A stretch of DNA of 64,000 bases from a virus: positions 1-64,000 of IMG/VR virus record IMGVR_UViG_3300044646_002092; one strand, written 5' to 3'. Position numbers and translations under genes: made by a program. Of the stretch, positions 1-64,000 are shown piece after piece. Under the pieces are notes generated by a model. The model ran no database searches. It saw nothing but the letters and a program-made list of their open reading frames with translations, and was not told the origin of the DNA. Positions within the stretch are counted from its first letter, which is position 1, and each line of letters begins with the position of its first letter.

Positions 1-193
1 GGTACAAGAACTCTCTAGTCAGGTACAACACCTGAGACAGAAAATACAACTGGCGTTGTTGAGTACTTAAATCTAGAGCCACTACAAGGTCGCGCCAATG
101 AAGCATGAACATTTTGACTTTAGCCATTGGAAATGATAGCGAGGCGGAGTATACAAGCTTGTCTGTGATGTAATCCTTTGGGTCTGGGGTCAT
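1..193 (-). CDS. hypothetical protein, 3' end cut by window edge
   Basis: A minus-strand frame starts at an ATG at 193, four bases past the stop of the upstream gene, and stays open to the left edge (at least 64 residues, starting MTPDPKDYITDKL). No family recognised. The tight spacing fits the minus-strand late cluster that continues to 6300. A competing short plus-strand tail (2-70) is less convincing. Confidence 0.45.
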   Translation of the reverse strand, partial: MTPDPKDYITDKLVYSASLSFPMAKVKMFMLHWRDLVVALDLSTQQRQLYFLSQVLYLTREFLY

Positions 194-197
194 GTGA

Positions 198-884
198 TTA
201 GAAATTTTTTGTGGTTGTTGTAGGTTTTGAATAACGACCTGATTTTATATCGTCTTGTAAACTAACTAAATTTTTATAAGTTGTCTCTTTTTCTAAAGTG
301 CCGTAAATATTGTTACGGGCTTTTTTAGATAAGGTTGGGTCATTGTAGGCTTTGCCCAAAGCTTTAAGGTCAAAATTATTGTCGCTTAAATGTTCCCATG
401 TATCTCGTCTATCTGCCAATTTCTCTGCTCTAGCATCTGGACTAAGACCACGATATCCAGTTGGTCTACTTAGGGGAGGTGGTGTTGCAGGTTCAGGTCT
501 AGGATTCGCCCAACTATTTGCTGAATTGATAGCTTCTTGTCCCTCTTGCTTCAGATTGTCGATTCTAGCCTGTACTTCAGCAGCCTTACGCCTACCCTCG
601 GATTGAAGAGGGGCAACTATAGCAGGTTCAGGTGGTTGAGGTCTACGTGGAGGAGTTTCCGCCGAATTATTACTATTTCCTCGAACATATTTAACAGCCA
701 TGCCAGCCCCAACGCCTAACGCAGCCCCACTACCACCATATCCAGCAAGCTTACCCAGTCTACCTAGCCATGTAGTTGAGTCACGTTCTTCTTGAGACTC
801 TCCGATTAGCCCAGAACCTCTAGCAAGACCTACCGCAGCACCTACACCAAGACCGATATTGTTAAAATTAGCAAAATGTTTCAT
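198..884 (-). CDS. virion-like Gly/Ala-rich protein, M[K/Q]HF family
   Basis: 228 residues. The start MKHFANF matches the MQHF segments in the 3684-4718 and 48924-49379 proteins. It is followed by a Gly/Ala-rich, probably membrane-seeking stretch (about 9-65) containing LARGSG and a SQEERDSTTWLGRLGK block, which is nearly repeated in the 3684-4718 protein (TQEEKDSTTALGRVGK). The middle is Pro-rich and the C-terminus polar. Directly downstream of the terminase gene (5-base gap). I infer a minor virion or ejection protein from context; no enzymatic motif is visible. Confidence 0.75.
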   Translation of the reverse strand: MKHFANFNNIGLGVGAAVGLARGSGLIGESQEERDSTTWLGRLGKLAGYGGSGAALGVGAGMAVKYVRGNSNNSAETPPRRPQPPEPAIVAPLQSEGRRKAAEVQARIDNLKQEGQEAINSANSWANPRPEPATPPPLSRPTGYRGLSPDARAEKLADRRDTWEHLSDNNFDLKALGKAYNDPTLSKKARNNIYGTLEKETTYKNLVSLQDDIKSGRYSKPTTTTKNF

Positions 885-889
885 GTTAT

Positions 890-2575
890 TTAAAATTGGA
901 TACTACTAATATCTTCGCAGCTAGGTATGTTGTCAGTAAATATAAAAATGTCGTTACTCTCATTGTAGCTTGAGTCGTACCTTTGCTCGTATTTTGCCCA
1001 ATACTCGTCTTCAGTCAGTTTGTGGTCATTATCGCTAAATAGCATGATAGTGCTGTTACTGGTTTTTTGGCTAAGGTAGCCAATCGCATACGCTATACAA
1101 TCTACCCACTCATTAGTCGAGAAAAGTGGAAATCCAACTAGTTCATTGATAGCGTGGTCTGGGTCATACGTCTCGTCAAGTGTGTAGTCTGTTGAGTGAG
1201 GTTTGTAAAAGTATAATTGACCATTCTTGATGTAAGGAACAGCAGCGCCAAAACGTTTCTCTTTATCAGCCTGTGCTTTTCCACCCCACTCACTAGGACG
1301 AAAAGGTACGATGTTGGGGAACTCACTAGCAAGCAAGCGCATCACTGCTTCGCCATTAGCTTTCGCCTCAACACCAATTTCAGCTTCAGGATATTTCTTG
1401 GCTAGTTTTTTGATAGCTGCCATTTGCCCCACGATGTCCAGCTTTGCGCGAATACCATCAATGACATAATAGTTATCTTCTCTTATGCCTACCACCGCAC
1501 CCAGATTCCACGATGTAGACGCAGTTGATGCTGCGAAGGTCAAATCCCACATGATTAGCATCGAATCCATCTTAGTTGGCTTCTGGGATACGATGCGGAT
1601 ATCTTTCTCGTCGAGTGTGATTCCCTTACCACCACCTGAAGGGTCTTGGTTGAATAGAGTCTTACGTCTTATAGGGTCTAAACCATCTAGTAGTTTTAAG
1701 GGTATTCTATTTTTATCTAGTAATTCTCCTTCTTTTTTTCTGGGGTCGTTCCATTTTTCCCCTAAAGGTGAGAAGTATGTCTTACGCTTAGCAAACTCAG
1801 CAGGAACACAAAGCTCAAAAAAACAGTCTTCACCTATAAATTTATTGTGTAAGTGATTTACAAGGTCACTGTCACCTAATCTTTGGTTAATAGCTATTCG
1901 GACATCCGAGTTAAAATCATTAGTTCTGCCGAATAATTGGTCAGTCACCCATCTATTTCGTTGTTCTCTGATAGTCTCATTTTTATACATCTCTTCATCA
2001 ATGATGTCATCAATAAGAAATACAGTACCCCCACTACCAATAATCCCTGTGTCTGGAGACGAAATATTTATTTCTCCTTTGCCCGTATTACTAATCTTAG
2101 TTTTAGTTGATTGGTCATCTGATAGTTTAAAACTAAACAATTCGTGGTCTGGATTGCAATATCTGTTTTTATAATTTGGATGATTTACAATATTTCTGGT
2201 TGCGATTAAGTTACTTGTACATAATCCTAATTTGTGAGAACTTAAATAGAACTTCTCTTCAGGGTGAGATATCCACCTAAATGCTGGGGCAGAAATAGAT
2301 GTGATAGTCGTCTTTCCACTACGAGGAGGTACGGTAACAATTAGTCTTTTTATTTGGCGATTTAGTGCTGCCTCTACGTGTTCCGCCACACAGTCTATAT
2401 GCCAGTTCTTCTCTAACGGTACACCTTGATGAAAACCCCAAGCCCACGCATAAAAATGGCGTAACTTCTTACTTGCTTTTTCTGCCAATACATCATCGAG
2501 CGCGTCACTCATCTTGCGGAGTTCGGCTTCGCTCATGTCGTTGCTTTGCTTTTGCTTACTTCGTGCGCTTGTCAT
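890..2575 (-). CDS. terL: terminase large subunit
   Basis: 561 residues, the usual TerL length. The N-terminal ATPase has Walker A VPPRSGKT (82-89) and Walker B VFLIDD (185-190) followed by acidic residues. The C-terminal RNase H-fold nuclease shows its acidic residues at D344 (IMWDLTF), E403 (GVEAKANG) and D492 (WVDCIAYA). TerL translocates DNA into the prohead and cuts it. A gene at 47786-48688 copies only the nuclease half. The gene is divergent from the plus-strand pair that includes the small terminase candidate, which is unusual for phages. Family certain; packaging type not deducible. Confidence 0.95.
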   Translation of the reverse strand: MTSARSKQKQSNDMSEAELRKMSDALDDVLAEKASKKLRHFYAWAWGFHQGVPLEKNWHIDCVAEHVEAALNRQIKRLIVTVPPRSGKTTITSISAPAFRWISHPEEKFYLSSHKLGLCTSNLIATRNIVNHPNYKNRYCNPDHELFSFKLSDDQSTKTKISNTGKGEINISSPDTGIIGSGGTVFLIDDIIDEEMYKNETIREQRNRWVTDQLFGRTNDFNSDVRIAINQRLGDSDLVNHLHNKFIGEDCFFELCVPAEFAKRKTYFSPLGEKWNDPRKKEGELLDKNRIPLKLLDGLDPIRRKTLFNQDPSGGGKGITLDEKDIRIVSQKPTKMDSMLIMWDLTFAASTASTSWNLGAVVGIREDNYYVIDGIRAKLDIVGQMAAIKKLAKKYPEAEIGVEAKANGEAVMRLLASEFPNIVPFRPSEWGGKAQADKEKRFGAAVPYIKNGQLYFYKPHSTDYTLDETYDPDHAINELVGFPLFSTNEWVDCIAYAIGYLSQKTSNSTIMLFSDNDHKLTEDEYWAKYEQRYDSSYNESNDIFIFTDNIPSCEDISSIQF

Positions 2576-2626
2576 TTATATGTATGTTGTGATATATTGG
2601 GTAGTATAGCATTCTGCCTAAACTAC

Positions 2627-2968
2627 TTGGCTCGATTCAAGGTTCAGATTAAAGATAGCATCCTCAAACAGCCCGTCAAGCGCTACATTCCGCCCGATAC
2701 TATTGGTGTGCAGTTCTTGATTGATTTTGCTAAGTGTGACGCTAAGAATCCACGCACTATCGAGTACTTGAAGGTTATCATGCCGTCAGAAAAGAATATT
2801 GTGGCGGCGAACGCAGTGATGGTGTGGATAGTGACCCATAAAGAACTGGACTTGAAGCTATATAGTCCTAAGCAGAGTGTGGTAGATTACATAGAAAGTA
2901 ACCTCACTCCGTTCGGCGTGCAGAAAAAAGAAATCTTGAGAGGCGAATCAAATAATGACCAGCAATAA
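2627..2968 (+). CDS. hypothetical protein upstream of the small terminase candidate
   Basis: About 113 residues from a TTG at 2627 (MARFKVQIKDS). The frame is open back to an ATG at 2546, but that would overlap the 5' end of the divergent terminase gene, so the shorter form is preferred; neither start has a good ribosome site. The last 14 bases overlap the next gene, suggesting translational coupling. No domain recognised. Confidence 0.6.
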   Translation: MARFKVQIKDSILKQPVKRYIPPDTIGVQFLIDFAKCDAKNPRTIEYLKVIMPSEKNIVAANAVMVWIVTHKELDLKLYSPKQSVVDYIESNLTPFGVQKKEILRGESNNDQQ

Positions 2969-3683
2969 CATCGAGCAAAAGCTGCAATCACTACGCAACT
3001 TGAATAGTGAACAGTCCGAAATGCAAAAGATAACGATACATAAACTCAGCAAGACAAGCTGGGTAAATTGGACTGATATTAAACGCGCATATATTCTTGG
3101 CAAGCGTATTGAAGAGTTTGACGAGGAAACTGGGCATACGCGGATTTGGTCTGAGAGCTACAACTTAAAAGAACTTGCAGATGAGTTTGGTGTTGGGGTC
3201 AGTCAGTTAACAAAGAAATCTGCTGTCGAAGGGTGGGGGCAATTACGTGATAGTTACTTGGCGCGAGTACAGGAGGAAGCGCTTGGTACTGAGCTTGGTT
3301 ATTTTACCAACGAGGAGAGCGAGACTGAGGCAAACAGCTTGGCTATCATTCGTAAGGGCATGAAGCTGATTAACTTAGGTCTGGAGCAAGAGTATGGCGA
3401 TTTACTTGAGGCTGTAGACGCTGATGGTGATGTGGACTTGCGCGAATATAGTAAGGTCAACTTGAAGGCGCTGAGTGAGGGAATCAAGGGACTGAAGGCA
3501 CTCCATGAGTTGCATAGTAAGGTGATGGAACAAGCACCCAAAACTAATCAGGAGCTACTAGAGCAACTAAATCGTAGTAAAACGGTCGAGAGACTGAAAA
3601 ATCCTAAAGAGCGTGAGAAATTGCAAAAAGAATTACAGAAGAAATTGGCGCTCCTTAGTCAGATAGAGGAAGATGACGATTAG
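2955..3683 (+). CDS. terS: probable terminase small subunit
   Basis: 242 residues. At about 55-85 a helix-turn-helix of the small-terminase type is visible (NLKELADEFGVGVSQLTKK then EGWGQLRD, the typical HTH-then-'W' pattern). A helical middle and a charged coiled-coil C-terminus (about 180-242) follow, as expected for an oligomeric DNA-recognition subunit. Small terminases bind the packaging site and load TerL. It lies on the opposite strand from TerL. A general DNA-binding protein is the alternative. Confidence 0.6.
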   Translation: MTSNNIEQKLQSLRNLNSEQSEMQKITIHKLSKTSWVNWTDIKRAYILGKRIEEFDEETGHTRIWSESYNLKELADEFGVGVSQLTKKSAVEGWGQLRDSYLARVQEEALGTELGYFTNEESETEANSLAIIRKGMKLINLGLEQEYGDLLEAVDADGDVDLREYSKVNLKALSEGIKGLKALHELHSKVMEQAPKTNQELLEQLNRSKTVERLKNPKEREKLQKELQKKLALLSQIEEDDD

Positions 3684-4718
3684 TCAGTCCAAGGAATAGG
3701 TGTTGGGGGCTTGTCCAGCCTGTCTTGCAGCGTTAGCTTGAGGGTCTGGCACAGTTCTTTTTGCACGTACAGCAGCGATTCTATCGTCCCAATTTTTCTC
3801 GCTAGTAAGTCCTGCTTTATCTGCCCACTTATCAAATCCTTGGTTCTTGCGTCGAAGTTGCCCGTAACCAACAGCAGCAGCACCTCCAGCTACAGTACCA
3901 ATACCCGCACCAGCTACAGAGCCTGTGGCAGTTCTACCTAGTATTTTACCTACTCTTCCTAATGCTGTAGTGCTGTCTTTTTCTTCTTGGGTTTCGCCAG
4001 CGCCTGTACCTCTAGCTAATCCATATAAAGCACCCACACCTAACCCAGTTCTAGCTCCTTGAACAGCACCTACCGCACCAAGATTCGTGAGGCTGAAATT
4101 TGCACCCGACGAACGAGTGGCAGCGAAGTGAGTGAAATGTTGCATCTGTTTTTGTTGTGTGAAGTTTATTCTATTATTGTAGCCTGTCATAAATGGCTTA
4201 CCTAAAGATTTCTTCCAATATAAATTTTTCATTTCTGCTTCGTCATACTTGGTATTCATGTTTTTAATAGCGTCATTGTCAATCAGTTTTACTTGACGCT
4301 TGTTAACGTCGGGTTTTACTATATTGCCTTCATGTATATCTGTATGACCTAGACCTTCTTTTAAAAGACGATTTTGCATACGACCCACTTGACTACCAAG
4401 TTTGTATTGCTCTTTAGAATTAATTCCTTTAAATCTTTTCGGTAATGGTGTACCTGCGTAATTTTGAGTGTAAGAAACCATATTGCCAAGTTCGCGATAG
4501 TTCTGAACTGGAGGTACTAGTCCTGTCGCTCTAGCAGCTTTATCTGCATTATTGTATTCTTTTCTGATTGCATCTACAAAAGCTTCTGGGTACTCTCGCT
4601 CAGGATTCATGTTGTCGATGCGTACTTTGTTTGTAGCAGGGAAATGTAGTACGCGCTTGTCTGGTGTAAGAAGAAGGGCTTTGGCGTTGCGGATTCGGGC
4701 GAAGTCGGTGATGTTCAT
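3684..4718 (-). CDS. kinase-like domain fused to M[K/Q]HF virion-like protein
   Basis: 344 residues in two parts. Residues 1-185 carry a protein-kinase-like catalytic loop HTDIHEGNIV (125-134, with D127 and N132) followed by LIDND (145-149), which takes the place of the DFG metal-binding loop. No clear glycine loop or N-lobe lysine is seen, so the fold is small or degenerate. From residue 192 (MQHFTHF) it continues as a Gly/Ala-rich virion-like protein close to the 198-884 product. No ribosome site precedes the internal ATG, so a true fusion is likely. The stop abuts that of the convergent small terminase gene. Confidence 0.7.
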   Translation of the reverse strand: MNITDFARIRNAKALLLTPDKRVLHFPATNKVRIDNMNPEREYPEAFVDAIRKEYNNADKAARATGLVPPVQNYRELGNMVSYTQNYAGTPLPKRFKGINSKEQYKLGSQVGRMQNRLLKEGLGHTDIHEGNIVKPDVNKRQVKLIDNDAIKNMNTKYDEAEMKNLYWKKSLGKPFMTGYNNRINFTQQKQMQHFTHFAATRSSGANFSLTNLGAVGAVQGARTGLGVGALYGLARGTGAGETQEEKDSTTALGRVGKILGRTATGSVAGAGIGTVAGGAAAVGYGQLRRKNQGFDKWADKAGLTSEKNWDDRIAAVRAKRTVPDPQANAARQAGQAPNTYSLD

Positions 4719-4722
4719 GTGG

Positions 4723-5085
4723 TTAGAATACTTTATAGAGGATATCGGGATTCAAAGACATTATTTTTCTTGACTCTGCGCTGAGGGGATTGCGGTCTGA
4801 AGTGCAGAAATAAAGCTTGGTACGTTCTTTGTTGTAATGCATGGCGTAGTGCCTGAGTTGAGAAATTGCAGATTTTAGGCTACTAGAATCGTTCCTTCTC
4901 TTACATTCAATAATGTGCCAACAAACACCGCCAGAGGGCAAGTATTCACGCACCAAGCAGTCTATACGTCCTGTGGGTACTTTTACCTCAGTTTGTACGA
5001 CAAAACCGCTAGACCGCATAAAATTGGCAACTGCGTCTCTGGTATATTTCTCTAGTGGTGGCGATGTTTTGCGCTTAGAGGTCAT
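4723..5085 (-). CDS. small PD-(D/E)XK nuclease-like protein
   Basis: 120 residues. GRIDCLV (about 39-45) followed by HIIECKRR (about 57-64) gives the D...ExK core of PD-(D/E)XK nucleases, near the size of VRR-NUC or resolvase-like minimal domains. Basic N-terminus. It could act on branched DNA before packaging or as a restriction-type nuclease; the fold is supported by the motif, the role is not. Starts 1 base inside the upstream gene's stop region. Confidence 0.6.
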   Translation of the reverse strand: MTSKRKTSPPLEKYTRDAVANFMRSSGFVVQTEVKVPTGRIDCLVREYLPSGGVCWHIIECKRRNDSSSLKSAISQLRHYAMHYNKERTKLYFCTSDRNPLSAESRKIMSLNPDILYKVF

Positions 5086-5294
5086 TAGCTCTTTATACGT
5101 TCCAACAACTCTTTTGATGCATTGGCTTTGGACAACGCTTTGGGCATGAGAGGAGGCTTGGCGATACTTTTCAGCATCTTTTTATCAGCCTTTTTGCCAG
5201 TTAGCGCTTTTAGTTCTTCTAGCTTAGGTGGAAAGATGTCAGGTAGCTTGGTTGCTGGTTTCTTGGTTGCTACTGGTGTGCTTAGTTCATTCAT
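5085..5294 (-). CDS. small basic hypothetical protein
   Basis: 69 residues, rich in Lys, Pro and Leu (TKKPATKLPDIFPPKLEELK). No domain. Overlaps neighbours by a few bases on both sides, so it belongs to the same minus-strand transcript. Confidence 0.6.
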   Translation of the reverse strand: MNELSTPVATKKPATKLPDIFPPKLEELKALTGKKADKKMLKSIAKPPLMPKALSKANASKELLERIKS

Positions 5295-5584
5295 CTTGTG
5301 AGGGGCTGTCCAATGTTATTTCTATTGTACTGTACCTCGCTGACTCGGCGCATCTCGCCGTCGGACAGGTGCAGAAAGAACTGGTCGGGTTTGCAGTAGA
5401 GTCGTTCGGCAAAATCGCGCTCCACGTAGGTGTAGCAGTTGTTAGGTATTTTGATGCGTACTTTTTGAACTACTGTGGGTTGTTGGTATGGGCGAATGTC
5501 TTCGTGAGGGAAAGAGAAGGAAAACGCTGGCGCTACGGGGCAGAAAAGGAGGCTGAGGGTCAGGGCGAGTGATTTAGGATTCAT
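5291..5584 (-). CDS. small secreted or membrane-anchored protein
   Basis: 97 residues from the ATG at 5584, which overlaps the upstream TGA as ATGA. The frame is open further upstream, but from this start the first 22 residues (MNPKSLALTLSLLFCP, then APAF) form a textbook signal peptide. The mature part is short with three Cys. Function unknown; perhaps an envelope or exclusion protein. Confidence 0.6.
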   Translation of the reverse strand: MNPKSLALTLSLLFCPVAPAFSFSFPHEDIRPYQQPTVVQKVRIKIPNNCYTYVERDFAERLYCKPDQFFLHLSDGEMRRVSEVQYNRNNIGQPLTR

Positions 5585-6300
5585 GGTTGGTTGTCTTGGT
5601 AAATGATTGTGAAAAAAGCTGTTTTGCAAGTGCCTGATTTTACTATAGACCATCCTGCATCAAGTAAAGTCTCTTTGATATATGGAGTACTTTCTTGTAA
5701 TGGTAGCAAATATGTTTTTAATTCTGGGATAGTAATTTTCCTTGCTTTTTTACGAAGCAGTAAACATTCTGCCTTGGTAAGTATTAACGTTTTTTTATCA
5801 ATTTCGTTCAACTGTTCTAGCTGTACATTCCTCCAGTTGTGAGATTTGATAATAGCCTGAGCCATTGTAGAGTGGTGAATTTCTTTATAACCAAAGTGTT
5901 GTGCAAGATAAAGATGAAGTCGGTCATAACCTTCAGCAACTTGCCTCTTTCCTGTCTGCCCTTTGTAAGATATCTTTAAGTTGTCATCTTCTGAGTCTAT
6001 GAATACTTCAAAGCCAGTTAGTAGTTCAGGGCAGTTGGCAAATTTACCTGCTAGAGCCGCTACACCTATGACTTTGGTGCTTTCTACACTTTGTCTGAGT
6101 TGACGTAACTCTAGGGCAATACTTTCGAGGTTATCCCCCATTTTTACGACCATCAACTGAGAGAATGTGGACATCTTAGCTATTTGCCCCTCGTTTTCCC
6201 AATCACTTAATGTCTTTTGAACTAAAGCTCTATCGGCTGGTATTTTTTCAATAGCGGCAATCAGTTCAGCATCTACTTCGTATACTTTATCTATTTCCAC
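5581..6300 (-). CDS. putative DNA-binding protein, paralogue of 20417-21064
   Basis: 239 residues from a GTG. The middle (about 75-115: FANCPELLTGFEVFID then SYKGQ) matches the 20417-21064 protein (LQDNPEYLDGFAIDPE then KYCGQ). Both end in a winged-helix-like segment with a TIPE motif (ITIPELKTYL / VTIPEIYKG). It is the first gene leftward of the control region, and its upstream DNA carries an array of TGTACYT repeats (6317-6498). I infer an autoregulator or replication initiator; no family name recognised. Confidence 0.6.
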   Translation of the reverse strand: MEIDKVYEVDAELIAAIEKIPADRALVQKTLSDWENEGQIAKMSTFSQLMVVKMGDNLESIALELRQLRQSVESTKVIGVAALAGKFANCPELLTGFEVFIDSEDDNLKISYKGQTGKRQVAEGYDRLHLYLAQHFGYKEIHHSTMAQAIIKSHNWRNVQLEQLNEIDKKTLILTKAECLLLRKKARKITIPELKTYLLPLQESTPYIKETLLDAGWSIVKSGTCKTAFFTIIYQDNQP

Positions 6301-6316
6301 AGTTATATTGTAATTC

Positions 6317-6498
6317 TGTACTTATTTATCATAACATAGTTAAAATCCTGTACCTCAGTCTGTACTTTTTTTGTGTTAGCTGCTCCAACCTCAATATAAA
6401 CGTCAAATTACCTTGTACCTAACTTTGTAATTTCCCTCTTTCTGTTTGTACTTTTGGTCAAATAATGCCCTCAAACGTCGAGGATTCGTTAAGGTACA
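6317..6498. promoter_or_regulatory. array of TGTACYT repeats upstream of the 5581-6300 gene
   Basis: TGTACTT or TGTACCT occurs at 6317, 6349, 6361, 6414 and 6447, and in reverse (AGGTACA) at 6492: six copies in 182 bases. This is an operator or iteron-like arrangement directly in front of a putative DNA-binding protein gene. The spacing does not fit the NtcA consensus GTA-N8-TAC. Confidence 0.5.
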
Positions 6499-6645
6499 AG
6501 ATTTTCTTTTATTACTATTATTATTGGAGACACTTTTGAATTAGCCATGCGGCGTATGAGCTAGTACCTTAGTATCTACCTCACTTAGCATAGGAATCTC
6601 TGTGTTTTGCCATAGTATCTAGGTAAATTCACGCTATGTATGAAA

Positions 6646-6796
6646 GTTCGAGTACTATCGAACAATGCTGTGATGGCGCAAACTCGTTGCTATATGTTAT
6701 ATCGATGAGTGGGAATATTGATGAGCGTCGATATATCGAGAGAGTGGAAGCAAAATGATAATCATTCTCATTCTCGTTTAACTCTCGTATATACGA
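6646..6796. promoter_or_regulatory. cluster of palindromic operator-like sites
   Basis: Three palindromes: GTTCGA-N6-TCGAAC (6646-6663), TCGATATATCGA (6728-6739) and TCGTATATACGA (6785-6796). The last two share the form TCGWATATWCGA and lie 57 bases apart. Between them, 6751-6769 matches the Fur box consensus at 16 of 19 positions. Likely repressor sites for the divergent early and late transcription units; the Fur-like match may be chance. Confidence 0.4.
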
Positions 6797-6906
6797 ACAT
6801 CACATGAGCATACCCCATACTTCCCTCACACAAATATCATATATCCCTTATCTATCTCTAAGTCAAATATCATCCTTTTCATTATAAATTCAGTATCATA
6901 CGATAC

Positions 6907-6942
6907 AGATTAAGCTACACTCTATACTGTATAATGCTTTCA
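6907..6942 (+). promoter_or_regulatory. sigma-70-like promoter of the rightward unit
   Basis: A perfect TATAAT at 6930-6935 with only a weak -35 (AGATTA-like). It would drive rightward transcription through the ORF-free leader to the gene at 8094. An AAGGAG at about 6976 has no ORF behind it. Confidence 0.4.
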
Positions 6943-7379
6943 GCGCATAAATAAAGCGCTCAGACAACTTTCACCAAGGAGAAATAAAAAAGAACCTCAC
7001 TTACCCTCACATAACGAACATGAAAATAATATAATGGGAGATTAAAAATATCCGATTGAAAATAGCCCCAAATTTTGAAGAGATAAGCCTGACCCATAGG
7101 ATTAAGCATACAAATACAGCTAAGCAGACTAACAAAGTCTTAGAGATGCCAAAAACTAGCAGTGTAGAGAGATATTAAGTTAACCGCTAATAGGAATATC
7201 GCGCACGATACTATATGCTAATACGAAAATTAGAGGAGCAAAAAGAATTTTCAAACTTTTTTATTCCTACAGTGTATAGCTTACAGCCACTTTTAAACGT
7301 TTACATACTACAAGGGGGCTTTACATTCTAGAGATAACCTGATAGATTAAATCTCATGGAAAACGAGTTAAACGAGCCG

Positions 7380-8065
7380 CAAGGCAAGCACTTCTAATCC
7401 ATAGCTGGGTTGGTTTCCAGCACTGCCAAAAAGATTTTTTCTTTAGGGCTTGCAATTTAAAAGGAACTAAGCTAAGCTACTAAGGCGGTTGAAAAAGACT
7501 GCAAAAACAAAAAAGAGTGCTTAACTCTTTACCCAAACATTAAGCGACAGTACCTTGAAAACTGAATATAGACTAACGTCAAATCACATCAAGTAATCAG
7601 TCTTGAGTGTCAAAACTTAGTACCTGTGTAAAAGATATCCTGTGATAAGGTTGCGAGTGGAAAAGTACGGTTAGTTATGTGAGAGTGAAAAGATAAGACT
7701 GAGTTATTCGGAAAATACTCGTAATTCAGCTTATACTTAGTATCTCGTGATTGGCTCTACGGGGCAAAACGTTGTCTATCTTGCTTAATGGGTAGAATCG
7801 TAAGAATAATTAAGCCTAGCATTGCTAGACATAACCTAACGATGGGTTGATACATCGCGTTACTTCTTTCTGTAAAGAGAGGGTAACTAAGACAAAAACT
7901 AAGTAGCTCTGACTATTCAAGATTGCTATAGGCTACTAGCTGAAATACCGCTAGAGACAGCTAAGACATATTCTTAGGTCTAATACACTATCCAATCTAA
8001 TAGAACGCTGTAACAGGCAAAAAGTGAGCTATGTAGTCTAGTCCTAACTGTGCTGTAAAGCTTTT
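7380..8065 (+). ncRNA. candidate large structured RNA or leader
   Basis: 6301-8093 contains no credible ORF, and from 7380 it is dense in hairpins. Examples: GCAAGC/GCTTGC (7384/7448) enclosing GCTGG/CCAGC (7404); AAAGAGT-GCTTA-ACTCTTT (7512-7530); a 13-bp stem with one bulge (7693-7706 with 7722-7734); GCTTAAT/ATTAAGC (7783/7809) with ATCGTAA in the loop; GTTAC/GTAAC (7859-7887); CTAGC/GCTAG; CTAAGA-CATAT-TCTTAG (about 7961-7977). Large ornate phage RNAs such as GOLLD or ROOL are of this size, but I cannot assign a family. Plus-strand orientation is inferred from the upstream -10. Confidence 0.4.
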
Positions 8066-8093
8066 CACTTGAAATAACTAAGGAGATAAGATT

Positions 8094-8336
8094 ATGAGTG
8101 TATTAACTAAAGAATCATTAGACCGAAGAAGGCTTCATTCTGCAATGGGTGAAAATACTGATGCTTACTACGATAAGCTATATTCAAACTACATCTTACA
8201 TCCTGATGAGCCTATTTTAGAAGAGCATAAAGATAAGGCTCTTAACATTATCTCTAGAGATATTCGGGATTTAGAACGTAAACTTCAAACACTAAAAGAT
8301 AAACAAGAACGTATTACATTGATTGAAATTGTATAA
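8094..8336 (+). CDS. small coiled-coil hypothetical protein
   Basis: 80 residues with a good AAGGAGAT ribosome site 9 bases upstream. The C-terminal half (about 48-77) is a heptad-like charged helix. First gene of the rightward cluster. Function unknown. Confidence 0.7.
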   Translation: MSVLTKESLDRRRLHSAMGENTDAYYDKLYSNYILHPDEPILEEHKDKALNIISRDIRDLERKLQTLKDKQERITLIEIV

Positions 8337-8396
8337 ATAAGCTGACAGCACAGCTAAGACTAGCACTATCGCTATGTCTATTATCGTGAGATTTAT

Positions 8397-8651
8397 ATGC
8401 TACTTGCTACTTTTAAGTATCCTGAAAGTGACTATGTAAGCGCTTTACAGGTTGAGAGTAAAGAAGTTCTTACAACACTTTTCAATGAGTTAAACGAAGA
8501 GCATCAACCGATTGATGTTAAGTTCTATCCTATTGAACAAGTTGAAGAGCGCTATATTTCTAGTAATGGGAGTATAGATAAGGTTTGGTGTATGAAAGAT
8601 AAGGCATTACGAAAGATTGTCTTGTCTGGTAAGTATGTTAAAAGCTTGTAA
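8397..8651 (+). CDS. hypothetical protein
   Basis: 84 residues (MLLATFKYPESDYV). Mixed alpha/beta composition, no motif. Followed at once by a hairpin-rich segment (8653-8751) that may end or regulate the transcript. Confidence 0.65.
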   Translation: MLLATFKYPESDYVSALQVESKEVLTTLFNELNEEHQPIDVKFYPIEQVEERYISSNGSIDKVWCMKDKALRKIVLSGKYVKSL

Positions 8652-8652
8652 C

Positions 8653-8751
8653 ATTATGGGATAAGGGGTGAGGGGTTATTGTACCCCATCTAGAAATAAA
8701 ATATTCTCTAGAAAAAAAGTACCCGTACCCTTTGTAACCCTATCCCATAAT
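8653..8751 (+). ncRNA. structured RNA element with an 11-bp closing stem
   Basis: ATTATGGGATA (8653-8663) pairs perfectly with TATCCCATAAT (8741-8751). Inside lie GGGGT-TATTG-(T)ACCCC and a TCTAGA/TCTAGA hairpin. The closed multi-branched arrangement is unlike a simple terminator and has no T-run directly after it; it could be a regulatory leader for 8803-9180 or a small RNA. Confidence 0.4.
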
Positions 8752-8802
8752 TTCGATTTTCCCCAAAAAAATCTCAAACTATCTATGAGGCAATGAAATA
8801 AA

Positions 8803-9180
8803 ATGGTTCAATACAACTTGATAAAAAGAGCAGAAGAAAAAGATTACGAACTTCTGCAAGAGAAAGGCTTTTTCGGTATTGATGCAAGTCTTGAAGAATC
8901 GCTTGAAGAATATAACCTAGCTATATCGTATAACTCTGGTTGGGGCGATATTGGTGACTGTACGGTATTATATCGCAGCAATGATGCAGACGGCTCTAGG
9001 ACATGGAAACAAACCTATGTAGACGGTGCAGAAATTTGTGCCAAAGTTGATGCAAGTTGGTTTGACAAAAAAGCGTTTTTCTCATTCATTGATTCTACTG
9101 ATAATGATTGGAAACTACAGCCACTAGTGCATCAACTCTACAGCCTAATACAGTACTATGGTGTAGACAATATCTTGTAG
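8803..9180 (+). CDS. hypothetical protein
   Basis: 125 residues, acidic (MVQYNLIKRAEEKDYELL). No domain recognised. A strong-looking separate gene, with structured sequence before it and about 100 bases of spacer after it. Confidence 0.7.
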   Translation: MVQYNLIKRAEEKDYELLQEKGFFGIDASLEESLEEYNLAISYNSGWGDIGDCTVLYRSNDADGSRTWKQTYVDGAEICAKVDASWFDKKAFFSFIDSTDNDWKLQPLVHQLYSLIQYYGVDNIL

Positions 9181-9281
9181 TGATTATTCCTAGCAGCATA
9201 GTGACAGTGTTGCTAAGAGTATTCACCTAACTAGTGTATATCTCTACTAACCTCTAAACTTGCCTATAGGGTAAGGAACCA

Positions 9282-9815
9282 ATGAACAAACGTGAGATTA
9301 TAGCCGAAGGGCTACAACGTGGCTACAGCATCGCAAAGTCGATAGACCTTGTAGGTATCGGTGATTATGGTGATGGTCAATTTCTAGATGAACGTGAAAG
9401 AGTCAAAATTACTTCTCAAAATTGGCTAGAGTTCCATACTAACTATGCTTATGAGTGCGAAAGTCAAGATAGACAGTTTTCCCCTTTTGAGTTCTTGGCT
9501 AACGACATTAACGCGACTGAAGATAATCCAAGGGTTAAATTTGAGCCGTGGTTTGAGTTTGATGAGGCAATCTCTAGAGGTATCCGCAAAGCGCTGAAAG
9601 AGCGATGGAAGTCTATTCGTATGACTAAGGAAGATTACTGGAAAAGTTTTGAGGGTAGCCGTGATTTATTCGATGAATGCTGGAAAATGTTGAGACGTGA
9701 AGCTAAGCATACTGAGATTGATTTTAACGAAAATCTTGACATTGAGCAACGTCTCAAAAACTTCGCTAGTGACAAGGTAAACGACCCTAGAAGCAGGTTT
9801 TATATCTATGGCTAA
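9282..9815 (+). CDS. hypothetical protein
   Basis: 177 residues with AAGGA 8 bases before the ATG. Charged and helical, with several Trp. Ends inside the next gene (8-base overlap). No family recognised. Confidence 0.7.
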   Translation: MNKREIIAEGLQRGYSIAKSIDLVGIGDYGDGQFLDERERVKITSQNWLEFHTNYAYECESQDRQFSPFEFLANDINATEDNPRVKFEPWFEFDEAISRGIRKALKERWKSIRMTKEDYWKSFEGSRDLFDECWKMLRREAKHTEIDFNENLDIEQRLKNFASDKVNDPRSRFYIYG

Positions 9816-9999
9816 CTACGTTCGCAAGACTAGAGACTTATGGGATATCCTTGGTAACTACGGTCAAGGTTGGGAAGTGCTAACCTGCGCTACTTCCCTA
9901 AAAGAGAAACGCGAACTCATGCGAGACTATCGCGAAAACGAAGGTATTCCGCTAAAGTCTAGAAAATATAGACAAAAATCGCTAACTAGCGTAAGTTGA
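9808..9999 (+). CDS. small basic hypothetical protein
   Basis: 63 residues, Arg/Lys-rich at the C-terminus (KSRKYRQKSL). Overlaps the previous gene by 8 bases. Unknown. Confidence 0.6.
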   Translation: MANYVRKTRDLWDILGNYGQGWEVLTCATSLKEKRELMRDYRENEGIPLKSRKYRQKSLTSVS

Positions 10000-10042
10000 C
10001 ATTTTTCCTAACTGTCTGTAAGCTAACAACTTATGGACAGTC

Positions 10043-10064
10043 AAGAGCAATGTAGCTCTTTTCG
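10043..10064 (+). terminator. terminator-like hairpin
   Basis: AAGAGC-AATGTA-GCTCTT followed by TT, between the 9808-9999 gene and the 10101 gene; a weak or attenuating terminator. Confidence 0.4.
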
Positions 10065-10100
10065 CTCAATCACTTACTGTAAAAACAGGAATAAAATCTC

Positions 10101-11054
10101 ATGGCTCGTATCAAACGTGTATTCTCTAATGCTTCTGAGTGTATCCACATCTGGGCTAACCGTGTTCAAGATGAAGGTAGAAGCTCTAATGTGTCTTTCA
10201 GGGCTTCTAAGCTGCCTAGTGATATTGGTGATGTTCTGTATTCCTACTCAACTCCCATTGCTGCTTTTCGAGAAAGTGCTAAAGGTCTTGTGGTTATCCT
10301 GAATAATTACAGCTATTCGCACACTACAAGCGGTCATCAAAGCGATATTCGCAGTGCAGTCACACAACAGATTTTTGATTATGACTCTATCCCAAAATGG
10401 GTTAGTCAAGATGTACTTTGCATTGGTAGTGGCAGAGGCGTGGGGCGTTCTAGCCTCGATGATAGACCTCAATATATCAAACCTGAAAGTATCTGGCAAC
10501 AATACCACAACATCTATATCAAGTTGCTTGAAACTGCTTGCTTGCGTAAATTCAGCCGTACAAGTGATGACAGAAAGAACATGGCTTTTCAATACGCTAC
10601 TAAAGCCAATCTCATCAAAGAATATTTCGAGTTGTCTGATGTTGACTGCCCTTTGCTCTCTTTCGAGATTACTGATGAACTACAGGCGGTGCTAGATGCC
10701 GCTAACGCTAAGAAAGCAGAAAAAGAGAGGCTTGCCTTTGAGCGCTCAAAACAAGAACGTCTTGACTGGCTTGCTGGTATCTCACACACATACCCTAACG
10801 CACATACAAACCCTATCGTTCTAAGAGTACATCCTAGCGAAGAGAATCGCGTCCAAACAAGTCGTGGGGCTGTAGTCCCCTTGAAAGTCTGCAAGTCACT
10901 CTATACTGCCTTCAAAAATCAAGCTATGCCCGAAGATACACAAGTTGGCAATTTCACACTGCAAGGTGTATTCGACTGGGGAATTAGAATTGGCTGTCAC
11001 GATATTCAAGCGAAAGAACTTGAGCGCTTTGCTAAGGTAATCGGTATCGCGTAA
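10101..11054 (+). CDS. hypothetical phage protein, 317 aa
   Basis: 317 residues. The N-terminal 100 residues (ECIHIWANRVQDEGRSSNVS, later SYSTPIAAF and SYSHTTSGHQSDI) have the look of a conserved phage domain of unknown function. The middle (about 205-235) is a charged helix. The C-terminus has two TPR-unrelated helices. No catalytic motif. An AGGA precedes the start. Longest unknown of the early cluster. Confidence 0.75.
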   Translation: MARIKRVFSNASECIHIWANRVQDEGRSSNVSFRASKLPSDIGDVLYSYSTPIAAFRESAKGLVVILNNYSYSHTTSGHQSDIRSAVTQQIFDYDSIPKWVSQDVLCIGSGRGVGRSSLDDRPQYIKPESIWQQYHNIYIKLLETACLRKFSRTSDDRKNMAFQYATKANLIKEYFELSDVDCPLLSFEITDELQAVLDAANAKKAEKERLAFERSKQERLDWLAGISHTYPNAHTNPIVLRVHPSEENRVQTSRGAVVPLKVCKSLYTAFKNQAMPEDTQVGNFTLQGVFDWGIRIGCHDIQAKELERFAKVIGIA

Positions 11055-11204
11055 CTTTCTTTTCTGACTATGCCTTGTAGTGTCTTGCAAGGCTTGCTAG
11101 CCCTAATATAACTATGGATGGATGAATGGTAATGTCTATAACAACTTTGATTACGTACTAGATGTTTGTGAAGTGATTACAACCTATAGAGAGGTAACTA
11201 TCCG

Positions 11205-11519
11205 ATGAATAACACAGGTCTTGAATTGCGGTTAAGTGATAAGAAAGCATATCTTATCCTAGATGGTTCTAACATCCCCTCTACACTCGATGAGAATGAA
11301 ATCGAGTATCTTAACTCGCTACCACACGATACAGCCCTTTGCGAACTACTAGAGAGCTATCTGTGCAATGGTTGGCAAACTGTCAATGTAGCTTTGTTTG
11401 GTGGTTTGGTGCTAGAGAGTCCAGATGGCAAATACTACGCTGATACACAATACGCTGTACTTAGTGCTGTAGATGCTTTGTTGAAAGGTGAGCAGTACAA
11501 TTTCTATGAGGTCGATTAA
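11205..11519 (+). CDS. hypothetical protein
   Basis: 104 residues, acidic, beginning MNNTGLELRLSDKKAYLIL. GAGG ribosome site. The spacer before it (11055-11204) contains a GCCTTG/CAAGGC hairpin. Unknown. Confidence 0.65.
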   Translation: MNNTGLELRLSDKKAYLILDGSNIPSTLDENEIEYLNSLPHDTALCELLESYLCNGWQTVNVALFGGLVLESPDGKYYADTQYAVLSAVDALLKGEQYNFYEVD

Positions 11520-11521
11520 CA

Positions 11522-11698
11522 ATGCCTGATATACAATTTTACAAAAATGCCGTAGTCTTTAACGGTGTTAACTGGCAACTTGATTTTCGGTTACTTGCTT
11601 TCAGTTGGGTTTGGGACTTTCATAGAAAGAGTAAATCAAGTCTTGAGATTTTTACCCCTCTTGTATCCATCTATTTTTGGAAAGATAGTCATGATTGA
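11522..11698 (+). CDS. small hypothetical protein
   Basis: 58 residues (MPDIQFYKNAVVFNG), Trp-rich. Starts 2 bases after the previous stop and overlaps the next start as ATGATTGA, so it fits the operon despite its small size. No function seen. Confidence 0.5.
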   Translation: MPDIQFYKNAVVFNGVNWQLDFRLLAFSWVWDFHRKSKSSLEIFTPLVSIYFWKDSHD

Positions 11699-11873
11699 AG
11701 GAACTATTTTTGGCTTCCTTGTAGGCTGTGTCATATCTGGTTTTGCTTGTTTCCATCTAGGTTATGAGCAACGCATTTACGATACTCGCGAAATTACCGC
11801 CGCTAAAGATGCCAAACTAGAAGCGTATGAAAGTATGCTTGGCATCATGAAAGTGAAAAAAGAACTTCACTAA
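11691..11873 (+). CDS. small membrane protein
   Basis: 60 residues from the ATG at 11691. Residues 3-24 (GTIFGFLVGCVISGFACFHL) form one transmembrane helix, followed by a charged cytoplasmic-type helix. The frame is open upstream, but this start couples with the previous stop. Confidence 0.6.
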   Translation: MIEGTIFGFLVGCVISGFACFHLGYEQRIYDTREITAAKDAKLEAYESMLGIMKVKKELH

Positions 11874-11934
11874 ATCGCTTGACTTTTTCTATCGTTTCGT
11901 GCGAAGCTTTTATTTCAATCAATCAATTAAAAAC

Positions 11935-12156
11935 ATGACAGACACAGAATTTTCAAGACGTACATCTAACCGTAACAGCACTGAGATGATACCACTGCCT
12001 AAATTTGACGCACCTACTCAAATCAGCTATTCTCTTGTCAACAACAATGCAGACTGGGAAAATTTACGCTTAAAGCTTATTGAACTAAGCACAGCATCTA
12101 TTCCTTTCACTCTCGAAAAAGAGGATGGTATAAAGCGTATTCGATTGACCTACTAA
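11935..12156 (+). CDS. small hypothetical protein
   Basis: 73 residues from the ATG at 11935 (MTDTEFSRRTSNRNS); an in-frame ATG at 11899 is the alternative. No motif. Followed by a clear terminator. Confidence 0.6.
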   Translation: MTDTEFSRRTSNRNSTEMIPLPKFDAPTQISYSLVNNNADWENLRLKLIELSTASIPFTLEKEDGIKRIRLTY

Positions 12157-12168
12157 CATCCCTAAAGA

Positions 12169-12200
12169 GAGGGGCTACCCTTAATTCCCCTCCCTTTTCT
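12169..12200 (+). terminator. intrinsic terminator
   Basis: GAGGGG (12169-12174) pairs with CCCCTC (12187-12192), followed by CCTTTTCT. It separates the preceding operon from the 12225 gene. Confidence 0.6.
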
Positions 12201-12224
12201 GCCCAACTGTTTTGGAGAAAAATT

Positions 12225-12767
12225 ATGACTACTTATGACACTTCAGTTAAATTTGCCAAGCTCGGTTTTGATGATTATGTACAATTTGAAAATCGCAAAG
12301 TTCAGCTAACTCACTACGACACTGACCACAAAACCCCTCTTTTTCTGCAATTCGTAGGTGATATCGCGCAACCTGCTTACTGTATCGGTTTTAAGAATGC
12401 TATCGACTGGCTGAAAACTGGTGTTCTCGAAAACCCTAAAATCAAGGTCAAGACCAGCAAAGCCAAACTTGACGGTAAGCACTTGATTGTAAAGACTTGG
12501 AAAGCTGCTAATGATGGCACAGTCTTCTCTCTGAACTATGACGGTAAAGATTTGGAAGTATGGGAGTTTGAGAAAGTAATATTTCCTGACCTCTCAGACT
12601 TATCACGAAGCAGCCTTAATCTGTTTTCTCCTTGGTTCTTAAATGTCTTCACGCCGTCAAAGAATAAATTTCGCTCTACTTTCAATGTAGAACACTGGAA
12701 TGTCGCAAAACACATTGTAGAACGTATCGCAATCGTGCGTGAGGTATTGAAAAATGAATCTCGCTAA
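12225..12767 (+). CDS. hypothetical protein
   Basis: 180 residues with GGAG 9 bases upstream. Beta-rich, Lys/Asp/Phe-rich. No recognised domain. First gene after a terminator, so probably promoter-proximal. Confidence 0.7.
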   Translation: MTTYDTSVKFAKLGFDDYVQFENRKVQLTHYDTDHKTPLFLQFVGDIAQPAYCIGFKNAIDWLKTGVLENPKIKVKTSKAKLDGKHLIVKTWKAANDGTVFSLNYDGKDLEVWEFEKVIFPDLSDLSRSSLNLFSPWFLNVFTPSKNKFRSTFNVEHWNVAKHIVERIAIVREVLKNESR

Positions 12768-12954
12768 ACTCACCCATAGCTACCACATCTCATTGGCAGA
12801 AAAAGAAGCTACCAAGACACGCAACCAAGCGAACCTCACTCGCATAGCTTCGCACCTTCAACAAGTCTCTAATCGTCAAATCTTGCACTCTCTAGGAGAA
12901 TACTTAAATGTCTGCCAAAAAACAAACTTGGGTGAAACGTCACCATACTTGTAA
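12754..12954 (+). CDS. small hypothetical protein
   Basis: 66 residues, basic and helical (NLAKLTHSYHISLAEKEATK). Overlaps the previous gene by 14 bases and the next by 47, so its reality is uncertain. Confidence 0.45.
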   Translation: MNLAKLTHSYHISLAEKEATKTRNQANLTRIASHLQQVSNRQILHSLGEYLNVCQKTNLGETSPYL

Positions 12955-13135
12955 AGGACACAGCACCACAGATATTGTCAGATATTCCAATCCTGACAAG
13001 CTTCTAACCCAACTATTCGACAGTGATGTACCTGACGGCTTTGCTGTCTCACTAAACACACCAGAACGCATTGAACTTACTTTCGATGATGAACCAGACT
13101 TTTATTTTGAACCTATAGGGAGAATTAGGCGATGA
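12908..13135 (+). CDS. hypothetical protein
   Basis: 75 residues with a good TAGGAGAA site before the ATG. Basic N-terminus (MSAKKQTWVKRHHTCKGH) and acidic C-terminus. Ends as ATGA overlap with the next gene. Confidence 0.65.
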   Translation: MSAKKQTWVKRHHTCKGHSTTDIVRYSNPDKLLTQLFDSDVPDGFAVSLNTPERIELTFDDEPDFYFEPIGRIRR

Positions 13136-13587
13136 AAGCAATCCAAGTTTCTCGGTCTTCTGTCACTGGAAAACTTCGCGCTAAAGCTGAAGGTGTTCCC
13201 GCAATCATTCGCAGCAAAGAAACTCTTGATGACAACAATCCTGCATTAGATATTGCAACTCGACTCTGTGCTGAATACAATTGGCTTCAAGATGGAAAAT
13301 TTCGCCTTGAAGAAGGTGGGCTCCCTAATGGCGATACTGTGTTTGTGTTCGTCAAGAACGAAGTTGAGCCTAAGCCTGACATTCGCCGAGATTTGCGCCT
13401 ACTTCTCGAAAAATACGATGCTCGGCTTGTTGCAATGGATTACACTTATCCTGATTTTGAATCTATCCAAATCAGTATTAGAACTGTAAAAGACTATAAA
13501 CCGATACTAGAGTTCGGTACAGATGAGACAATTATCGATTCTACTCATTATCTTTTATCTGAGGAAGTTATCGCTAATGAAAACTAA
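13132..13587 (+). CDS. hypothetical protein
   Basis: 151 residues, alpha/beta. Starts inside the previous stop and overlaps the next start by 11 bases. No domain. Confidence 0.65.
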   Translation: MKAIQVSRSSVTGKLRAKAEGVPAIIRSKETLDDNNPALDIATRLCAEYNWLQDGKFRLEEGGLPNGDTVFVFVKNEVEPKPDIRRDLRLLLEKYDARLVAMDYTYPDFESIQISIRTVKDYKPILEFGTDETIIDSTHYLLSEEVIANEN

Positions 13588-14155
13588 AAATCTCTCGCGT
13601 GAACAACTCCTCAATTCTTTTCTGTCACGCGCTAGCGACCTCTCTTCCAGTGGCTTGCAAATCGATTCTGAAGGCTATCTCTACGCTTCTGGTGAAATGA
13701 TAGCAGCATGGCAAGGAGAAGTGCTGTTTATCGATTGTGGCTCTGACAAGGTGTGCAATCGTAAAGCCGCTAACGACCTCAAAGAGTTGGCAGAAAAGGA
13801 AGGTGTCGTGTATGTTCCTTACAACGTACACTCCTATGTAATCTCACACGAATTTCAGTTTGCTGCAAGAATGGTGTCGTATACCATCTGGGCTACTCCT
13901 AAAGATGTAAATCCCATAAACATCTTCAAACAAGCTCAAAAAGTACTTGACAAAGCCATAGAGAAGGCAATAAGCTATGGAAGTATTCAGGAATTGATTG
14001 ATTCAACACAACACATTGCAACGTTGTTTGGTTTCACATTTGATTCAACGTCTTACGACATTAAGAGACAACAACACATCGAAACAGCAAACGCAGCGAA
14101 AGCAGCACGCATCGAATACCACAAAAAAGAGCTAGAGAGGTTACTTGCATCATGA
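13577..14155 (+). CDS. hypothetical protein
   Basis: 192 residues from the ATG at 13577 (MKTKNLSREQLL), chosen over an upstream ATG that would overlap the previous gene further. The C-terminus is a charged, Ala-rich helix. Unknown. Confidence 0.65.
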   Translation: MKTKNLSREQLLNSFLSRASDLSSSGLQIDSEGYLYASGEMIAAWQGEVLFIDCGSDKVCNRKAANDLKELAEKEGVVYVPYNVHSYVISHEFQFAARMVSYTIWATPKDVNPINIFKQAQKVLDKAIEKAISYGSIQELIDSTQHIATLFGFTFDSTSYDIKRQQHIETANAAKAARIEYHKKELERLLAS

Positions 14156-14424
14156 AATTAATTCAAATTGGAAAAGAAACCTTCATTCCTTCCGACGCTA
14201 AAATTGTAAAGGTCAAGTTAGACCCAGACTATCCTAAAGGAGTTGGTACTCTCACTATTGTGTATGATGTTCCTCATAACATTCGCGAACAACATGAAGT
14301 ACTTCATTTGACTGACCCTGAAGATAAGGCAATGGTACTTCGGGTTTTTAGAAAAATGGCTGCTCAGGTTGTCAACACTACGCCCGAAATTGATTTTTGG
14401 GTAAACGTAGTCAACCGTAAATAG
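14152..14424 (+). CDS. hypothetical protein
   Basis: 90 residues, ATGA overlap with the previous gene. Beta-rich N-terminus (MKLIQIGKETFIPSDAKIV) of the kind seen in small phage regulators; no assignment. Confidence 0.65.
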   Translation: MKLIQIGKETFIPSDAKIVKVKLDPDYPKGVGTLTIVYDVPHNIREQHEVLHLTDPEDKAMVLRVFRKMAAQVVNTTPEIDFWVNVVNRK

Positions 14425-14523
14425 ATTCAGATTCTCTCTCGCTAGGTAGCTTCAACTCTCCCTAGCCAAAGGTAATCTGACGAAAGCCTTACCCCAAACC
14501 AACTGCATTAAGGAGCTTATAAA

Positions 14524-15003
14524 ATGACCGCACAATTACACCATCGTCAGACTGCGCCAAAACGGTTTCGTGACCCATACATCATCGCCCAACAACTCTC
14601 TTTACTGTTTCACGCACAGAAGTCTCTCATCATTTCCAATCATGCCCAGAACAAACATAGAGGCTACCACTGGGGGGATTATTATGTAGAGCGAAATGGT
14701 AAGTATTTTGACGTATCCTTCAGAGATGAAAACAGCATCAAAGATAATACTCTTTTTTCTGCCCTTCTAGTGAAAGCGAATGACGAGAACATCTTTGAGA
14801 TTGTTTTAAATGCAGATTACGAGGTGGTAAAGTTAGCTCTTCGGATAGATTTACCAACTAGCCCTGATACCGATATTATATTGGTGCTTGGAGGCGAACT
14901 TGAGCCTGAGCGACTTGAGTATCAAAGCGTGAGACTCGTGACTTGGTATTTGAACGAGAAAACTGACAACCACTCAACATTGCAGAAAGAGAGATACAGC
15001 TAA
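14524..15003 (+). CDS. hypothetical protein
   Basis: 159 residues with AAGGAG 10 bases upstream. Basic N-terminal 50 residues, then alternating beta-strand pattern. No family recognised. Confidence 0.7.
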   Translation: MTAQLHHRQTAPKRFRDPYIIAQQLSLLFHAQKSLIISNHAQNKHRGYHWGDYYVERNGKYFDVSFRDENSIKDNTLFSALLVKANDENIFEIVLNADYEVVKLALRIDLPTSPDTDIILVLGGELEPERLEYQSVRLVTWYLNEKTDNHSTLQKERYS

Positions 15004-15100
15004 TCATGACATCCAACTCATTAGCCCGACCTCCTCCGCCTTACGAGCGATGACTCCAATTATATTACTCTCTCTCTAACAATCTCTACTTGGTACAACT

Positions 15101-15190
15101 ATGTTCTTCCCTTGGACTGGCTTCTGTTTAACTGTTTGGGCTATCTCTGTAACTATCGCAATCATCACTCCCCCAGATGAGGATAAATAA
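15101..15190 (+). CDS. tiny membrane peptide
   Basis: 29 residues: one hydrophobic helix (FPWTGFCLTVWAISVTIAII) and an acidic tail. It ends directly before the ATG of the DUF932 gene. Small size limits certainty. Confidence 0.35.
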   Translation: MFFPWTGFCLTVWAISVTIAIITPPDEDK

Positions 15191-16291
15191 ATGACAACTA
15201 CCATCGACAACACTCCCAAATCTTTGCACGTCAGCACTACTGGTGCGTTCGGACAACTCGAAACATCTAAAGTAGTCCCCAAGATTACTCCTGACGACAT
15301 CATCGAGCAAGCCCAGTTGGAAACATGGCAAGCTTTTATGTATCCCAACATGAATGAAGACAATTTACCTGTAGACGAGCGTAAGTCTAATTACATTCGT
15401 CAAGAGTTCCTTAAGGAAGAGTCTATCAGTAAACCTCCTTTTGCTCTTGAGCAAGAAGATATTGACCATCATGGTCGCAATTTTGCCTTGAAGGTTCCTT
15501 CCTCTTACCGTATCATCCAGTATCAACAGGGATTGCGCTGGTTAGAGAACTACACTGATGAAGGCTTGATTGAGATTCAAGATTGGCTTTTGCTTGATTC
15601 TGGAGCTATTCTTGCAGTTAATAACCTCATTCCCGATGAAGTACTAACGATTCAAGGCGAAGCCGATAAAATCACTCCATACATGATTTTCTGCTTGTCT
15701 CACGATGGGACTACACCTCGCGCAGTCTTCTTCTCTTCGTTCCGAGCTATCTGCAAGAACACTCTACTGATGGCGTTAGCGTCAGCCAAGAGTACTGAGA
15801 AATTTTTCGGCTTTGACCCCAAGAAGGACAGTCACAAGTCACCTCAAGAGCTAATGGCAATGGCTAAGCAAAATATCGACTTGGCTAAAACTAGGTTCCA
15901 CGAACAAACAGCGCCTCATCTCGAAGCTCTGCGCGACCTACAGCTTGATACGAAGGTGGTGGACACATTAACTCGCGACCTCTTTGCAATTCGCCGTACA
16001 CAAGAGATTCCTGCGGTTCTCGATGAGGACGAAAGTTATCCTAGCTCGGTCAAGAACTACCACAAGTTCATGGACATCTACAGAAGTTTGTCTGATATCG
16101 ATATCTTTGATGTCAATCAGCACACAGGGTATCGCTACGCTAATGCTGCTACTTCCTATGTCAAGACTGTTGGTAAGGATAACGGCTTTGAGCCTTTGTC
16201 GGGCTTCAAGGGTAATATGTTCAACAAGGTTCGCAAGAATGCGTTCGACTACCTAGACGAGCTATTACCTGCTAAGCACATCGGCAGTTAG
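15191..16291 (+). CDS. DUF932 family protein
   Basis: 366 residues. It matches the pattern of phage/plasmid DUF932 proteins: LLLDSGAILAVNNLIPDEVL (about 133-152), then a DG segment, then SSFRAICKNTLLMALA (about 181-196, the conserved 'R..C.NTL' signature), and a helical C-terminus. The family is common on phages and plasmids; its biochemical role is unknown. Starts immediately after the tiny peptide gene. Confidence 0.75.
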   Translation: MTTTIDNTPKSLHVSTTGAFGQLETSKVVPKITPDDIIEQAQLETWQAFMYPNMNEDNLPVDERKSNYIRQEFLKEESISKPPFALEQEDIDHHGRNFALKVPSSYRIIQYQQGLRWLENYTDEGLIEIQDWLLLDSGAILAVNNLIPDEVLTIQGEADKITPYMIFCLSHDGTTPRAVFFSSFRAICKNTLLMALASAKSTEKFFGFDPKKDSHKSPQELMAMAKQNIDLAKTRFHEQTAPHLEALRDLQLDTKVVDTLTRDLFAIRRTQEIPAVLDEDESYPSSVKNYHKFMDIYRSLSDIDIFDVNQHTGYRYANAATSYVKTVGKDNGFEPLSGFKGNMFNKVRKNAFDYLDELLPAKHIGS

Positions 16292-16366
16292 TTAAACCTT
16301 TCTTTTGAGGGAGTGACAACAAAACTCCCTCACTCTACAATTTTTGTTACTAACAGGAAACGAATT

Positions 16367-16567
16367 ATGAAAACTCTTCTCGCTGTAATTATTGCTATCC
16401 CTCTTGCAATCAGTTTCTCTGCTCTTGGTGCTTATGTTTTCATGCTCCTATGGAACTGGGCTTTGGTTGGTATTTTCCCTGCTGTACCTGTGCTTGAGTT
16501 CTACAAAGCTTGGGGCTTGACAATCTTACTATCAATTATCGGTTCATTTTTCAAAAGTAGCAAGTAA
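16367..16567 (+). CDS. small two-helix membrane protein
   Basis: 66 residues from the ATG at 16367. Two hydrophobic helices (about 3-27 and 34-60) and a short basic tail (FFKSSK). The size could suit a holin, but no neighbour is a lysis gene, so the call stays generic. Confidence 0.6.
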   Translation: MKTLLAVIIAIPLAISFSALGAYVFMLLWNWALVGIFPAVPVLEFYKAWGLTILLSIIGSFFKSSK

Positions 16568-16572
16568 TCCTT

Positions 16573-16737
16573 ATGACACAACAACAAGTAATCCATTTGA
16601 TGAGCAGCGCGACATCTGAAAGTGACTGGAACGACAAATGTGACCAAGTTAAAACTGCTTGCAATGGCTACCCTGATTTTTGGTTTTCGTCGATTGTTCC
16701 TTCTGGTTTAGTTGATAGAGTTTCTGCTAAGTGGTAA
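16573..16737 (+). CDS. small hypothetical protein
   Basis: 54 residues (MTQQQVIHLMSSATSESDW), beginning 5 bases after the previous stop. Followed by the structured element at 16769. Unknown. Confidence 0.5.
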   Translation: MTQQQVIHLMSSATSESDWNDKCDQVKTACNGYPDFWFSSIVPSGLVDRVSAKW

Positions 16738-16768
16738 AAGCTCTAGGCAATGTCAATAAGTCCTAATC

Positions 16769-16875
16769 ACAGAACCCGAAAAAGACCGCTTGTGCTGAGC
16801 AAGAGTCGCAGCTACCCGTACCCAACAAAGGACGGTTGACGGTTGCTATAGGTTCTGTTTTATTTTTCTTTAACT
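16769..16875 (+). ncRNA. multi-stem RNA element ending in a T-rich tract
   Basis: ACAGAACC (16769-16776) pairs perfectly with GGTTCTGT (16851-16858), which runs into TTTATTTTTCTTT. The loop carries CTTG/CAAG and CCGT/ACGG hairpins. It could be a small RNA with its own terminator or a regulatory leader of the 16892 gene. No known riboswitch recognised. Confidence 0.4.
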
Positions 16876-16891
16876 ATTAGGAGAAACTTCC

Positions 16892-17416
16892 ATGTCTTAC
16901 GCTAGAGTTCGAGTCGAAAAGTTTGGTGACAATTTCTATTTGCAAATTAATGGTCAGACTAAGCAGTTCAATCGTGAGTCATCTGACCTACTAACATCAC
17001 CTATCGAAGCTGCTGAAGATTTTCGTAGTGGCATTTTCTCTTCTGGTTTTGTGGTTAAATTCTCTGACGGTGCAAAGACATTAGCTATAGACTTTCAGTA
17101 CTCGTTTAGTCCCAAGGAAACAGACGCTAACCCATTGGCAGAGATTCGGCGCAGAGTTCGACTGGTGCAAGAGACTTTCGCTAAAGCAGAGGCAGAAAAA
17201 GAAGTGTGGGAAGGTATTGTCGGTGAGCTACCGCTAGTTACTGAGTCTGAGGAGTTGTACGATGTATTTTTCCTCTCTACTACCCCTGACTGCATTCAAG
17301 TCACTCGTATCGCCGCTAAAGCTGTTACTTTAGCCGAAGCTCAAAGCTGGAAATTACATTGGGAAGGTTTCTTTATTGCGCCTTCTGGTAAATATAAAGT
17401 TGGATATAAACTCTAA
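16892..17416 (+). CDS. hypothetical protein
   Basis: 174 residues with TAGGAGAA upstream. Beta-rich first half, a charged helix at about 90-115. Shares its last base with the next start (TAATG). Unknown. Confidence 0.7.
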   Translation: MSYARVRVEKFGDNFYLQINGQTKQFNRESSDLLTSPIEAAEDFRSGIFSSGFVVKFSDGAKTLAIDFQYSFSPKETDANPLAEIRRRVRLVQETFAKAEAEKEVWEGIVGELPLVTESEELYDVFFLSTTPDCIQVTRIAAKAVTLAEAQSWKLHWEGFFIAPSGKYKVGYKL

Positions 17417-17580
17417 TGAAAAAAGCCCGTACAACTACAGCAGCTATCGGTTTTCGCAATAAAATCTGGGGCATCACACCCAAACCTACAGAACCGACAT
17501 CAACCAAACTCAAGGTGAAGCGAACTCCTGCTACGCCTCTTGAAGAAATGGCTCAAGTGTTCTCACTCATTACAGGTTAA
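17416..17580 (+). CDS. small basic hypothetical protein
   Basis: 54 residues, Thr/Pro/Lys-rich (MKKARTTTAAIGFRNKIWG), TAATG-coupled to the gene before it and 3 bases from the next. Unknown. Confidence 0.55.
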   Translation: MKKARTTTAAIGFRNKIWGITPKPTEPTSTKLKVKRTPATPLEEMAQVFSLITG

Positions 17581-17583
17581 ATC

Positions 17584-17949
17584 ATGTCACTCACAATACT
17601 TTCTGGCTTACCCAAATCTGGCAAAACTCGACAAGCTTATCTTCTCGCTGCTAAAGTTGCTGAGACTGGTAAGGTGCTGATTTTTACCGAAGATGATTTA
17701 TCTACTCTTGTTGGCAGAAGTTCTTGGCTGGTAGGTGATACTTGGCTCTCTATACCCAAACCCGACAACATCTATTTCAATCGCTTGTTTTCTCTCCCTG
17801 AACTCGAAGATAAAATTGAGAAAATCAAACCTGAACTTGTAGTGATTGATGCACCTTGGCAACGAAAACCTTCTTTGGAATTTCAACTGGAGAAATTCGA
17901 TATCCCTATTCTTTTGGTTCGCAACACTCTTGCGGTACTTGACCACTAA
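17584..17949 (+). CDS. minimal P-loop NTPase-like protein
   Basis: 121 residues. Walker A GLPKSGKT (about 7-14) and Walker B ELVVIDAP (about 80-87) are clear, but the protein is only half the length of RecA-like or Sak4-like ATPases and lacks the downstream strands. It may be a reduced nucleotide-binding regulator or a remnant of a RecA-fold ATPase. Confidence 0.65.
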   Translation: MSLTILSGLPKSGKTRQAYLLAAKVAETGKVLIFTEDDLSTLVGRSSWLVGDTWLSIPKPDNIYFNRLFSLPELEDKIEKIKPELVVIDAPWQRKPSLEFQLEKFDIPILLVRNTLAVLDH

Positions 17950-17978
17950 GTACCGTTTCATTTACTATAGGAGCTATT

Positions 17979-18407
17979 ATGACTGACCTCCGTGCTACTA
18001 ACTTCCTACCTCTCTCCATCGCATTTCATAAAATTGACCGTAACTCAAAATTTTTTCGACAAATCTACAAGCGCGACAGCTACATCGATGCTGCGTATGC
18101 GTTCGCTACTAACCAGAACGAACTACTCACTATAATTGGTAACAAATTACAATACTGGCATCAAGTCGGCAATCCTGCTACGCACACAGAAAAGAAGGTA
18201 AGGGCGTTCATTTCTCGCTTCAACGCTTTGGTTCACAGGGCTTTGTTGACACACCCGACTCATTCCGATACTCTGGTTGTAATTCGTGGCTTTGCGGGGT
18301 TAATCAACAGCATAGAGGACAGTAAGATTGTCGCTGATGTCAAGCCGTTACTTCGTGAATATGTCGAGTACTTCTTTTATCCCTACGTTAGACAGGTGAA
18401 ACCATAA
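17979..18407 (+). CDS. hypothetical protein
   Basis: 142 residues, helical, with AGGAG before the ATG. Shares its last base with the next start. Unknown. Confidence 0.65.
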   Translation: MTDLRATNFLPLSIAFHKIDRNSKFFRQIYKRDSYIDAAYAFATNQNELLTIIGNKLQYWHQVGNPATHTEKKVRAFISRFNALVHRALLTHPTHSDTLVVIRGFAGLINSIEDSKIVADVKPLLREYVEYFFYPYVRQVKP

Positions 18408-18697
18408 TGACAGACCCTCTTGGTATGCGAGGTATGAGGCTTATTATCACCGACACTCAACTAGAAAAGCTTGGTACAGCACTGAATAAAGAAGCTGAAA
18501 TTGGTGAAGACGGACTGAACCAATTTGACCGAACTCGCGCCGAACTTTTGCAACAGCTTGCCAACACATTGCAGAAATTACCCTACATGAGGTTGGGGCA
18601 ACTGATTTCAAACTCTCTTCCTGAAGATACTGACATTTTCTATGTGACCGATGCTAAATTGATTCAACTACTCAAAGACTTCGAGGCACACCATTGA
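18407..18697 (+). CDS. hypothetical protein
   Basis: 96 residues, helical and charged. TAATG-coupled to the previous gene, and its TGA overlaps the TTG of the next. Unknown. Confidence 0.6.
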   Translation: MTDPLGMRGMRLIITDTQLEKLGTALNKEAEIGEDGLNQFDRTRAELLQQLANTLQKLPYMRLGQLISNSLPEDTDIFYVTDAKLIQLLKDFEAHH

Positions 18698-18870
18698 AAC
18701 TCTACATATTCTTTTCTACCCTAGCTGCACTGGCTTTGAAGTTAGCACACGATGTTCTTCCTGAAGTTCGCTTCGAGTTCCAAATTGATTGGTTTTGGTT
18801 TTGGGCGTTACTTATTGTTGACGCTTGGATTATCTACTCAGTTGTCTTTTTTCTACCTCAAGGGCAATGA
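18694..18870 (+). CDS. small membrane protein, TTG start
   Basis: 58 residues from TTG overlapping the previous TGA. Two hydrophobic segments (YIFFSTLAALALKLA and WFWFWALLIVDAWIIYSVVF). It ends as an ATGA overlap with the acetyltransferase gene. Tight coupling on both sides supports it. Confidence 0.5.
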   Translation: MKLYIFFSTLAALALKLAHDVLPEVRFEFQIDWFWFWALLIVDAWIIYSVVFFLPQGQ

Positions 18871-19214
18871 CTAACTCACTACTGCCCCATTACATTCTGA
18901 CCACAATAAGCGACCCCCAAGGGCGCGGTAACGCCAGTCTCCTCCTCGACCACACCAACAAGAAAATCATCTTAGAGGAAATCGAGGTAGAGGCGCAATT
19001 TCGAGGCATGAAGCTCGGCAGTCGGTTGTTGAGCCAAGTGTGTTGGTTAGCTGATTCACTTGGCTTCACAGTTGTATTAGTCCCTGTTTCGCTAGTATCT
19101 ACTAAGTGTCTAACAATCTGGCAACTTGAGGATTGGTATGGGAGATATGGCTTCCACTTGCGCGATGATTATAAAGATGGATACCCTTATGCGAGAGAAC
19201 CTAGAATAATATGA
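18867..19214 (+). CDS. GNAT-family N-acetyltransferase-like protein
   Basis: 115 residues from the ATG at 18867. IEVEAQFRGMKLGSRLLSQV (about 43-62) is the acetyl-CoA-binding R/QxxGxG/A-type loop; LEDWYGRYGF (about 95-104) is the typical GNAT 'YxxxGF' end. Slightly short for the family, so the first strand is trimmed. Substrate unknown; could acetylate a host protein, tRNA or toxin. Confidence 0.65.
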   Translation: MTNSLLPHYILTTISDPQGRGNASLLLDHTNKKIILEEIEVEAQFRGMKLGSRLLSQVCWLADSLGFTVVLVPVSLVSTKCLTIWQLEDWYGRYGFHLRDDYKDGYPYAREPRII

Positions 19215-19687
19215 ATATCTTCGTACTTCACGAAAATCCAATCGAAGCTGCGCGTCTTGTCCCAGTCAGAGTAGCTAGTAAAATGGCTCTTGAAGCTGCT
19301 CAAATGCTTGCAGTCGCTTGCGCTCATCGTGGTTTGGCGCTACCTCACAAAAAAGATGGTAATGAGTATTCCCCAAAATCGCACGTTAATCATCCTTGCA
19401 CCAAATGGGCTTGTCAGAGTCGTGAAAATATGCAATGGTTGGCTTTACATGGTATCGCGCTCTGTAAACGACATTTAGAAGTTTATGAGAAAATGCCAGC
19501 ACACTCTCTCGCCCTAAACGAAGTGCTTGTTGAAATCGCTTTCAATACGATTCAATGTTATTGGAGTAATCACACACCATTTGTTTCTGCCATGCCTGAC
19601 GAGTTCAAGACTGATGATGTAGTTGAGAGTTATCGAGCTTATATCAAGACCAAACCATATTATGTTGAAGGAGAAGCGCAGCTATGA
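19211..19687 (+). CDS. conserved phage hypothetical protein
   Basis: 158 residues. The arrangement MNIFVLHENPIEAARL, later NHPCTKWACQSRENMQWL, then TPFVSAMPDEF and VESYRAY is one I associate with a widespread phage hypothetical family, usually with DKHV...KM near the N-terminus (here KMALEAAQML). Conserved Asn/His/Cys/Trp suggest an enzyme, but I know no proven activity. Confidence 0.6.
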   Translation: MNIFVLHENPIEAARLVPVRVASKMALEAAQMLAVACAHRGLALPHKKDGNEYSPKSHVNHPCTKWACQSRENMQWLALHGIALCKRHLEVYEKMPAHSLALNEVLVEIAFNTIQCYWSNHTPFVSAMPDEFKTDDVVESYRAYIKTKPYYVEGEAQL

Positions 19688-19803
19688 GTGAAGCTAAATG
19701 TGATTACACTTACTTGACTGCGATACAAAACTGCGGTTGGTGGTTGGAAGCTTTTACAAATTACGATGACGCGGAGTGGTACGGGAGTACGCAAGCGCTT
19801 TAA
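19684..19803 (+). CDS. tiny hypothetical protein
   Basis: 39 residues, acidic, Trp-rich (CGWWLEAFTNYDDAEW), ATGA-coupled to the gene before it and followed directly by a terminator. Confidence 0.4.
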   Translation: MSEAKCDYTYLTAIQNCGWWLEAFTNYDDAEWYGSTQAL

Positions 19804-19809
19804 TAGAGG

Positions 19810-19841
19810 GAGATGTTGTTATGCAGCATCTCTTTTTTCTT
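19810..19841 (+). terminator. intrinsic terminator
   Basis: GAGATG (19810-19815) pairs with CATCTC (19827-19832), followed by TTTTTTCTTTT. Clear Rho-independent form. Confidence 0.75.
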
Positions 19842-19870
19842 TTCTGCACATGAACGGAGTGAGATTTGTT

Positions 19871-20110
19871 ATGCAGGTATTTTGCCCGTATTGCAACAAC
19901 GAAGCAAAGTTGGTTGACAGTGCAATTATTTATCGTGGAGTTAGTTATGGGGATATTTGGTTGTGTAAGCCTTGCGATGCTTATAATGGCGTACATCCTG
20001 ATGGTTACACTGCACACATAGGAGGTTTTACTGTGAAGCAATGCAAAGAGTTGGTAGCTAAGGTGCGCTATCCGAGTATTGCTGTGGAGGATTTTCTACA
20101 AGGAAGCTAA
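19871..20110 (+). CDS. zinc-ribbon protein, DUF3268-like
   Basis: 79 residues from the ATG at 19871. CPYC (5-8) and CKPC (about 31-34) make one four-Cys zinc ribbon. The order CPYCNNEAKLV...IYRG...WLCKPCDAY..VHPDG resembles the DUF3268 zinc-finger family of phages. An upstream ATG (19850) is the alternative start. Role unknown. Confidence 0.6.
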   Translation: MQVFCPYCNNEAKLVDSAIIYRGVSYGDIWLCKPCDAYNGVHPDGYTAHIGGFTVKQCKELVAKVRYPSIAVEDFLQGS

Positions 20111-20210
20111 GTCTTTCTCATTGCCGAAGGGCTAGGCTAACGCCAGTTGTCTCAAGCGCCGACGGCTTAGTAATATCTAGTAAAAAGAGTAGGAGTAAAA
20201 CTCTTATGTG

Positions 20211-20392
20211 CCAAAACCATAAGAAAGTGAAATCCCGAATGTAAGTCTCTGTAACGTGTTTAGGCAAAACCCTAATACGGACAACTTTATGGTTATGATT
20301 TATATTTCTATGGTCGTTTCTCTTATGTTTATGGTTTAGTCTAGGTTTATTCCATAAGTCCTGCGAAACTTTATGTTTTATGGTCTATGGTA
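20211..20392. promoter_or_regulatory. array of YTATGG repeats overlapping a promoter
   Basis: TTTATGGT-like units occur at about 20286, 20309, 20325, 20375 and 20383, with inverted copies (CCATAA) near 20217 and 20352. The last units run into a consensus TATAAT at 20391-20396, 20 bases before the ATG at 20417. Repeats at the promoter of a putative DNA-binding protein suggest autoregulation or iterons. Confidence 0.5.
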
Positions 20393-20416
20393 TAATAAAA
20401 AGAAAAAAGAAAATAA

Positions 20417-21064
20417 ATGTTGGCAAAAATAACAGAAATAGAGATGGTACGTCATCTTAAGCCCCCAGTAGACAACATAGCGATTTGCGAATATGTTGTC
20501 AACTTACCAGAAGAGCAACAACTAAAATCAGCATTGTTCATCATTGGAGAATTATCTTCGAGATACAACAACCTCAGCCACACAAGTATAGAGACAGCCC
20601 AAGTATTGCAACTAGACGGTTTGGCTAATTACCTACAAGATAATCCTGAGTATCTGGACGGGTTTGCAATTGACCCAGAAAGCCGAAGAGTCAAGTATTG
20701 CGGTCAAGAAGTTAATGAGGATGTGTACGGTCTTGATATTAGCCCTATAGACATCTTAAGCAAACGTCTTAGTGAAAATTTCAATCATCGCTATACATTT
20801 CACTACAAATTTCTCTTGACTGCGGTTAAAAAAGCGCTTAAAATAACTAGCAATCTAGCTGCTTTCGAGGATATAGAGTATGTGAAAAAAGTGGTGCTGA
20901 GTTTGGTAGAAGGTTCTCGAAAATCTCAAGTAACTATACCTGAAATATATAAAGGGACTGAAGGTATTTCCAAAAAACAGATTGCAAACGCCTTAGACAA
21001 ACTGGGTTGGACTAAAAAAACCTACGCCAGTGGGAATGTAGTTTACCTTAAACCGAAAAAATAG
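20417..21064 (+). CDS. putative DNA-binding protein, paralogue of 5581-6300
   Basis: 215 residues. It shares with the 5581-6300 protein the block NPEYLDGFAIDPE..VKYCGQ (about 76-100) and the C-terminal region with VTIPEIYKG and ALDKLGW (about 174-200), which looks like a winged helix. Preceded by its own distinct repeat array and TATAAT promoter. A paralogue pair, each with different upstream repeats, suggests regulators or Rep-type initiators that have diverged in specificity. Confidence 0.6.
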   Translation: MLAKITEIEMVRHLKPPVDNIAICEYVVNLPEEQQLKSALFIIGELSSRYNNLSHTSIETAQVLQLDGLANYLQDNPEYLDGFAIDPESRRVKYCGQEVNEDVYGLDISPIDILSKRLSENFNHRYTFHYKFLLTAVKKALKITSNLAAFEDIEYVKKVVLSLVEGSRKSQVTIPEIYKGTEGISKKQIANALDKLGWTKKTYASGNVVYLKPKK

Positions 21065-21065
21065 C

Positions 21066-21302
21066 ATGGCAACACAAACCAATCGCATCAATTCTTCTTC
21101 TGCACATATCACCGCAGACAGCCTAGATTGGCTCCGCAAGACACATGAAGACAACATCACATGGATTCCTATGTTCGCAAACTATTACTTCGCCTACAGA
21201 GCCATAGAGCAGCAATGGTGGTACGTTGACGAGGAGAAGAAATTCAAAGTAGATGCAGCACCAGATATTGAATCAATTTATCAAGGAATGGTAAAGCCAT
21301 GA
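21066..21302 (+). CDS. hypothetical protein
   Basis: 78 residues, Trp-rich (SLDWLRKTHEDNITWIP). One base from the previous stop, ATGA-coupled to the next. Unknown. Confidence 0.6.
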   Translation: MATQTNRINSSSAHITADSLDWLRKTHEDNITWIPMFANYYFAYRAIEQQWWYVDEEKKFKVDAAPDIESIYQGMVKP

Positions 21303-21496
21303 GTCAACCCCAGTATCGCCTCATATCTCGCGGTCAATCCTTTACTGGTCAAGAAGTAATCGAGCTTCACGTTTATAATCCTTCGAGAGGCATATGGACG
21401 AAGATGCCGATGAAAGTTACTATTGTTCCACAGTGTTGTTTGACATTAGCAGAAATCGAGGCACAAAATGCGACCTACCAACTACAACCAGCTTGA
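21299..21496 (+). CDS. small hypothetical protein
   Basis: 65 residues, beta-rich (RLISRGQSFTGQEVIELHVY). Overlaps the next gene by 29 bases. Unknown. Confidence 0.5.
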   Translation: MSQPQYRLISRGQSFTGQEVIELHVYNPSRGIWTKMPMKVTIVPQCCLTLAEIEAQNATYQLQPA

Positions 21497-21797
21497 GTTT
21501 TGTCAAGTCGAACAAGTACCAATCTTTCCCCCCAAGAAAATTCACATCATCCGTTCCGAGCAACAAGGTGCATTCAAGGTTGTACTTAGCTCCAGAGATG
21601 CAGCTAAAATCGTCTCTGAGCTTCAGAAGGGCAATCCACATAAACTGACTTGCTACATGAGCTTCGGAGGTACTAGTGATACCAAATGGACTATTCTCGA
21701 TGACTGCAAGCAATACTCTCTGCATGGTGATTGGCTTGGAGATAACGAGGCTGTTCGGGAGTATCTAAATTCACAACTGAACATTTTGGTGGACTAA
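21468..21797 (+). CDS. hypothetical protein
   Basis: 109 residues starting MRPTNYNQLEFCQVEQ. Mixed alpha/beta, no motif. One base before the next ATG. Confidence 0.6.
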   Translation: MRPTNYNQLEFCQVEQVPIFPPKKIHIIRSEQQGAFKVVLSSRDAAKIVSELQKGNPHKLTCYMSFGGTSDTKWTILDDCKQYSLHGDWLGDNEAVREYLNSQLNILVD

Positions 21798-21798
21798 T

Positions 21799-22173
21799 AT
21801 GAAAATTATATCTGAAAATCAATTTTCCAAAAACTTCATAGAATTTGAAGATGGTGCTAAATATCTTCGGATTGAGGTATCTAGATTCAAAATTTCATGG
21901 GAATCGGCACAGTCGGGGCATACTTTTTTATTAAAAGAAGGTCGTTGGTGGGAATGGGTTGAGGCGGAACAAAGTTTTCAATTGATGACTAAGAATATTC
22001 CGACATTAGAAGAGGACTATCAACAACATCTTTTGGCAAAGTATCCGTTTGAAAAGCGTGTGCGCGAGATTGCAGAAAAGAATGTTGATGTTGGGACTGT
22101 GATGTTTGATTTAGCACGAGATTTTAATTTCGTAGAAGCAGTTAAAGAATATTTGAAGAAACTACCGAGGTAA
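21799..22173 (+). CDS. hypothetical protein
   Basis: 124 residues. Beta-rich N-terminus (FIEFEDGAKYLRIEVSRFKI), helical C-terminus. Unknown. Confidence 0.65.
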   Translation: MKIISENQFSKNFIEFEDGAKYLRIEVSRFKISWESAQSGHTFLLKEGRWWEWVEAEQSFQLMTKNIPTLEEDYQQHLLAKYPFEKRVREIAEKNVDVGTVMFDLARDFNFVEAVKEYLKKLPR

Positions 22174-22174
22174 C

Positions 22175-22342
22175 ATGATTACTACGCATCAAGAGTTCTG
22201 GGAGTTAGCAGAAGAAAACAATTTAAGTATTTTAACTGTAAGTCAGATGACGAATGCTCCTATTAAAGTTTTACTAGAGTGGCTTGACAACCAGACTACC
22301 CCCGAATCTGCCCTAAACGATTTAAAGAAATATTTAAAATGA
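22175..22342 (+). CDS. small hypothetical protein
   Basis: 55 residues, helical and acidic (MITTHQEFWELAEENNL, then LLEWLDNQTTPESAL). ATGA-coupled to the phosphoesterase fragment. Unknown. Confidence 0.5.
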   Translation: MITTHQEFWELAEENNLSILTVSQMTNAPIKVLLEWLDNQTTPESALNDLKKYLK

Positions 22343-22506
22343 AACTCCTGCCCCTCTCAGACCTGCATCTAGAGTTTTCGGCGCTACACATCCCTAACAC
22401 CGACAAAGCTGATGTCGCTTTACTGCTTGGCGACATCCACACAAGTATTAGCGGAGTTCAGTGGGCTGCTAATACCATCGAGTCGAAGCATATTATCTAT
22501 GTCTAA
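22339..22506 (+). pseudogene. N-terminal fragment of a metallophosphoesterase
   Basis: 55 residues. SDLHLEF (7-13) is the first calcineurin-like metal motif (DxH), and VALLLGDIH (26-34) the second (GD). The frame stops right where the GNHE motif should follow (KHIIYV then TAA), and no continuation is seen in other frames. Lacking the third to fifth metal motifs it cannot be an active phosphoesterase; likely a decayed gene remnant. Confidence 0.6.
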
Positions 22507-22633
22507 AGATAATATTCCTTTTGAGTTATCGACAGCCGACGGTAAAAAGATTATCATTGAGTACAATTCAGAGACAAAGCAGCTAGTTGTAAAGGCTGGC
22601 GCTAACACATCGAAATCAACATTGGTGAATTAA
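22499..22633 (+). CDS. tiny hypothetical protein
   Basis: 44 residues from the ATG at 22499, overlapping the end of the phosphoesterase fragment (MSKDNIPFELSTADGKKII). Beta-hairpin-like. Unknown. Confidence 0.45.
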   Translation: MSKDNIPFELSTADGKKIIIEYNSETKQLVVKAGANTSKSTLVN

Positions 22634-22634
22634 C

Positions 22635-22784
22635 ATGGCAATAAACAGGCAACAAGCACAGTCTTTAGTAGACCTTTCTATTAGACTATTTCCAGTGAAT
22701 CTTGACAAGTACATTTTTGTAAACAATATTCCATTTAAAACAAACCATGAAATCAATACTTCCCCAACTCCTAGCGGAAATTAA
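22635..22784 (+). CDS. tiny hypothetical protein
   Basis: 49 residues (MAINRQQAQSLVDLSIRLF), 1 base after the previous stop; its 3' 38 bases overlap the next gene. Uncertain. Confidence 0.35.
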   Translation: MAINRQQAQSLVDLSIRLFPVNLDKYIFVNNIPFKTNHEINTSPTPSGN

Positions 22785-23061
22785 TTCTTTATCCTACAAT
22801 GCAATCATCACCCTAAAAACTTATGTTGGTAAAAATATCAGCACGATTAAATTACAACTAAGTGCTTCCCAGACTGACGGAGCTACAGGTTTTGACTGCC
22901 CAGAGTTTTTCATACACTTTAAACCAGACAGTAGTTATATTGATAAATACTTGCAAATTTTTGAAAAGGCTTCAGAGCGTGAAGTGCATAATATTTCTGG
23001 AAAGTTCTACCCAAGCGGTGTAGAATTTTCACTCAACATGAATCTAGAGGATTTTTCCTAA
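22747..23061 (+). CDS. hypothetical protein
   Basis: 104 residues with a Ser/Thr-rich beta-strand pattern. One base before the next ATG. Unknown. Confidence 0.6.
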   Translation: MKSILPQLLAEINSLSYNAIITLKTYVGKNISTIKLQLSASQTDGATGFDCPEFFIHFKPDSSYIDKYLQIFEKASEREVHNISGKFYPSGVEFSLNMNLEDFS

Positions 23062-23062
23062 T

Positions 23063-23482
23063 ATGAAAGCACATTTGCTACAAGTTTTAGTAATTGACCA
23101 CGACCACCTTGGGGCTGATGAAGTCGAGCGTGTCCTTGAAGATACAAAGTACCCAAACGATTGCATCATTCCTAACGTAATCAAGTCCCAGAGTGTAGAT
23201 ATTGGTGAATGGGATGACGATAACCCATTGAACCACAGTGACACTCAAGCTGCGGAAATTGACCGATTGTTTAAAGAAACTCTTAGACCGATGGAAGATG
23301 CTCCAATAGATACTTGTCAATATATTTTACTGTTTGCCGAGTCTGGTTATATCGGCACTCCTTGGCGAGTTGAGGTTTGTCGTTTTTATCATAACTATGG
23401 TTGGCTTAATCATGCTGGCGACCGTTTTACTGATAGCGGTGGTGAACCTGTTGGTTGGCTACCTCTACCTTCCGCTAGATGA
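23063..23482 (+). CDS. DUF551-like protein
   Basis: 139 residues. The C-terminal half (MEDAPIDTCQYILLFAESGY then EPVGWLPLP) follows the 'm.daP.dg..vl......WlPlP' pattern of DUF551-type phage proteins. The N-terminal half is acidic and unassigned. Function unknown. Confidence 0.6.
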   Translation: MKAHLLQVLVIDHDHLGADEVERVLEDTKYPNDCIIPNVIKSQSVDIGEWDDDNPLNHSDTQAAEIDRLFKETLRPMEDAPIDTCQYILLFAESGYIGTPWRVEVCRFYHNYGWLNHAGDRFTDSGGEPVGWLPLPSAR

Positions 23483-23552
23483 TGCCTTAAGTAAAATCAC
23501 TTATTATCTAAAAATAACTACCCACCGTACACTTATATGCTTAGCGGTTTAA
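23397..23552 (+). CDS. possible small membrane protein in another frame
   Basis: 51 residues from an ATG inside the DUF551-like gene; the first 25 residues are strongly hydrophobic (MVGLIMLATVLLIAVVNLLV). The long overlap with a convincing gene makes it doubtful, but it would fill the gap to 23537. Confidence 0.25.
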   Translation: MVGLIMLATVLLIAVVNLLVGYLYLPLDDALSKITYYLKITTHRTLICLAV

Positions 23553-23752
23553 TTAATTGGTTGTTTCGACGCAACAGTGTTTCTCGATATTTACATAGAA
23601 TAGAGAAACTGATTGCAGAAAAAAAGTATTGCGAAGCAGATGCTTGTGCATTTCTTGCTCTTCAAAATTTTCCTAACCACCCCGAACTTCTTGCTCTCAA
23701 AATCGAGGCGGAAAAAGGGTTCTCTTCATACCTCTACTCACAGGAGTTTTAG
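23537..23752 (+). CDS. small helical (TPR-like) protein
   Basis: 71 residues. AEKKYCEADACAFLALQNFPNHPELL (in part) resembles a single TPR hairpin. Basic N-terminus. Unknown role. Confidence 0.5.
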   Translation: MLSGLINWLFRRNSVSRYLHRIEKLIAEKKYCEADACAFLALQNFPNHPELLALKIEAEKGFSSYLYSQEF

Positions 23753-23757
23753 TTAGC

Positions 23758-24345
23758 ATGACACAGTTTGAAATTTGGTATGCAATTGAAAAAGACGGGC
23801 AATATTTTGGATTTACGAAAAATCTAAAAGAGGCTGTTGCAAATGGATTTTTGTCTTCTGTTGTAGAGTTGGCAGTTTTTATCGCCTCAAAGACCGATAA
23901 AATGCCTTTCCCTTATTTAGGTATGGTAGAAGGGGATAGGGTAGTTTCAATAGTTCATCACAAAGTTGCTGAACATCTGTATGACGACACCACTAAATTA
24001 AGCTTCCTCATCGTACAACCTATTATTCGTTGTGAAAAATGTCGTATTATGTACGTTGACAATGTGTTCTACTGGGACTATGTTTCAGAGACAAGAGGCA
24101 GACAGGCTGCAACCCCTGAGCAAGTGTTGGCGAAAGTTTGCATTCCGACCGCAAGACATGGAGATAGGCAGCACATCTCTTGTCTTGCCAAGCAATTATA
24201 CGAATCTGACTTGGGCTTACTGCAAAAGTCTCCCGCAGAGTTACAGGATTTTGTTCGAGCTAACAACAATCAGGTCGAAATGGATTTGCCTGATGAAGAG
24301 TACTATTTAGATATGGCTAGGGAGATTCTCGATGAGCAAAACTAA
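23758..24345 (+). CDS. hypothetical protein
   Basis: 195 residues. A CEKC pair at about 92-95 is the only visible metal-type motif. Acidic C-terminus. Overlaps the next gene by 14 bases. Unknown. Confidence 0.65.
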   Translation: MTQFEIWYAIEKDGQYFGFTKNLKEAVANGFLSSVVELAVFIASKTDKMPFPYLGMVEGDRVVSIVHHKVAEHLYDDTTKLSFLIVQPIIRCEKCRIMYVDNVFYWDYVSETRGRQAATPEQVLAKVCIPTARHGDRQHISCLAKQLYESDLGLLQKSPAELQDFVRANNNQVEMDLPDEEYYLDMAREILDEQN

Positions 24346-24526
24346 CTTCAAATTCAAAGTCGGTCAGCTTGTCCGATTTGGTGCTACAAACCAAGACTGG
24401 GAAGTTTTTTCCCGCCATTTCCCTGAACACGCAGAAGAGCCTCAATATTATTTGCAGAGTCAGACTACGCCTAGTTATCAGCAATGGGTTTTAGAAAGCG
24501 ATTTACGTGAGGTTAGCGATGTTTAA
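24332..24526 (+). CDS. small SH3-like hypothetical protein
   Basis: 64 residues. FKFKVGQLVRFG then WVLESDLREV is the pattern of small phage SH3-type barrels, also seen in the 24519 and 25367 products. Unknown role. Confidence 0.55.
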   Translation: MSKTNFKFKVGQLVRFGATNQDWEVFSRHFPEHAEEPQYYLQSQTTPSYQQWVLESDLREVSDV

Positions 24527-24821
24527 AATTGATGAACGTGTGTATTTTCTGAAAGACAACCGCATACAAAGCGGTCTTGTTCTAGGTTGGCAGCAGAGTG
24601 TAGTAAAAACAAAAGATACCCAAATCACCTACTTAATCGGTGAAGAAATTGGTGGGAATATTCCCGCTAGTGGGTATTTTCGCCATTCAGATAATCTAGA
24701 CTATATTTTTATGCCTTCACACTTGGTTTTCGCGCATATTCATGATTTAACTCGGTTTTATACAGATAACTACAACCAAAGCAAAGGTATACAAAAACTA
24801 ATCCACATGATTAATACTTGA
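24519..24821 (+). CDS. small SH3-like hypothetical protein
   Basis: 100 residues from the ATG at 24519. FKIDERVYFLKDNRIQSGLV resembles the 25367 product (FKFAVGQEFWLLKNNKVQKG), suggesting tandem paralogues. Its 3' end overlaps the convergent minus-strand gene by 11 bases. Confidence 0.6.
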   Translation: MFKIDERVYFLKDNRIQSGLVLGWQQSVVKTKDTQITYLIGEEIGGNIPASGYFRHSDNLDYIFMPSHLVFAHIHDLTRFYTDNYNQSKGIQKLIHMINT

Positions 24822-25305
24822 TTTGGTCTTTTTTACTAATTGGTTTAGCTTTACCATTTTCGCGCTTGTCGTTGGCAAACCCGTCCCTCGAAGCTGATGA
24901 TTTACTCTCATCCATCACTGGCTTACCCTTATTCTCTTTTCTGACCTTATCCACGAAGTCTTGAGTCTTGTCAGTCCCTGCGCCAGCTACGGCTCTAGGC
25001 TTGCGAGGCTCAACATACTTCAATGTAGTGTCCTTAGCAGTTTTCTCTCTTTCTGCTGCTTTGTTAGCCTCATTTTTGTCCTTTAGAGCTTTGTTGGCAC
25101 GACCTTTGGCTTCAGATGCACCTTTACCTAAATCAGTGTAGCTAGCATTTTTCTTAGGGTCTTTCCACGCTGCTTTGCTTGCGATATCTTTCACAGCTCC
25201 TACAGTTGTTTTGATATCTGCCTTAGCGCGAGTTAGTAGGCGGTCAAGATTGCCAATAGCGAAGTCTGCTTCGAGTGGCGAGTTCATATGTTTGAAGTCT
25301 GTCAT
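24811..25305 (-). CDS. minus-strand Lys-rich virion-like protein
   Basis: 164 residues, very rich in Lys, Ala, Asp and Asn (KALKDKNEANKAAEREKTAK), low complexity and probably disordered. It is one of only two minus-strand genes inside the long rightward cluster, and the other (48924-49379) belongs to the virion-like group, so I infer a late or packaged protein. Followed on the plus strand by a promoter signal that restarts rightward transcription. Confidence 0.6.
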   Translation of the reverse strand: MTDFKHMNSPLEADFAIGNLDRLLTRAKADIKTTVGAVKDIASKAAWKDPKKNASYTDLGKGASEAKGRANKALKDKNEANKAAEREKTAKDTTLKYVEPRKPRAVAGAGTDKTQDFVDKVRKENKGKPVMDESKSSASRDGFANDKRENGKAKPISKKDQIKY

Positions 25306-25307
25306 TT

Positions 25308-25341
25308 GATAGATGTTGTTTTATTATTTTTATACTATTGT
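25308..25341 (+). promoter_or_regulatory. GAYAGAT-N18 promoter signal
   Basis: GATAGATGTT (25308-25317), 18-base spacer, TATTGT (25336-25341); ATG of the next gene 26 bases downstream. It lies just beyond an inserted minus-strand gene. Confidence 0.5.
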
Positions 25342-25366
25342 ATCAGGACGTTGGCAAGAGGTATTT

Positions 25367-25741
25367 ATGGAAGAGTTATTTAGAAATCTACAAGACCGCA
25401 TCTATGAAGAGCCAATTAATCGACAAACAACTTTAGAAGCATTTTACGATTTGCGTAATGCTTATGATAAATTACCCACTAATCCCACTTTTAAGTTTGC
25501 CGTTGGGCAAGAATTTTGGTTACTCAAGAACAATAAAGTTCAAAAGGGAAAAGTACGTGTTCGCCAGATTACTGAAAGTAGTGAAAAACTTGATTCAGAA
25601 AAAGATTATTTTCGTAGAAATACTCCAGAAAAGCTATTAATTCTTTATTCTCCTCATCAATTTAATGATGTGGATGGAAATTGGCAACTTGAAGAGTCTC
25701 AATTATTTGCAAGTAAGCAAGAGCTTTTGGAGTCATTGTAA
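25367..25741 (+). CDS. SH3-like hypothetical protein
   Basis: 124 residues from the ATG at 25367. Central FKFAVGQEFWLLKNNKVQKG is related to the 24519 product. Shares its last base with the next start (TAATG). Confidence 0.6.
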   Translation: MEELFRNLQDRIYEEPINRQTTLEAFYDLRNAYDKLPTNPTFKFAVGQEFWLLKNNKVQKGKVRVRQITESSEKLDSEKDYFRRNTPEKLLILYSPHQFNDVDGNWQLEESQLFASKQELLESL

Positions 25742-26154
25742 TGTTAGTTGTAGGTCATCTTAAACAACGTCATCTCGAATCGGATATTCGTTGTGACCGC
25801 GCATCTGTGCTGGGCAATCCCTTCGAGTTAATTAATGAAGAGAGCCGTCCTGCGGTATTAGCTGCACATAAAGCTTATTTAAAACTTGTCATCAAGCACA
25901 AAAATTCTGGTTTTGGACATCTAGTTGTTGAACCTTCTCAAGTTGGGGTTATAGATATTCCGACATCAGAAAAATGGAAGCGACCTACTGTAGATGAGAT
26001 TATTTCTGCACTTGAAAACCTTGTGCCTAAATACAAATCTGAAAGAGTCTACAGGCTCATGTGTTGGTGCAGAAGAGATGACGCAGAGAACAATTTACCT
26101 GCTTGTCATTGTGATTCGGTAATTGCTTGTATTAAAAAGTGGAGTGACAAATGA
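25741..26154 (+). CDS. DUF4326 family protein
   Basis: 137 residues. CDRASVLGNPFELINEESR (about 18-36) and the terminal LMCWCRRDD...ACHCDSVIACI (about 101-129) are the two signatures of DUF4326 proteins ('vDRsS.LGNPF' and 'L.CwC.p..CHad.i'). Common in phages and bacteria; activity unproven. ATGA overlap with the next gene. Confidence 0.75.
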   Translation: MLVVGHLKQRHLESDIRCDRASVLGNPFELINEESRPAVLAAHKAYLKLVIKHKNSGFGHLVVEPSQVGVIDIPTSEKWKRPTVDEIISALENLVPKYKSERVYRLMCWCRRDDAENNLPACHCDSVIACIKKWSDK

Positions 26155-26600
26155 AAAATAATAATTATCGTCGTCTTCGCACTTCCATGTATGCTATGTG
26201 TCAACATCAGCGACCCAAAGGAAAACGTGGCGCTCACAAATTGAAACGATTAGCTTGGCGCGAAGAAATTGCTATGTTAGTTGAAGAGAATCGGCTTGAA
26301 AAAATTAATAGCATCGAAGACTTAGTACTTGCGCTGGTAAAAGCTGGATACAAGGTAAGCAAAGGTAAGAAGGATTTCCACTATCGGTTCGAGAACGACA
26401 TTATTTTTGGATTGTTTGGTGGTGAGGGAGATTATCCGATGTCCCCTTATACAGAAAACAAGATTTGTGCAGCAATCCGTTGCACATTTGATAAATGGAG
26501 TACAGCCGAACTTCTCGACTTAGAGTTTTTAAGTAAAGACCCTGATGTTGTGTTGATGGCATTGAAAGAACTTGAACACAGTAATTGGGTGAATCCATGA
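26151..26600 (+). CDS. hypothetical protein, relaxase-accessory-like segment
   Basis: 149 residues. Very basic first 45 residues, then INSIEDLVLALVKAGYKVSK, a segment type common at the C-terminus of mobilisation proteins, but no catalytic part is present. Overlaps the next ATG by 4 bases. Unknown. Confidence 0.6.
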   Translation: MKNNNYRRLRTSMYAMCQHQRPKGKRGAHKLKRLAWREEIAMLVEENRLEKINSIEDLVLALVKAGYKVSKGKKDFHYRFENDIIFGLFGGEGDYPMSPYTENKICAAIRCTFDKWSTAELLDLEFLSKDPDVVLMALKELEHSNWVNP

Positions 26601-26884
26601 TTAATTTACGAGAAGTATTTGAAAAATATTCTTCTGAGTCACATACATTCCCACGAATCAGAAACCCTCTGCATCCAAAAAGACCTGATATTGCAGCTTT
26701 TTTACTTTTGGACAAGTTAGTACCTAACGATGGCTATAACATTATTGGAGGTGCTGGTCATGATGTAGTTTGGTTAGACACTAATATAGAATTACTTGCA
26801 GAAGTTGCTACAGAAGAAGATATTTTGTATTTAATTCGTTGTGGTGTACGCTTGGGAGATGATACTTTGGAGATGTTTACCTAA
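26597..26884 (+). CDS. hypothetical protein
   Basis: 95 residues from the ATG at 26597 (MINLREVFEKYSS). Acidic C-terminus. TAATG overlap with the next gene. Unknown. Confidence 0.6.
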   Translation: MINLREVFEKYSSESHTFPRIRNPLHPKRPDIAAFLLLDKLVPNDGYNIIGGAGHDVVWLDTNIELLAEVATEEDILYLIRCGVRLGDDTLEMFT

Positions 26885-27069
26885 TGGAAGATGAAATTGA
26901 CCAACCTCGGCTAACAAATCGTGAGCGTTCGCGCAAGCCTCATAAAACGTTGGGTTGGTGCAGTACTTGTGATAGGGATATGGTAAGTGCTGGTAGTAGA
27001 TGCCCTACTTGTGGTAAACGCGAGTCTGGAAACGAAGCTAGAAAAAGAGATGTGAGGATATATGAGTAA
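26884..27069 (+). CDS. small zinc-ribbon protein
   Basis: 61 residues. CSTC (26-29) and CPTC (about 40-43) form a rubredoxin-like zinc ribbon in a basic context (RSRKPHKTLGW). Possibly nucleic-acid binding. Confidence 0.6.
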   Translation: MEDEIDQPRLTNRERSRKPHKTLGWCSTCDRDMVSAGSRCPTCGKRESGNEARKRDVRIYE

Positions 27070-27082
27070 ATGGTAACTTACA

Positions 27083-27301
27083 TTGATTCAAAATGGCAAG
27101 AAACTTCGTAAATTTGGTGGTACTAAGAGTGATGTAAAGTGGGAGACTGAGCGCATGACTCATTGGTTAGAGCATTATGACCTCCATAAACAACTACCTT
27201 ACGCATTAATTAAAGATGTACCTTGTCAATTTGTCGTCTCGAAGTACAACAATCCCCGCACTAAAAAGAAAATTATCATGGAAGTTCGCAATTTTGAATA
27301 G
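27083..27301 (+). CDS. small basic hypothetical protein
   Basis: 72 residues from TTG (IQNGKKLRKFGG). Lys-rich. Overlaps the next gene by 8 bases. Start uncertain. Confidence 0.5.
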   Translation: MIQNGKKLRKFGGTKSDVKWETERMTHWLEHYDLHKQLPYALIKDVPCQFVVSKYNNPRTKKKIIMEVRNFE

Positions 27302-27791
27302 CAATGAACGTTCAAAGACCTTCGCAAAAGGCAATTTCGGTGAAAAAATCGTCAAAGAGTTCTTCATCAGCAAGAACTACGAAGTAATTCCAGCTACACT
27401 TGACCAACAAATCAATGAAAGCTGGGATTTTCGTGTGATTGGCAAAAAAGACTTGCTAATTGAGGTAAAAACCGACTACATGGCAGCTAAAACGGGAAAT
27501 ATTTTCCTTGAAACTGAAGTTGGCGATGGTCTAGGCTTTATTCGCAAGATAAAACCTGACTCAAAAATTATTTTTGCCTTTGTTTTGCCTCAATCTCAAG
27601 AAATTGGGTTTATCGATGCTCAGATGTTGCTGCATATTGAACTAGAAAAGCTACATTTCAAGAAATTTACCCATGTAAGTAACAATTACACTGCTGGAGG
27701 CTATTTATTACCAAGGGCAAATTTCTTTTCTGCCTGTTTTAAGGTATATTATTGGGATAAGTCGGAAAACGGATACACATTTTATACTTAA
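27294..27791 (+). CDS. PD-(D/E)XK nuclease-like protein
   Basis: About 165 residues from TTG at 27294. GNFGEKIVKEFF (12-23) is the helix with the catalytic-type Glu; SWDFRV (about 43-48) and LLIEVKTDY (about 55-63) give D...ExK. The layout matches small resolvase or restriction-type nucleases. It lies directly upstream of the first IsrB locus. Substrate unknown. Confidence 0.6.
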   Translation: MNSNERSKTFAKGNFGEKIVKEFFISKNYEVIPATLDQQINESWDFRVIGKKDLLIEVKTDYMAAKTGNIFLETEVGDGLGFIRKIKPDSKIIFAFVLPQSQEIGFIDAQMLLHIELEKLHFKKFTHVSNNYTAGGYLLPRANFFSACFKVYYWDKSENGYTFYT

Positions 27792-27854
27792 CAGGTGTTT
27801 TTAGTTATTTAGGCGATACTGGTCAATACTTCTTTTGAGGTTGAAAGACAATTA

Positions 27855-28000
27855 TCTTTCTTAAATTGATTAGGTCATTGAGATTCTACTTGGCACAAAC
27901 GTACAGATGCTTCTCCAGTCTGTACCTCTTTAAATCTGAGTTGTCAGATGTTGTGTAATGGCAAGACATCTTAGTAGAATTGACCGAGGAGACTTACAAC
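27855..28000 (+). ncRNA. omega RNA of IsrB copy 1 (candidate guide plus scaffold)
   Basis: Scaffold from TCATTGAG (27875). P1 ATTCTACT (27883-27890) pairs with AGTAGAAT (27973-27980). P2 GTACAGA (27901-27907) pairs with TCTGTAC (27919-27925) around the loop TGCTTCTCCAG. P3 is ATCTGA-GTTG-TCAGAT (27934-27949). The end is GAGGAGACTTA. The element at 60416 has the same layout with compensatory changes in every stem. IscB/IsrB omega RNAs lie upstream of the ORF with the guide at the 5' end, so 27855-27874 is the candidate guide. Overlapping it is a hairpin GAAAGA/TCTTTC (27844-27861). Confidence 0.75.
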
Positions 28001-28025
28001 TAGCAATAGGATTATATCCAACTAA

Positions 28026-29117
28026 ATGATTAGAGTTCCAGTATTAGACATCGACGGTAATCCGACTATGCCAACTAAAGCCTCAAGAGCTAGACGTTGG
28101 CTACGCGACGGTAAAGCCAAAGTAGTCCACAATGACCTTGGAGTATTCCAAATTCAACTTCTCCAAGAAGCTTCTGGAAATGTTCAACAAGATATTGTTG
28201 TCGGGATTGACCAAGGTAAGCTGTATACGGGGATGGCTATACAGAGTAGTAAAAGTACTTTGTTGATGCTGCATCTTGAGTTACCCCTTCCAGTAGTAGG
28301 TTTTCGTATGAAACAACGTGCAATGCTTCGTAAAACTAGAAGAAGTAGGAGAATAAACAAACGACTAAAATTCAAGTTACGAAATCATAGGCAAAAAAGG
28401 TTCAACAATCCAGCTAGAAAAGAGGGGGTTATTCCCCCATCTATAAACTCTAATAAACAGTTTGAGAGGAGGGTAGTAATTGAATTAAGTAAATTATTTC
28501 CTCTTAGTCATTGTGTTTTTGAATTAGTTAAAGCTAAAGGTAGTAAAAGTTTCAGTCATGTAATGATAGGTCAACGCCAACAAGAAAAATGGTTAAACTC
28601 TATTTTACCAACTATAACTATAGAAGGATGGAAGACCTCTATACTTCGAGATAAATTAGGCTTAGTTAAAAACAAAGCTAACAAATCTATTCAAGAACCT
28701 GCTACTCATGCGATTGACGGTGTAGCCCTTGCTTGTCATCACTTTATTAAGTATGTTGAAGACAAAGTTAATCAGTGTGCTGATTGGTTTGGTGAGGTCA
28801 AAGTTACTAAATCTCAATTTGTTATTGCACGACGACCTAGTTATTCGCGCAGACAGTTATATCAGCTTAACCCTAAAAAACGTGGTAAATATAAGTTGCA
28901 CGGAGGGTCAAGTACACTCAATAATTTCAGAAAGGGTGACATAGTTCTATATACATCCCAAACTAAAACAATTTTGGGATATTGTTCAGGGGCAACATTA
29001 AAAAATAGACTTATATCTATTTCTGATGTAAATTGGCGTGTTATTGGTAAATTTGCTGTCACTAGATGTAAGTTAATATCTCGGTCTTGCGGAATATTGA
29101 TAAAAGTAACTAACTGA
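28026..29117 (+). CDS. isrB: IsrB, RNA-guided RuvC nickase-like protein, copy 1
   Basis: 363 residues. PLMP-type N-terminal domain (GNPTMPTKASRARRWL, 11-26), RuvC-I GIDQG (D62), Arg-rich bridge helix (KTRRSRRINKRL, about 103-114), RuvC-II FELVKA (E166), RuvC-III THAIDGVA (H228, D231). Only 64 residues separate RuvC-II and III, so there is no HNH domain: this is IsrB, not IscB. The C-terminal 120 residues (RRPSYSRRQLY, FRKGDIV) match the target-motif-interacting end. All three acidic residues are present, so DNA nicking is plausible. Known family members use an omega RNA, here just upstream. No TnpA lies nearby. Natural role in phages unknown. Confidence 0.9.
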   Translation: MIRVPVLDIDGNPTMPTKASRARRWLRDGKAKVVHNDLGVFQIQLLQEASGNVQQDIVVGIDQGKLYTGMAIQSSKSTLLMLHLELPLPVVGFRMKQRAMLRKTRRSRRINKRLKFKLRNHRQKRFNNPARKEGVIPPSINSNKQFERRVVIELSKLFPLSHCVFELVKAKGSKSFSHVMIGQRQQEKWLNSILPTITIEGWKTSILRDKLGLVKNKANKSIQEPATHAIDGVALACHHFIKYVEDKVNQCADWFGEVKVTKSQFVIARRPSYSRRQLYQLNPKKRGKYKLHGGSSTLNNFRKGDIVLYTSQTKTILGYCSGATLKNRLISISDVNWRVIGKFAVTRCKLISRSCGILIKVTN

Positions 29118-29170
29118 TAGATACTTATGGGAAGAAGAAGGAAAAAACAGAACATTTTGGAAGGACTAAG

Positions 29171-29599
29171 ATGACTATTGAAATTCCAGACAATTATTAC
29201 TCTTTGAAAGCCAAGATAGATTATCTTCGCGAACGGAAACCTGTAATCGATTTCCCAAAGAAAGTTGCAGTCCCGCACAAACCTATTGATTTCAGTAACC
29301 ATCTTACAGTGGCTGATGCAAGAAAATATGCAGCCTCTCTGCTAGACTATGCAGAAAAAAGAGAAGTCTATGAAAAAGAATATGAAGTTGCTAAAGCGGC
29401 AAACGAAGCTGCACGACCCAAAGCAGCAGCTATAGAAGCGCAGATTGAAGAACTCATTCAAGAAGATGTTGGCTTAACCAAACTCGGATTGTCAGAAAAG
29501 AAGGTTGCAAAGCTCTGGCAAAAAGCTTGGGACGATGCTAACAGCGAAGATGAAGCTATCAGTAATTTGCGCGAACTTGTAGAACTTTTCGAGGATTAA
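29171..29599 (+). CDS. coiled-coil hypothetical protein
   Basis: 142 residues. Ala/Glu/Lys-rich helix at about 52-100 (EKREVYEKEYEVAKAANEAA). A GATAGATACT box lies at 29116, 55 bases upstream, but without a matching -10. Unknown. Confidence 0.65.
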   Translation: MTIEIPDNYYSLKAKIDYLRERKPVIDFPKKVAVPHKPIDFSNHLTVADARKYAASLLDYAEKREVYEKEYEVAKAANEAARPKAAAIEAQIEELIQEDVGLTKLGLSEKKVAKLWQKAWDDANSEDEAISNLRELVELFED

Positions 29600-29600
29600 T

Positions 29601-29819
29601 ATGACAATTGAATTTCGCAATACTGGTGTCATTTGCATGGTGCATACAGCCAAAGAAGATGAACTTCATTCCATTGATTTAGGAAATTATTTTGTCAAGT
29701 CTGATACGCAAGAGCAAGTACTGATTACCAGTGAGAGCCTTGCCAATCAATATGGACATCTGGTTAAAGTACCAATTTATACTATGAAAGACAAAAATGA
29801 GTACCACCTCCCAATCTGA
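29601..29819 (+). CDS. small hypothetical protein
   Basis: 72 residues, beta-rich. One base after the previous stop; 23-base overlap with the next gene. Unknown. Confidence 0.55.
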   Translation: MTIEFRNTGVICMVHTAKEDELHSIDLGNYFVKSDTQEQVLITSESLANQYGHLVKVPIYTMKDKNEYHLPI

Positions 29820-30006
29820 ACCAAAATTTCCACCTGACATCTCTTTTGGTAAATTTGACCAAATCATAGCATTTGAGGCTTATATCATCGATGGTGACAC
29901 TATTCGAGATATGTTGAGTGCGATGGACTGCAAAACCGCATCACAAGCCTACCGACGCGCTAAGCTACTTGAAGTTTTAGAAGGAGATACCAATGAACTT
30001 CGCTAA
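29797..30006 (+). CDS. small hypothetical protein
   Basis: 69 residues; the C-terminal 30 residues (TIRDMLSAMDCKTASQAYRR) look helical and may be an HTH. Overlaps both neighbours. Unknown. Confidence 0.5.
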   Translation: MSTTSQSEPKFPPDISFGKFDQIIAFEAYIIDGDTIRDMLSAMDCKTASQAYRRAKLLEVLEGDTNELR

Positions 30007-30214
30007 TTTTGCATTGGGTGTGAGAGATATTGTATCAGAGATGACACTATCTGAAGCCGCTAGCTTAGAAGTTGAATTTAGACTGTTTGACCAACTATTA
30101 CCTATTGGCGAGATTCGTGTTGACAGAATCAATAGTAAGGTGTATATCAATGCCTATCCAAGCAAATTAAATACCTCTCCAGATAGACGTACAGAAAAAG
30201 AAGTTGAGTTATAG
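29993..30214 (+). CDS. small hypothetical protein
   Basis: 73 residues (MNFANFALGVRDIVSEMTL). Last gene before the ORF-free structured region. Unknown. Confidence 0.55.
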   Translation: MNFANFALGVRDIVSEMTLSEAASLEVEFRLFDQLLPIGEIRVDRINSKVYINAYPSKLNTSPDRRTEKEVEL

Positions 30215-30220
30215 TAATAA

Positions 30221-30985
30221 ATGTGAGGGAGATATAGTGCAGATGGAAACTCTTGCTCAATCATTGAATAATGATTGATGGCGCAACATAAACGTTAAGA
30301 CGCACTCCCACAATAATGTTTAGTAAGTCGGAGGTGTATCTTCAAACAAACTAAACAACTGGATGGCGGTGAATAGGCAATAAACCGCAGGAACACGTAG
30401 AGGTCATCGGCGTTTTCGCTCATTAACTCCTCATAACGAGCTACTAATGTCCAGCACTATTCCAATCTTATGTGGCTGAGGACGGTTGAAAGCTGAACCC
30501 GAATAAGTAAGGGCATGACTGACTAATTGACACCCCTGAAGTCAGATATTCGATAGGGTGGTCATCAAAGGTTCAAATCCTTTCATAAGCGTTTCGGGGA
30601 ATATCGTAAATTCCTTATACACGAAAGCAAAGAGGTTGTGGTCTTAGGATTTCCCTCTTTGCAATCTGGATATTCGAGGAATAGTCAATACTCGATTTGT
30701 GGGTTCGTTCCTGCTAACCCCAGCCGTAACTTGAGCCTAAGTAATCAAGCCCTGCGAAGTTGGGTCTAGGACAGGGCTATCCAGCCATATCATCGTTTCG
30801 GAGGGTATCGTAAACCCTCTGCACCTCACCTTAGTATAAGCTCTTGCTCCGTCTTAGGATTAGCTGGGATTTGATGCCCAAAGCGAGTTGCCTTGTCAGT
30901 ATGGTCAATCTTATTAAGGTGTACAGCACCTTGCGAGATAATTTCAAACTGAAGCGCCCCTTGAACTTAGGTTAGGGGTATTTTC
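30221..30985 (+). ncRNA. second candidate large structured RNA region
   Basis: About 780 bases without a credible ORF. Stems include CAATCATT-GAAT-AATGATTG (30258-30277), TGTTTAGT/ACTAAACA (30317/30345), GCGGT/ACCGC (30366/30384), CTGACT/AGTCAG (30519/30540), AAAGAGG/CCTCTTT (30630/30654), AGCCCTG/CAGGGCT (about 30749/30772) and AAGGTG-TACAG-CACCTT (about 30916). Two units share an ATCGTAA loop with different, covarying stems (30598-30614 and 30801-30819), each followed by GTCTTAGGATT. It ends with CCCCT/AGGGG (30957/30974). Family unknown. Confidence 0.45.
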
Positions 30986-31001
30986 ATATCTAAAATAATC
31001 A

Positions 31002-31571
31002 ATGAAAAATATTGCAATAGGAAACATCCCGAAACATAAATATGTCTGGGTAGACACCAATTTCACTCATAAGCAATTCATAGGTTATATTCCTGCTGTT
31101 TGGTTTGCACTCAATAGCGTTGCTGGTCGAAGTTGGGGTTTGCATGTTATGTTGGAGTGCGGCGCAGTTTTTCGGAACTTACCACCCCACGCAATACTTT
31201 TTGAAGACCCGTTATCATTTACCGCTAACCTTTGGGACATTAGACAAGCTCAGCGTTGGGATTGCTACAGCCAAAATTGGAGTGCAATCGAATATAGGTA
31301 TCTAGCCAATTTACGATGCAAGGTAGCTATTGACCCTGAAATAGCCTTTCTAGGAACTTACCTCTTTTCTGTCTGCCCTCTGGATGACGGGTTCACAGAT
31401 TATCCTGACCAAGCCAAAGAGTTCATATTCATCCAACTTGATAACGGAAGATTAACAATTCAACCAACAAATTACGTTTTGTTCAAGGAAAACAGTTTTA
31501 CAACCAATGATGAACTATTATTCCCTAAAGACTTAAAAGTAAGCGACTTAATTTACTCATCGGAGAAGTAG
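31002..31571 (+). CDS. conserved phage hypothetical protein
   Basis: 189 residues. KYVWVDTNFTHKQFIGYIPA, GLHVMLECGAVFRNLPPHAI and the late FIFIQLDNGRLTIQPTNYVL follow an order I associate with common phage hypothetical proteins. Beta-rich. First gene after the structured region. Function unknown. Confidence 0.65.
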   Translation: MKNIAIGNIPKHKYVWVDTNFTHKQFIGYIPAVWFALNSVAGRSWGLHVMLECGAVFRNLPPHAILFEDPLSFTANLWDIRQAQRWDCYSQNWSAIEYRYLANLRCKVAIDPEIAFLGTYLFSVCPLDDGFTDYPDQAKEFIFIQLDNGRLTIQPTNYVLFKENSFTTNDELLFPKDLKVSDLIYSSEK

Positions 31572-31572
31572 T

Positions 31573-31752
31573 ATGGATGACCATTATGATGCTCAAGTCT
31601 ATTCCCTAGCTTCAGGCTGGCTTCAAGACCGTTTCGCTGAAGATTACGTTTATTCAACTAAATATTCAGCTAGGTTACTTCCATTTATAATTTGTTTGCA
31701 ACAAATCGTTTTGGCATTGCTTGCTGACCCCAACTATCAGGAGGACTTTTGA
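31573..31752 (+). CDS. small hypothetical protein
   Basis: 59 residues (MDDHYDAQVYSLASGWLQD) with one hydrophobic C-terminal segment (LLPFIICLQQIVLALLA). One base after the previous stop; overlaps the AGGAGG ribosome site of the next gene. Confidence 0.5.
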   Translation: MDDHYDAQVYSLASGWLQDRFAEDYVYSTKYSARLLPFIICLQQIVLALLADPNYQEDF

Positions 31753-31754
31753 TT

Positions 31755-31943
31755 ATGGCACGACTAACTAACAGCAAGGACGTATACCTGCCTTACAAAT
31801 CGACTGACCAAATTGCGCGTGAAGCTGTCGAAGCCCACGAAGCACGTTTTACTCAATCGGGCTGGCAACTTGCCAAAATCATTATTCCTATTGCATTTTT
31901 GGTATTGTTGGTCAACGACATTATTTTGATTCAGGTGTTGTAA
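31755..31943 (+). CDS. small C-tail-anchored membrane protein
   Basis: 62 residues from the ATG at 31755, preceded by AGGAGG. Charged first 38 residues, then one C-terminal transmembrane helix (IIIPIAFLVLLVNDIILIQV). TAATG overlap with the next gene. Confidence 0.6.
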   Translation: MARLTNSKDVYLPYKSTDQIAREAVEAHEARFTQSGWQLAKIIIPIAFLVLLVNDIILIQVL

Positions 31944-32161
31944 TGGAAATCGAAACTATTGTTGAGCAGTTTTTAGCTTCGTCTTCTAAGAGTAAGGTTG
32001 AAGTTGCCAAGTATCTTCAGTTCGTATATGACAGTGGCTTTAATAAAGGTATCTCTGCCGCCCACTCTCTAGCGGAAGAATGTTCTGTACCTGACTCTTA
32101 CTCACAGCCTTGCGTCGATGATTTAGCCGTAGAGATTGCTGACTTGAAACGGAAGATTTAA
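31943..32161 (+). CDS. small hypothetical protein
   Basis: 72 residues, acidic and helical (MEIETIVEQFLASSSKSKVE). Unknown. Confidence 0.6.
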   Translation: MEIETIVEQFLASSSKSKVEVAKYLQFVYDSGFNKGISAAHSLAEECSVPDSYSQPCVDDLAVEIADLKRKI

Positions 32162-32163
32162 TC

Positions 32164-32337
32164 ATGTACCAAATACAATTCTTTTCTGCCAAGCATAATC
32201 GGTGGTTTTTAATGTGGCATCATGGGGAAGAAAGTCTTGCTAGGATGGTTAGATTTTTTGAAGTTATGTGTAATCTCGAACCTCGACTCAAACGTCGCAT
32301 TATCGACTTAAACACTGGTGCAATCGTCTATACCTAA
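32164..32337 (+). CDS. small hypothetical protein
   Basis: 57 residues, basic with many aromatics (MYQIQFFSAKHNRWFLMWHH). Two bases after the previous stop. Last gene before a promoter signal. Confidence 0.5.
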   Translation: MYQIQFFSAKHNRWFLMWHHGEESLARMVRFFEVMCNLEPRLKRRIIDLNTGAIVYT

Positions 32338-32342
32338 CTTTA

Positions 32343-32376
32343 GACAGATGCACCAAACATCTACATCCCCTAGACT
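32343..32376 (+). promoter_or_regulatory. GAYAGAT-N18 promoter signal
   Basis: GACAGATGCA (32343-32352), 18-base spacer, TAGACT (32371-32376); start codon 30 bases downstream at 32406. Confidence 0.55.
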
Positions 32377-32405
32377 TATAAAACAAAGTAAAACAACAAA
32401 CACAC

Positions 32406-33029
32406 ATGGCAACAGCTAAAACCAAGTCCGATAATACCGACGTAGTTATTTCTTCAGCAGCAGCAGCGCTTGTTAAGGCGACCGCAAGTATCCAAGAAGC
32501 GTTTAAGTCTATTGATGGATTGAATGAAACATCAGAAACCCTTACTCGCGATATCGCATCAAAGAAAGCTGAAGTTGCAAGTCTGGATGAGCAGTATCAA
32601 ACCAAGGCTCGACAAGCGGAAGTTGATTTCAATTTGAAGCTTCAAGAAACGAAGGATAAGACTGTTACCGAATACCTTAAGTCAGTTGGTAAGGAAGCAG
32701 TTGACACCTCTATCTACAGGGCGTTACAAAATGAATTGACCAAAGTTGTTGCTGAACGTGATGCAGAAGTCAAGAAGGCAGTTGCAATCGAGAATAGTCG
32801 CTTGACTCGCGATTTCAACTCTGAGAAAGCGCTACTTCAAAGCCAGTTTGAAACTTCTACTGCCAAGCAACTCGCTCAAATTGAATCTCTCACCGAACGT
32901 AATGGCGCACTCAGCAATGAAATCGCTAAGCTGTTCAAGGAAATCGAAGCTCAACGTGCATTGACTGCGGAAGTCGCTAAGGCTGGCTCAGTTGGTTCTA
33001 TTAACGTTGGCACTCCTAATAACCGTTAA
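32406..33029 (+). CDS. long coiled-coil protein
   Basis: 207 residues, almost entirely charged heptad-like helix (about 25-190), ending in a flexible Gly/Ser tail. Codon choice looks strong and the gene has its own promoter signal and a UUCG-type terminator, so it is probably expressed alone and highly. Possibly a structural or scaffolding rod, or a DNA-associated protein; unassigned. Confidence 0.7.
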   Translation: MATAKTKSDNTDVVISSAAAALVKATASIQEAFKSIDGLNETSETLTRDIASKKAEVASLDEQYQTKARQAEVDFNLKLQETKDKTVTEYLKSVGKEAVDTSIYRALQNELTKVVAERDAEVKKAVAIENSRLTRDFNSEKALLQSQFETSTAKQLAQIESLTERNGALSNEIAKLFKEIEAQRALTAEVAKAGSVGSINVGTPNNR

Positions 33030-33059
33030 GTTTCACGACTGATTTGGTACACACTATAC

Positions 33060-33080
33060 GGCTCCTTCGGGAGCCTTTTT
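33060..33080 (+). terminator. intrinsic terminator with UUCG loop
   Basis: GGCTCC-TTCG-GGAGCC followed by TTTTT. Textbook form, ending the single-gene unit 32406-33029. Confidence 0.9.
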
Positions 33081-33086
33081 ATTAAC

Positions 33087-33230
33087 ATGAACAAAGCACT
33101 ATTTAACAAAATCCAAGAACGCTACCTCGCTAAGATTGCAGAAAAGAATAGTTGGGGTAAGAATGAAATCAAACAGTTGTGGCAAGCTACGGTATCTGAA
33201 GTATTGGTCGAGAATTTGACTGATGAATGA
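33087..33230 (+). CDS. small hypothetical protein
   Basis: 47 residues (MNKALFNKIQERYLAKIAEK), helical, 7 bases after the terminator; 8-base overlap with the next gene. Confidence 0.5.
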   Translation: MNKALFNKIQERYLAKIAEKNSWGKNEIKQLWQATVSEVLVENLTDE

Positions 33231-33510
33231 CACTATCAATAAAATCGCTTCGCTCATGGCAGAAGAAGAGTTTGCATGGAAAGAATCTCAGATAATGCAA
33301 ACTATGTTAAGTGAGAATGTATCTTTGCCAGAGGAGTTAAGTAAACTTGGCTGGGGTTTTGGTCTAAAACAAGATTCTGGGCAGTGGAACGTACTTACTT
33401 GGGGTAAATTTACGTCTTGCAACTTTGTCGAGGAGTCGCGGTTTGAGTCAAAGGTAAAACAAGAGTTTGAGGCTATTTGTAAAGAGGCTATGCAGAGGGA
33501 ATTAAGTTAA
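33223..33510 (+). CDS. small hypothetical protein
   Basis: 95 residues, acidic, Trp-containing. TAATG overlap with the endonuclease gene. Unknown. Confidence 0.6.
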   Translation: MNDTINKIASLMAEEEFAWKESQIMQTMLSENVSLPEELSKLGWGFGLKQDSGQWNVLTWGKFTSCNFVEESRFESKVKQEFEAICKEAMQRELS

Positions 33511-34130
33511 TGTTGAAAAATTTTGAAGTTGAGTGGAATAATATAGAGGATTTATCTAAATTACATAAAATTATAAAAGCGAGAATTTGCTCTTTAAAAT
33601 CCGATGGAGCTACTTTTGCTAGTAAGGAAGAAAAAAGGAAAATGATTCTAGATTGTTGTTTTTCAATTTATGAAGCAAATCTAGACCATATATTTGTAAA
33701 AGACAAAGATGCGGCAAGTAATTATTATATCTACGCACATTGCAACCCACTACAGGAATTAGATGCTATTTGCAAAGCTAAACCTGCTTTTGCGGCTACA
33801 TTAGGCTTAAATTTTGTTCCTTTCTATGTTGGAAAAGGTACGGGAGATAGAGCTTATAAACTAGAGCGTAATGAGACTTATAGGAAAGTCATGCAATTAC
33901 TAAATGCTAGAAATTTAAAACCAGACATAAAAATAGTCTCTAATAACTTACAAGAAGCTAAAGCATTAGAATTGGAAGCTAAATTAATAGATATTTTTGG
34001 TCTACAAATTTACGGTGGTTGGTTGACAAATTTAGATGAAGGTCACGACTCTAAGTTAAGAAGGCAGAGGTATGCTAAAGAGTTTAGTGTATTAAATCAA
34101 AAACGTTTTCAATTGTTCTCGGATAATTAA
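33510..34130 (+). CDS. GIY-YIG endonuclease (LEM-3-like)
   Basis: 206 residues. YYIYAH (72-77) and FYVGKGTGDRA (105-115) form the GIY-YIG half-motifs in the LEM-3/SLX-like spacing; E156 and N174 fit the later catalytic positions. A-rich codon use unlike the flanking genes suggests a recently arrived selfish element. It sits in an intercistronic site with a strong terminator after it. Probably a homing-type nuclease; a structure-specific nuclease is the alternative. Confidence 0.75.
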   Translation: MLKNFEVEWNNIEDLSKLHKIIKARICSLKSDGATFASKEEKRKMILDCCFSIYEANLDHIFVKDKDAASNYYIYAHCNPLQELDAICKAKPAFAATLGLNFVPFYVGKGTGDRAYKLERNETYRKVMQLLNARNLKPDIKIVSNNLQEAKALELEAKLIDIFGLQIYGGWLTNLDEGHDSKLRRQRYAKEFSVLNQKRFQLFSDN

Positions 34131-34150
34131 TTTCTACACCACAATACGCA

Positions 34151-34184
34151 AAAAGGAGATGCACATAATACATCTCCTTTTCTT
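34151..34184 (+). terminator. strong intrinsic terminator
   Basis: AAAAGGAGATG (34151-34161) pairs perfectly with CATCTCCTTTT (34171-34181), 11 bp, then CTTT. Confidence 0.8.
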
Positions 34185-34426
34185 TACGCTACTACCAAGC
34201 TAGATTTGCGGGTAAAAGCTACAATTGAGTTTTTGCCATTTGTTTTCTTGTCCCATAGTCCTTACTCATAAAGTAAAAACAGTGATAACTCTTACTAAAA
34301 CGTCGATACCTTTATATGCCCTTGTAGTGGGGCTTGATAGTAGTTAATGGACATAGCATTAATCGAAAATGCGTCCGCCTTAGTTCAACGAAATCTTTCA
34401 AGACATATTAATATTAACATAACACT
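34185..34426. other. intergenic region, possible promoter
   Basis: 242 bases without an ORF. TTGATA (34334-34339), 17-base spacer and CATTAA (34357-34362) resemble a sigma-70 promoter for the 34427 gene. Nothing else recognised. Confidence 0.35.
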
Positions 34427-34651
34427 ATGAAAAAAGCTTGCGGTTTCCGCTTCCAAGGTCACTACGTCTACCGTCAATATTTTGAAGAGCATGGCAGATA
34501 CAAAATCATGGTGTGGGTCGCCTCTAATCCTCCAGAAGAAGAATTGTGCGCTGATGTTGCCTTCTGCGGTGACTCTCACAACGAATGTATGGACAAACTC
34601 AAGCAATGGCTTGAAATCAATAACGATTGGGTAAACAAAACAGATGCCTAA
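34427..34651 (+). CDS. small hypothetical protein
   Basis: 74 residues, aromatic-rich (ACGFRFQGHYVYRQYFEEH). Overlaps the next gene by 8 bases. Unknown. Confidence 0.6.
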   Translation: MKKACGFRFQGHYVYRQYFEEHGRYKIMVWVASNPPEEELCADVAFCGDSHNECMDKLKQWLEINNDWVNKTDA

Positions 34652-35003
34652 CACTAAATTTGAACTACCCGAAGACTTGAAAGAGATTACAGATTTCGGG
34701 TTTCAAGTCTTCCCAGAAAACGTTGTAGTTTATCCTCCTGATGTGTTGGTATTAACTTTAAATCACTACCCTTTAGAGGCTGTAGCTAAGTTATTTTCCT
34801 CTTTACAGACCACACAAATAAGATACTACGACATCACTTTTGACGGTGCATATCAAACTAAACTGAATCCAGATGGAACAATTACTTGCAGCCCTTACTG
34901 CACGGAAATTAACGGAAAGGAAATAGGCAGAACTCCTGTGAAACTAAAAATTCTGAAAGAGTTTAAATCAATACAATGGAAAGAAACAAATGGCAACACT
35001 TAA
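34644..35003 (+). CDS. hypothetical protein
   Basis: 119 residues, beta-rich. Overlaps the next gene by 14 bases. Unknown. Confidence 0.6.
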   Translation: MPNTKFELPEDLKEITDFGFQVFPENVVVYPPDVLVLTLNHYPLEAVAKLFSSLQTTQIRYYDITFDGAYQTKLNPDGTITCSPYCTEINGKEIGRTPVKLKILKEFKSIQWKETNGNT

Positions 35004-35241
35004 AAACCTCAAACCAGACCAAATTCTTTACAAGGTCAGAAAAGAAAAGGCTGGTCGTACAACAATGACTCGTCAAGTACTCGATACCATTCGTATTATC
35101 AGTGTAGACCTCGAAAATGAGAAGGTGGTGGCTAGTTATCGTGGCAGGAAGGGAAACTATCGCGATTGGCAACTCAAGTCTTGGCGAGTTAAAGAACCTC
35201 AAGTAAAGAGTCGTGATATACTCGGAAACCCTCGATACTAA
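34990..35241 (+). CDS. small basic SH3-like protein
   Basis: 83 residues, basic (SYRGRKGNYRDWQLKSWRVK), the pattern of small phage SH3-like folds. Last gene of its operon before a promoter signal. Confidence 0.6.
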   Translation: MATLKNLKPDQILYKVRKEKAGRTTMTRQVLDTIRIISVDLENEKVVASYRGRKGNYRDWQLKSWRVKEPQVKSRDILGNPRY

Positions 35242-35251
35242 TCCTCCTCAC

Positions 35252-35285
35252 GATAGATGACCTGCCCCGACCATCACGCTATTAT
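35252..35285 (+). promoter_or_regulatory. GAYAGAT-N18 promoter signal
   Basis: GATAGATGAC (35252-35261), 18-base spacer, TATTAT (35280-35285); start codon at 35318. Confidence 0.55.
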
Positions 35286-35317
35286 TTATAAGCAATCAAG
35301 CAAATAACTAAAAACAC

Positions 35318-35623
35318 ATGAATCCTGATACCGCAGTTGCTTACGAACCCGAAGTTGCACAACAAGTATTGGCAGCAATCGAAGAAGTTGAGCCAGTTAC
35401 CGAAGAGCCAGAATTTATCTCGAACGAAGACTATCGTGAATTGTTGGCGCTTGCTATCAATGATGCTGAAGTTTGGGTTTCTCAAGCTGAAAGTCTCATC
35501 AACAAGATTGACAATGGCGAAAAAATCAAAGGGACGAAACTAAACGGCGCTGTTCGTAATGGTCGTCTCGAAATTCTTCGCTCTTCACTAACCGACGTAA
35601 AGACTGCCAAAGTAAGCGGCTAA
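35318..35623 (+). CDS. hypothetical protein of the recombination operon
   Basis: 101 residues, acidic N-terminal half (Glu/Val/Pro-rich), then helical and basic. Directly before the Sak4-like gene behind a shared promoter signal. Unknown. Confidence 0.65.
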   Translation: MNPDTAVAYEPEVAQQVLAAIEEVEPVTEEPEFISNEDYRELLALAINDAEVWVSQAESLINKIDNGEKIKGTKLNGAVRNGRLEILRSSLTDVKTAKVSG

Positions 35624-35636
35624 CAACAACTAAAAT

Positions 35637-35657
35637 GGCTAGGCGCAATTCCTAGCC
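35637..35657 (+). terminator. intercistronic hairpin
   Basis: GGCTAGG-CGCAATT-CCTAGCC, 7 bp, without a T-run; more likely an RNA-stability or attenuating hairpin than a terminator. Confidence 0.45.
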
Positions 35658-35682
35658 CTACTATTACAAGGAAAATTACACC

Positions 35683-36618
35683 ATGTCTTCAATTAAATTA
35701 GTCGCATCTCAAGCTTCTCGTCAACAAAAGCCTCTCAAATGCCTTATTTCTGCCCCTACAGGCGGAGGAAAGAGTCTTGGGGCATTGTTGATTGCTAAAG
35801 GTATAACAAATGGCGGTAGAGTCCTCGCTCTCGACACTGAAAATCGCCGCATGGATTTAAAAGTGGGCGACCCTCTTCTTGATGGTTGGCTTTGGGATAG
35901 AGTCGCACTTGCTCCCGACGAAGTGACTTCACATCATTACATTGCAATGATTGAGAAAGCTATTGAAGAAGGATACGAAGCACTCATTTTGGATTCTACT
36001 ACCCATGAATGGCAATGGATTCTCGCACAGTGGAGCGCTCTTGGCGGTAAATGGGGTGTTCAGTGGGATAAAGCTTCTCGTCCTCACTTCGACTTTGTGA
36101 AAGCAATTATCAAAGCGCCTATCCACATCATCTGCACAGCTAGGGCTAAGATGACTACCGAGCAGCAGACAAACGATGCTACTGGTAAGAAAGAAGTTGT
36201 AAAGCTTGGACTTTCTAATCAACAGGAAGGAAACTTCGAGTATGACATGGATTTTCATTTCCGTATCAACGGTACAGATAACTTCGCAGTTGCAGAAAAG
36301 CAGGAAGCTGGTCTTTTCGATGGGGCTTTTAAGATTTCCACTGAAACTGGAATTCGACTCAATTCTTTTCTGTCTCAAGGTGAAACTCCTGCTGAAGCCA
36401 AGCGTCGCGAACAGCGCTCTAGACTGAACGAACTACAAATGAAACTCATTGGTCTAAAGTTACTAGACAAGGCTCAGGCAGAAAAAGAAATGGCTGAGGT
36501 GCTATCGAAGCCTAGCGAAGAAGTGATTGCTTATGGTAAATCTCTTCGTGCTAAATACGATAAGGCTATTGCTGACGAAAATGCTAAAAGTGGCACTACT
36601 CCCGAAGTGGCTGCTTAA
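35683..36618 (+). CDS. Sak4-like RecA-fold ATPase (AAA_24 type)
   Basis: 311 residues. Walker A APTGGGKS (24-31), Walker B ALILDST (about 99-105) and the order of strands fit the phage Sak4/AAA_24 family, which pairs with SSB in single-strand annealing or recombination. The C-terminus is a charged helix. The SSB gene follows and a RecB-like nuclease lies 2.5 kb on, so a recombination module is plausible. AAGGA ribosome site. Confidence 0.8.
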   Translation: MSSIKLVASQASRQQKPLKCLISAPTGGGKSLGALLIAKGITNGGRVLALDTENRRMDLKVGDPLLDGWLWDRVALAPDEVTSHHYIAMIEKAIEEGYEALILDSTTHEWQWILAQWSALGGKWGVQWDKASRPHFDFVKAIIKAPIHIICTARAKMTTEQQTNDATGKKEVVKLGLSNQQEGNFEYDMDFHFRINGTDNFAVAEKQEAGLFDGAFKISTETGIRLNSFLSQGETPAEAKRREQRSRLNELQMKLIGLKLLDKAQAEKEMAEVLSKPSEEVIAYGKSLRAKYDKAIADENAKSGTTPEVAA

Positions 36619-36628
36619 TCAGTCTTTT

Positions 36629-36662
36629 GATAGATACTTCAGCTACGACTTTTCGATAAACT
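36629..36662 (+). promoter_or_regulatory. GAYAGAT-N18 promoter signal
   Basis: GATAGATACT (36629-36638), 18-base spacer, TAAACT (36657-36662); SSB start codon 30 bases downstream. Confidence 0.6.
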
Positions 36663-36691
36663 AACTACATTCAAACAAAGTAAAAAAACAC

Positions 36692-37099
36692 ATGGCTGCT
36701 TTATTTTCTCAATTCGGTTCTGGCAAAGTTGAAGAATTTGTTGGTTACGTTCGTACTTCTCGTCCTGCAAGAGGTGACGACTTCGCTGGTTACGCTGACC
36801 TTGGTGTTTCCGTTAATACTGCTGCCAAAGGTGCTGAGCAGTATGCCCCAAGCGTTTTTCTTTCTGTTCACAGCGATGACGAAAGCATTGGAATTGGTGA
36901 CAAGGTTTTGGTGAAGGGTCTACTAAGAAGTCGCAAGGATGATAGCGGTGAAAAGACTTATTACTCCCTCGACCGCTACACTTTATTCCCTGTTGTTGTG
37001 CTTGAGAAGGCTAAGGCTAAGGATGCTGCGGCTACTACTACTAAGACTGCAACCAAGTCTGCTGCTCCTACTGTTGAGGACGATTCTGACGACTTCTAG
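36692..37099 (+). CDS. ssb: single-stranded DNA-binding protein
   Basis: 135 residues. An OB-fold-like beta-rich core (about 10-105: KVEEFVGYVRTSRPA, KVLVKGLLRSRK, YYSLDRYTLFPVVV), a linker of Ala/Thr/Lys, and the acidic tip DDSDDF that recruits partners in SSBs. It is divergent from bacterial SSB. Own promoter signal and terminator suggest high expression. It should coat ssDNA for the polymerase and Sak4. Confidence 0.75.
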   Translation: MAALFSQFGSGKVEEFVGYVRTSRPARGDDFAGYADLGVSVNTAAKGAEQYAPSVFLSVHSDDESIGIGDKVLVKGLLRSRKDDSGEKTYYSLDRYTLFPVVVLEKAKAKDAAATTTKTATKSAAPTVEDDSDDF

Positions 37100-37109
37100 A
37101 TAAAACTGT

Positions 37110-37133
37110 GGGGGTACTTAATCCCCCCTTTTT
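37110..37133 (+). terminator. intrinsic terminator
   Basis: GGGGG-N8-CCCCC followed by CTTTTT, ending the ssb unit. Confidence 0.8.
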
Positions 37134-37137
37134 AACT

Positions 37138-37650
37138 ATGGAAATAGATTTTTACGGCAGAAAGGGAATCAATAAAGGTGTTCGATACACTTTACTTATT
37201 GACCAAGAAGACTTAGACTTAGTGGTTGGTAAGACAATCTATTTAAGTGGTGGAAGACCTGATAACAAATACGTCGCATTCAATAAAAATGGTAATCCTC
37301 AATTAATCCATAAATTGATTGCAGAGCGTATGGGTCTTATTGGTGTTGTAGACCATAAGAATAGAAACAAACTAGACTGTAGACGAGAGAATTTCCGTCT
37401 CGCAGACATATCTAAAAACTCAGCAAACAGGCATACTTGCACAACTGCCTCTGGTTACAAAGGAGTCTTTACACAGACCTCTAAAACTGGAAAGAAAACT
37501 TACTGGTCTACATTAGGTTTTGAAGGTAGCAAAATAAAAGTATGTAGCAAGATGTCTGACCCTTTGGAAGCTGCTAAACTATATGATGCAGCAGCTATCA
37601 AATATTTCGGTGAGTTTGCTTGCACGAATAAAATGATGGGAAAATACTAA
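37138..37650 (+). CDS. HNH-AP2 homing endonuclease
   Basis: 170 residues from the ATG at 37138; an earlier GTG would lie inside the terminator stem. HNH: H58 (LIHKL), then VDHKNRNKLDCRREN (71-85). AP2 DNA-binding domain at about 106-165 (SGYKGVF, DPLEAAKLYDAAAIKYFGEF). Close relative of the 43101-43571 protein. It sits immediately behind the ssb terminator as a free-standing mobile nuclease. Confidence 0.85.
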   Translation: MEIDFYGRKGINKGVRYTLLIDQEDLDLVVGKTIYLSGGRPDNKYVAFNKNGNPQLIHKLIAERMGLIGVVDHKNRNKLDCRRENFRLADISKNSANRHTCTTASGYKGVFTQTSKTGKKTYWSTLGFEGSKIKVCSKMSDPLEAAKLYDAAAIKYFGEFACTNKMMGKY

Positions 37651-37706
37651 TTTCGTAATTGTAACATGGGCATCGGCTAGTCCTTTGCCCTTCATAACCA
37701 ACTAAA

Positions 37707-38039
37707 ATGAAGAACAAAATCACACCTCAAGACATTCAAAATTTACTAAACTCTGCCGAAACACAAGAAGCTGTCTTCTGGAATAAAGAAGTTGTAGTCT
37801 CTTATCGATTTCCTACTCGCAACGGGTTTTCTATTATCGGTCGCGGGGCTTGTGTAGACCCCGCTAACTTCGACATTGAGATTGGGCGTAAGATTGCTAG
37901 AGAGCAAGTAGAACATAAGCTGTGGCAACTTGAAGGTTACTTGCTACAACAGCAGCTACCTACCAGCGTTAACGTTACTCAAACAGTACAAGATGTCGTA
38001 AACAGTAACTTCACTGGTATTGTTATTGACAGTCTCTAA
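37707..38039 (+). CDS. Gp49/66-like phage protein
   Basis: 110 residues. NGFSIIGRGACVDPANFDIE then GRKIAREQVEHKLWQLEGYL matches the phage_gp49_66 family ('nGfs.vG.saCvdp.nfd.eiGr.iA...a..KlW.leGYlL'). Function unknown though widespread. The upstream spacer holds a GGGCA/TGCCC hairpin. Confidence 0.75.
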   Translation: MKNKITPQDIQNLLNSAETQEAVFWNKEVVVSYRFPTRNGFSIIGRGACVDPANFDIEIGRKIAREQVEHKLWQLEGYLLQQQLPTSVNVTQTVQDVVNSNFTGIVIDSL

Positions 38040-38211
38040 CAAACAATGTCGGTCGGCATTAAAAACATATCTCTTCCAATATTCTAGTATTGCCTAGATA
38101 CAGCACATCCGAGGTGAATCTACTAACTTGCTCACATAGCTTACTAAGACTCTTAGAGTACCAACGGAAGGACTGAGTTAATACTAGATAGAGGTGGTTC
38201 GACATTTACGA

Positions 38212-38240
38212 GGGGCGATGATTAAGTTCTCGCCCTTTCA
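38212..38240 (+). terminator. hairpin before dut
   Basis: GGGCGA (38213-38218) pairs with TCGCCC (38230-38235), followed by TTTC and an AT-rich stretch. Terminator or leader structure. The rest of 38040-38211 shows only weak inverted repeats (CTAAGA/TCTTAG) and no gene. Confidence 0.5.
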
Positions 38241-38263
38241 ATTTATTTACTTTTTCAGGTACT

Positions 38264-38908
38264 ATGACTAAATTACTTATCTCCCTCCCTCTTTCTGATG
38301 CAGCGCAGCGATTCTATGGTAGCTCTGCACCTACATACAACAAAGTTAATGACGCAGGTATCGACTTGCCATTTGTCAGCGATGTGAAGCCTTATGATGC
38401 TGAAGTTGTTGAGACTATCGGACTAATTAGCTTTGAGACTGTTTTCGCGATGTATGACATCAAAGTAGAATTTGTTGGTTTTGCTATTATGCAATGTGTA
38501 CAAGATGCATTGAAAGAGACTGTAAAATATTTTGTGAGAAAAGAAGAACTCATTCCTTGTCATTTTGATATTCGACCTCGCAGCAGTATTAGCAAAACAC
38601 CATTTCGTTTTGCTAATTGCACAGGCACAATCGACGAAACTTATCGTGGCATCGAGTATCAACACGAAGATATTATCAGTTTTTGGACTGGAGACACACT
38701 TGGTTGTTATCTTGACTACCATCCTCAGCTTGGCATTAAAGGTCGTAAGTCGTATATTGATGCTGGTGACCGATTGTTACAGGTGATAGCCCCTAATCTA
38801 GATTCTATACTGCACATTAAACTAGATTTCACAGAGGAAAACTGTATATTCTGGTCTGAAGTGGTTGGTAATAAGAATAGAGGGGGTTTTGGTAGCAGTG
38901 GAACCTAA
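38264..38908 (+). CDS. dut: dUTP diphosphatase
   Basis: 214 residues. All five trimeric dUTPase motifs are visible: DAGIDL (30-35), RPRSSISK (104-111), GTIDETYRG (121-129), GDRLLQVIAP (168-177) and the Gly-rich C-terminal RGGFGSSGT (206-214). Longer than the usual 140-160 residues because of an insert of about 45 residues between motifs I and II. It converts dUTP to dUMP, feeding the thymidylate synthase encoded at 54185. Confidence 0.9.
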   Translation: MTKLLISLPLSDAAQRFYGSSAPTYNKVNDAGIDLPFVSDVKPYDAEVVETIGLISFETVFAMYDIKVEFVGFAIMQCVQDALKETVKYFVRKEELIPCHFDIRPRSSISKTPFRFANCTGTIDETYRGIEYQHEDIISFWTGDTLGCYLDYHPQLGIKGRKSYIDAGDRLLQVIAPNLDSILHIKLDFTEENCIFWSEVVGNKNRGGFGSSGT

Positions 38909-39125
38909 TACTTTTACTCATTTTCATCTGGTTTGGGTGGATTGCGTAGGCGCGATTACACTATACAAAATACCACTCGAACACGCTCCTAAATTTATAG
39001 AAGCTCAAGACTCCCCTAATGATATTGATTTACTTTTGCATTACAATCCTGAAGTTCAGTGCGAACAAATTAATATCAAGTGTCCCGTTACATTATTTGG
39101 TACTGTTATGTTTGTGGGTGGTTGA
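38898..39125 (+). CDS. hypothetical protein
   Basis: 75 residues from a GTG at 38898 overlapping the end of dut; the frame is open a little further upstream. TGATG overlap with the nuclease gene. Unknown. Confidence 0.5.
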   Translation: MEPNTFTHFHLVWVDCVGAITLYKIPLEHAPKFIEAQDSPNDIDLLLHYNPEVQCEQINIKCPVTLFGTVMFVGG

Positions 39126-40048
39126 TGGCTAAGAAACTGTTTGAATACGAACCTTTTATCAAATATAAAGGAGAGGTAACAGAAGAGAATGGTAAGCGTC
39201 AATATGAGTCGGTATGTGGGTTAAAAGCGGCTTCGACAACGACAGTTCTATCTGCTTACGAAGATAAAGACTTCCTTGAGGTGTGGAAGCAGAAAAAAAT
39301 AGCTGAAGGTGAAAATCCCGATGACATTTCAGAAGAGTCTGCGCGGGTAGGAAGTCGCTCTCACGAATATATCGAGTCATACTTAATCGATGGAGTATAT
39401 CCATTAGGCAATCTTGTTGAGCAAAAATTAGCTTGTGTTGCCATCGATAACTTCTACAGCCATGTAGACCCTGAAAATTCGCAATGTGAGCAGCCATTAT
39501 TTTACGACGGTCGCCTACAGAAAAATCCTGAGCCGTTCGTATTGGCTGGCAGATACGATAACCTTGTGAAAATTCCCGATAATACTTTTAAAATTGTAAA
39601 AACAGGAGAAATACTACCAGAAAAATTTGTTATATGCGATTTAAAAACGAAAAGAAGTTATGACAAACTTAAGAAGGGTGGTGTTAAACTGAAAAGCTTG
39701 CCAAGAATGGATAGTTGCGATTTCATGTTTAAGAATTGTCTTCAAGCATCCTTCTACGCTGCTGCGCTTACTTTGGGTACAGATTTCAAGGAAAAGTACG
39801 GTGCTGGAATAACTGGGGCAATTCTCGTATATGTGAATGAAGAACGAAGTAGGCTGGCGTACATCTCACATTCGGATTTAAACTATTATTGGAAGATTTT
39901 CAAGAATATTTTACGAGATTTTTATGGTATTAAGCCACTAGAAAAATCGTGGAAGCAGCTTATACAGGAGAGTAACTGGCGACCAGATTATGTGAATGGT
40001 GGTTATACAAATAATATTCCAAAGGAAATTGAGCTAATAAGACCTTAA
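39125..40048 (+). CDS. RecB-like PD-(D/E)XK exonuclease
   Basis: 307 residues from the ATG at 39125, overlapping the previous TGA. GSRSHEYIE (76-84) is motif I; D145 (GRYDNL), CDLKTK (171-176; D-xK) and QASFYAAAL (207-215, QxxxY) complete the RecB/Cas4-type nuclease core. Likely a 5'-3' exonuclease making single-stranded ends for recombination with Sak4 and SSB, or for host DNA degradation. No Cys cluster, so not an iron-sulfur Cas4 form. Confidence 0.8.
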   Translation: MAKKLFEYEPFIKYKGEVTEENGKRQYESVCGLKAASTTTVLSAYEDKDFLEVWKQKKIAEGENPDDISEESARVGSRSHEYIESYLIDGVYPLGNLVEQKLACVAIDNFYSHVDPENSQCEQPLFYDGRLQKNPEPFVLAGRYDNLVKIPDNTFKIVKTGEILPEKFVICDLKTKRSYDKLKKGGVKLKSLPRMDSCDFMFKNCLQASFYAAALTLGTDFKEKYGAGITGAILVYVNEERSRLAYISHSDLNYYWKIFKNILRDFYGIKPLEKSWKQLIQESNWRPDYVNGGYTNNIPKEIELIRP

Positions 40049-40081
40049 GATAGATGACGCGCCTACTTCTATACCCTAAAC
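40048..40081 (+). promoter_or_regulatory. GAYAGAT-N18 promoter signal
   Basis: GATAGATGAC (40048-40057), 18-base spacer, TAAACT (40076-40081). The annotated ATG is only 8 bases on (40089), so the message would be nearly leaderless, or translation starts further in. Confidence 0.5.
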
Positions 40082-40088
40082 TACAGCA

Positions 40089-40604
40089 ATGAGCAGAAAC
40101 ACACCCGCATCAATCTTTGAACTTAGTCGAACCGTAATGGAAGTTCATCAGTTTATTAAGTTATGGGAGTATGGAAGATTAGATTGGAATACTTGTCTTT
40201 TGGAAATGCACAAAGCTTTAGTGCAAAGATGTATCGAGTTAAACGACAAGTGGGAGGTTGGTTTGAATATATCTGAGAAGTTATTTGCTATATCTGAAAA
40301 CTGCCAACCTCAACCATATCCAGAAGCAAAATTGTTTGAATACAGCAAACTAGAACAACAACAAAATGTAATTCGCTGTATTCGTATTGTTGCAAATGTC
40401 TATTTTAACCTTCTAGATATTGCAAAACAAAAAGCAAGGGACAGACAAATTGAGCGCATTATGTGCTATAAAGATGGGCGCAGGGAATTTCACTACAGCG
40501 ATGGTCACGTAGAGGCTTGGGAAAATGACGGGCAACTTCTTAATTTTGAAGTACACACACAAACTGAAGAACCTAGAAAACCACAAGACTTGGATATTAG
40601 CTGA
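40089..40604 (+). CDS. hypothetical protein upstream of primase
   Basis: 171 residues, helical (about 15-120), with a basic patch KQKARDRQIER near 113-123. Its 3' 80 bases overlap the primase frame. Its place before primase and helicase suggests a replication accessory role. Unknown family. Confidence 0.65.
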   Translation: MSRNTPASIFELSRTVMEVHQFIKLWEYGRLDWNTCLLEMHKALVQRCIELNDKWEVGLNISEKLFAISENCQPQPYPEAKLFEYSKLEQQQNVIRCIRIVANVYFNLLDIAKQKARDRQIERIMCYKDGRREFHYSDGHVEAWENDGQLLNFEVHTQTEEPRKPQDLDIS

Positions 40605-41457
40605 TTGTCCTGTTTGCGGGGAACATAAACTCAAAATTGTTGCTGAAGGAACCAAGAAGGGCGCTTACTCATGCTATTCGAGCAGTCAATGCCATCTTCT
40701 CCGCAAAGAAGGTACAGGCTATCAACCAAGCTTAATTTCGGCTAAGTTACAAGAGGGAGAATTTCGTCCTCGCCGTAGTTCATCCCCAAGGCAGATACGG
40801 ATTCCAAAGCTTCAAGATATAGTAACTCCACGACCACTAAACCTCGCTGAAATCGATGTCACCCAATTCTTTTCTTCTATACCTTACGATAAACCTTGGC
40901 ACACTTTCTTTGAGGACGGTAAAAAATTAACAATCTATAAATATGATGATTTCACCGTTAATCGCATCGACCCGTCCCCCAACAGTAACGAGAAAAAGTT
41001 CTTCTACTTTCGTATTAAAAAAGACAACGGAGAATGGTCAAATGAAGTTCCTACGGTATTCCGAAATGTGCCACTCTATCGTAGTAAGTATATTTCGAGC
41101 CATGTAGTTTTTGTTGAAGGAGAGAAATGCGCGGCAGCGCTTCAGCAAATTGGAATCGCAGCACTGAGCTTCCCATCGTTTGTGTATCAACAAAGTTATC
41201 TAGCTAAGTTCTTAAGGTGCTTGAGCTACAAGGTGCGTAACATCGCCTATTTGACCGACAACGACGAAGTAGGAGAAGCCAAGGGACAAAAGTTCTTGCA
41301 TGAAGCTTGGAAATCTGGTATAACAGCTAGCAGCTACAACATCGCAGAATTATTAGGGCGAGGTGCAGAAAAGAATTATGATGCGGCGGATGCCATCGAC
41401 AACTGGGAAATTTGTACTAGAGAAGAATTATTAGGATTATTAAAAAATGCTGTATGA
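40525..41457 (+). CDS. DNA primase (zinc ribbon plus TOPRIM)
   Basis: 310 residues from the ATG at 40525 (TTG at 40546 is an alternative). Zinc-binding CPVC (28-31) with C50 and C56; TOPRIM acidic motifs VVFVEGEKC (194-202) and TDNDEVGEA (244-252). T7-gp4-like primase part without fused helicase; the helicase is the next gene, overlapping by 11 bases. It lays RNA primers for lagging-strand synthesis. Confidence 0.85.
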   Translation: MTGNFLILKYTHKLKNLENHKTWILADCPVCGEHKLKIVAEGTKKGAYSCYSSSQCHLLRKEGTGYQPSLISAKLQEGEFRPRRSSSPRQIRIPKLQDIVTPRPLNLAEIDVTQFFSSIPYDKPWHTFFEDGKKLTIYKYDDFTVNRIDPSPNSNEKKFFYFRIKKDNGEWSNEVPTVFRNVPLYRSKYISSHVVFVEGEKCAAALQQIGIAALSFPSFVYQQSYLAKFLRCLSYKVRNIAYLTDNDEVGEAKGQKFLHEAWKSGITASSYNIAELLGRGAEKNYDAADAIDNWEICTREELLGLLKNAV

Positions 41458-43126
41458 CCCTGCACTTGGATTAGAGAAAATCGAATTTAATACAAGCAAG
41501 CGCAATGCCTTGTACGAAGCTTATTTTGAAGATTTAAAAGGTTTTATTGAATCTATTGGTAATTGTGACACATCCGCAGAGATTCGTCGGCTAGATAAGG
41601 ATTATTTACTCTCAAAATTGCAAGATAAATGGTTCCCTGTCCTGAGTTTCGATGCCAATAAAATTAAAAATCACATCGCGGAATTGCAGACACCTAAGAA
41701 GGAATTTAAGCAGTCGTTCAATCTTGAAGAAGTTCTGTCATCTTACAATCCATCGAGCAACTGGATTATCCCTCAACTATTACGTTCTGCGGGGCTGTTT
41801 GTACTCGCTGGCGAGCCTAAAATTGGCAAATCTATCATCGGATATCACCTAGCATACGCTGTTGCAATCTCTGGAAGGTTCCTCGGTAAGCCTGTTAAAA
41901 AAGGTCGTGTTTTGTATCTTCAACTTGAAGAAGATATGTCCACAATTTCCGAGAGGTTTCATTTCGTCGGGTTTGGTAACAAGCGAAATACAGCCGTGAA
42001 CCTCGCTATCGAGTTTGACCCCAGTGTAGTTACAGTAGACCGTACTTTCGACGCTACAATTGATATCCCTCGACTCTATCAGCGTATTGCTGAACTAAAC
42101 CCGTCCTTAGTAATTATCGATTCACTTCGCGCTGCTACAATTAATTCCTTGACGGCAGAGACAGATTCTCAATTCGGCAAGTTGGTTGCATCTATTCAGC
42201 AAGTATTTAACCAGACAGATACTTGTGGAGTACTTATCCACCACATGAATAAAGAGGCTAACAAGGGCAAAAACAAGCGTAGTGGAAGCATTGTCAATGC
42301 AGTATCAGGCAGTACTTCAATTGTATCTAACTCATCGGGTGTGATAGCTCTGTATGCTGCTGACGAAGAAGAATACGGCAAGGGAAAAGGAAAAGTACTT
42401 ATGAGGACTCTGCCCCGTAACGGGCTTCCAATCACTTTGGAGTATAGTCAGAACACAACAGATTCTGGGTTGTGGGAATTATGCCTTGAAAGTGAAGAAG
42501 ATGTCTCTCAAGACAGTCTAACTTCTAAGGTACTCAGGTTCCTTGCTAATCACCCTAGCAAATATTTCCCCTTATCAGAAATCATCGAGAACATTAAGTC
42601 GGGCGACACTTTTGAATTGCGCCAATCTGTAAACTATTTGGCTACAAGTCAGACAATTATTTGCAAACATTCTGGCGAAGTGACTGAATATTGTTTACCA
42701 GAAGAGTCGTTGTGGATTATAGACCCTGAAAAAAATACTGGGGGTGTGAAACCTGACATTGTTGATGCGAATATACTCTCCCGTTGCAAAACAAAGACAG
42801 AGTTGTACGAGAAAACGAAAGATTGGACTCCCTACCAGCGCAAATCTGCTTTGAAACTGTTAGATGTTAATGAAAAGGCAAGACTAGACGACCTCAGACT
42901 CTCTTTTCTGTACTCCGTAGGGGATTCAGTGTCTCATTCAGGGGAAATCTTCACGGTTGTATCTCGTAGCGACAAAGCTACTCTCCGAGATACAGAATAT
43001 GAGGTGGAAGATTTTAATGGTCAGAGATATACCTTAAGCGAGATGCTAATTGAGGGCTTGGCTGGTAATCTCACTCAAGATGTAATTATAGAAGGTACAA
43101 ATGACCAAGAAGATGACGAGTTCTGA
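41447..43126 (+). CDS. RepA-like replicative helicase (RecA-fold ATPase)
   Basis: 559 residues. Walker A AGEPKIGKS (121-129), Walker B LVIIDSL (221-227), a later HHMNKEA (about 261-267) and the SGSIVNAVSGSTSIVSNSS stretch (about 279-297) are typical of the AAA_25/RepA hexameric helicases of plasmids and phages. The N-terminal 100 residues may bind primase; the C-terminal 200 look winged-helix-like. Follows the primase with overlap, so the two probably act together at the fork. Confidence 0.8.
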   Translation: MLYDPALGLEKIEFNTSKRNALYEAYFEDLKGFIESIGNCDTSAEIRRLDKDYLLSKLQDKWFPVLSFDANKIKNHIAELQTPKKEFKQSFNLEEVLSSYNPSSNWIIPQLLRSAGLFVLAGEPKIGKSIIGYHLAYAVAISGRFLGKPVKKGRVLYLQLEEDMSTISERFHFVGFGNKRNTAVNLAIEFDPSVVTVDRTFDATIDIPRLYQRIAELNPSLVIIDSLRAATINSLTAETDSQFGKLVASIQQVFNQTDTCGVLIHHMNKEANKGKNKRSGSIVNAVSGSTSIVSNSSGVIALYAADEEEYGKGKGKVLMRTLPRNGLPITLEYSQNTTDSGLWELCLESEEDVSQDSLTSKVLRFLANHPSKYFPLSEIIENIKSGDTFELRQSVNYLATSQTIICKHSGEVTEYCLPEESLWIIDPEKNTGGVKPDIVDANILSRCKTKTELYEKTKDWTPYQRKSALKLLDVNEKARLDDLRLSFLYSVGDSVSHSGEIFTVVSRSDKATLRDTEYEVEDFNGQRYTLSEMLIEGLAGNLTQDVIIEGTNDQEDDEF

Positions 43127-43571
43127 TTGTTCGATTGATGACATAGACATACCTCTTCTAGAAGGTCGCACAATATTTATGAACAGAAAAGGCTACGGAG
43201 AGATTAAACTTCGTAATAAGGGTGTCCTAGTACATCGTCTCATTCATGTAGCAATGGGGCTTGACCCCAATCTCCAGACCGACCACAAAAATCAAAATAA
43301 ACTAGATTGTAGAAGAGAAAATCTTCGTGAGGCTACACAGACCCAAAACAAAGCTAATTCCAGAGCGTATAAAAATAACACTTCTGGATTTAAAGGGGTT
43401 AGTTTCCACAAAAGACAGAAGAAATATAACGCTCGTCTCAGAATCAATAAAGAGGTTGTCCATCTAGGATGCTTTCTTGACCCTGTAGATGCAGCCAAAG
43501 CTTATGACAAGGCTGCTGTAGAGTATTTTGGTGAGTTTGCGTTTACAAACAAAGACATGGGATTGTACTAA
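43101..43571 (+). CDS. HNH-AP2 homing endonuclease
   Basis: 156 residues. H45 (LVHRL), TDHKNQNKLDCRREN (60-74) form the HNH motif; AP2 domain at about 95-150 (SGFKGVSFHKR, DPVDAAKAYDKAAVEYFGEF). Its start overlaps the 3' end of the helicase gene by 26 bases, a typical intron-less insertion at a replication gene. Related to the 37138-37650 protein. Confidence 0.85.
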   Translation: MTKKMTSSDCSIDDIDIPLLEGRTIFMNRKGYGEIKLRNKGVLVHRLIHVAMGLDPNLQTDHKNQNKLDCRRENLREATQTQNKANSRAYKNNTSGFKGVSFHKRQKKYNARLRINKEVVHLGCFLDPVDAAKAYDKAAVEYFGEFAFTNKDMGLY

Positions 43572-43572
43572 C

Positions 43573-43773
43573 ATGAAAAGACTATTTCTGCGTCACTATC
43601 TATCAGTTTCGGCATTCTTCCTTGGATGGTCATTATCGGCTCTCATCTTGTCGGCTTTTTTCTCTGGCACTAATCAAAAATATGCTTCTAGGGAAAGTTT
43701 GTTTCAAGCAAGTGCGGCTTTTGTTTTAAGTATTGGTACTGCTTATATTGGTGATACTGAAAGGAAGAAATAA
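43573..43773 (+). CDS. small two-helix membrane protein
   Basis: 66 residues from the ATG at 43573. Two hydrophobic helices (about 9-31 and 44-58) with a basic tail. Paired with another small membrane protein. Unknown role. Confidence 0.6.
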   Translation: MKRLFLRHYLSVSAFFLGWSLSALILSAFFSGTNQKYASRESLFQASAAFVLSIGTAYIGDTERKK

Positions 43774-43775
43774 TA

Positions 43776-44006
43776 ATGTTAGCCGTCAGTTTCATAGCTA
43801 CGTTCATGTCCATCACAGGGTATGCGCTACTGTCTCGACTCAGTTCCACAATGTTTCAGCAGAAAGTTGGATTGACATTGAAGCTTGTCTCTGGCATACT
43901 ATTTCTCACTTACGCTTGGCATCTACAGGATTTCAGCTTTCTGATTTTGACTGTGTTTTATTTCTGTATCGATTCTGTTAATTTATATCAAAGAGTTAAA
44001 AAGTAA
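43776..44006 (+). CDS. small membrane protein
   Basis: 76 residues, hydrophobic over most of its length with probably two or three helices and a basic end (QRVKK). TAATG overlap with the dNMP kinase gene. Unknown. Confidence 0.6.
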   Translation: MLAVSFIATFMSITGYALLSRLSSTMFQQKVGLTLKLVSGILFLTYAWHLQDFSFLILTVFYFCIDSVNLYQRVKK

Positions 44007-44653
44007 TGAGTAGAAAGATTGTTGCAGCTATATCTAGCATCAACGGAGGAAAAGACTTCATTATGAATCGTCTCCAATCTAGATTGATATATCAGCATCG
44101 CTACACTATGTCTACGGTGCGTTGCCGCTTCGCAGACTCGTTGAATGAAGCCGTTGCACCTATTCTCGGTATTAGTGGCAAGGAGTTGCAAGACCGCAGC
44201 TTAAAAGAGGAAAAACGTTTCAGTTTTGGTACTAACCGTTCTGGAATCAATCACAAATGGTCTTCGAGAGATGTGCAGAAAAGAGTAGGGCAATTACTCC
44301 GCGAAGAACTTGGCGAAGACGTATTTATTAATGCACTTGACAGACGATACAATGGGATTTTACTTATATCAGATTTACGGTATCAAAATGAATTGGATTG
44401 GATACGTTCTCAGGGGGGAAAAGTTGTGTATATTCACAATGAAGCTGCTGCTCAGGTTCAGAAGTCGAGGGAGTCTATTCCTGTAGGGTTCGGTGACGAC
44501 AAGCATTATCCCCCAGAGAGTGAGTTGTTGCAGTGGGATTTCTACAACAAGGTAGAGACACCTGACTACTGGCTAGACAATAATGATTTTGATAATCATT
44601 CTCATTTTGATGATTTTGTTGAGTTTGTTTTGGATTATTTGGAGCAAGATTAA
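44006..44653 (+). CDS. deoxynucleoside monophosphate kinase-like protein
   Basis: 215 residues. N-terminal IVAAISSINGGKDF (5-18) replaces the P-loop, with the GKD typical of phage dNMP kinases. LLISDLRYQNELDWIRSQGG (about 119-138) followed by a strand (KVVYIHN) is the conserved late element of this family (T4 gp1-like). It would phosphorylate dNMPs ahead of the polymerase, whose GTG start follows this stop directly. Confidence 0.7.
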   Translation: MSRKIVAAISSINGGKDFIMNRLQSRLIYQHRYTMSTVRCRFADSLNEAVAPILGISGKELQDRSLKEEKRFSFGTNRSGINHKWSSRDVQKRVGQLLREELGEDVFINALDRRYNGILLISDLRYQNELDWIRSQGGKVVYIHNEAAAQVQKSRESIPVGFGDDKHYPPESELLQWDFYNKVETPDYWLDNNDFDNHSHFDDFVEFVLDYLEQD

Positions 44654-47224
44654 GTGGCAGATAGAATTTTGGCGATTGACATTGAAACTGATAATCTCTT
44701 ATCAGGTATGCTCGATTATTCTAGTTTTCCCTACAAGTTGCTTCCTAGCGCGAAGTTGCACTGTGTTGTTGTAAAAAATGTAGAGACAGGAGAGACTTGG
44801 AGTGCAGAGAAGGAAAATGTTACTAAGGCTTGGCTTGCTGGTGTGCTGAAGGGTTGCACACACTTGGTTGCTCATAATGGCATCTCGTTCGACTTTCCAG
44901 CGTTGAAGTTATTCGGCGTTCTCGATTACAGAATTGGATATCTTGACCAGCCTGATACCGTGTTTGGGCAACCTTGCCAAATTGTTGATACGTTGCTTTT
45001 ATCTCGCTTGTTAAGTCCTGACCGTTATACTCCCGAAGGCATGGGACATTCGCTCGAAGTTTGGGGTCAACGGTTGGGCGAAGAAAAGTCAGATTATCGT
45101 GCAGCTTGTATTGCTGCGGGTTACATTGAAAAAAATTCTGGTAAAGGGGAGCAGTTCCTAAATTGGACACCACTTTTGCTCGATTATTGTCGGCAAGATA
45201 CAGTAGTCACTTGCAAACTGTTTCAGCGCTTGTGGTCTGAGTACTTGGAGTATTCGGGCTGGCATCAAGCTTTTAAGATGGAATCGAAGTTGTGTGACCT
45301 TGGAGTAAGGCGAGAACATTTGGGTTTCGCATTTGATGTAGAAAAAGCGAAAATTGCGGTTGCTGACCTGCAAGAGAAAATGAAAGCGATTGCAGACGCT
45401 ATTAATCCAATTCTCCCTCCAAAACCTCGCAATAAAGGGGAACTTGCTGAAGTAACTCCTCCAGCTAACCAACTAAAAACTCACAAAGCTGTCTATCTTC
45501 CTAAAGTGCAAGTCAAGAAAGATGGTAAGCTTTCGTCTGCGGTCGTTAAGTTCTTAAATAACCAAGAAGAAATTGAGTATACCGAAGGGGATTTTAGTTT
45601 CATTTTTGGTGGTCAGACTTTTCAATTGCCTTACTACGAAGCTCTAGTGCCTGAGTTTACTGAACCTAGCGATGTGATGCTACGTTTTACTGAAAGAGTT
45701 GGTGCTACTATCGAAAAAATCGACGAGGAGTGGCTTCTATTTTATAAGGGGCAAATGTATCCCTTGCCTTATAATGAACCGCTAGAGAGCCATATTAAAG
45801 CAGATATTGACGACATTGATTGGGTGAAGTCTGTCCTTATTTCAAAAAACTGGCAACCCACTGAATTTCGGGTTAGGAATCTTATTTGTGATTCCAAGAA
45901 GCAATCTATACCTTACGAGAAACGCTTAGCAGCATTGAAACGGTACGTCAAAGAAACTATTGAAGATGGTAAGTATAAAGAACAAAGACTAGAGATTCTT
46001 GAGCTAAATGAAGAAAATTTGTTTCCTGCTCTAGCAGAAAAAATTAAAGGGAATCGACCAGTGGTAGTCCCCACTTCTCCTTGTATACGGGTCGGGGTTG
46101 AGAAAGAGCTTTGCCCATCTCTTATTAAAATTGGAGAAAAAGTTGCGTTTGCCAAAGATTTCGCTCTGTATCTTACCTATAAACACCGCAAAAATTCGAT
46201 TGCAGGTGGTGTTGACGATGAAGAGTGGGAGTTTAACGAGGATAATCCGCCAAACTCAGGATATCTAAACCAATATCGTCAGGTTGATGGAAGAATACCT
46301 GCACCAGCCATCGAAATTGGAGCCGCAAGTCATCGTTATCGACATATCGGCATCACTAACATACCCAGAGTTACCAGCACTTACGGTTTTCAAATGCGAG
46401 AGCTTTTTGGGTGTGGGTCTGGGGCTTTTCAATTTTCCTATGACTTTTCATCTTTAGAAGCGATGGTGATGGCTTTGTGGTGTTTAAAATACACGAATGG
46501 GGAAGAGTTGGCAAAAGATTTGGTTGCTGTCAAACCTAATGACATTCACACCAAAAACAGCATTAAATTAGGAATACCCAGAAGCGATGCAAAATCTCTT
46601 CAGTATGCCTTAATTTATGGTTGTCAACCTGCCAAAGTTGCAAAAATGTTGTCTGTCTCTTTAAAAGAGGGGCAAAGAATTTACGATGAGTATTGGCAAG
46701 CTGTTCCTGCACTAAAAGAGTTGCGCGACAACTTGGAAAAACATTGGAACAAAAATGGTAAAACTTGGATAAGAACAATCGATGGTAGAAAAATTAATAC
46801 ACGTTCTAAGCACTCTCTACTTAATTTTTTGTTCCAGTCTACAGGCATTATTTGTGCCAAATATACTAATGTTTTGTCAATGCAAATTTTGGAGGAAAAA
46901 GGGTATTGTATTGATTGTTTTGTAGCTGAACCTGATGTAGCTGAGATGATTCATATGCACGATGAACAAGCTCTCCGCATCAAAAAACACATGGTACAAA
47001 TCAAAAAGTTTGCTAGTGAAGAAGAAGGTCGTCAGTTTGTGGAAAATTGGAAAGGTGAACAAATCTCTCCTTTAATGCACGACAAAAATTGGTATATAGT
47101 TCTTCCGAACGATATCTCTAGAGCTATCTCTGATGCTATATTAAAGACCGAAAAACTTCTCAAATTAAGTGTTCACTTGCAGACTGAAATAATGGTTAAT
47201 TACAATTGGGCAAAATGCCACTAA
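44654..47224 (+). CDS. DNA polymerase, family A
   Basis: 856 residues from a GTG. 3'-5' exonuclease motif AIDIETD (7-13, D9 and E11) and later LLDYCRQDT (about 175-183). Polymerase motif A YDFSSLEA (596-603, D597), motif B R643...K647...Y651...YG (655-656), motif C MHDEQ (768-772). Tyr651 is at the position where T7 polymerase has Tyr and E. coli Pol I has Phe. Residues about 300-480 form an insert with two similar blocks (GGQTFQLPYYEAL and KGQMYPLPYNEPL). The main replicase of the phage. Confidence 0.95.
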   Translation: MADRILAIDIETDNLLSGMLDYSSFPYKLLPSAKLHCVVVKNVETGETWSAEKENVTKAWLAGVLKGCTHLVAHNGISFDFPALKLFGVLDYRIGYLDQPDTVFGQPCQIVDTLLLSRLLSPDRYTPEGMGHSLEVWGQRLGEEKSDYRAACIAAGYIEKNSGKGEQFLNWTPLLLDYCRQDTVVTCKLFQRLWSEYLEYSGWHQAFKMESKLCDLGVRREHLGFAFDVEKAKIAVADLQEKMKAIADAINPILPPKPRNKGELAEVTPPANQLKTHKAVYLPKVQVKKDGKLSSAVVKFLNNQEEIEYTEGDFSFIFGGQTFQLPYYEALVPEFTEPSDVMLRFTERVGATIEKIDEEWLLFYKGQMYPLPYNEPLESHIKADIDDIDWVKSVLISKNWQPTEFRVRNLICDSKKQSIPYEKRLAALKRYVKETIEDGKYKEQRLEILELNEENLFPALAEKIKGNRPVVVPTSPCIRVGVEKELCPSLIKIGEKVAFAKDFALYLTYKHRKNSIAGGVDDEEWEFNEDNPPNSGYLNQYRQVDGRIPAPAIEIGAASHRYRHIGITNIPRVTSTYGFQMRELFGCGSGAFQFSYDFSSLEAMVMALWCLKYTNGEELAKDLVAVKPNDIHTKNSIKLGIPRSDAKSLQYALIYGCQPAKVAKMLSVSLKEGQRIYDEYWQAVPALKELRDNLEKHWNKNGKTWIRTIDGRKINTRSKHSLLNFLFQSTGIICAKYTNVLSMQILEEKGYCIDCFVAEPDVAEMIHMHDEQALRIKKHMVQIKKFASEEEGRQFVENWKGEQISPLMHDKNWYIVLPNDISRAISDAILKTEKLLKLSVHLQTEIMVNYNWAKCH

Positions 47225-47228
47225 ATAT

Positions 47229-47717
47229 ATGTTTAAAGAAATTTACAATGGTTATCAGGTTAACAAAGAAGGTGTTGTGTTAGGTCGAAGGGGTCAACCT
47301 TTATCGCAACACGATAACGGAAGAGGATATTTAATTGTTTCTCTTATCCTTGATGGTAAGTACACATCTAAAGCAGTTCACAGATTAGTAGCCGAAGCAT
47401 TTCTTGACAACCCCAATAACTACTCAGATGTCAACCATATAGATTGCGATAGGCGTAACAACAAAGTTGAAAACTTGGAATGGATGACTCATGGCAACAA
47501 CATCAAGTACAGCTACGACAATGAAAAACGTTCTGCTGTTGGTGAAAGCAATGCCAGATGTAAGACAACTGAAAAAATTGTTGTTGAGATTTGTGAACTA
47601 CTTCAACAAGGTCTAAAACCATCCAAAGTTCGCGACATGGGTTACTATTACAATCTTGTGAGGTCAATTAAGCAGAGAAGGTTGTGGACTAGTATCTCCA
47701 AAGATTATGTCTGGTAA
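47229..47717 (+). CDS. NUMOD4-HNH homing endonuclease
   Basis: 162 residues. NUMOD4-like start (YNGYQVNKEGVVLG), HNH: H51 (AVHRLVAEAF), VNHIDCDRRNNKVENLEW (68-85), and a C-terminal helix-turn-helix (RCKTTEKIVVEICELLQQG). It follows the polymerase gene by 4 bases, a typical homing site. Confidence 0.85.
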   Translation: MFKEIYNGYQVNKEGVVLGRRGQPLSQHDNGRGYLIVSLILDGKYTSKAVHRLVAEAFLDNPNNYSDVNHIDCDRRNNKVENLEWMTHGNNIKYSYDNEKRSAVGESNARCKTTEKIVVEICELLQQGLKPSKVRDMGYYYNLVRSIKQRRLWTSISKDYVW

Positions 47718-47727
47718 TACCTCCCTC

Positions 47728-47761
47728 GACAGATGACGCTCCCTTCAACTAACGACATAAT
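47728..47761 (+). promoter_or_regulatory. GAYAGAT-N18 promoter signal
   Basis: GACAGATGAC (47728-47737), 18-base spacer, CATAAT (47756-47761); start codon 25 bases downstream. Confidence 0.55.
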
Positions 47762-47785
47762 ACCCACATCAACTAAGTGACGCAC

Positions 47786-48688
47786 ATGACCAACAAATTC
47801 ATTAAGCCAATCAAAGAGTTCCTTGAAATCACTCGTGAAAATCTAAAGTGGGCAGCAAGTGAGATTCAGCACCAATATTTCCTTTCTACCCTTCGAGACA
47901 TCGAAAAGAAATACCCTGAAATGCACACCGAAGTGGAAGCGTTCACTGAACATCTCGACGCTATTTTTTATGGTATTACAGACGAAGATTGCCCTGATTT
48001 CGTAGAAACATCTGACACAACTTATTTTCGCGTAGTAGCGAAAGGCACTCAAGGCAACTCAGCAGCCTCCCCAGTAAACAAGTTTGAAAATGGTGTGGTG
48101 ACAACTATCTCCAATTCAATTATCGTGTGGGATTCAGGATTCACGGATACACAATTGTCTGTAGGTGTTGTAATCACTAAAGATGGCAACTCTTACCGTG
48201 TCGTGGACGGATTTAGTGGCAAGCTAGACATCACCGAGCAGCTAGACGTAATTACCAAACTTTCATCGCAGTATCCAGATGCAGTAGTCGGTATCTTGAA
48301 CAAAGCCAACGGCGCAGCATTGTTTCACTTGCTACAGTCGAAAATCCCCAACATTCAACAGATTGAAACGTACTTTAGTGAAGGCACTCGTCTTGAAAAC
48401 ATCAAAAAAGAAGGTAGATTACTATTTGATTTTGGGTATGACGAAGAACGGGAGATTGCTATAAACTACGGTGTTGAGTATCTTTACAATCAATCCCTTA
48501 ATAGCTTTACGGACGTTGACCTCACAGACTTGAAACAAGGTGACTACCTATCGAATCGCTTCGGCGCACCTGAGTTTGAAACCGAAGCTGAAACCGACGC
48601 ATTCAAGTTTGTAGAGATGAAGCAAAATATCTCAGACGACGGACTCAACGAACCACGCTACCCTTACGACACCGAGCCAAGCGCATAA
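47786..48688 (+). CDS. nuclease-only paralogue of the large terminase
   Basis: 300 residues from the ATG at 47786. Residues about 112-195 (IIVWDSGFTDTQLSVGVVI, YRVVDGFSGKLDI, KANGAALFHLLQSKIPNI) align with the terminase nuclease (MWDLTF, YYVIDGIRAKLDI, KANGEAVMRLLASEFPNI). The ATPase half is absent, replaced by an unrelated helical 70 residues. The first Asp is kept (D116), but the second acidic residue is lost (GVEAKANG became GILNKANG), so cutting is doubtful. Own promoter signal; not in the late cluster. Role unknown; may bind DNA or modulate terminase. Confidence 0.7.
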   Translation: MTNKFIKPIKEFLEITRENLKWAASEIQHQYFLSTLRDIEKKYPEMHTEVEAFTEHLDAIFYGITDEDCPDFVETSDTTYFRVVAKGTQGNSAASPVNKFENGVVTTISNSIIVWDSGFTDTQLSVGVVITKDGNSYRVVDGFSGKLDITEQLDVITKLSSQYPDAVVGILNKANGAALFHLLQSKIPNIQQIETYFSEGTRLENIKKEGRLLFDFGYDEEREIAINYGVEYLYNQSLNSFTDVDLTDLKQGDYLSNRFGAPEFETEAETDAFKFVEMKQNISDDGLNEPRYPYDTEPSA

Positions 48689-48927
48689 TGGAACCTGAAG
48701 TAATTCAAATGTTTTACATTTACCCTGAAGGTTGCGAAGACCTATATCGCTACTCAGTTATCGGCGAACTCCGCGATGTAGGTACTAACGGTGTCACTAT
48801 CGACTTCGAGGAACGCGCGAGTGTAGATGACCCGTACAAAGCTCAGCAGACAATCTCATTTACGGTAGAAGAAGCTCAGGCACTACAAAAAAGTATCGGA
48901 CTAATTCTTAAGCAATTTAAGCGCTAG
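48688..48927 (+). CDS. small acidic hypothetical protein
   Basis: 79 residues, TAATG-coupled to the terminase-like gene. Beta-rich. Its 3' end overlaps the convergent minus-strand gene by 4 bases. Unknown. Confidence 0.6.
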   Translation: MEPEVIQMFYIYPEGCEDLYRYSVIGELRDVGTNGVTIDFEERASVDDPYKAQQTISFTVEEAQALQKSIGLILKQFKR

Positions 48928-49379
48928 TAGGGAGGCTCTTGTTCAGGCTGCTGACCCTGCGGTAGTAACCCTCCTAGCATCGGAAGGACGTACATCCCCG
49001 TCATCGCGACACCTCCAAGTCCAGCAGCAGCTTTCCCGTATCTTCCAGCAGTATTTTTAGCTTTACCCCAAAATCCTTTTACTTCAGCAACAGGGCTTTG
49101 AGTGTTCAAATTTTTAACTACTTGTTGGTTAATATTCTTAGTAACTTGTTGTTGGGGTAAGTTTTGGTTATTTTGATTTAGTCCCTTAGCAGCATTCTCT
49201 CTTAATTTCGCAGATTGTTCTGCCGCTTGCCTTTTATAATTCTCATAGCCTTCACGGTCATTTTTCATTAACCACTGAGCATCTTTGCCAGTTTGAGATT
49301 GTGTACCAAAACTGTTTTTGGTTGCACCAAACCCTTCTCCTGTAGTTCGATTGTACGCAAAATTTACAAAGTGTTGCAT
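48924..49379 (-). CDS. minus-strand virion-like protein, M[K/Q]HF family
   Basis: 151 residues. Starts MQHFVNFA, the signature shared with the 198-884 and 3684-4718 proteins. Gln/Asn-rich middle (about 75-105), then a Gly/Ala hydrophobic segment (KAAAGLGGVAMTGMYVLPML). A lone leftward gene inside the rightward cluster; I infer late expression and virion association. Confidence 0.65.
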   Translation of the reverse strand: MQHFVNFAYNRTTGEGFGATKNSFGTQSQTGKDAQWLMKNDREGYENYKRQAAEQSAKLRENAAKGLNQNNQNLPQQQVTKNINQQVVKNLNTQSPVAEVKGFWGKAKNTAGRYGKAAAGLGGVAMTGMYVLPMLGGLLPQGQQPEQEPPY

Positions 49380-49430
49380 TTCTTCTTTTCTGTGTTATTA
49401 TTTACAACAATTCTACCACCTGATAAACAT

Positions 49431-49733
49431 ATGTTATTAGAACCACCATCTGAAGAGCCTATTCATAATTTTGACCTATCCCTTCTTAACAAGCGTATTG
49501 AGGAGGTAAAAACTGCCACCAGAGCAATTCCTGAACAAGATTATGTAGCTACCAAATTAGCTACAGAATTTTTTATGAATAAAGTGTTTCCTGTTTTAAA
49601 TGTCCCCCAAATTCACCAAATGCTGCAAAATCCTGAGTTCGTAAAAGCTCTCGGTAATCTTATTGGAACTGGATTCCAAGGGGCATATATCCTTGGAAAG
49701 ACTTCGCGGCGGAATCTTGACCTTAATGAGTAA
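49431..49733 (+). CDS. hypothetical protein
   Basis: 100 residues from the ATG at 49431, divergent from the minus-strand gene. Helical; overlaps the next gene by 8 bases. No GAYAGAT box precedes it. Unknown. Confidence 0.6.
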   Translation: MLLEPPSEEPIHNFDLSLLNKRIEEVKTATRAIPEQDYVATKLATEFFMNKVFPVLNVPQIHQMLQNPEFVKALGNLIGTGFQGAYILGKTSRRNLDLNE

Positions 49734-49932
49734 AATAATCGCCTCATATCGAGGCACACCGATGAAATCGACAGTTGGGCTACCAATTGGTGTTCGACTG
49801 TTCCCTCCAGACGCAAACTACTCTTATAGCCGTGTGGAAATTGAAACAAAAACGCAGTTGACACCCGAACAAGAGCGCAAACTGTTTAAAATACTTGGTG
49901 ATTGGTTCCTACAACTGAAAAAAGAGGTCTAA
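49726..49932 (+). CDS. small hypothetical protein
   Basis: 68 residues from the ATG at 49726 (MSKIIASYRGTPMKSTVGLP). One base from the next ATG region. Unknown. Confidence 0.6.
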   Translation: MSKIIASYRGTPMKSTVGLPIGVRLFPPDANYSYSRVEIETKTQLTPEQERKLFKILGDWFLQLKKEV

Positions 49933-49933
49933 C

Positions 49934-50203
49934 ATGAAATTATTTCGCATTGTTCGCAACGAATATTACAACGAGTATGGTCAACTGGCTAGAACCTATT
50001 GGACTGTCCTAGAGAAACGCAAATTTCTTTGGTGGTATTACTGGAAGACAGTTGAGCATCAAGCTGATTGGGACTACACTTCACCTATAACCTTTAAATC
50101 GAACGAAGATGCAAATGAATTTGTTCAGGAAGTCTTTGTTCTTGGCAAACCTTATTCTCAGTTCGTAGAAATTATTGAAGAGGAGTTCGCAATGTCAACC
50201 TAA
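49934..50203 (+). CDS. hypothetical protein
   Basis: 89 residues, aromatic-rich (KRKFLWWYYWKTVEHQADW in part). Unknown. Ends just before the promoter signal of the reductase gene. Confidence 0.6.
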   Translation: MKLFRIVRNEYYNEYGQLARTYWTVLEKRKFLWWYYWKTVEHQADWDYTSPITFKSNEDANEFVQEVFVLGKPYSQFVEIIEEEFAMST

Positions 50204-50204
50204 A

Positions 50205-50238
50205 GATAGAGTTGCAGAAAAGAAAGCTTCGATGCTAA
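50205..50238 (+). promoter_or_regulatory. weaker GAYAGAT-N18 promoter signal
   Basis: GATAGAGTTG (50205-50214), 18-base spacer, TGCTAA (50233-50238) running into AATA; reductase start 33 bases downstream. Less close to consensus than the other sites. Confidence 0.4.
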
Positions 50239-50270
50239 AATAGATAAACCAAAACGACAAAAAAGATATA

Positions 50271-52391
50271 ATGCAAGTACTTGAATTTGGCTCTGACACA
50301 GACCAGCAATACATTTCAATTGTAAAACCAAAACTCCTCACCCAAAATTTTCTTTCCAAATACATCGATAAACAGCCTCCTTTTGGTCAACTTGGCTTGA
50401 TTGTATACCTGCGAACTTATTCTCGATTCATTCCCCAATTGAAACGCCGAGAAAAATGGTGGGAAACCTGTCTTCGTGTTGTCGAGTATTCTTTCTCTCT
50501 TCTACCTGATAAACCCCGTAAACCCTCTTACTTTACCCAAGATAAGCAGAAAGAGGAAGCTGAAGCTCTATTCGATACTCTATTCAATTTGCGTGGATTT
50601 ACGTCTGGTAGAACTCTTTTTGTAGGTGGTTCTGAAGCCTCAAGACTATACCCTTCTAGCAATTTCAATTGCAGCTACACGAATGTAGATAGTCTCAAAA
50701 GCTTTGCAGACGCGATGTATTTACTTCTTCTTGGGTGTGGCGTTGGTTACAGCGTGGAATCAACGCACGTATCTAAACTCCCTAAATTTAACCCAAACAT
50801 TAAAGTCTCGTTCAAACCTTACGAACCAAAAGAAAAAAATTCCCGTAAGCAAGAGACAGACGTAACTGGATACACAATTACTGTTGGAGATTCCAAAGAA
50901 GGTTGGGTTAGTGCTTTAGTTTATTTCTTGGATTTACATTCTAGTTCATCCACGCAACATATCACTCTAAATTTTGACAGTGTAAGACCAGAGGGTGAGC
51001 GATTAAAAACTTTTGGTGGTCGCGCTTCTGGCTACATTCCTCTTCAGACTATGTTTGAGGAAATTCATGACCGTATCATTTCCACTGATAATGGTGTAAT
51101 TGATTCTGTGGCTGCAATGGACATTATGAACTCTATTGCCAAAGCGATTGTAGTTGGGGGAGTACGCCGCAGTTCTCAGATTGCATTTGGGGATGTCGAT
51201 GATACTAACTTCCGCGATGCCAAGAAAGATTTGTGGTCGAATCCAGAAAAAGCCAAGTACAGCACGACTAGAGTTCTATCAAACAACTCGGTACATCTTT
51301 GGGAAAAGCCTAGTTACGATAGACTTAAAGAACTTTTCGAGACTATCAAGAATAATGGCGAACCTGCACTTTCTATTGCTGGTAACGCATCTCTAAGACG
51401 CGAAAACTATTTTGGCAGTAACCCTTGCCATGAGATTCTGCTAGACAATTTAGGTGTTTGTAATCTAACGACACAAAACTTGCTTAGTTTTGTAGACGAG
51501 TTTGGAAATTTTCTATTCGATGCTGCAATTAAGGCTATCAAGTTACTTACAAGAGTTGGTTCCCGTATCACTCTTGTAGATATGTGGGACAAAGATTGGG
51601 ATTACATTCAAAAGCGTGACCGACTTCTTGGTGTGAGTCTTACAGGTATTGTAGAGGCATATAACGCCCTTAACGACACTGAAAAGCTGAATTGGGAGTA
51701 TTACATCACAGAACTCCACAAAGCCGCTAGAACCGAAGCAGACCTCTACCACGACGCTCTTGGAATCCCCCGCAGCTATCTAGTGACGACACTCAAGCCT
51801 GAAGGGACATTATCACAACTACCAACAGTCTCCTCTGGTGTCCATGCACCGTATGCCCCTTACTATACTCGTAGAATCCGTATTAGTAAGCGCGACCCTA
51901 TTGCTAACGCTCTTTTAGATTTAGGTCTTGTACCTGTACCTGAGAATGGTCAAGGAAACGATATTCATGCAGACGAGTGTAATACTTGGGTATTCTCTTT
52001 TTCTGTTAAGACGAAGGCACAAATCAGGTCAATCGATGAATCTGCAATTGAGCAACTTGAGCGTTATAAGTTCTTCATGAAAAATTGGGCTGAACATACT
52101 GTTTCCGTTACCATCACAGTTGCAGAAAATGAATGGGATGGGGTTGTTGACTGGGTTTGGCAAAATTGGGAATATTGTATTGGCATTGCTTTCTTACCTA
52201 GATTTGACCCAGCCGAACTTGATTCCCCTTACCCAAATATGCCTTACGAGTCTTCAACCGAAGCAGATTACCGACCACTTGAAATATCCGAATCGCAATT
52301 AGTCTCTCTCATTTCTAAGTATGAAACTGAGTACGAAGAATATGAACTAGATGCGTCTTGCGGAGGATTAACAGCTTGCCCCGTTCGTTGA
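50271..52391 (+). CDS. nrdJ: adenosylcobalamin-dependent ribonucleotide reductase (class II, RTPR-like)
   Basis: 706 residues. Redox Cys C134 (NFNCSYTNV), active-site NPCHEILL (C386, E388) with C397 (LGVCNLTT), the TLKPEGTLSQLPTVSSGVH substrate loop (about 505-523), and the C-terminal reducing pair CGGLTAC (697-703). The usual NPCGE is NPCHE here. Monomeric class II reductases of this length use coenzyme B12 and act on ribonucleoside triphosphates; a related enzyme is known in Anabaena. The next gene may make its cofactor. Confidence 0.9.
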   Translation: MQVLEFGSDTDQQYISIVKPKLLTQNFLSKYIDKQPPFGQLGLIVYLRTYSRFIPQLKRREKWWETCLRVVEYSFSLLPDKPRKPSYFTQDKQKEEAEALFDTLFNLRGFTSGRTLFVGGSEASRLYPSSNFNCSYTNVDSLKSFADAMYLLLLGCGVGYSVESTHVSKLPKFNPNIKVSFKPYEPKEKNSRKQETDVTGYTITVGDSKEGWVSALVYFLDLHSSSSTQHITLNFDSVRPEGERLKTFGGRASGYIPLQTMFEEIHDRIISTDNGVIDSVAAMDIMNSIAKAIVVGGVRRSSQIAFGDVDDTNFRDAKKDLWSNPEKAKYSTTRVLSNNSVHLWEKPSYDRLKELFETIKNNGEPALSIAGNASLRRENYFGSNPCHEILLDNLGVCNLTTQNLLSFVDEFGNFLFDAAIKAIKLLTRVGSRITLVDMWDKDWDYIQKRDRLLGVSLTGIVEAYNALNDTEKLNWEYYITELHKAARTEADLYHDALGIPRSYLVTTLKPEGTLSQLPTVSSGVHAPYAPYYTRRIRISKRDPIANALLDLGLVPVPENGQGNDIHADECNTWVFSFSVKTKAQIRSIDESAIEQLERYKFFMKNWAEHTVSVTITVAENEWDGVVDWVWQNWEYCIGIAFLPRFDPAELDSPYPNMPYESSTEADYRPLEISESQLVSLISKYETEYEEYELDASCGGLTACPVR

Positions 52392-52422
52392 TACAATACA
52401 CACAACAACTGAGAAAGACATC

Positions 52423-53013
52423 ATGACTATAAGACTCACCGCTAAAACTTTTGGTAGGGGGTCTTTAGGATACACACAGGCTCATCAAAACAATGGTAAG
52501 CCTGTATTTGTCCGAAAAGACCACATCTCTTGCACAACTTATGCACATATCGACCTTGTTAATGCAGCTATCGGTAAAGTAAAATCTACTCTCACCGAGA
52601 CTAGCAAGACATGGAAGACGCTCGATAAATTGCAAGATGCTATGTTCAATATAGGCTCAATGATTTTCGATACTAAGTATGCCACTTATGAAGTAAATCT
52701 AAAGAATCTCATCTCCCGCATGGAGTCCAGAACTAGTGCTGTAAATACGACCCTAGAAGCGACTGAATTTGTTAAGTATGGACTAGACCCTATTCATGCT
52801 GATTGGGGTACGTTAACTACTCAAACAAGACTTGCAGAGACTGTTTTTGTATCTTGGGTTCATACAAGCACTTTGGACGAAGAAACACTGACTCAGTATC
52901 AGTATGTTTTAGATTTACTCAATACAATGTCTAAGTGGACTTTTGCGGAGAGTAGAGCTTATGCAGCTTCAAAGCAACTCAAAGAAAAAACTTGGGAAAG
53001 TAAAACCGAATGA
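52423..53013 (+). CDS. probable PduO-type corrinoid adenosyltransferase
   Basis: 196 residues. The layout follows PduO-type ATP:cob(I)alamin adenosyltransferases: N-terminal TFGRGSLGYT (9-18) in place of the TGxGDxGxT nucleotide loop, YAHIDLVNAAIG (41-52, for 'aYGtvDELns.lG'), KLQDAMFNIGSMIF (68-81, for 'IQ..LF.lg'), ISRMESR, LTTQTRLAETVFV and LNTMSKWTFAESR near the end (for 'LNRLSDylFvlaR'). Some ATP-site arginines are altered. It directly follows the B12-dependent reductase, which supports a cofactor-making role. It could also be a non-catalytic B12 carrier. Confidence 0.55.
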   Translation: MTIRLTAKTFGRGSLGYTQAHQNNGKPVFVRKDHISCTTYAHIDLVNAAIGKVKSTLTETSKTWKTLDKLQDAMFNIGSMIFDTKYATYEVNLKNLISRMESRTSAVNTTLEATEFVKYGLDPIHADWGTLTTQTRLAETVFVSWVHTSTLDEETLTQYQYVLDLLNTMSKWTFAESRAYAASKQLKEKTWESKTE

Positions 53014-53255
53014 GATTCTTCAACTACCGCTTCCATCAACGAGATGGTATTTCCAAAGCTAACTGGCATCCTCGCGCAATGAACAATTGGCGCAAACAAG
53101 GGCTTCCATTTATCGATTTTGGTACTCGCGTTGATTTTGGGCAGCATCATCCAGAATGCCCTCCCAACTACAGCCAAGTGCGACTTCGGGTTGGAAACTG
53201 GCGGCTAACGCTTCATTTTAATTTTGTAAACTGCGAATACGATACATGGGGCTAA
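53010..53255 (+). CDS. small hypothetical protein
   Basis: 81 residues, basic with many His, Trp and Asn (MRFFNYRFHQRDGISKANWH). ATGA-coupled to the previous gene. Unknown. Confidence 0.6.
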   Translation: MRFFNYRFHQRDGISKANWHPRAMNNWRKQGLPFIDFGTRVDFGQHHPECPPNYSQVRLRVGNWRLTLHFNFVNCEYDTWG

Positions 53256-53256
53256 T

Positions 53257-53430
53257 ATGTGGCAAACACTAAAAGATTTTCAAGACCAAATCGACAAGTA
53301 CTACAAGATTAATGGGGAATACCCCAGAGAACTCCGACTGTCACTAAGAGTCCCTAGACCTAAAGGATTCCGCGCTTACTGTAATCGAATGAAAATCAAG
53401 GTAAACTATAGTCAATACCCTAGAAGATAA
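53257..53430 (+). CDS. small basic hypothetical protein
   Basis: 57 residues, Arg/Lys-rich C-terminal half (VPRPKGFRAYCNRMKIKV). One base after the previous stop and one before the next ATG. Possibly nucleic-acid binding. Confidence 0.55.
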   Translation: MWQTLKDFQDQIDKYYKINGEYPRELRLSLRVPRPKGFRAYCNRMKIKVNYSQYPRR

Positions 53431-53431
53431 C

Positions 53432-53905
53432 ATGATTGACCCAACTCAAGATGGTAAAACTCACATCAGGATTGATTCTAAGGCAGCAACTTTTATTGGC
53501 AAATTTCTCGCGCCTCGTACTCTTTGCGAATTAAATATGCCTGAAGGCAGATTCCTATGCGTAGCCGCTTACCAGTATCATCTAACTTGCAAAGAAGACA
53601 GCCGCCTTAACCGTGTTCATGATTGGGAAACTGAACTTCTTGCTACTCAACTTCAATCACTTCCTCGAAAAGAGCAATTACCAGCCGCCGAACTTCAAGC
53701 GAAGCTGAAAAAAGCGCTCGACCAAAAAATCAAGTGGAGCGAATATTGGATGGAAGAGTTCACTGAATCAGAACTTCCTTTTCTGTACTATCATCTTGAT
53801 GCTGAAGGTAATGTGGTTGATGAAAGTAGGAAATATCGTTGGTTGCTGAATCACTTAGAAGCAAGACGAAAACTATTACAACAGAGAAGAGACAACGCCG
53901 CATGA
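53432..53905 (+). CDS. conserved phage hypothetical protein
   Basis: 157 residues. THIRIDSKAATFIGKFLAP, EGRFLCVAAYQYHLTC and LPFLYYHLDAEGNVVDES resemble, in order, a phage hypothetical family with 'hINiYSkg.T.LGr.LSN...G.f.S.EgyWYwL...tLPf.HYY'. Function unknown. Overlaps the next ATG by 4 bases. Confidence 0.6.
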   Translation: MIDPTQDGKTHIRIDSKAATFIGKFLAPRTLCELNMPEGRFLCVAAYQYHLTCKEDSRLNRVHDWETELLATQLQSLPRKEQLPAAELQAKLKKALDQKIKWSEYWMEEFTESELPFLYYHLDAEGNVVDESRKYRWLLNHLEARRKLLQQRRDNAA

Positions 53906-54192
53906 ATCCATTACTCACCGAACAAGAGTGCCTAGATTTTATAAAAGTTTACTTATGTCAAGCAGTTACAAAATATTATTTTGAGTTAGGTTGGTATCCC
54001 CCTGAAGGTGCTGCTTTACCTGAGAGCTACGCAAGCCTTAATTTTGCTTTAAGGGATGATAGTGTGAAAATACTAGAGTCTGGTTGCTGCATGAAAGAAG
54101 CCCTCAACAATCTAGTAACTTATCTCAAGCACCCGTCAAACCAACATTATAAAACTACTGACTTCACATTACCTGAATATAACCATGACTAA
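53902..54192 (+). CDS. hypothetical protein
   Basis: 96 residues from the ATG at 53902. Helical. Overlaps the thymidylate synthase start by 8 bases. Unknown. Confidence 0.6.
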   Translation: MNPLLTEQECLDFIKVYLCQAVTKYYFELGWYPPEGAALPESYASLNFALRDDSVKILESGCCMKEALNNLVTYLKHPSNQHYKTTDFTLPEYNHD

Positions 54193-55072
54193 CTACACTT
54201 CCGCCGACCTTACATACGCTTTTCTATTGCAAGACATTCTGCGCTTCAACAATGTAGTAGAGACACGTAACCATTCGTGTTACTGCAATCCATTTCTTGA
54301 TACCGTTACCTTTAACTCTCTACCTCTAATTACCGTTCGCAAGACAGCTTGGAAGCTTGCTCTAACTGAGATGGAGTGGTTTATGTCGGGGTATAGAGAA
54401 TGCCCCGAAAAATTATCTAAGTGGTGGGCTGGACAACTTAATCATGATGGAGAGTACGTGGACGGATACTCACAGCAGTTTCGAGAGTCCAGTTACTTCA
54501 ATAGAAAAGAAGATGATTTAGGAGGCTTCGACCAAATTGCTTACATTCTTGATGGTCTGAAAAATCACCAGCACTCTCGCCGTTTAGTTATGACATCTTG
54601 GAATACAGGTGAGATGGCTAACATCACGAAGACCAACAACAATCCTCAAACGCCTTCGACCTGCCATAGCACACTAATTCAGTTCTTTGTGGTTAATGGC
54701 GAACTGCACGTAAAACACTATCAAAGGTCTGCGGATACCTTACTTGGCGTTCCTTGCAATTGGGTTCAGCACTGGGCTTTGCTGACTTACTTCGCTTTCC
54801 ACAGCAATCTAAAAGTTGGCTCACTTACTTGGGTATTTGGTGATGCTCATATCTACAATGAAGAATCTCACATCGAAGCTGCTAATCAGATTATTAAAGT
54901 TCTTATGAATAGAAATAATTCTGGATTTGTCGAGCCTATAGAACTTAACCTCGCCTATAATTACTCTGGTGAACTTGACTCATTTGGTACACCTCGCTTT
55001 GCTGCTGCTGACTTCACTATCGAAGGTGAAATTCCTAAACCAACTGTATTGGCTAAACCTAAATTGTTGTAA
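54185..55072 (+). CDS. thyA: thymidylate synthase
   Basis: 295 residues. Catalytic Cys C160 in PSTCHST, followed by QFFVVNGELHVKHYQRSADT (166-185) and LLGVPCNW (186-193), the ThyA folate/dUMP core; SRR (131-133) is the phosphate-binding pair. Methylates dUMP (from the phage dUTPase) to dTMP with methylene-tetrahydrofolate. The usual PPCH is PSTCH here. End of the nucleotide operon. Confidence 0.9.
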   Translation: MTNYTSADLTYAFLLQDILRFNNVVETRNHSCYCNPFLDTVTFNSLPLITVRKTAWKLALTEMEWFMSGYRECPEKLSKWWAGQLNHDGEYVDGYSQQFRESSYFNRKEDDLGGFDQIAYILDGLKNHQHSRRLVMTSWNTGEMANITKTNNNPQTPSTCHSTLIQFFVVNGELHVKHYQRSADTLLGVPCNWVQHWALLTYFAFHSNLKVGSLTWVFGDAHIYNEESHIEAANQIIKVLMNRNNSGFVEPIELNLAYNYSGELDSFGTPRFAAADFTIEGEIPKPTVLAKPKLL

Positions 55073-55084
55073 TTTACTCCTTTA

Positions 55085-55148
55085 GATAGATACAATCAAT
55101 AGTTACATGATGTTAACTTTAAGACAGTAAACATCATGTAATTTTTTC
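55085..55148 (+). promoter_or_regulatory. GAYAGAT-N18 promoter signal overlapping a terminator-like inverted repeat
   Basis: GATAGATACA (55085-55094), 18-base spacer, TTAACT (55113-55118); the ATG at 55149 is 31 bases on. The same DNA holds a perfect 10-bp inverted repeat ACATGATGTT/AACATCATGT (55105-55114, 55130-55139) followed by TTTTTT, so it may both end the thyA message and act as an operator. Confidence 0.5.
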
Positions 55149-55241
55149 ATGTTAACTTTTTTAATAGCTACATTTGGTACTGCTTTTATATGTTGGCTAA
55201 TTTCATTAGCTTGTGGCACTGAAGGAAATGGTAAGTCTTAA
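55149..55241 (+). CDS. tiny membrane peptide
   Basis: 30 residues, a single hydrophobic helix (LTFLIATFGTAFICWLISLA). TAATG overlap with the next gene and 31 bases behind the promoter signal. Confidence 0.45.
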   Translation: MLTFLIATFGTAFICWLISLACGTEGNGKS

Positions 55242-55849
55242 TGGTAAAACATGACATTCGCCTCAGAACCGCCAATATTATTCGTCAACTAGATTATCCA
55301 CAAATCCGCCTAAAACGCCTAGACATCGATAAGGTACGCAATTGGTGTTACGTCAATATTCCTAAAGCAGTTTCTAGATTTAAAGATAATCGTTTCGACT
55401 TAAACGAAGCAACAACTTGGGAAGAGCTTTGCGCTTATAATACCATCTTACAAATCTATGGTCGTAAAGTGGCTGTGTACTTCACTTTTGGATGGCTTGA
55501 TTATCAGGGGGTAAAAGAGTTCATAGCTTCGCGTAAGGGGGCAAAGTTTCGTCAAGAGTTTGGGCTTGACCATCACAGTGCAATCTTACTATCTCCTCAA
55601 ACTTTCTTTTCTGCCGAGTCGTTAGATGAATTTTGGGTGAGTTTTGACTTAAAAGGGGGTAAAGGGTATAACTTTCTAGACTATTCACATTATAATGACG
55701 ATGAAGATATGGATTCATCTCAATATGATTGGCTCAATGAAGCCCTAGCTGAACAAGAGAATGAAAAAATAAAGAATCCTTACGAGGATTTGAATCGCCG
55801 TACTAGTACCAAGACTAAACAGAAAAAAAATGTCTCTATTACCAACTAA
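55241..55849 (+). CDS. hypothetical protein
   Basis: 202 residues; basic N-terminal third, acidic C-terminal third (SHYNDDEDMDSSQYDWLNEA) and a basic tail. Overlaps the next gene by 20 bases. Unknown. Confidence 0.65.
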   Translation: MVKHDIRLRTANIIRQLDYPQIRLKRLDIDKVRNWCYVNIPKAVSRFKDNRFDLNEATTWEELCAYNTILQIYGRKVAVYFTFGWLDYQGVKEFIASRKGAKFRQEFGLDHHSAILLSPQTFFSAESLDEFWVSFDLKGGKGYNFLDYSHYNDDEDMDSSQYDWLNEALAEQENEKIKNPYEDLNRRTSTKTKQKKNVSITN

Positions 55850-56234
55850 AAAATACGCCCGAATCCCGCAGCATCAGCCTGAACTTGTTGCAGTCAAAAA
55901 AGAACCTCCGACACTCGTTGAAGTGCTTGAAAATGAAGGGTATGACCTTCAACATGAACTCAATCAAATTGAGGAAGCTAAGAGCCGAGAACGTGACCTG
56001 AGATTGCGGCTTAACGTAGTCCAACAATCACTACAAGCATTTCGTGCCTTGGAAGCTGCGCCCGAACCTGTACAAGAACAATCCGCACCTGCGCCTATCG
56101 TCAAAAATGTTCGGAAAGCCGCCACTAGAAAGACGGCAAGACCTACCCAAAGTAGTGTTGCACCAGAGCCAACTGTGAGCGATACTGAAAATATTGAACT
56201 TGTACACGATGATTTTTCAACTTTTCCTGACTAA
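55830..56234 (+). CDS. coiled-coil protein with disordered tail
   Basis: 134 residues. Coiled coil at about 35-75 (HELNQIEEAKSRERDLRLRL), then Pro/Ala/Thr/Arg-rich and acidic segments. Unknown. Confidence 0.6.
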   Translation: MSLLPTKKYARIPQHQPELVAVKKEPPTLVEVLENEGYDLQHELNQIEEAKSRERDLRLRLNVVQQSLQAFRALEAAPEPVQEQSAPAPIVKNVRKAATRKTARPTQSSVAPEPTVSDTENIELVHDDFSTFPD

Positions 56235-56242
56235 TAACTAAT

Positions 56243-56734
56243 ATGACCAACAATAGTTTTTATTTTTCTGACCTGATTGGTATTCCAGTAACCGCAGCAT
56301 ATTCAAAAGCAGCTAGAGACAAAGAACTGAAGCAATTATCCGATGCTTTGTATTCTGCACTGACTTCCTCCCCCCCTAAAAAAGAGAAGTTTCTCGAACC
56401 TGTAACTATTTTCCATAACGACGCAAGGTTAACCAGAGTGAAGCCTGAAAATTCTCAGTATTACGAAGATGCTAAAGAGTTTTATGTTTCTCTCGGCATT
56501 TTCGACCTCGACCCCAGTTCTGCTGTTGTCACTGTCACCAAAGACAACAAACTTGAACTAACTTGGACTGAACGTGCAGGCAAAGGGAAATTCTTTAGTA
56601 AAATTCCTAGCTATCTAGTTGCTACTTCAGCGCCTGTATTGAGTTATGAAGGCGGTGTTCTCGATATTCGAGTCAATGTGAAGTCCCGAAGCGAAAATGA
56701 TGTGGTATTTGTCGGTAAGCTTGAATCGAAGTAG
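56243..56734 (+). CDS. hypothetical protein
   Basis: 163 residues, beta-rich C-terminus. Unknown. Followed by a terminator. Confidence 0.65.
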   Translation: MTNNSFYFSDLIGIPVTAAYSKAARDKELKQLSDALYSALTSSPPKKEKFLEPVTIFHNDARLTRVKPENSQYYEDAKEFYVSLGIFDLDPSSAVVTVTKDNKLELTWTERAGKGKFFSKIPSYLVATSAPVLSYEGGVLDIRVNVKSRSENDVVFVGKLESK

Positions 56735-56796
56735 TAAAGAGTTACGAAAACTAATTCTCCCTATCTTTATTGAAAGGGTAAAGCAACAAATTTATA

Positions 56797-56824
56797 GGGG
56801 ACGCTGCGGTGTCCCTTTTCTTTT
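56797..56824 (+). terminator. intrinsic terminator
   Basis: GGGGAC-N8-GTCCC followed by TTTTCTTTT. Confidence 0.75.
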
Positions 56825-56838
56825 ACTAAGGAGTAACC

Positions 56839-56967
56839 ATGTTCAATTTTGACCAACTCTACAAATTGATGCTTGAGTATCTACTAATAGTAGTATTGAC
56901 TATTCTTGGTCTTCAAGTTACACTTCTGTTTGTTAAAACTATTTGGGATTTATACAATTATGGCTGA
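56839..56967 (+). CDS. small membrane protein
   Basis: 42 residues with AAGGAG 5 bases before the ATG. One transmembrane helix (YLLIVVLTILGLQVTLLFV). Overlaps the next start by 8 bases. Confidence 0.55.
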   Translation: MFNFDQLYKLMLEYLLIVVLTILGLQVTLLFVKTIWDLYNYG

Positions 56968-57388
56968 CCCTCGCCGTTACAGTATCTCAATCATCGAAAA
57001 CTTTTCAGACAAATCACTACACGAAATTGCACTTGTCGTTACTGAATCTGTATTTTACATTAAACCAGACGAATTTATTTTAGGGCAAACTAAGGAACTT
57101 ACACTTGGCACTGAATTTTTATATACCGAAGAGCCTATTACTTGGCGCGAAGCAGAAAAAGAACTTGCGCCAGCTTTTCGAGATTTTCCTGATGCTTGCT
57201 TCTGTGTTTTTGTCAGTGATGGTGAAGATGGCGGTCAATATCGTACATTGTTCTTCAACGGTAAGGCAGTGACGCAGTACCCTGAAATTCGTTATCCAGA
57301 GTTTCGCTTGAATGAGTTTGAATACGAGACTTCGAGCAAGAAGAGTTTGTTTAGAGATATTATTTTGGAGAGCGTACAGGATGCTTAA
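56960..57388 (+). CDS. hypothetical protein
   Basis: 142 residues from the ATG at 56960 (MADPRRYSISIIEN). Acidic, alpha/beta. Overlaps the macrodomain gene start by 8 bases. Unknown. Confidence 0.65.
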   Translation: MADPRRYSISIIENFSDKSLHEIALVVTESVFYIKPDEFILGQTKELTLGTEFLYTEEPITWREAEKELAPAFRDFPDACFCVFVSDGEDGGQYRTLFFNGKAVTQYPEIRYPEFRLNEFEYETSSKKSLFRDIILESVQDA

Positions 57389-57857
57389 ATCGATGCCTCA
57401 AGGCGCTAACATTCTCGACGTTGACTTAACTAAGCCTGAGAACTGCATCTTTGTACCTGTGAACTGTGTAGGGGTGATGGGTAAAGGTTTGGCGCTCGAC
57501 TTCAAGAAAAAATATCCCGATTTAGTTTGGCAATACAACAATCTTTGTGAAAAGAATTATCTTAGAGTGGGTTTCCCTGAGTTTATTTCTTTTGATGGCT
57601 CATTTTTAAATATTGTCCTTTTCCCAACTAAAAAACATTGGAAGGACTTATCTCAACTTCATTGGATTAAGCAGGGATTAATAGAATTAGCTACAAGCCC
57701 TAACTTAGACTTTCAGCATTGGCGCAAACAAACTCGCAACCTACATATACCTAAACTTGGTTGTGGTCTTGGTGGTCTTAATTGGGCTGATGTACGCCCT
57801 TTGATTGAACAGTTTGCAGAAATGATGCCTGAACATGAGGTGTATTTATATGAATAG
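57381..57857 (+). CDS. macrodomain protein, DarG/TARG1-like
   Basis: 158 residues from the ATG at 57381. VNCVGVMGKGLALDFKKKYP (27-46) is the ADP-ribose-binding loop 1; FPTKKHWKDLS (81-91) carries the Lys that is catalytic in DarG/TARG1-type macrodomains; IPKLGCGLGGLNW (123-135) is loop 2. This subgroup removes ADP-ribose from DNA or acidic residues. In a phage it might undo DarT-type host defence; that is inference. Minimal single-domain length. Confidence 0.8.
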   Translation: MLKSMPQGANILDVDLTKPENCIFVPVNCVGVMGKGLALDFKKKYPDLVWQYNNLCEKNYLRVGFPEFISFDGSFLNIVLFPTKKHWKDLSQLHWIKQGLIELATSPNLDFQHWRKQTRNLHIPKLGCGLGGLNWADVRPLIEQFAEMMPEHEVYLYE

Positions 57858-57860
57858 AAT

Positions 57861-58310
57861 ATGTTAGGAAGTTTACCAACTGAACCAGAAGAAGTTAAGT
57901 TAGCCATCATTGATGATGAACTTAATAAACTTTATATTGATACTCAACATCTATTACAGAAATACAGTTCTCTTGTTTCTGAAAATACCCCACTCCTAAT
58001 CAACCAAATTAAAAAAGCTCTCAAAGATTTAGACTTTATTTTTGAAAATCTGAGTCTCGAAAGTGAGGATTGGAAAGTAAGTTCCTGTAAGCGGGAGTAC
58101 AAATACTGGTACAAACAATTTACACATTTCGATGAGCTACTTATTCCCGAAGTTATTGAAAAATATCTTGAAGAGGAGTTGGAAAAAGAAAGGCAAAGAG
58201 AATTAGAACGTGAAAAACGTTACCAACTACAAAAAGAAGAGGTTGAAAAAGCAAAATTAAATAATAGATGGATTGACGAAATGCGCCGTACCCACTACAA
58301 TACTTTTTAG
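57861..58310 (+). CDS. charged helical hypothetical protein
   Basis: 149 residues, highly charged; long helix at about 95-140 (LEEELEKERQRELEREKRYQ). A-rich codon use. Unknown. Confidence 0.6.
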   Translation: MLGSLPTEPEEVKLAIIDDELNKLYIDTQHLLQKYSSLVSENTPLLINQIKKALKDLDFIFENLSLESEDWKVSSCKREYKYWYKQFTHFDELLIPEVIEKYLEEELEKERQRELEREKRYQLQKEEVEKAKLNNRWIDEMRRTHYNTF

Positions 58311-58331
58311 TAATACTTAAGGAGCAAAAAG

Positions 58332-58613
58332 ATGTCACGCACCAAGAAGCACAGAGACTTGTTTTTTCTTCAGTTTCTTCACAAACTTATCAAGTCCATC
58401 GGTAGCCCTTTTACCCATCCTCGCGCATCTCGTTGGGCTAAAGTACGTAGCAGAGTCAGCAGACAGTATGGAGGCTCTAACTGGGGCGATAATCAGCGTG
58501 TAGATACCAAATACAACTTCACACCCAAACATCGTGCAATGAAGCGTGCAGCCCGTCGAGAAGCTTTGGAGCAAGCACAGCAACAACTTGAAGAATACGA
58601 ATATGGAGACTAA
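58332..58613 (+). CDS. small very basic hypothetical protein
   Basis: 93 residues, with AAGGAG before the ATG; Arg/Lys-rich throughout (SRTKKHRDLFFLQFLHKL). Possibly nucleic-acid binding. Overlaps the next gene by 11 bases. Confidence 0.6.
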   Translation: MSRTKKHRDLFFLQFLHKLIKSIGSPFTHPRASRWAKVRSRVSRQYGGSNWGDNQRVDTKYNFTPKHRAMKRAARREALEQAQQQLEEYEYGD

Positions 58614-58908
58614 CCTGCGTTGGCAAGATAATGGACAATTTTCTTACGCTTGGTTCGGTATTACTAAGCTCAGCGTCGAGTATGAAGGGTCTATGCATCC
58701 AAGAGGCTCAGATTTACCTACTGGCTACCGAGTAAGCGTAGAAGGTTACAAAAAACGCGAACTCAAGCATCTTTTCTCTAAGCGAGACAATGCAAAAATT
58801 GCTGCTGAACGTCTACTCTGGAAAATTGTAAACGAAATGCACCAAGACCTATCTCAATATTCTTGGGATACGCACAACAAAGAAGAAGTTAAATGGGTGG
58901 TGAGATGA
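58603..58908 (+). CDS. hypothetical protein
   Basis: 101 residues from the ATG at 58603. Beta-rich then a basic helix. ATGA overlap with the next gene. Unknown. Confidence 0.6.
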   Translation: METNLRWQDNGQFSYAWFGITKLSVEYEGSMHPRGSDLPTGYRVSVEGYKKRELKHLFSKRDNAKIAAERLLWKIVNEMHQDLSQYSWDTHNKEEVKWVVR

Positions 58909-59147
58909 TTAAATTACCGCCAAGGTTCAAAATTTTCCACAATGTTAGCGAGGACTATTACTTCATCAAAGAACGATTCTGTTTCTTTTGGTATATGACA
59001 GAAAGGGATATTATTGCTTACGATGGTTCTACAGTAATAACTCGTTACGAGAGTGTTGAAGCTGCCGAAACTGTAATCGACCAATGGCTCCGTAATAAAA
59101 AACAATCCAAAACACCTGATGAAATCAAACTGGTAAAAGAACTATGA
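58905..59147 (+). CDS. hypothetical protein
   Basis: 80 residues from the ATG at 58905 (58893 is an alternative). Aromatic-rich N-terminus and a charged end. ATGA overlap with the RNA ligase N-terminal segment. Confidence 0.6.
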   Translation: MIKLPPRFKIFHNVSEDYYFIKERFCFFWYMTERDIIAYDGSTVITRYESVEAAETVIDQWLRNKKQSKTPDEIKLVKEL

Positions 59148-59305
59148 CCAACGCAGTCGAAATCGTAACAATCTCTCGCATCATCCCTATCTATAAAAAT
59201 GGCGAAGAAGCCTCATCAATCCAAGTCGTTAACTTCAATTTTGCCAATGGCGATGAATGTGGTTATAACGTTGTCTCACAAAAAGGCATCTATCAAGTAG
59301 GCTAA
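59144..59305 (+). pseudogene. N-terminal segment of the RNA ligase gene, ended by an in-frame TAA
   Basis: 53 residues (MTNAVEIVTISRIIPIY...IYQVG) followed by TAA at 59303. The same frame continues without another stop into the ligase (KAVYIQPDYCLPDSSLF). In homologous ligases the N-terminal domain reads '..vGD.vVYiepDs.LP...F', so the TAA replaces the expected Asp. Either a nonsense mutation, a sequencing error, or readthrough. Confidence 0.65.
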
Positions 59306-59350
59306 AAGGCTGTATACATCCAACCTGACTACTGCTTACCTGATTCTTCT

Positions 59351-60274
59351 TTGTTCACAAGCTTCACAGCCCCAAACGGCGACCCCAACAAATCCAGACT
59401 TGGACGCAACAATCGCATTCGGGCGCTCAAGTTCAATTTCAGCTTTGAGAATAGTAGCGACCCAATCTATTCCGTCGGCATCTTACTGAATACAAACGAG
59501 CTGCCTATCGAGTTACTTGCGGCTGAAGACCTCGCAGCAGCTTTGGGCATCACTAAGTACGAAGAACCAGAGAAAGGCGCTACAGGTCAAACCAGAGGCA
59601 CACTGCCTTCTTTTTTGTACTCTACTGATGAAGAAAATTGTGCGAATCTCAAATCCCACATCAATCGTGTTCTTGAAAGTGGGGCAGAAGTTGCTTACAC
59701 TATTAAAGTTGACGGAAGCTCATTCACTGAGTATTTCAAGAAAGATGCTGAAGGCAATTGGTACACAGGTATTTGCTCTCGCTCGTTAGAGAAGAAAATT
59801 ACTGATGACACTGCTGATAGTTGGGTCAAACTGGCTAAGTCTTCTGGATTGTACGAGCGTGGCATGGAATATTGCAAGAAGCACAACGTCGAGTTGGCGT
59901 TTCGGGGAGAAATCTATGGTCAGGGCTTGAAAGGTAGCGGCAATAAGCTGAATCCAGATGCTAATAAGAAGCAAGGACTAATTCTTTTCGGTATCGATAA
60001 CTTATCAAGTGGTTTTGCTACTCGAATCCATTATGGTCAGCCTCACAATCTTGAACTTGTTTGCGACGAACTGCAACTCCAATATACTCCTTTAGTAAGG
60101 TTTTTCTCCCAATTTCGCCCCAAAAATTACGACGAACTAATCTCGTTTGCTTCTGATGTTTTTAAAAGAGAAAAAGAAGCTGGTCGAGTCGTTGAGGGTA
60201 TTGTCGTTCGCACACTTTACTCAAACGATTTGTCGGTCAAGGTCATGAACCCATACTACGACAGCAAAAAATAA
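59351..60274 (+). CDS. RNA ligase, catalytic part (Rnl2/PF09414-like)
   Basis: 307 residues from a TTG at 59351; the full-length form would start at 59144. Nucleotidyltransferase motif I AYTIKVDGSSFTEYF (K in KVDG, about 117-131), motif III/IIIa ELAFRGEIYGQGLKG (about 185-199), motif IV EGIVVRT and motif V LSVKVMNPYYDSKK at the C-terminus. RNA ligases seal nicked RNA, for example tRNAs cut by host anticodon nucleases. Catalytic motifs are intact, but the N-terminal part is separated by an in-frame stop, so expression is uncertain. Confidence 0.75.
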   Translation: MFTSFTAPNGDPNKSRLGRNNRIRALKFNFSFENSSDPIYSVGILLNTNELPIELLAAEDLAAALGITKYEEPEKGATGQTRGTLPSFLYSTDEENCANLKSHINRVLESGAEVAYTIKVDGSSFTEYFKKDAEGNWYTGICSRSLEKKITDDTADSWVKLAKSSGLYERGMEYCKKHNVELAFRGEIYGQGLKGSGNKLNPDANKKQGLILFGIDNLSSGFATRIHYGQPHNLELVCDELQLQYTPLVRFFSQFRPKNYDELISFASDVFKREKEAGRVVEGIVVRTLYSNDLSVKVMNPYYDSKK

Positions 60275-60355
60275 TACTAGATGTACTTCGCTAGGTAGAG
60301 GACAAAAAACTATACTTTTGCATATAATAAAGAAATGAACCCTGAGTTTCACTAA

Positions 60356-60398
60356 CCCTACTTTTTAAAATAGGGATTAACCTAATCAGTTAGGTTAA
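60356..60398. repeat. two perfect hairpins upstream of the second IsrB omega RNA
   Basis: CCCTA/TAGGG (60356-60360, 60371-60375) and TTAACCTAA-TCAG-TTAGGTTAA (60377-60398, 9-bp stem). Their place at the 5' boundary of the element resembles the left-end hairpins of IS200/IS605-type elements; no such pair precedes the first copy exactly, which has GAAAGA/TCTTTC instead. Confidence 0.5.
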
Positions 60399-60540
60399 CG
60401 TAAGAAGCGAATAGCTCATTGAGACTTGATTTGGTACAGACTTCCGAATGCTTCTCTAGTTCGGATTATCTCTAAACCTGATTGTTCAGGTGTTGGGTAA
60501 AGCCAAGACATCTTAATCAAGTTGAGCGAGGAGACTTAAA
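60396..60540 (+). ncRNA. omega RNA of IsrB copy 2 (candidate guide plus scaffold)
   Basis: Scaffold from TCATTGAG (60416). P1 ACTTGATT (60424-60431) pairs with AATCAAGT (60515-60522). P2 TCCGAA (60443-60448) pairs with TTCGGA (60460-60465) around the loop TGCTTCTCTAG. P3 is ACCTGA-TTGT-TCAGGT (60476-60491). Then CCAAGACATCTT and GAGCGAGGAGACTTA as in copy 1. Stems differ from copy 1 by compensatory changes while loops are kept. Candidate guide 60396-60415, unlike that of copy 1. Confidence 0.75.
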
Positions 60541-60561
60541 CAATTTTGGGTTATACCAACA

Positions 60562-61659
60562 ATGCGTATTCCAGTAGTAGATACAAATCATCAACCCTTA
60601 ATGCCTACTACACCCGCGAGAGCTAGAAAGTGGATTGAATCTGGCAAAGCGGTAAAACGTTGGTCAGATTGTGGTCAGTTCTACGTTCAGCTACAAGTAG
60701 AGCCATCTGGAAAAGAAAAGCAAGCTATTGTCATCGGGCTTGATTCAGGCAAGAAATATTCAGGTATAGGTGTGCAATCTGCAAAATTCACTTTATACTC
60801 AACCCATTTAAAATTACCATTTCAGATGGTGAGGAATCGGATGGAACTAAGAGGGTTATTGCGAAGAAGTCGTCGGGGTCGCAGAATTAATCGCAAGGTA
60901 AAGTTCTCAAAACGCGCTCATAGACAATTAAGGTTCTCGAACCGCAGGAAAACTAAACTAGCCCCGTCAATCCGTTCTAATCGGCAACTAGAACTTCGTA
61001 TTATATCCGAATTGTGTAAGATTTTTCCAATCAGCGCAATTAGATATGAATATGTAAAAGCAGACATAGATTTAACTAGTGGACGCAAAAAAGCAAGGTC
61101 AGGTAAAAGTTTTTCTCCTGTTATGGTCGGTCAGAAATGGTTGATTGAACAGTTAAATAAATTCGCCACCACTACCACTATTTTTGGCTATCAAACATCC
61201 CTAGTACGTTCTCACCTCGGTTTGGTAAAAAATAAAAATGATAAATCAAAACCTTGCTTTGAGACACACGCTGTTGATGGAGTAGCTATTGCTTGCTCCC
61301 ATTTTGTAGAGTATAAAAAATACCATAAACAAGGAGAGGATGGAGCAGATTGGGTTGGTGCAGTCAGTGTTACTAAAGCTTCTTTTTTTGTAATTCGCAG
61401 ACCATCTTTTTCTCGTCGCCAATTACATTTGATAATACCAATTAAAGGTGGTGTTAGGCATAAATATGGAGGCTCTACTACCCGACACGGTTTCCGTAAG
61501 GGAGATTTAGTAAGCTCCCCTAAAGGTATTGGCTATATTAGTGGCGATACTGTAAAAGCCGTATCTGTTAGCGATTTCAACTGGAAAAGATTAGGGCAAA
61601 TAGCCCCCAGTAAAATTAGATTGATACACCGTTCAAATGGGTTAGTTGTTACTTCCTAA
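60562..61659 (+). CDS. isrB: IsrB, RNA-guided RuvC nickase-like protein, copy 2
   Basis: 365 residues. QPLMPTTPARARKWI (11-25) is the PLMP motif; RuvC-I GLDSG (D61), bridge helix LLRRSRRGRRINRK (99-112), RuvC-II YEYVKA (E163), RuvC-III THAVDGVA (H236, D239), then the C-terminal RRPSFSRRQLH and FRKGDLV. There is no HNH between E163 and D239. Similar to copy 1 along its length but strongly diverged, so not a recent duplicate. All catalytic acids kept. Last major gene before the rightward cluster ends; no transposase near. Confidence 0.9.
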   Translation: MRIPVVDTNHQPLMPTTPARARKWIESGKAVKRWSDCGQFYVQLQVEPSGKEKQAIVIGLDSGKKYSGIGVQSAKFTLYSTHLKLPFQMVRNRMELRGLLRRSRRGRRINRKVKFSKRAHRQLRFSNRRKTKLAPSIRSNRQLELRIISELCKIFPISAIRYEYVKADIDLTSGRKKARSGKSFSPVMVGQKWLIEQLNKFATTTTIFGYQTSLVRSHLGLVKNKNDKSKPCFETHAVDGVAIACSHFVEYKKYHKQGEDGADWVGAVSVTKASFFVIRRPSFSRRQLHLIIPIKGGVRHKYGGSTTRHGFRKGDLVSSPKGIGYISGDTVKAVSVSDFNWKRLGQIAPSKIRLIHRSNGLVVTS

Positions 61660-61683
61660 GTTAATACGACAGTAAGAAATAAT

Positions 61684-61944
61684 ATGAGTAAAACACTGCA
61701 ACTGAAATGGGAGTACTCTTCTGCCAACCTGCCTAACGGAGAAATTATGGCTCGATTCGGGCTACTCAAGGCTGCTGTTGATGGTACTCATAGTACTATG
61801 AGTTACCCTGACAGATTCACTTCAATAAATGCTGCACAGTTAAAAGCTGAAGATATGCTTTTCCGCCATTTGAAAGAGCTATCAGTAGGTATTGATGCTC
61901 TTGACGTAGATGAGGCTGTTGAAACAAACAAACTCGATAACTAA
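61684..61944 (+). CDS. hypothetical protein, last rightward gene
   Basis: 86 residues (MSKTLQLKWEYSSANLPNGE). Its 3' 63 bases overlap the 3' end of the convergent tail-type gene. Unknown. Confidence 0.6.
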   Translation: MSKTLQLKWEYSSANLPNGEIMARFGLLKAAVDGTHSTMSYPDRFTSINAAQLKAEDMLFRHLKELSVGIDALDVDEAVETNKLDN

Positions 61945-62391
61945 AAAATTACTGGTGAAAGTAGGGCTAGAAAGTGCCCCAAAACGAAAGCGTGAGTCCC
62001 ACCCCGTAATCGTCCAGCTACCACTATTTCTATCTAAAAGCAAGCTACCAGCACCATTTCTCAGCGTCGTCTGTAGATTAATGGTGCTGTTTTGTGTAAA
62101 TACCACTCGAACCTGCTCGACGGAAGTGAAGTCAGCTATAGTTGTTCCTGAAGTCGTTGTAATACTCGTAATTGTGTTTAATTTATTTGCAGTATTATTT
62201 GACCTGAACCATCGCCCAGACCCCGCAGTGGGAGCAAATATCTGACCTGAAACAGTTGCATCTGAAGCTGTTGCATCGTATATTAGCCAAGACTTGAGTT
62301 CAATGCAGACAACTGCAAAACCTTGTGGAAGTGCGCTGACATCGAGATTGAGAACTTCAGTAAGTGTAGAAAAAGAGATAGGATGTGCCAT
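61882..62391 (-). CDS. virion (tail fibre-type) protein
   Basis: 169 residues, Thr/Ser/Asn-rich and beta-rich. The N-terminal half (LKSWLIYDATASDATVSGQI, SGRWFRSN) resembles short repeats found in phage fibre and baseplate proteins ('yyv..sat.sd..G..I.p..g.GrW'). Follows the large tail gene by 4 bases on the same strand. Converges on the 61684 gene with a 63-base overlap. Confidence 0.65.
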   Translation of the reverse strand: MAHPISFSTLTEVLNLDVSALPQGFAVVCIELKSWLIYDATASDATVSGQIFAPTAGSGRWFRSNNTANKLNTITSITTTSGTTIADFTSVEQVRVVFTQNSTINLQTTLRNGAGSLLLDRNSGSWTITGWDSRFRFGALSSPTFTSNFLVIEFVCFNSLIYVKSINTY

Positions 62392-62395
62392 CTAA

Positions 62396-64000
62396 CTATT
62401 GACCATAAAAAACATCAGGAATGTAGTTGCCAGTATACCGCGCAGACTTAGTGACTCGTAGCTGTGAAATCTCAATCCAACTTCTACTTCTAAACAAAGA
62501 GGTGTTTATAGTGGCTATAGAAGAATCTTGACTGTACAACCTCTTGATACTAAATTCAGACGCTGACGAGGCTATATTCATCGCTTCGCTTGTTGTTGCA
62601 GTTGCTTCGAGTTCGCCATTCAAGAATAGAGAACAGCTTGTACCAAATTTCACAAAAGATACATCAACTACTGTGCTATCTGGAATATCAGTTACACCAT
62701 CCAAAGTGAAGCTACCAAAAGTGACACGAAGCTTGAGGTCATAGATGCCCCACGTAAAACCCCCCTCAACATCGATAATAGCCCCACGAGTATTGCCAGA
62801 TGGATTAAATATCTTGGCTTCAAGTGTTACATCGCCAGTTATCTCCAAGCTGCTATCGGTATACCCAATATGAGAGTACTTATTGAGCCGTCCTGACGCG
62901 ATGAGTGGTTGTACTGTAGTATTTGACGTGAAACTTCTTGTGAGGCTGTACTGAGCAAAATCTGCCTCACCTACATTAAATTTGAGAAGTAGTACTGTGT
63001 TCGCCGTTGCGGTGTCTTTAGGCGGAACGTCATTAGCAGAAAAGGGAATACTAGCTGCTGTATTAATGGTAAGTTGACGCAAATATCCTTGCCAACTTTG
63101 GGAAGTCCATGCAGCAGTACCTACCGAGTTTTTCAAGCTACCTATGCACAGTGGCTCAGTTGAATTATTGTTGAAGTTGTTAGCTGCTTTGAGGTGAGCG
63201 CTTAAGACTCCATCGATAAATATTTTGTAGACTCGCCCGATTCGATTAATGACAACGCTATGCTCGAAGAGGTCGTCTGGTAAGGCACAAGACAGCACGT
63301 TAGACCCAAAGGCAGCAAACAAGGTACTATCTGCCGCTACACCCACATAAAAGCCTATACTAGATGCTTTGTGGCTACCCACAATACAACCATACTCGCC
63401 TACGCTCGTTTTGGCAGAAAAGAAGGAAATAGTGAAGTCAGTTTCGTTGAGGTCGAATGCCGATGTTTTTGTCGCCTCAAGTCTGCCCCCTGAGAGTAAT
63501 AGACGTGCCTTACTGATGGTTGGAGTGCCGACTGTATTGCCGATTGTTGAAATGCCAGCGCCAGTATATGCAGTTGTTGATGATGCAAATGCCAGATACA
63601 ACGCTTCGCTGAAAGGAGCCTCCCACCCTATTTTTTCTGCATAAGCGACAGCGCCAGTTTTGTCCACATTGTCGCTGTAATCAATGTTCGCGTAAAGTTT
63701 GTTGACGTACTGCAATTCAAGTACTTGTTTGCCAAAATATGCAGTGAGAAGTGTTGCTTGGCTGTATTGCTTAGGGAGCGCGAAGATGTCAGTGAAATTC
63801 TTGATTATGTGACCGTTTGGAATCAGCTCGATGAAGTATTTCGTATACTTGCCAGCATTGAGGATTGTGAGCGTTGTATTAGTCGCTAGAGTGATGCTGA
63901 TGTATTGGGTCGCGCCAGCAAGGTCAAGCGAGTATGTGTCGGTAGAAATAGTAATTGAGGTCAGGTCGTATGCGTCGATTTGATTTTGAGGTATAGGCTC
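62396..64000 (-). CDS. large tail protein with LamG-like domain, 5' end beyond window
   Basis: At least 535 residues: the frame is open to the right edge, well before an internal TTG at 63715. Thr/Ser/Ala-rich beta protein. Residue runs such as FTISFFSAKTS, RVYKIFIDGVLSAHLKAANN and SWQGYLRQLTI, and again VTLEAKIFNPSG and SCSLFLNGELEATATT, are the pattern of two concanavalin/laminin-G-like domains, which bind surface glycans. The part near the edge (TLTILNAGKYTKYFIELIPN) is also fibre-like. Probably a receptor-binding or tail component. Confidence 0.75.
   Translation of the reverse strand, partial: EPIPQNQIDAYDLTSITISTDTYSLDLAGATQYISITLATNTTLTILNAGKYTKYFIELIPNGHIIKNFTDIFALPKQYSQATLLTAYFGKQVLELQYVNKLYANIDYSDNVDKTGAVAYAEKIGWEAPFSEALYLAFASSTTAYTGAGISTIGNTVGTPTISKARLLLSGGRLEATKTSAFDLNETDFTISFFSAKTSVGEYGCIVGSHKASSIGFYVGVAADSTLFAAFGSNVLSCALPDDLFEHSVVINRIGRVYKIFIDGVLSAHLKAANNFNNNSTEPLCIGSLKNSVGTAAWTSQSWQGYLRQLTINTAASIPFSANDVPPKDTATANTVLLLKFNVGEADFAQYSLTRSFTSNTTVQPLIASGRLNKYSHIGYTDSSLEITGDVTLEAKIFNPSGNTRGAIIDVEGGFTWGIYDLKLRVTFGSFTLDGVTDIPDSTVVDVSFVKFGTSCSLFLNGELEATATTSEAMNIASSASEFSIKRLYSQDSSIATINTSLFRSRSWIEISQLRVTKSARYTGNYIPDVFYGQ

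What the first reader, a model, noticed from the sequence alone, without database searches (positions are those of the whole stretch)
28026..29117. Phage-borne IsrB copy 1: HNH-less RuvC protein in an accessory gene block
PLMP domain, bridge helix and RuvC D62/E166/D231 are all intact, and no HNH domain lies between RuvC-II and III. IsrB proteins are described in IS200/IS605-type elements as omega-RNA-guided nickases and are relatives of the IscB/Cas9 line. Here the gene is in a phage with no TnpA nearby, next to a PD-(D/E)XK gene. It may be a homing-type element or a phage-adopted tool against rivals or host DNA.
Basis: partly seen in the sequence, partly recalled or inferred. Interest (0 to 1): 0.88.

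Follow-up and report, generated by a model that had tools for sequence, protein, structure and literature searches.

The report
Phage IsrB: RNA-guided homing element
This cyanobacterial phage carries two copies of a small RNA-guided DNA-nicking enzyme; each sits at the spot in a phage gene that its own guide RNA appears to target, with the damaged gene end replaced by an altered spare, so it looks like a transposase-free, RNA-programmed 'homing' gene that copies itself between related phages.

Summary
The gene is real. 28026-29117 encodes a full-length IsrB (PLMP, RuvC D62/E166/D231, bridge helix, no HNH; best PDB and fold match DtIsrB 8dmb). An omega RNA of the HEARO type lies directly upstream (27822-27997), with strong covariation. 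A second copy is at 60562-61659. No Y1 transposase is in the 116-kb record.

The context is new. Related Pseudanabaena phages (Pam2, PA-SR01, IMG/VR contigs) are syntenic and have empty sites. Each copy interrupts the 3' end of an ORF: the orphaned native 3' end lies right of IsrB, a diverged substitute 3' end lies left. The putative 16-nt guides resemble the empty sites (12/16, 12/16). A third phage copy (L094, in a conserved noncoding region, 13/16) shows the same design. In all three, divergence from native sequence starts 8-10 nt upstream of the deduced TAM, matching the published IsrB nick at 8-11 nt. IS-type relatives instead abut the TAM and keep a right end.

Best explanation (about 0.66): a transposase-free, RNA-guided homing element with a substitute gene end. 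Spread by homing is inferred, not shown. Exact cognate targets were not found; L094's TAM is non-canonical.

The parts
27216..27791 (+). target gene of copy 1: PD-(D/E)XK-like ORF with the element inserted in its 3' end; reading frame still open
   Evidence: homologs with empty sites in L087, L088, L091-L097; WDFRV..LLIEVK motif conserved; no significant Pfam match
27742..27791 (+). substitute 3' end of the target gene, carried left of the guide (KVYYWDKSENGYTFYT*)
   Evidence: 145/150 identical to L091 upstream, then 35/60
27806..27821 (+). putative guide of copy 1, TATTTAGGCGATACTG (16 nt assumed)
   Evidence: 12/16 match, last 8 contiguous, to the native site of L093 followed by CTGG
27822..27997 (+). 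omega RNA scaffold (HEARO)
   Evidence: RF02033 whole model, E 1.6e-7, 45.2 bits, below gathering score 83; covariation
28026..29117 (+). IsrB copy 1, HNH-less RuvC nickase
29118..29169 (+). orphaned native 3' end of the target gene (RYLWEEEGKNRTFWKD*), restarting about 9 nt upstream of the residual TAM ATGG (29127-29130); no IS right end between IsrB stop and this flank
   Evidence: aligned to L092, L093, L091 natives
59351..60274 (+). target gene of copy 2: RNA ligase
   Evidence: Pfam RNA_ligase 2.1e-8; homologs with empty sites
60250..60274 (+). substitute 3' end of the RNA ligase gene (PYYDSKK*), target seed and TAM changed
   Evidence: identical to L098 for 73 nt, then diverges
60299..60328 (+). 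promoter-like match (AGGACA-18-TATAAT) just upstream of the copy 2 guide; consensus match only, about as many found in shuffles
60332..60347 (+). putative guide of copy 2, GAAATGAACCCTGAGT
   Evidence: 12/16 match to native L099 followed by ATGA
60348..60541 (+). omega RNA scaffold of copy 2 (HEARO)
   Evidence: RF02033 whole model, E 5.7e-5; covariation
60562..61659 (+). IsrB copy 2
   Evidence: RRXRR 6.1e-47; 49% identical to copy 1
61663..61682 (+). orphaned native 3' end of the RNA ligase gene (YDSKK*)

Best explanation
Each copy is an RNA-guided homing element that no longer uses a transposase. It carries, in order: a substitute 3' end for the gene it sits in, a guide, the omega RNA scaffold, and IsrB. 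The guide resembles the uninterrupted version of the same gene in related phages. [quoted passage not shown] Phage recombination would repair the nick from the element-bearing genome and copy the element in at the nick. The substitute end keeps the gene readable and lacks the target (changed seed bases and TAM), so carriers are immune. Shown here: protein and RNA identity, empty sites, duplicated gene ends, guide resemblance, junction positions. Inferred: active nicking, repair-driven copying, spread in coinfection.
For: Intact IsrB and omega RNA; purifying selection. Empty sites in Pam2, PA-SR01 and IMG/VR relatives for both copies. Orphan native 3' end to the right and diverged 3' end to the left of each copy. 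Guides match native sites 12/16, 12/16 and 13/16; random 16-mers reach this in 2.3%, 1.6% and 0.09% of trials. Divergence begins -10, -8 and -10 nt from the deduced TAM, against a published nick at 8-11 nt and NTG TAMs for cyanobacterial IsrBs. IS-type relatives differ: element starts at the scaffold and ends just before ATGA. No Y1 transposase in the record. The RNA ligase 3' end also hosts GIY-YIG genes in other phages.
Against: No exact cognate target was found, and guides 1 and 2 have equal or better matches elsewhere in the relatives. L094's native TAM is TAGG, not NTG. Copy 2's right junction (-3) and residual TAM (ACGA) do not fit cleanly. The junction rule was noticed after seeing the data, on three cases, and homology of the gene ends leaves the left boundaries uncertain in copies 1 and 2. 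L103 has a similar RNA ligase end with no element. No experiment shows expression, nicking or homing.
Confidence: 0.66

Rival explanations
1. Decayed IS200/IS605-type insertions: TnpA acting in trans from the host put the elements in, and later phage recombination removed the right end and rearranged the flanks, producing the duplicated gene ends.
For: Close relatives are IS-type in cyanobacteria and in other phages, and viral L109 is nearly identical to a Dolichospermum copy.
Against: All three phage copies lack the right end, are not at the TAM, and have the guide inside the inserted unit; one coincidental rearrangement would be needed for each.
Confidence: 0.18
2. A weapon for superinfection exclusion: IsrB damages element-free rival phages, and inheritance of the element is secondary.
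For: Guides point at genes of related phages, and the carrier's own copies are changed.
Against: A single-strand nick is a mild injury, and the insertion exactly at the targeted gene is better explained by homing. The two are not exclusive.
Confidence: 0.12
3. An exapted RNA-guided regulator, like TldR, that binds without cutting.
For: [quoted passage not shown]
Against: All three RuvC catalytic residues are kept in both copies and in L094, and guides point at 3' gene ends, not promoters.
Confidence: 0.03

Closest known systems
IsrB of IS200/IS605-type elements (DtIsrB and cyanobacterial IsrBs)
   Same: Protein architecture, upstream omega RNA, catalytic residues, TAM type
   Different: Here no right end, insertion not at the TAM, guide inside the inserted unit, gene end replaced
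TnpB gene drive of insertion sequences in plasmids (PMC11870625)
   Same: RNA-guided nuclease favours element-bearing copies by cutting element-free ones
   Different: That is a TnpB double-strand cutter in a transposase-mobile IS; here a nickase with no transposase or IS right end
Intron-encoded phage homing endonucleases (I-TevI; nicking I-HmuI)
   Same: Insertion site close to the enzyme's own cleavage site; occupied allele not cut
   Different: No intron or intein; specificity set by a guide RNA; gene repaired by a substitute 3' end
Free-standing phage homing endonucleases (Seg, Mob; intronless homing)
   Same: No intron; some nick; nearby genes differ in carriers
   Different: Those cut hundreds to thousands of bp from their gene and sit between genes
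RRXRR proteins of Microcystis phages Ma-LMM01 and MaMV
   Same: Phage-borne IsrB with HEARO-like upstream RNA, 46% identical to copy 1 and 64% to copy 2
   Different: IS-type ends, with right end and ATGA at the junction

Membership tests
IsrB | N-terminal PLMP/RRXRR domain | tested here: met
   PF14239 1.1e-42; MPT motif invariant
IsrB | Split RuvC with D/E/D catalytic residues and Arg-rich bridge helix | tested here: met
   D62, E166, D231, R102, R105, R106 invariant; fold match to 8dmb
IsrB | No HNH domain | tested here: met
   Full-length alignment to DtIsrB without insertion
IsrB | Upstream omega RNA | tested here: met
   HEARO whole-model matches below gathering score; 31 of 37 pairs with two-sided changes
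IsrB | RNA-guided nicking of the non-target strand | not testable with these tools
   Needs biochemistry
IS200/IS605-type element | TnpA (Y1 transposase), own or in trans | tested here: not met
   No PF01797 match in the record; help from the host in trans cannot be excluded
IS200/IS605-type element | Right-end hairpin after the ORF | tested here: not met
   2 and 3 nt between IsrB stop and native flank in copies 1 and 2, about 10 in L094
IS200/IS605-type element | Guide equals left flank and the TAM abuts the right junction | tested here: not met
   Right flank restarts about 9, 3 and 8 nt upstream of the TAM; IS-type controls meet the feature
Homing element | Empty site in close relatives | tested here: met
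Homing element | Insertion at or near the nuclease's own cleavage site | tested here: inconclusive
   Divergence at -10, -8, -10 fits the published DtIsrB nick; the cleavage site of these enzymes was not measured and copy 2's right junction deviates
Homing element | Occupied allele immune to cutting | tested here: inconclusive
   Substitute ends lack seed and NTG TAM; no strong self-target with a TAM in the window
Homing element | Biased inheritance in coinfection | not testable with these tools
   Needs coinfection
Free-standing homing endonuclease | Cut site far from an intergenic insertion | tested here: not met
   Insertion lies within the presumed target
TldR-type regulator | Lost RuvC catalytic residues | tested here: not met
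   Catalytic residues kept

The most novel reading that the evidence does not exclude
Phages have turned IsrB into an RNA-programmed homing nickase at least twice (the copy 1/L094 lineage and copy 2): the element no longer needs a transposase, inserts at its own nick position, and carries a substitute 3' end that both restores the interrupted gene and removes the target. Within the copy 1/L094 lineage it has been retargeted to a different site with a new guide.
Probability: 0.5. Interest if true: 0.9.

Novelty: new variant of a known kind. Interest (0 to 1): 0.8.

Why it matters
It would link two fields: RNA-guided transposon nucleases (relatives of the Cas9 ancestor) and phage homing endonucleases. 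It offers a natural role for an RNA-guided nickase, a natural gene drive with a built-in substitute copy of the damaged gene, and a testable case for the open question of how a single-strand nick drives homing (raised in PMC2988022). It also gives concrete guides, targets and junctions to test in isolated Pseudanabaena phages.

Tried and rejected
The guide 2 pattern found RNA ligases of this family (L294, which is the L102 contig, and L288) among unrelated hits, but no exact guide match was established.

Genome-wide scanning: the native site is not the unique best match for guides 1 and 2 in 522,000 positions, so the argument rests on position as well as similarity.

A general translated left-versus-right duplication test over 108 loci did not single out copy 1 (not in the top 15), and copy 2 reached only p about 0.018; the duplication is seen only against native relatives.

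Rejected: ordinary IS insertion (junctions) and catalytically dead regulator. Host-gene targeting was not searched. A single-sequence IsrB search of viral contigs found nothing; profile searches did. A further profile search for the copy 1 target gene returned the same seven contigs. Literature searches found no description of IsrB or IscB homing in phages; many journals and preprints are not held.

Full report
WHAT IS THERE. The ORF at 28026-29117 is a complete IsrB. Pfam gives RRXRR at 1.1e-42; the PDB search gives DtIsrB (8dmb) across residues 2-358 at 5.9e-35, while IscB entries match mainly the N-terminal part. D62, E166 and D231 are invariant across 34 homologs. The predicted structure (pLDDT 86) has DtIsrB as best fold match, TMt 0.81. 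Copy 2 at 60562-61659 is 49% identical. Both have a HEARO-type omega RNA directly upstream (E 1.6e-7 and 5.7e-5 over the whole model, though below Rfam's curated cut-off). A 20-locus alignment gives 37 consensus pairs, 31 of them with compensated two-sided changes, and the core helix is intact in both copies and L094. IsrB is under purifying selection: dN 0.27 versus dS 1.77 between copy 1 and L094.

WHERE IT LIES. The record is a 116,444-bp virus contig, syntenic with Pseudanabaena phages Pam2 and PA-SR01. No Y1 transposase was found in it. IsrB homologs are widespread in cyanobacteria. In the tree, copy 1 and the phage copy L094 pair together next to a Pseudanabaena chromosomal copy (L003), whereas copy 2 groups with viral L116 and L118, so the two copies are separate acquisitions.

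EMPTY SITES AND DUPLICATED GENE ENDS. Pam2, PA-SR01 and the IMG/VR relatives that carry the two target genes have no IsrB at either site; L094 carries one elsewhere. Copy 1 sits in the 3' end of a PD-(D/E)XK-like gene and copy 2 in the 3' end of an RNA ligase gene. To the right of each IsrB lies the orphaned native 3' end (29118-29169; 61663-61682). To the left, the gene ends in a different 3' end that keeps the frame open (27742-27791; 60250-60274). Copy 1's left flank is 145/150 identical to L091 and then drops to 35/60. Copy 2's left flank is identical to L098 for 73 nt and then diverges.

GUIDES. The 16 nt just 5' of each scaffold resemble the native sites: 12/16 (L093, TAM CTGG), 12/16 (L099, TAM ATGA), and 13/16 for the third copy, L094, which sits in a conserved noncoding region (native TAM TAGG). 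Random 16-mers from these phages reach such scores near the junction in 2.3%, 1.6% and 0.09% of trials. The matches are imperfect, and for guides 1 and 2 other places in the relatives score as well or better. The carrier window has no strong self-target with a TAM. Copy 2's guide encodes the same MNPE residues as the native gene, with different codons.

JUNCTIONS. Counting from the deduced TAM, divergence from native sequence begins at -10 (copy 1), -8 (copy 2) and -10 (L094); the right flank resumes at about -9, -3 and -8. Published work places the IsrB nick 8-11 nt upstream of the TAM on the non-target strand and reports NTG TAMs for cyanobacterial IsrBs (PMC9581776). As a control, near-identical IS-type copies at different sites begin exactly at the scaffold and end just before ATGA: there the guide is the left flank and the TAM abuts the element. 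The three phage copies therefore look different from IS insertions and resemble intron-encoded homing enzymes, which insert near their cleavage site (PMC2988022). This comparison was made after the junctions were seen; the gene ends in copies 1 and 2 are homologous to the native ones, so the left boundary could be somewhat further upstream; and copy 2's right junction is less clean.

MECHANISM. The best-supported reading is homing: IsrB nicks the uninterrupted gene of a coinfecting relative, recombination copies the element in, and the substitute 3' end both preserves the gene and removes the target. Protein, RNA, empty sites, duplicated ends and junction positions are shown; nicking, repair-driven copying and spread are inferred. 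The RNA ligase 3' end also hosts GIY-YIG homing-type genes in L099 (PF01541 3.3e-10) and, more weakly, L105 (0.0029), so the site is already used by homing-type genes. L094's substitute end resembles the window and L093 form of the noncoding region, which lacks the L094 target; and L103 has an RNA ligase end like copy 2's without an element. Both fit substitute ends taken from target-lacking alleles, but also fit ordinary variation.

WHAT IS KNOWN. IsrB, HEARO RNAs and TnpB gene drive of IS elements (PMC11870625) are known, as are phage homing endonucleases. Ma-LMM01-type phages carry IsrB with IS-type ends. I found no description of IsrB acting as a homing element in phages, within a library that lacks many journals. 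I file it as an IsrB by membership, and as something that works like a homing element by inference.

Noticed in passing
window 34093-34437, - strand: Permuted-type tmRNA gene in the phage (Rfam RF04321 above gathering score; ARAGORN tag peptide GKNSIVAFTRKSSLVVA).
   Followed up: no
window 30190-30830: Conserved noncoding region shared with L091-L097, partly variable, with a tRNA T-arm-like stretch; no Rfam match. In L094 an IsrB element is inserted in it.
   Followed up: partly
window 33510-34130: ORF beside the tmRNA with a weak GIY-YIG match (LEM-3-like, E 0.016).
   Followed up: no
L089 4676-4830: Ma-LMM01: several repeats of the omega RNA 5' end (GTCACTAACCCCG..) separated by short unique stretches upstream of IsrB, array-like.
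   Followed up: no
L103 5880-5918: RNA ligase of IMGVR_UViG_3300042359_000646 ends NPYYDSKK like the copy 2 substitute end but has no IsrB; possibly a target-lacking allele.
   Followed up: partly
L124-L140 (excluding L128, L133, L134): A deep clade of about 30%-identical IsrB-like proteins with only viral members in this sample.
   Followed up: no
PA-SR01 ORF81: PA-SR01 is reported to carry an IS200/IS605 TnpB about 90% similar to a Tolypothrix protein (PMC10286775).
   Followed up: no
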